DNA of 8,540 bases from assembly GCA_021786915.1 (NCBI GenBank), contig JAJYMP010000166.1, positions 1 through 8,540 of the forward strand, in the 5' to 3' direction. The DNA comes from Chloroflexota bacterium. Its GTDB lineage: Bacteria; Chloroflexota; Limnocylindria; Limnocylindrales; CSP1-4. The position numbers and the translations under genes were made by a program. Below the pieces are notes generated by a model. It did no database searches and was not told where the DNA came from. It saw only the letters and a list, made by a program, of their open reading frames with translations. This document shows, one piece after another, positions 1-8,540 of this stretch. Positions within the stretch are counted from its first letter, which is position 1, and each line of letters opens with the position of its first letter.

Positions 1-131
1 AGCGGCTTCCCACAGGCGCAGACGAGGAGGCCCGAGAGCAGGAACGTGCGGTGCACAGGAGCACGGCGGATATTGGCGCCGGCGCGCCCGTCGAGCGCCT
101 TCCGTCCACACCTGCCAGGGGAAGTTCGCCG
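1..131 (-). pseudogene. Serine-recombinase zinc-ribbon region, partial or degenerate, runs off left edge
   Basis: Read on the minus strand in the frame that has a GTG at 56-54, the sequence gives RTFLLSGLLVCACGKP at about 59-12, preceded by a basic stretch with RRTSPGR at 131-111. The LLSGLLVC..CGKPL pattern is typical of the zinc-ribbon domain of large serine recombinases, which cut and exchange DNA through a serine nucleophile. The usual CxxC pair is CxC here, one residue short, and no catalytic N-terminal domain lies upstream, because that space is occupied by the tyrosine recombinase in another frame. This suggests a decayed remnant, or a downstream piece cut off by insertion of the neighbouring element. 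Only about 40 codons are visible, so the identification rests on pattern recognition. Confidence 0.42.
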
Positions 132-153
132 TCCGACAGTCGATCCCGTCCCC

Positions 154-1911
154 CTACGCCGCCTTCGGCCGTGGCTCCGCCTCGCTGCCTGGCGGCGCGG
201 CCGACGCGCCGCCGGCGCCCAGGATCCGAGCGACGCTCCCTCCCCGCCCCGTGCGGACGAGGCCGGTGCCGCGCAGTTCGCGCACGGCGGCGGCGAACGT
301 CTCCACGTCGAGACCAAGGTCGGCACGCACCCGGTGTCCCCAGCGCGTCGCGCCGCCGGTCGGCAGTTCCGCGAGCACCCTGCGAGCGACCTCGGACAGC
401 GCGCCGTCGGGCGCGATCGGCACATCGACCGCGATCCCGGCCGGGGTGCGTTCCACGCGCCGGCGGGTGGATGAGAAGCTGATGAGGCCCGCCGCGGCGA
501 GCTCGGTCTCCGCGGCCCACACGACGTTCGCCGGACGCCCGACCAGGCGGTGGATGCGCGACACGTTGGCGGGCCGGTCCACGGGCAGGGCGGCCAGGTA
601 GGCACGCGCCGGCTCCGCGAGGGGGACCGCCGTCCAGCGGCGGGCATCGCGGATCAGGCTGCCCGGGGGCAGCTGCCGGCCACGGGTTGTCGCCGCGGGG
701 AGCGAGCGAGTGTCGGAAGGGCCGATAGCGGGAGCACCGCCATCGCGCTGCGGGGCGGCCCCGGCCCACGGGGCACCCGGTATCGCTGGTTGATCAGGTG
801 GCGTCGGTACGCCCCCGGGCGGGTCATCCTGCGGCGGGTCATCGTCGGGATCGGTCCAGCGCGGCACGTCGAGCTGGATCCGGTCGATCGCCGCCCGCGA
901 CGCACCGCCCACCAGCGCCTGCAGATACCGCATCGTCGTGTCGACCGAGGAGTGGCGCAGCAGCTCCTTGATCTCGATGATGGAGGCGCCCGCGCGGAAC
1001 GCCAGGACCGCGCCGGTGGCACGGAGGGCGTGCGGGGCCAGCCGATCCTGTTCCAGCCCGACGTCCGCGAGTCGGGCGACCACCATGTTGTGGACCGAGC
1101 GGCGGGCGATTGCCGCGAGGGGCTGCAGCCCGACGCGCGCGCGGGCAGCCTTCAGCGCACGTGAGTCACAGGGCAGGAACACTGGGTCCGCCCGGTTGAG
1201 CGTCACCCCCGAGGCGCGCTCGTAGACGCGCTTCCAACGCAGCAGGGTCTGCCACACGTCGTCGGGCAGATCGAGGTGGGCGGGCTTGTTGCCCTTGCCG
1301 ATGAAGGAGGAACGGATCCGCCCGTCGTGGTCCTGGAAGCGGCCCCAGTGCAGGCCGGACGCCTCGCTGCTGCGCAGCGCCAGACGCACCATCATGGTGA
1401 TCAGGGTGTAGTCGCGCTTCGCGGTCAGGCCACGGCGTGGGTCGTCGAAGCTGGCCGCGATGGCGCCCAGGAGCATCTCCACCTGGGCCCTGGTGAGCGC
1501 GGGCGTGTTGGTCTCCGGGAGGCGCGAGGGCAGCGTGATCCCGGCGAAGGGGTTCGCCGCGATCAGCTTCCGGTGCGCGGCCTTCGCATACATGCGCCGG
1601 ACGACCGTCAGTTTCAGGTGCTGCGTCCCCTGCGCGTAGCGGGAGAGCGAGGCGGCGTAGGCGAAGGCGTCGTCCTCGCACGCCACCAGCGGGTCGACGC
1701 CGTGGCGATTGCACCAGCCGAGGTAGGCGGCCATCTCCTGTGCGTAGCAGACGACGGCGTCGTGCGTATTGCAGCTGCGGACCATCTCATCGGCCAGGCG
1801 GCGGATCTCGCCCGAGGGGGCCGGTTCGAGGCGGTCGAACCAGCCGTCGACGATGCCGTCGCGGTCGAGGGGCACGTGGTCGGTGAGCGGGGCGGAACCA
1901 GTGCGGGTCAT
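154..1911 (-). CDS. Tyrosine-type site-specific recombinase (phage-type integrase) with C-terminal winged-helix extension
   Basis: A 585-residue integrase that would catalyse integration or excision of the surrounding element. Residues about 38-125 form a SAM-like core-binding domain. The catalytic domain at about 135-345 has the full set of active-site residues: Arg180 (LALRSSEASGL), Lys206 (GKGNK), His294 and Arg297 (HALRATGA), His320 (LLRHSSVDTTM) and nucleophile Tyr329 (MRYLQ). Typical integrases end soon after the tyrosine; this one continues for about 240 residues. An Asp/Pro-rich linker (350-425) leads to two segments resembling winged helices (about 425-490 and 502-562). The ATG is supported by GGAGG eight bases upstream. 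It is the last gene of a leftward set behind the XRE gene, 98 bp away, and may also have its own promoter at 2086-2113. Function as a recombinase is well supported; the role of the tail is unknown. Confidence 0.93.
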   Translation of the reverse strand: MTRTGSAPLTDHVPLDRDGIVDGWFDRLEPAPSGEIRRLADEMVRSCNTHDAVVCYAQEMAAYLGWCNRHGVDPLVACEDDAFAYAASLSRYAQGTQHLKLTVVRRMYAKAAHRKLIAANPFAGITLPSRLPETNTPALTRAQVEMLLGAIAASFDDPRRGLTAKRDYTLITMMVRLALRSSEASGLHWGRFQDHDGRIRSSFIGKGNKPAHLDLPDDVWQTLLRWKRVYERASGVTLNRADPVFLPCDSRALKAARARVGLQPLAAIARRSVHNMVVARLADVGLEQDRLAPHALRATGAVLAFRAGASIIEIKELLRHSSVDTTMRYLQALVGGASRAAIDRIQLDVPRWTDPDDDPPQDDPPGGVPTPPDQPAIPGAPWAGAAPQRDGGAPAIGPSDTRSLPAATTRGRQLPPGSLIRDARRWTAVPLAEPARAYLAALPVDRPANVSRIHRLVGRPANVVWAAETELAAAGLISFSSTRRRVERTPAGIAVDVPIAPDGALSEVARRVLAELPTGGATRWGHRVRADLGLDVETFAAAVRELRGTGLVRTGRGGSVARILGAGGASAAPPGSEAEPRPKAA

Positions 1912-1971
1912 GTCGAGTACCTCCGGGTCGAGCGATTCGATGGTCCGAACCCGCCCGCCGGAGGTGGCCGC

Positions 1972-1989
1972 GCATCCCGTAGGGGATGC
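1972..1989. repeat. Perfect 7-bp inverted repeat upstream of the integrase
   Basis: GCATCCC (1972-1978) and GGGATGC (1983-1989) pair perfectly around the 4-base spacer GTAG. The hairpin lies in the 98-bp gap between the XRE stop and the integrase start, 61 bases before the ATG. No T-tract follows on the minus strand, so it is not a standard intrinsic terminator. It could be an operator or part of a structured leader. Confidence 0.6.
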
Positions 1990-2009
1990 TCACAACCGAG
2001 GTAGTGTCG

Positions 2010-2606
2010 CTACGCTTCCGTCTTTCCCTCCCGTTTCCGATCGGGAGGGGAGACGGACGCCAGCCGGAGGGGCGGGTCCGGCTGGACCCTATGGAGCCCG
2101 CTCCACTCGTCAAGGTTTGTGCTCGCCGCGTGCTCGACGAGGTCGAAACCGACCGCCCCGCACAGGCGCTGCAGCTCAGCGAGGCTGGGATCGGCGCCCT
2201 GTTCGATCTGGCGCAGGCGTCGCGGCGCGATCCGCGCGCGCCGCCCCGCGGGGTACGGATCGAGTCCGCGGTCGAGCCGGGCCAGTCGAAGCGCGAGGCC
2301 GAGCCGGCGCGCGTCGCCCGCGTCCCGTGTGCGTCCCGAGCGGGCCCGCGGGACCGGCGAGGGCGCAGCGAGCAGCACATCGGCAGACACGCCCAGGACG
2401 GCCGCCAGGCGGAGCAGGTCGGGCACCCGCGGCTCGAGCGCGCCCCACTCCCAGCGGGCGATGACCGACTGGGAATGGCCGAGCGCGGCCCCGAGCGCCG
2501 CCTGCGTCAGGCCCGCCCGGAGGCGCGCGCGACGGAGCCGCTGGCCGAGCGATGCGGGAGCAGGGCTCGGCTCGCGATTCGGGCCGGCCCCCTCAAGGCG
2601 AGCCAC
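2010..2606 (-). CDS. XRE-family transcriptional regulator with two helix-turn-helix domains
   Basis: The protein has a clear Cro/C1-type HTH about 20 residues after the chosen start (from LGQRLRRARLRAGLTQAALG to LGVSADVLL). A second, weaker copy of the same fold follows (from LGLALRLARLDRGL to LCGAVGFDLVEH), recognisable by RLRQIEQGADPSLAELQRLC. Such proteins usually bind operators as dimers and repress lysogeny or element-transfer genes. The start is uncertain. GTG at 2606 overlaps the stop of the upstream gene by 14 bp, as expected for translational coupling. A TTG at 2675 would add 23 residues and overlap by 83 bp. Neither has a strong Shine-Dalgarno sequence. It stands between a metalloprotease gene and the integrase, so a role as the element's repressor is a natural inference. 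A perfect dyad lies just upstream of the GTG. Confidence 0.82.
   Translation of the reverse strand: MARLEGAGPNREPSPAPASLGQRLRRARLRAGLTQAALGAALGHSQSVIARWEWGALEPRVPDLLRLAAVLGVSADVLLAAPSPVPRARSGRTRDAGDARRLGLALRLARLDRGLDPYPAGRRARIAPRRLRQIEQGADPSLAELQRLCGAVGFDLVEHAASTNLDEWSGLHRVQPDPPLRLASVSPPDRKREGKTEA
2026..2049. repeat. Perfect 8-bp inverted repeat at the end of the XRE gene
   Basis: CCCTCCCG (2026-2033) and CGGGAGGG (2042-2049) form a GC-rich stem around an 8-base loop. The hairpin covers the last codons of the XRE reading frame. In the leftward transcript it precedes the second hairpin at 1972-1989. No U-run follows. Confidence 0.6.
2086..2113 (-). promoter_or_regulatory. Candidate promoter for the integrase, inside the XRE gene
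   Basis: On the minus strand TTGACG (2113-2108) and TAGGGT (2091-2086) are separated by 16 bp. This is close to the sigma-70/SigA consensus as used in high-GC bacteria (TTGACN, TANNNT). Transcription would begin near 2079 and give the integrase a leader of roughly 170 bases containing both hairpins at 2026-2049 and 1972-1989. Predicted by eye only. Confidence 0.4.
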
Positions 2607-3000
2607 GGCGTGACGTGCCGATCCGCCACGCGGATCGCAGCGCCTGCTGATCCGCCAGCGGCAGCCACGGGCCAAACAGGATCGCCGCGACCACCCGCTG
2701 CGCGGCGCTGATCACGTGCTCGCGGTCCCCGCGGGACAGGCCCGCGAGGACCGGGTGTAGCGCCATGCTGCGCGCGACCTCGGCGCATACGGCCCCCATG
2801 TTGATCCCCAGCCCGGGCACCTCCGTGGTCGCCCACAGCAGGCCGGCGATGGCGGCCTGGTACGCGGGGTGCCCGGCGTCGGCCGCGTCCGCGGCAGCGA
2901 TCACCACGGCCCGCGGCTGGTCGAGGGCGTCGATCTCGGCCAGCAGGGCATAGACCTGGCTGCGGATGGTGGCGAGGGCGGTGGCGTAGTCGTCCGCCAT
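2593..3000 (-). CDS. Hypothetical protein, 135 residues, in the element operon
   Basis: I do not recognise a family. The protein is mostly Ala-rich helix, starts MADDYATALATIRSQVYALL and ends in a basic Arg/Ser tail (RIGTSRRGSP). The middle (AAIAGLLWATTEVPGLGINMGAV) and the segment HVISAAQRVVAAILFGPWLPL are hydrophobic, but neither is a clean membrane helix. The ATG at 3000 lies 60 bp after the protease stop, without an obvious Shine-Dalgarno sequence. The 3' end overlaps the XRE gene, so the two are probably co-translated. Its place between protease and repressor makes it a candidate accessory or adaptor protein, but nothing in its sequence shows this. Confidence 0.7.
   Translation of the reverse strand: MADDYATALATIRSQVYALLAEIDALDQPRAVVIAAADAADAGHPAYQAAIAGLLWATTEVPGLGINMGAVCAEVARSMALHPVLAGLSRGDREHVISAAQRVVAAILFGPWLPLADQQALRSAWRIGTSRRGSP
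2619..2637. promoter_or_regulatory. Perfect 8-3-8 dyad before the XRE start, operator candidate
   Basis: CGATCCGCCACGCGGATCG is a perfect inverted repeat with 8-bp arms and a 3-bp spacer. It lies 13-31 bp upstream of the GTG start of the XRE gene, within the end of the preceding gene. The direct repeat GATCCGCCA occurs again at 2649-2657. The geometry suits binding of a dimeric HTH protein. In this GC-rich coding context a chance origin is possible. Confidence 0.35.
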
Positions 3001-3014
3001 GTCACGCCGGGCCG

Positions 3015-3043
3015 GTGCCGGGGCGCCCGGGCACCCTCGTGCC
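3015..3043. repeat. Nested palindromes in the gap between the protease and the 135-residue gene
   Basis: GTGCCGGGGCGCCCGGGCAC (3015-3034) is palindromic except for one base pair. Its right arm GGCAC (3030-3034) can instead pair with GTGCC at 3039-3043 across a 4-base loop. These sites fill most of the 60-bp gap between two genes that would otherwise be co-transcribed. They could be an operator, a processing site or two mutually exclusive RNA hairpins. Confidence 0.5.
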
Positions 3044-3060
3044 GCCCGCCGCGCACGGGC

Positions 3061-4464
3061 TCACGCCGGGCCCTCCCCCGCCCCGCCGATCGTTGCCGGC
3101 GTCAGTCCCGCCGTTTCCATCGCCTCGGCGAGGCGCGGGCCGGCCAGCGTGCCCGCGGCCGCCAACGCGTCGGCGACCCGTTCGATGACGGCCCGGCGGG
3201 GTTCCAGCAGGGCGCGGGTCTCGGCCTCGGCGGCCCGGGAGGCGCGCAGCACCGCGGACCAGACGAGCGAGCGTCCCTCACGGGCAAGATGCGTGCGGCG
3301 TGACTCGAGCACGCTCGGGGCGACCAGGCCGATGTCGGGATCGAGGCCCTCGTCGAGCGCATCGCGCAGGTGCCGGGTGGCGACGGTCAGGTCGTGCTCC
3401 GCCCCCAGCATGCGCACGCCCAGCACGAGCTCCTCGCCGATGGGCCCGGCATAGGCGATCAGGACCTGGGCCCGCCAGGTGCGGCTGGTCATCGGGTGGC
3501 GCTCCGCCCAGGCGCGGTCGAGCGTGGTGTGGGCGTTGCCCCGCGCCTGCGGCTCGAGCGTCGCGTAGGCCAGGGCCGCGGGCCCCAGCGTCAGGTAGAC
3601 CGCGACGGCATGGGCGGCCTCGTGGACGGCGAGGTGGCGCACGGCGTCGGGACCGAGCACACGGGCGGGCGTCGAGCGGCGATGGCGGGCGAGGACCTCG
3701 TCGAGGTGCGCCTGGTCCACCGCCGCCAGGCCGTCGGCGAGGGCGAGGCCGTAGGCGGAGGTGACCATGGCGCGGATGTCGCTGCCGGTCGAGTCGGGCG
3801 TGCGCCGCGCCGCGGTGGCGACATCGAGGGGGCCTGCGCTCGGCACCTGGCCGAGGAACCGGCCGAACATCACCTCGCGCGTGGGTTCGTCGGGCGCCTC
3901 GAGCTCGATCAGCACGGCGAAGCGGCGCCGCAGGCCCGGGTCGATCGACCAGGACGACTCCGCCGTGAGACCCAGGACCATGGGCCCGGGGCGCGTCGAG
4001 AGGCCGTCGAGCGCGGCCATCAGGGCACTGCCCCGCCGGCGCACGCCGTCATCGGAGGTCGCCGCCCAGCGCATGCGTCCGGCCAGGTCGACCTCGTCGA
4101 TGATGACGATCGCGGGGACGCCGGCCAGCGCGTCGAACGCCGCGCCGATCGCCGTCGCGTCGTCCTCGCCCGCCGAGATGACGTACACGGGCAGGTCGGT
4201 GTCGCTGGCCAGGGCCTTGGCGAGCAGCGTCTTGCCCGTGCCGTGGGGGCCCGCAAGCAGCACGGACGTGATCGGACTGGTGCCCTCCGGCCCGGCGGCG
4301 TGCCGCGCCAGCGCAAGGTGCGCGGCCAGCTCGCGGCGTGGTCGCTCATGGCCGATCACCTCGTCCCAGCCCACGCGGGGACCGCGCCAGCGGCGGGCCT
4401 CGAGCCCATCGTCCGGCGGGTCGGGATCGGGGGCGTGGGGGGACGGGCGGTCCTCGACGGTCAT
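3061..4464 (-). CDS. Soluble FtsH-like AAA+ ATPase with M41-type zinc metallopeptidase domain
   Basis: A 467-residue ATP-dependent protease of the FtsH type. The AAA+ domain (about 32-265) has Walker A GPHGTGKT (72-79), Walker B IVIIDEVD (119-126) and an arginine-finger region GLRRRF (177-182). The peptidase domain (about 270-455) has the zinc motif HEAAH (281-285), AGPIGEELVLG (339-349, like the FtsH AAEELVFG motif) and the third ligand Asp358 in GAEHDL, so catalysis should be intact. Classical FtsH is about 600-650 residues with two N-terminal membrane helices. None is present here; the N-terminus is short, acidic and Pro-rich. The segment after SAG at 97-99 is shorter than in FtsH and lacks the aromatic FVG pore motif. 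The reading frame is open upstream, but ATG 4464 has GAGGT six bases before it. First gene of the leftward set. Confidence 0.88.
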   Translation of the reverse strand: MTVEDRPSPHAPDPDPPDDGLEARRWRGPRVGWDEVIGHERPRRELAAHLALARHAAGPEGTSPITSVLLAGPHGTGKTLLAKALASDTDLPVYVISAGEDDATAIGAAFDALAGVPAIVIIDEVDLAGRMRWAATSDDGVRRRGSALMAALDGLSTRPGPMVLGLTAESSWSIDPGLRRRFAVLIELEAPDEPTREVMFGRFLGQVPSAGPLDVATAARRTPDSTGSDIRAMVTSAYGLALADGLAAVDQAHLDEVLARHRRSTPARVLGPDAVRHLAVHEAAHAVAVYLTLGPAALAYATLEPQARGNAHTTLDRAWAERHPMTSRTWRAQVLIAYAGPIGEELVLGVRMLGAEHDLTVATRHLRDALDEGLDPDIGLVAPSVLESRRTHLAREGRSLVWSAVLRASRAAEAETRALLEPRRAVIERVADALAAAGTLAGPRLAEAMETAGLTPATIGGAGEGPA

Positions 4465-4545
4465 GCGCGCACCTCGTGGGTCGAACCAGGTGAGTGGGTC
4501 GCGCGTACGACACCAGAGCGGAGGGCCGCGCGTCCAGCGTCCGGG

Positions 4546-4590
4546 CTGCGCGCGTTGCGCCGGCTGCGCACATTGCGCAGATTGGGCAGG
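4546..4590. repeat. Five-unit 9-bp tandem repeat with internal dyad in a divergent intergenic region
   Basis: Five consecutive 9-bp units begin at 4546, 4555, 4564, 4573 and 4582, with consensus YTGSGCNNN. Units three and four together form the perfect inverted repeat CTGCGCACATTGCGCAG (4564-4580, 7-bp arms, 3-bp spacer). The array lies between the divergent starts of the protease (4464) and the excisionase-like gene (4643). Iteron-like repeats in such a place commonly bind a regulator, an excisionase or a replication initiator. I see no convincing promoter hexamers in the same spacer. Confidence 0.65.
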
Positions 4591-4642
4591 CCGAACGGCG
4601 CCGGATCCTGGACAGCCCGGCGACGGCGCCGACGCTCCGGGC

Positions 4643-4831
4643 ATGACGACACCCCCGCTGCTCACGACGACGCAGGTCGCGGCACGCTTGGGTGTGAGCT
4701 CGGAGTTCGTGCGGCAGGAGGTGCTGCGCGGGCGGCTCATCGCCCAGGTGCTGGCCAGCGCGAGCGGTCGCCGCATCTACCGGATCAGCGAGGCGGAGCT
4801 GCGTCGGTATCGCGAGCGGTACGGGGGGTGA
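4643..4831 (+). CDS. Small excisionase/MerR-type helix-turn-helix DNA-binding protein
   Basis: A 62-residue protein with the pattern of the excisionase HTH family. LLTTTQVAARLGVSSEFVRQ forms the HTH, LRGRLIAQVLASASGRRIYR the wing, and ISEAELRRYRERY the closing helix. Members bind att or promoter DNA and bend it, directing the recombinase toward excision, or act as small regulators. It is transcribed away from the protease-XRE-integrase set, and its upstream region contains the 9-bp repeats. The ATG was chosen because the domain begins a few residues later. No Shine-Dalgarno sequence is evident, and the open frame upstream is a GC-driven shadow. It has the size of phage Xis proteins; whether it truly acts as Xis is inference. 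Confidence 0.8.
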   Translation: MTTPPLLTTTQVAARLGVSSEFVRQEVLRGRLIAQVLASASGRRIYRISEAELRRYRERYGG

Positions 4832-4870
4832 GGGCCGGGTTGCGGCACATGCGCCTCGCCATCACATACC

Positions 4871-4918
4871 GGCCCCACCGGCCGACTGATCGATGGTGGG
4901 CCATGACTGGCGGTCATG
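4871..4918. repeat. Two adjacent inverted repeats downstream of the excisionase-like gene
   Basis: GGCCCCACC (4871-4879) pairs with GGTGGGCC (4895-4902) with one bulged C. Immediately after, CATGAC (4902-4907) and GTCATG (4913-4918) form a perfect 6-bp dyad with a 5-base spacer. The first could end transcription of the upstream gene, though no T-tract follows. The second resembles a small protein-binding dyad. Confidence 0.35.
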
Positions 4919-4935
4919 CACGCGTGACTGGATCG

Positions 4936-4991
4936 CTGCGCCGTCGTCGTCGCCCCGACCTTGGACCGCGCGTTCGCCAGGTGGTGCTTCA
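4936..4991 (-). pseudogene. Short remnant of a LuxR-type HTH gene (left copy)
   Basis: The minus strand reads KHHLANARSKVGATTTAQ, the recognition helix and following part of a LuxR-family HTH. Over 56 bases it matches 5659-5714 at 50 positions without gaps. No start, N-terminal part or proper stop is attached, so it cannot encode a working protein. It begins 13 bases after the DUF1801 stop and has the same orientation as the right copy. Confidence 0.7.
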
Positions 4992-5004
4992 GTCGTGGCG
5001 GCCC

Positions 5005-5481
5005 TCAGCCCGCGGCCTTCTTGACGAGCTCGGCGATCCGCCTCTCCCCCGCGGCCGACAGGCTGGTCAGGGCGAAGGCGACCGGCCACATCTCCCCCTC
5101 GTCGAGCCGCGCGTCGGGCTGGAAGCCGAGCGTCGAGTAGCGGACCTTGAACTTCAGCTTCGCCTGGAAGAAGCAGACCACCTTGCCGTCCCTCGCGTAC
5201 GCCGGCATCCCGTAGAACGTCCGGGGCACGAGGTGCGGCGCGGCCGCGAGGACGAGCTCGTGGACGCGCGCCGCCATCGCCCGGTCGTCCTCGGGCAGCG
5301 CCGCGATCGCGGCCAGGACGTCGGCCTCGCCGGCTGTGCGTGCCTCTTCCGGGGTGAGCTTCGCCGCCTTCTTTCGCTCTCGGATCGTCTCCTTCATCGC
5401 GGCGAGCTCTTCGTCGCTGAAGACGTCACCGGACGTCCTGGCCGAACTGCTTCGCTTCGTGGTTGTCTTCGTGTCCGCCAT
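5005..5481 (-). CDS. DUF1801 domain-containing protein (YdhG/YdeI-like)
   Basis: A 158-residue cytoplasmic protein. The first 25 residues are Thr/Ser/Lys-rich and probably disordered. A helical stretch (residues about 22-50, EELAAMKETIRERKKAAKL) precedes the DUF1801 fold. The best signature is VPRTFYGMPAYARDGKVVCFFQ split around residues 94-115, then KFKVRYSTLGF and a C-terminal LDEGEMWPVAFAL...ERRIAELVKKA segment. Relatives include the Bacillus YdhG iron-chaperone-like proteins, but most actinobacterial members have no proven function. The ATG at 5481 is preceded by GGGA about 11 bases upstream. It stands alone between two fragments of a LuxR HTH sequence, so it may have been inserted into, or duplicated together with, a regulator gene. 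Confidence 0.85.
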   Translation of the reverse strand: MADTKTTTKRSSSARTSGDVFSDEELAAMKETIRERKKAAKLTPEEARTAGEADVLAAIAALPEDDRAMAARVHELVLAAAPHLVPRTFYGMPAYARDGKVVCFFQAKLKFKVRYSTLGFQPDARLDEGEMWPVAFALTSLSAAGERRIAELVKKAAG

Positions 5482-5496
5482 GTCAGGTTCGTCCCT

Positions 5497-5775
5497 TCAC
5501 TCGGCGCGGCGCCGGAGCGGCGTGATCGCGCCAGCCGTCTCCGTGGACTGACGCGGACCATAGCCATTCGGGCCGGAATCTGCTTCTCCGAACAAGTTTG
5601 ACTGCACCTGAACGGAGCCGCGAGGCTCGGGCAGCCGCGGGGCCAGGATCCATACGAGCTGCGCGGTCGTCTCCGCCCCCACCTTGGACCGGGCATTCGC
5701 CAGGTGGTGCTTCACCGTCGAGTGCGACAGTCCGAGGCGGTGGGCGGCCGCCTTCTCCGACCCGGCGACGCGCCT
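5497..5775 (-). pseudogene. LuxR-type HTH regulator fragment (right copy), lacking a usable start
   Basis: On the minus strand from 5769 the frame reads VAGSEKAAAHRLGLSHSTVK, then HHLANARSKVGAETTAQLVW and ILAPRLPEP. This is a good LuxR/FixJ HTH, which normally binds DNA as the output domain of a regulator. The frame stays open to a stop at 5497, but the residues after PEP look unrelated. Upstream the expected first helix (RQxxVLxxxV) is replaced by RQPHSSHRR. The only ATG in frame lies inside the divergent ATPase gene. No receiver or sensor domain is present. It is best read as a decayed gene; a short functional protein from a non-ATG start cannot be excluded. Confidence 0.6.
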
Positions 5776-5822
5776 GTGCGATGAATGCGGCTGGCGCCTG
5801 GCAGCCGCCTCCTTCCTCGCGG

Positions 5823-5851
5823 TTGACGTGGGCCGGAGGGCGGCGGATGAT
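5823..5851 (+). promoter_or_regulatory. Candidate promoter of the ATPase gene
   Basis: TTGACG (5823-5828) and GATGAT (5846-5851) are 17 bp apart and match the sigma-70 consensus at five and four of six positions. Predicted transcription starts near 5858, inside the inverted repeat at 5849-5871, leaving a leader of about 50 bases before GTG 5908. Confidence 0.45.
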
Positions 5852-5893
5852 AGGCCGAGATATGGCCTATCTTGTGCCGCAGCCCGGCCTATC
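5849..5893. promoter_or_regulatory. Operator-like inverted repeat plus third half-site before the ATPase gene
   Basis: GATAGGCC (5849-5856) and GGCCTATC (5864-5871) are perfect 8-bp arms around GAGATAT. A third identical half-site, GGCCTATC, lies at 5886-5893, exactly 22 bp from the second, about two helical turns. The arrangement overlaps the -10 and start region of the predicted promoter. It looks like an operator with cooperative binding; the binding protein could be the ATPase itself through its winged helix (inference). Confidence 0.6.
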
Positions 5894-5907
5894 CTCGAGG
5901 TGTCGCC

Positions 5908-7029
5908 GTGTCCAGGATCGTGAGGACGTTTCCGACCGGCGGCCCGGTGCCGAGCGAGGATCTCGTCGATCGCGAGGACATCCTCCGGGACCTCTTCGCA
6001 CGAACCTTTGAGCACGGCAACTCTGTGTTGCTCACCGGCCCTCGTCAGGTTGGCAAGACCAGCGTCATCGACGAGCTGCTTCGGCGTGTCCGGAAGCGCG
6101 ATGGCTGGGGCGTGTACATCGACTGCTCGCGGACGACCGGAGACGAACGGGAACTCGCCGATCTGATCGCGCGTACGACGTACGACGACGTGTCGGGAAC
6201 CGTCGGAGCATTCGCCAAACTGCGGAGTCTCCTCGCAGGCGTACCGAAGCCCGTCCTCTATCAGTCAGACATCGATCTTGCCCTGACGTTCCACGGACGT
6301 GAACCTCGCCCCACATCGGCCCTGCTCGAGCGGGCACTGCGCCTGGCGGACGACCTCGCGTCGCAGAAGTCGAAGCGGTGTGTCGTCGTGTACGACGAGT
6401 TCAGCGACCTGCGGAACGTATCCCCGACGATCTTCACTCGAGTTCGGGCGATCCTCCAGCACAGCATGACCCACACGGCCTACGTGTTTATGGGTTCCGA
6501 AGTCAGCGTGCTCGAACGGCTCTTCAAGGATCCCCAGTTCATGCCTTTCGGGTTGGCGGTTCCGGTCGTTCTCGCGGCACCAGACGCGGAGGCTTGGCGC
6601 CGCTACATCGAGCAGCGGTTCGCGAAACTCGACGTTCCGCTCGAGGACGGCGATGCGGACGCACTCATCGAGTTCACGGGCGGCCACCCCCGCCACTTGA
6701 TGGAGGCATGCGAGCATCTGCTGACCATCCGGAGCCTGAGCCCCGAAGCTCGCCGCGCCGTTGAGCTCGCCGAGCAGAAGACATACGACAGCCTTCGCAT
6801 CAAGTTCGATGAGATCTGGCGGCGACTCGACGAGCCTCCGGGTACTCGGGTCACCGCGGCACGCATCGCTCACGGGAGGCCGATCTACGGCCCCGGACGG
6901 TCGACGACATCTGTGCGACGGACGGTGGAGAAGCTCGAGAGGGAGGGGATCATTCGCCGGACCGGCCGCGGAGCCTACGCGTTCGCCGAGCCGCTCTTCG
7001 CTCGATACGTCCGAGAGCTCACCTCCTGA
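5908..7029 (+). CDS. Archaeal-type/STAND-like ATPase with C-terminal winged helix
   Basis: A 373-residue cytoplasmic ATP-binding protein of the Arch_ATPase group. Walker A is GPRQVGKTS (44-52) and Walker B VVVYDEF (159-165). The sensor motif GSEVSVLERLF (196-206) is followed by FMPFG and by TGGHPRHL (257-264), the order typical of this family. Residues about 305-370 (SVRRTVEKLEREGIIRRTGRGAYAFAEPLF) form a winged helix. These ATPases are widespread orphan genes whose cellular role is mostly unknown. GTG 5908 was chosen because GAGGTG lies about five bases before it and the conserved part begins soon after. The frame also opens at a TTG at 5872, which lacks such support. Base composition is clearly lower in GC than the element to its left. 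It is monocistronic and convergent with the next gene. Confidence 0.88.
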   Translation: MSRIVRTFPTGGPVPSEDLVDREDILRDLFARTFEHGNSVLLTGPRQVGKTSVIDELLRRVRKRDGWGVYIDCSRTTGDERELADLIARTTYDDVSGTVGAFAKLRSLLAGVPKPVLYQSDIDLALTFHGREPRPTSALLERALRLADDLASQKSKRCVVVYDEFSDLRNVSPTIFTRVRAILQHSMTHTAYVFMGSEVSVLERLFKDPQFMPFGLAVPVVLAAPDAEAWRRYIEQRFAKLDVPLEDGDADALIEFTGGHPRHLMEACEHLLTIRSLSPEARRAVELAEQKTYDSLRIKFDEIWRRLDEPPGTRVTAARIAHGRPIYGPGRSTTSVRRTVEKLEREGIIRRTGRGAYAFAEPLFARYVRELTS

Positions 7030-7040
7030 CAGATTGGTGA

Positions 7041-7056
7041 GTGGGTTTCCTCCCAC
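7041..7056. terminator. Weak hairpin between convergent genes
   Basis: GTGGG (7041-7045) and CCCAC (7052-7056) form a 5-bp stem with a 6-base loop in the 72-bp gap between the converging ATPase and exported-protein genes. No clear U-tract follows on either strand, so a terminator role is only suggested by position. Confidence 0.25.
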
Positions 7057-7101
7057 CACGAATGCCTCCCTGGGACGGGACTGTCCGTTATGCGCGGGGG
7101 A

Positions 7102-7587
7102 TCACTCAGGGCTGACCCGCGACGGTGAAATAACGAACACGCCGATCTGTGTCGTTCCGTCGGCAAGATAGACCGGAATGCTGGTCTGTTGACCAGCGGC
7201 GGCCATCGCATCGACCTTCTTCTGCCAGGCTATTACCTCGGAGGGATTGGACACGTTGCCACCGGTCGCAGCGTCCAGGGCAGTCCTCAGCACGTAGCCC
7301 ACCCGCCCGTTCGTAGCCTCCACCAGGATCAGGTCGGGAGCAGAATCCGGGGAGTTCGCCTCCTCAAGGCTCCCATATGTGAGCCCGGATGCGTTCTTCG
7401 GGTAATTCGGCTGCACGATGGGAGCAGGAGCACCCCCGGGGGTCGCCGCAACCCCGGCAGGCGGCATGATCTGTGCTCCGATGGAGGCGAGCGCGGTGCC
7501 GCCGAGACCGCCGACTACGGCCAACGCAGCCAGGCCGCCAGCTATGGCCGGCAGGCGCTTGATCGTCCTTCCGACATTCGCTCGCAT
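7102..7587 (-). CDS. Exported hypothetical protein, 161 residues
   Basis: The N-terminus (MRANVGRTIKRLPAIAGGLA...GGLGGTALAS) has a basic region and a hydrophobic core of about 20 residues, so the protein is secreted or anchored by an uncleaved helix; a cut after ALA (residue 34) is possible. A Pro/Ala/Gly-rich linker (42-62) leads to a small domain at about 65-155. Its pattern TYGSLEEANSPDSAPDLILV, then NGRVGYVLRTAL, then IPVYLADGTTQIGVFVIS resembles a family of actinobacterial exported proteins of unknown function. ATG 7587 has GAGGGG six bases upstream, within the end of the preceding gene, and only 10 bp separate the two. It is probably co-transcribed from the promoter at 8107-8136. Confidence 0.8.
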   Translation of the reverse strand: MRANVGRTIKRLPAIAGGLAALAVVGGLGGTALASIGAQIMPPAGVAATPGGAPAPIVQPNYPKNASGLTYGSLEEANSPDSAPDLILVEATNGRVGYVLRTALDAATGGNVSNPSEVIAWQKKVDAMAAAGQQTSIPVYLADGTTQIGVFVISPSRVSPE

Positions 7588-7597
7588 GGTCGTCCCC

Positions 7598-8059
7598 TCA
7601 CGAGTTCTGATTCGGGGTCATGAAAGTGTAGTAGCTGTTGTAGCTATAGCCGTTCCAGGCCTTGGTTATCCCTTCACTCGACCACACGTCCACGATGAGG
7701 AACTGGAGGCAGCCCGTGGCGTTGATCCGGGATCCCACTGGCATGGGACTGCTGTTGTATGTCCATGTGCCTGTACACCAAAGGACCCCGTTCCTGAAGG
7801 TTCGGGGCACTGCGCCCACCCAGCCATTCTGGGCGGTGCCTCCGCTATACGGTCCGACTGTGGTCGTGGCCTCAACCTCGTGTGATGTGGACGGATCCGT
7901 CCAGATGAATGCCTGATTCTGGTACTGGATCCCGGCGACGGTGTAGTAGCCATACGAACTGAACGCGCCTCCCGCGTGGGCGGTTCCGCTGAGCAGCCCG
8001 AAGACAAACGACGTGCTCAGCGCCACTGAGGCCAAGAGACGCAACCGCCTCGCTCCCAC
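7598..8059 (-). CDS. Secreted hypothetical protein, 153 residues
   Basis: A classical signal peptide is present: basic MGARRLR, a hydrophobic core to residue 24, and SGTAHA just before a likely cleavage at residue 29. The mature part is about 124 residues, rich in Tyr, Trp, Asn, Ser and Thr, as is common in extracellular beta-rich proteins. It has two cysteines (Cys95 and Cys117) that could form a disulfide. No enzyme motif is visible, and I do not recognise the family. The start is GTG, preceded by GAGGAG with an 8-base spacer. A good promoter lies about 50-75 bp upstream. First gene of a two-gene unit with the next exported protein. Confidence 0.8.
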   Translation of the reverse strand: MGARRLRLLASVALSTSFVFGLLSGTAHAGGAFSSYGYYTVAGIQYQNQAFIWTDPSTSHEVEATTTVGPYSGGTAQNGWVGAVPRTFRNGVLWCTGTWTYNSSPMPVGSRINATGCLQFLIVDVWSSEGITKAWNGYSYNSYYTFMTPNQNS

Positions 8060-8106
8060 CCTATGGTCTCCTCAGAAGCAATGAACCATCTCGACAGGCA
8101 TGTCGA

Positions 8107-8136
8107 ATCCTACGGAAGTCCAGGTCGCCGGGTCAA
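8107..8136 (-). promoter_or_regulatory. Candidate promoter of the exported-protein operon
   Basis: On the minus strand TTGACC (8136-8131) and TAGGAT (8112-8107) are 18 bp apart, matching the sigma-70 consensus at five and four positions. Transcription would start near 8100, giving a leader of about 40 bases to GTG 8059. The short dyad ATAGG (8136-8140)/CCTAT (8149-8153) lies directly upstream of the -35 box. Confidence 0.5.
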
Positions 8137-8153
8137 TAGGCAGAATGACCTAT

Positions 8154-8436
8154 CAGGCCAGACACCGCGGTCATCCTTCTCTCAGCAAGCACATCCTGGA
8201 GATGCTCGGTCGCCGAGATGCCGCGCGGGAGGCCTGCGAGGCCGCCGCGACGCGGACGGGCAATCTCGCGCAGCAGCGATACCTGCGACCCGCGAGCAGC
8301 CTGCGTGTACCGTCGGCCTGGACCACCCGAAAGGACCGGCGGATCGATACACCTACCTCGGTCCGAAAACGAGGTCCTTGTGGAACGGTCCGGTTACCTC
8401 CCCACGGGTCGTGCCGAGGCTGATGGTCTCAGGCCA
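8154..8436. other. Intergenic stretch without a supported gene
   Basis: Together with the promoter region, about 380 bases separate the two exported-protein genes. Plus-strand open frames here have Arg/Pro-rich translations with no recognisable domain. ACCTCG (8355-8360) and CGAGGT (8370-8375) form a 6-bp stem, and GGTCC occurs three times between 8360 and 8391. TGATGG (8421-8426) and CCATCA (8434-8439) form a hairpin that overlaps the stop of the partial gene to the right. I see nothing else. Confidence 0.4.
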
Positions 8437-8540
8437 TCATTGCTTCGCGAGGCCAGTCTCCACGAGCGCGCCAGTGTAGTAGTCGAGAATGACGAACGCG
8501 TCCGTACTATTGGAGACCCTGAACTTGACGGCCCACACCC
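8437..8540 (-). CDS. C-terminal end of an unidentified protein, 5' part outside the window
   Basis: On the minus strand the frame entering from the right edge reads VWAVKFRVSNSTDAF, then VILDYYTGALVETGLAKQ, and stops at 8437. The alternation of hydrophobic and polar residues and the VILDYYTGALVE pattern resemble the last strand-turn-strand of PepSY-like or other small exported domains. This is only a resemblance. It points the same way as the two exported proteins that follow, but 377 bases and a promoter separate them, so it is a separate transcription unit or a distant first gene. Confidence 0.6.
   Translation of the reverse strand, partial: VWAVKFRVSNSTDAFVILDYYTGALVETGLAKQ

Follow-up and report, generated by a model that had tools for sequence, protein, structure and literature searches.

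In the integrative element ICEBs1 the xis promoter is opened once the repressor ImmR has been cut by the protease ImmA (PMC9956884). An HTH repressor beside an HEXXH metalloprotease is the arrangement of both ICEBs1 ImmR/ImmA and TnSmu1 immRA (PMC10233336 and PMC9956884), and a similar arrangement is found in the window considered here, the whole stretch of 8,540 nucleotides of Chloroflexota DNA that was analysed. In gene content and order the ImmR/ImmA-like layout is present, with an XRE-type regulator and int on one strand and xis divergent from them. Read leftward from the centre, the genes encode an AAA+/M41 protein, a protein of 135 residues, the XRE protein and a tyrosine recombinase, and the Xis-like gene runs rightward (Table 1). 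The locus is read as an int/xis/repressor module of a known sort with an unusual protease. It departs from ImmR/ImmA in that the protease is of the AAA+/M41 type and not an ImmA/IrrE peptidase (the ten window proteins scanned gave no match to an ImmA/IrrE-type metallopeptidase at E 0.01), in having the extra gene for the 135-residue protein and two HTH domains in the XRE protein, and in that the protease gene rather than the repressor gene adjoins xis and the divergent region. The module recalls ICEBs1 in outline only.

Table 1. Features of the module and its right-hand surroundings, in window positions
Feature	Positions	Strand	Remarks
Tyrosine recombinase/integrase, 585 aa	154..1911	-	PF00589 46.4 bits (cut-off 27.1)
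XRE-family regulator, two HTH domains	2010..2606, or to 2675	-	HTH_3 and HTH_31, two stretches each
135-aa orphan protein	2593..3000	-	Predicted all-helical, low confidence
Soluble AAA+/M41 protein, 467 aa	3061..4464	-	HEAAH (H281, E282, H285) and D358, without pore loop 1
Divergent intergenic region, 178 bases	4465..4642		Between protease and Xis-like gene
Xis-like small HTH protein, 62 aa	4643..4831	+	HTH_17, TIGR01764, phrog_66
57-bp direct repeat, copy 1	4935..4991		LuxR-HTH-like coding; 89% identical to 5658-5714
57-bp direct repeat, copy 2	5658..5714		Within LuxR-type HTH frame, apparently truncated

The five genes and the strands that the earlier note gave them are borne out in the sequence of the window. 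Its tyrosine recombinase stands, since PF00589 scores above its cut-off and the R, K, H, R, H and Y are all in place; these residues (R180, K206, H294, R297, H320 and Y329), which we take to be the catalytic set, do not vary in any of the 22 sequences aligned. A feature absent from that note is a C-terminal extension of about 240 residues (about residues 350-585), which is found only in the five closest of the 23 relatives listed, the other 18 being of 355-442 aa. The extension aligns in all six long members, and at E 5 the only Pfam matches to it are two below cut-off (TrmB, E 0.17, and HVO_A0114, E 0.22). The regulator was proposed to be a double-HTH XRE protein and so it appears, with HTH_3 and HTH_31 each matching twice; its start is uncertain (GTG 2606 or TTG 2675), and it has no similarity to the integrase (E 0.53). 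For the divergent excisionase-type gene HTH_17 is above cut-off (34.9 bits, cut-off 27), TIGR01764 'excise' slightly below it (26.6 bits, cut-off 28.8), and there is a match to phrog_66 'excisionase and transcriptional regulator' (E 7.6e-7), all of which agrees with the assignment first made.

The spacing of the leftward genes (60 bases from the protease gene to the 135-aa gene, which overlaps the start of XRE, and a gap of 98 bases ahead of int) makes a single transcript for all four plausible. Third-position GC is 0.89-0.93 in the int, 135-aa, protease and Xis frames as against 0.67 and 0.72 in the two overlapping frames tested, and so these four frames are supported; in the XRE frame first- and third-position GC are similar (0.84 and 0.85). 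Taken as a set the genes have the look of a module that controls integration and excision: int shares its strand with XRE and the metalloprotease, and xis is divergent. This part of the earlier reading holds, and the protease, integrase and 135-aa genes occur pairwise on the contigs of relatives. Searches of the window returned no tRNA gene and no Rfam family, and there were no conjugation or phage structural genes among the proteins scanned within the 8.5 kb.

The protease has the AAA-then-M41 order of FtsH and of the i-AAA and m-AAA proteins, with AAA PF00004 at 65.5 bits, Peptidase_M41 at 36.9 bits (cut-off 29.9) and the FtsH model TIGR01241 at 114.1 bits. Walker motifs, arginine-finger positions, HEXXH (as HEAAH) and the Asp third ligand D358 are shared with these proteins, and so membership of the M41 family is clear from both the domain score and the motif. 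Position 4776 merely marks where the open frame has its first ATG, and the start was moved to ATG 4464, because the five closest relatives (463-467 aa) begin at this same place. In contrast to FtsH, i-AAA and m-AAA, the protein of 467 aa has no N-terminal membrane segment; the highest hydropathy mean of any 19-residue stretch that begins in the first 60 residues is 0.38, which agrees with its having been called soluble. The greater difference concerns pore loop 1, the substrate-gripping segment of FtsH-type proteins (FVEMFVG), which is replaced in the alignment by a seven-column gap. The loop is likewise missing from 11 of 11 aligned members of what may be called the pore-less family (five columns in P0009), whereas the segment is kept in 25 of 25 aligned FtsH-type controls, chosen by hand from the protease match list (the best 120 of 287 matches, from 7,995 scored candidates). 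Of these 25, 23 have an aromatic residue where FVG has its F; controls P0059 and P0100 keep the loop with Leu at this position, which means that the aromatic taken by itself does vary. Profile scores do not split the two groups cleanly, for P0010 and P0073, when left out, scored below the best CDC48-type proteins; at the level of sequence it is the alignment and not the profile score that separates the pore-less family from FtsH. The absence of pore loop 1 across the whole family, as seen by alignment, is the most surprising fact here and a new one. In the parts of the literature available, no description was recognised either of an M41 protein without pore loop 1 or of an FtsH-type protease in an integrase/XRE module, and an absence of such descriptions is not claimed.

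Sensor-1 Asn is lost as well, in 10 of the 11 members, and going by sequence ATP hydrolysis could as a result be weak or absent. Together with the missing loop such a loss might point to an M41 protein that is a mechanically decayed FtsH copy, in which case the five genes would be an old and possibly immobile remnant with no regulatory proteolysis. This is judged quite improbable, since every one of the 11 members, even at about 30% identity, retains the zinc ligands, both Walker motifs (A and B) and the arginine-finger positions, a pattern not expected of simple decay; the intact integrase active site in all 22 sequences and the high third-position GC of the int, 135-aa, protease and Xis frames argue the same way. 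Plant FtsHi proteins are also FtsH descendants having lost one half of the mechanism, but there the protease site went, whereas the family described here keeps the peptidase site and misses the pore loop (PMC9020784). An absent pore loop 1 beside an intact zinc site would make a natural test of whether an AAA+/M41 ring can work as a selective, non-threading protease.

Linkage in relatives was read from the longest contig of each cluster, paired on equal size and source across independent searches, and because one contig per cluster is used the method can show linkage and not absence. Protease P0002 and integrase P0128 share a 5,765-base contig (ncbi; 88 and 88% identity to the window), P0005 and integrase P0129 a 15,301-base contig (ena; 70 and 78%), P0004 and the 135-aa protein P0122 a 21,373-base contig (lgn; 84 and 87%), and integrase P0131 and the 135-aa protein P0125 an 82,571-base contig (jgi; 54 and 67%). 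Divergence is similar within each of the first three pairs and less so for P0131 and P0125. Of the 11 pore-less clusters, two have a listed integrase as contig partner and one a listed 135-aa protein, and the six distant pore-less proteases (P0006-P0010 and P0073) are linked by this method to none of the 23 integrases listed. That relatives carry gene pairs on one contig with similar divergence argues against their being neighbours by chance, and on these sequences we take the protease, integrase and 135-aa genes to have been inherited together in near relatives. Counting against this are the 82,571-base contig, to which no listed protease is linked, and the six distant proteases.

The linkage also bears on whether the protease might be cargo, that is a defence, anti-defence or host-directed effector that merely shares the leftward transcription unit of the module. 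Consistent with cargo, the 82,571-base contig has an integrase and a 135-aa protein and no listed protease linked to them, an observation that under this method does not amount to absence, and the protease is matched by AAA domains of IetA, a defence ATPase (best E 4.6e-15, 53.9 bits). However, the best IetA match spans the AAA part alone (residues 61-262) and FtsH models such as TIGR01241 score higher, and so the match reflects general AAA similarity. In addition the protease is kept by two integrase-linked relatives, and it adjoins the divergent region, which would seem a regulator's place rather than the usual place of cargo. A cargo role is on balance somewhat doubtful.

The 135-aa protein is an orphan, for which Pfam, PADLOC and PHROGs give nothing at E 0.01 and NCBIfam one weak match (17.3 bits against a cut-off of 361). 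It has six protein-database entries, its own included, and the contig listed for the window's protein is of 18,845 bases; the mean pLDDT of its structure model is 58.3. More widely, the IMG/VR scan gave no relative of this protein or of the protease and one relative of the integrase (27% identical). Plasmid and phage records matched by the protease number 695 and 31, none of these matches reaching 60% identity or extending over 80% of the protein, and those matched by the integrase 160 and 76, the 12 listed in each being at 25-30% identity. A virus origin of the module is not shown by these sequence comparisons. Scanning genome contigs with the protease gave five distant relatives, 28-35% identical over parts of the protein. 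With the integrase profile at E 1e-30 there were no hits in 296 genomes of the G002 phylum (Phytohabitans, Actinomycetota) or in 195 of the G004 phylum, both samples without a known positive. The protease profile at E 1e-85 hit 2 of 396 genomes of the G002 phylum, in each case in a long frame (665 and 682 aa) that we take to be presumably ordinary FtsH, and the integrase sequence at E 1e-12 hit 21 of 396 genomes at 25-32% identity, none past query residue 353. No recognisable member of the family was seen in these genome samples of two phyla, and a close relative came neither from them nor from the IMG/VR, phage, plasmid and genome-contig scans.

Overall the explanation that best accounts for these sequences, itself held tentatively and as possible rather than probable, is that of an integrative element, or what remains of one, whose control module includes a local, non-threading regulatory protease. 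The gene content, the loop absent from the whole family and the pairwise linkage are observed, whereas each regulatory step, the substrate and the adaptor role are inferred. The five genes would form an integration/excision control module of such an element or remnant, in which Int would recombine the element and the divergent Xis-like protein would bias the reaction to excision, with the XRE protein as the expected repressor of the divergent promoter region. The role of the AAA+/M41 protein would be that of a local regulatory protease, not of an FtsH orthologue, and the protein, having no pore loop 1, probably neither threads nor unfolds its substrates. Instead ATP binding might gate access to the zinc site, allowing the protease to cut selectively one DNA-binding protein of the module, XRE or Xis being the likeliest targets, with the 135-aa protein perhaps presenting the substrate. 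Cutting XRE would give induction, as ImmA does by acting on ImmR, and cutting Xis would lock integration. This reading of the mechanism draws on sequence and on an AF2 monomer (pTM 0.55).

The earlier note suggested that an FtsH-type protease may remove the XRE repressor, and in canonical form this is now doubtful, because with pore loop 1 deleted across the whole family the protein is unlikely to be a canonical FtsH-type unfoldase. No result here points to a tie between protease and XRE in particular, and XRE, Xis or a host target could equally be cut. Lambda CII is a phage regulator turned over by host FtsH. FtsH-type action on a phage regulator is also seen with lambda Xis, which is degraded in vivo by Lon and FtsH (Leffers and Gottesman 1998, as cited in PMC9956884), and so the protease might remove the Xis-like protein, not XRE, after transfer and thereby lock integration. 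That protease and xis are divergent neighbours would suit such a role, but lambda Xis breakdown uses canonical FtsH, there the membrane-bound housekeeping enzyme of the host, and the pore-less family has no pore loop 1; removal of Xis in this manner is considered unlikely. A broader proposal, viewed as decidedly unlikely, is that the small soluble AAA+/M41 clade comprises ATP-gated non-threading proteases cutting the repressor or excisionase of the element, and so a new anti-repressor class independent of the ImmA/IrrE peptidases and of the RecA/LexA route. Should the protease of the favoured explanation regulate the element, it would be a second protease type among the known proteolytic switches of integrative elements.

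Within the divergent region an 18-bp tandem repeat at 4544-4579 has a TRF score of 56, the top of nine rows in the window, and is a possible operator or Xis-arm binding site; a promoter scan gave nothing within 4465-4642. Further right, the 57-bp direct repeat has sharp limits, and its local score of 84 compares with no more than 30 in 100 mononucleotide shuffles. Its minus strand encodes part of a LuxR-type HTH, the frame at copy 2 matching GerE at 20.6 bits, under the cut-off of 23.5. The pair may be the trace of an attachment site with a DUF1801-like gene (19.3 bits, under cut-off) between the copies, or mere LuxR gene fragments. A third copy was not found in the window, which ends 153 bases past int, and this, with the imperfect identity of the candidate att copies, would also suit the decayed remnant considered above. 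The copies differ at six positions, four of the differences being synonymous and two falling in one codon, a pattern read as expected for copies from two related genes rather than drift after one duplication. GC is 70-78% over the module as against 61-66% right of 6 kb, which makes a boundary at about 5-6 kb plausible.

The C-terminal extension of the integrase, from about residue 350 to 585, is found in the six aligned long members, that is the window integrase and its five closest listed relatives, and of the other 18 listed relatives 17 are 355-372 aa in length and one is 442 aa. Two Pfam matches fall within this extension, both of them weak, of a regulator type and below the cut-off. In the region between the divergent protease and Xis-like genes lies the 18-bp tandem repeat, which scores highest among the nine of the window.

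Features in the divergent intergenic region and right of the five-gene integrase and protease module
Feature	Position	Strand	Remarks
18-bp tandem repeat	4544-4579		divergent intergenic region; TTGCGC cores
57-bp direct repeat	4935-4991 and 5658-5714		copies 89% identical; encodes LuxR-HTH-like segment
AAA_16/ATPase_2-type ATPase	5872-7029	+	Pfam match
Two leftward frames	7598-8059 and 7102-7587	-	N-termini signal-peptide-like, judged by eye

Candidate readings of the 57-bp repeat are a pair of attachment sites, a unit of one gene, or fragments of genes. A single DUF1801-like gene (5005-5481) sits between its copies. The ATPase gene lies right of the module, where GC is lower. Neither leftward frame gave a match in a Pfam search at E 0.01; for the 7598-8059 product, a plasmid of Arthrobacter sp. 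FB24 has an unannotated stretch that is 39% identical.
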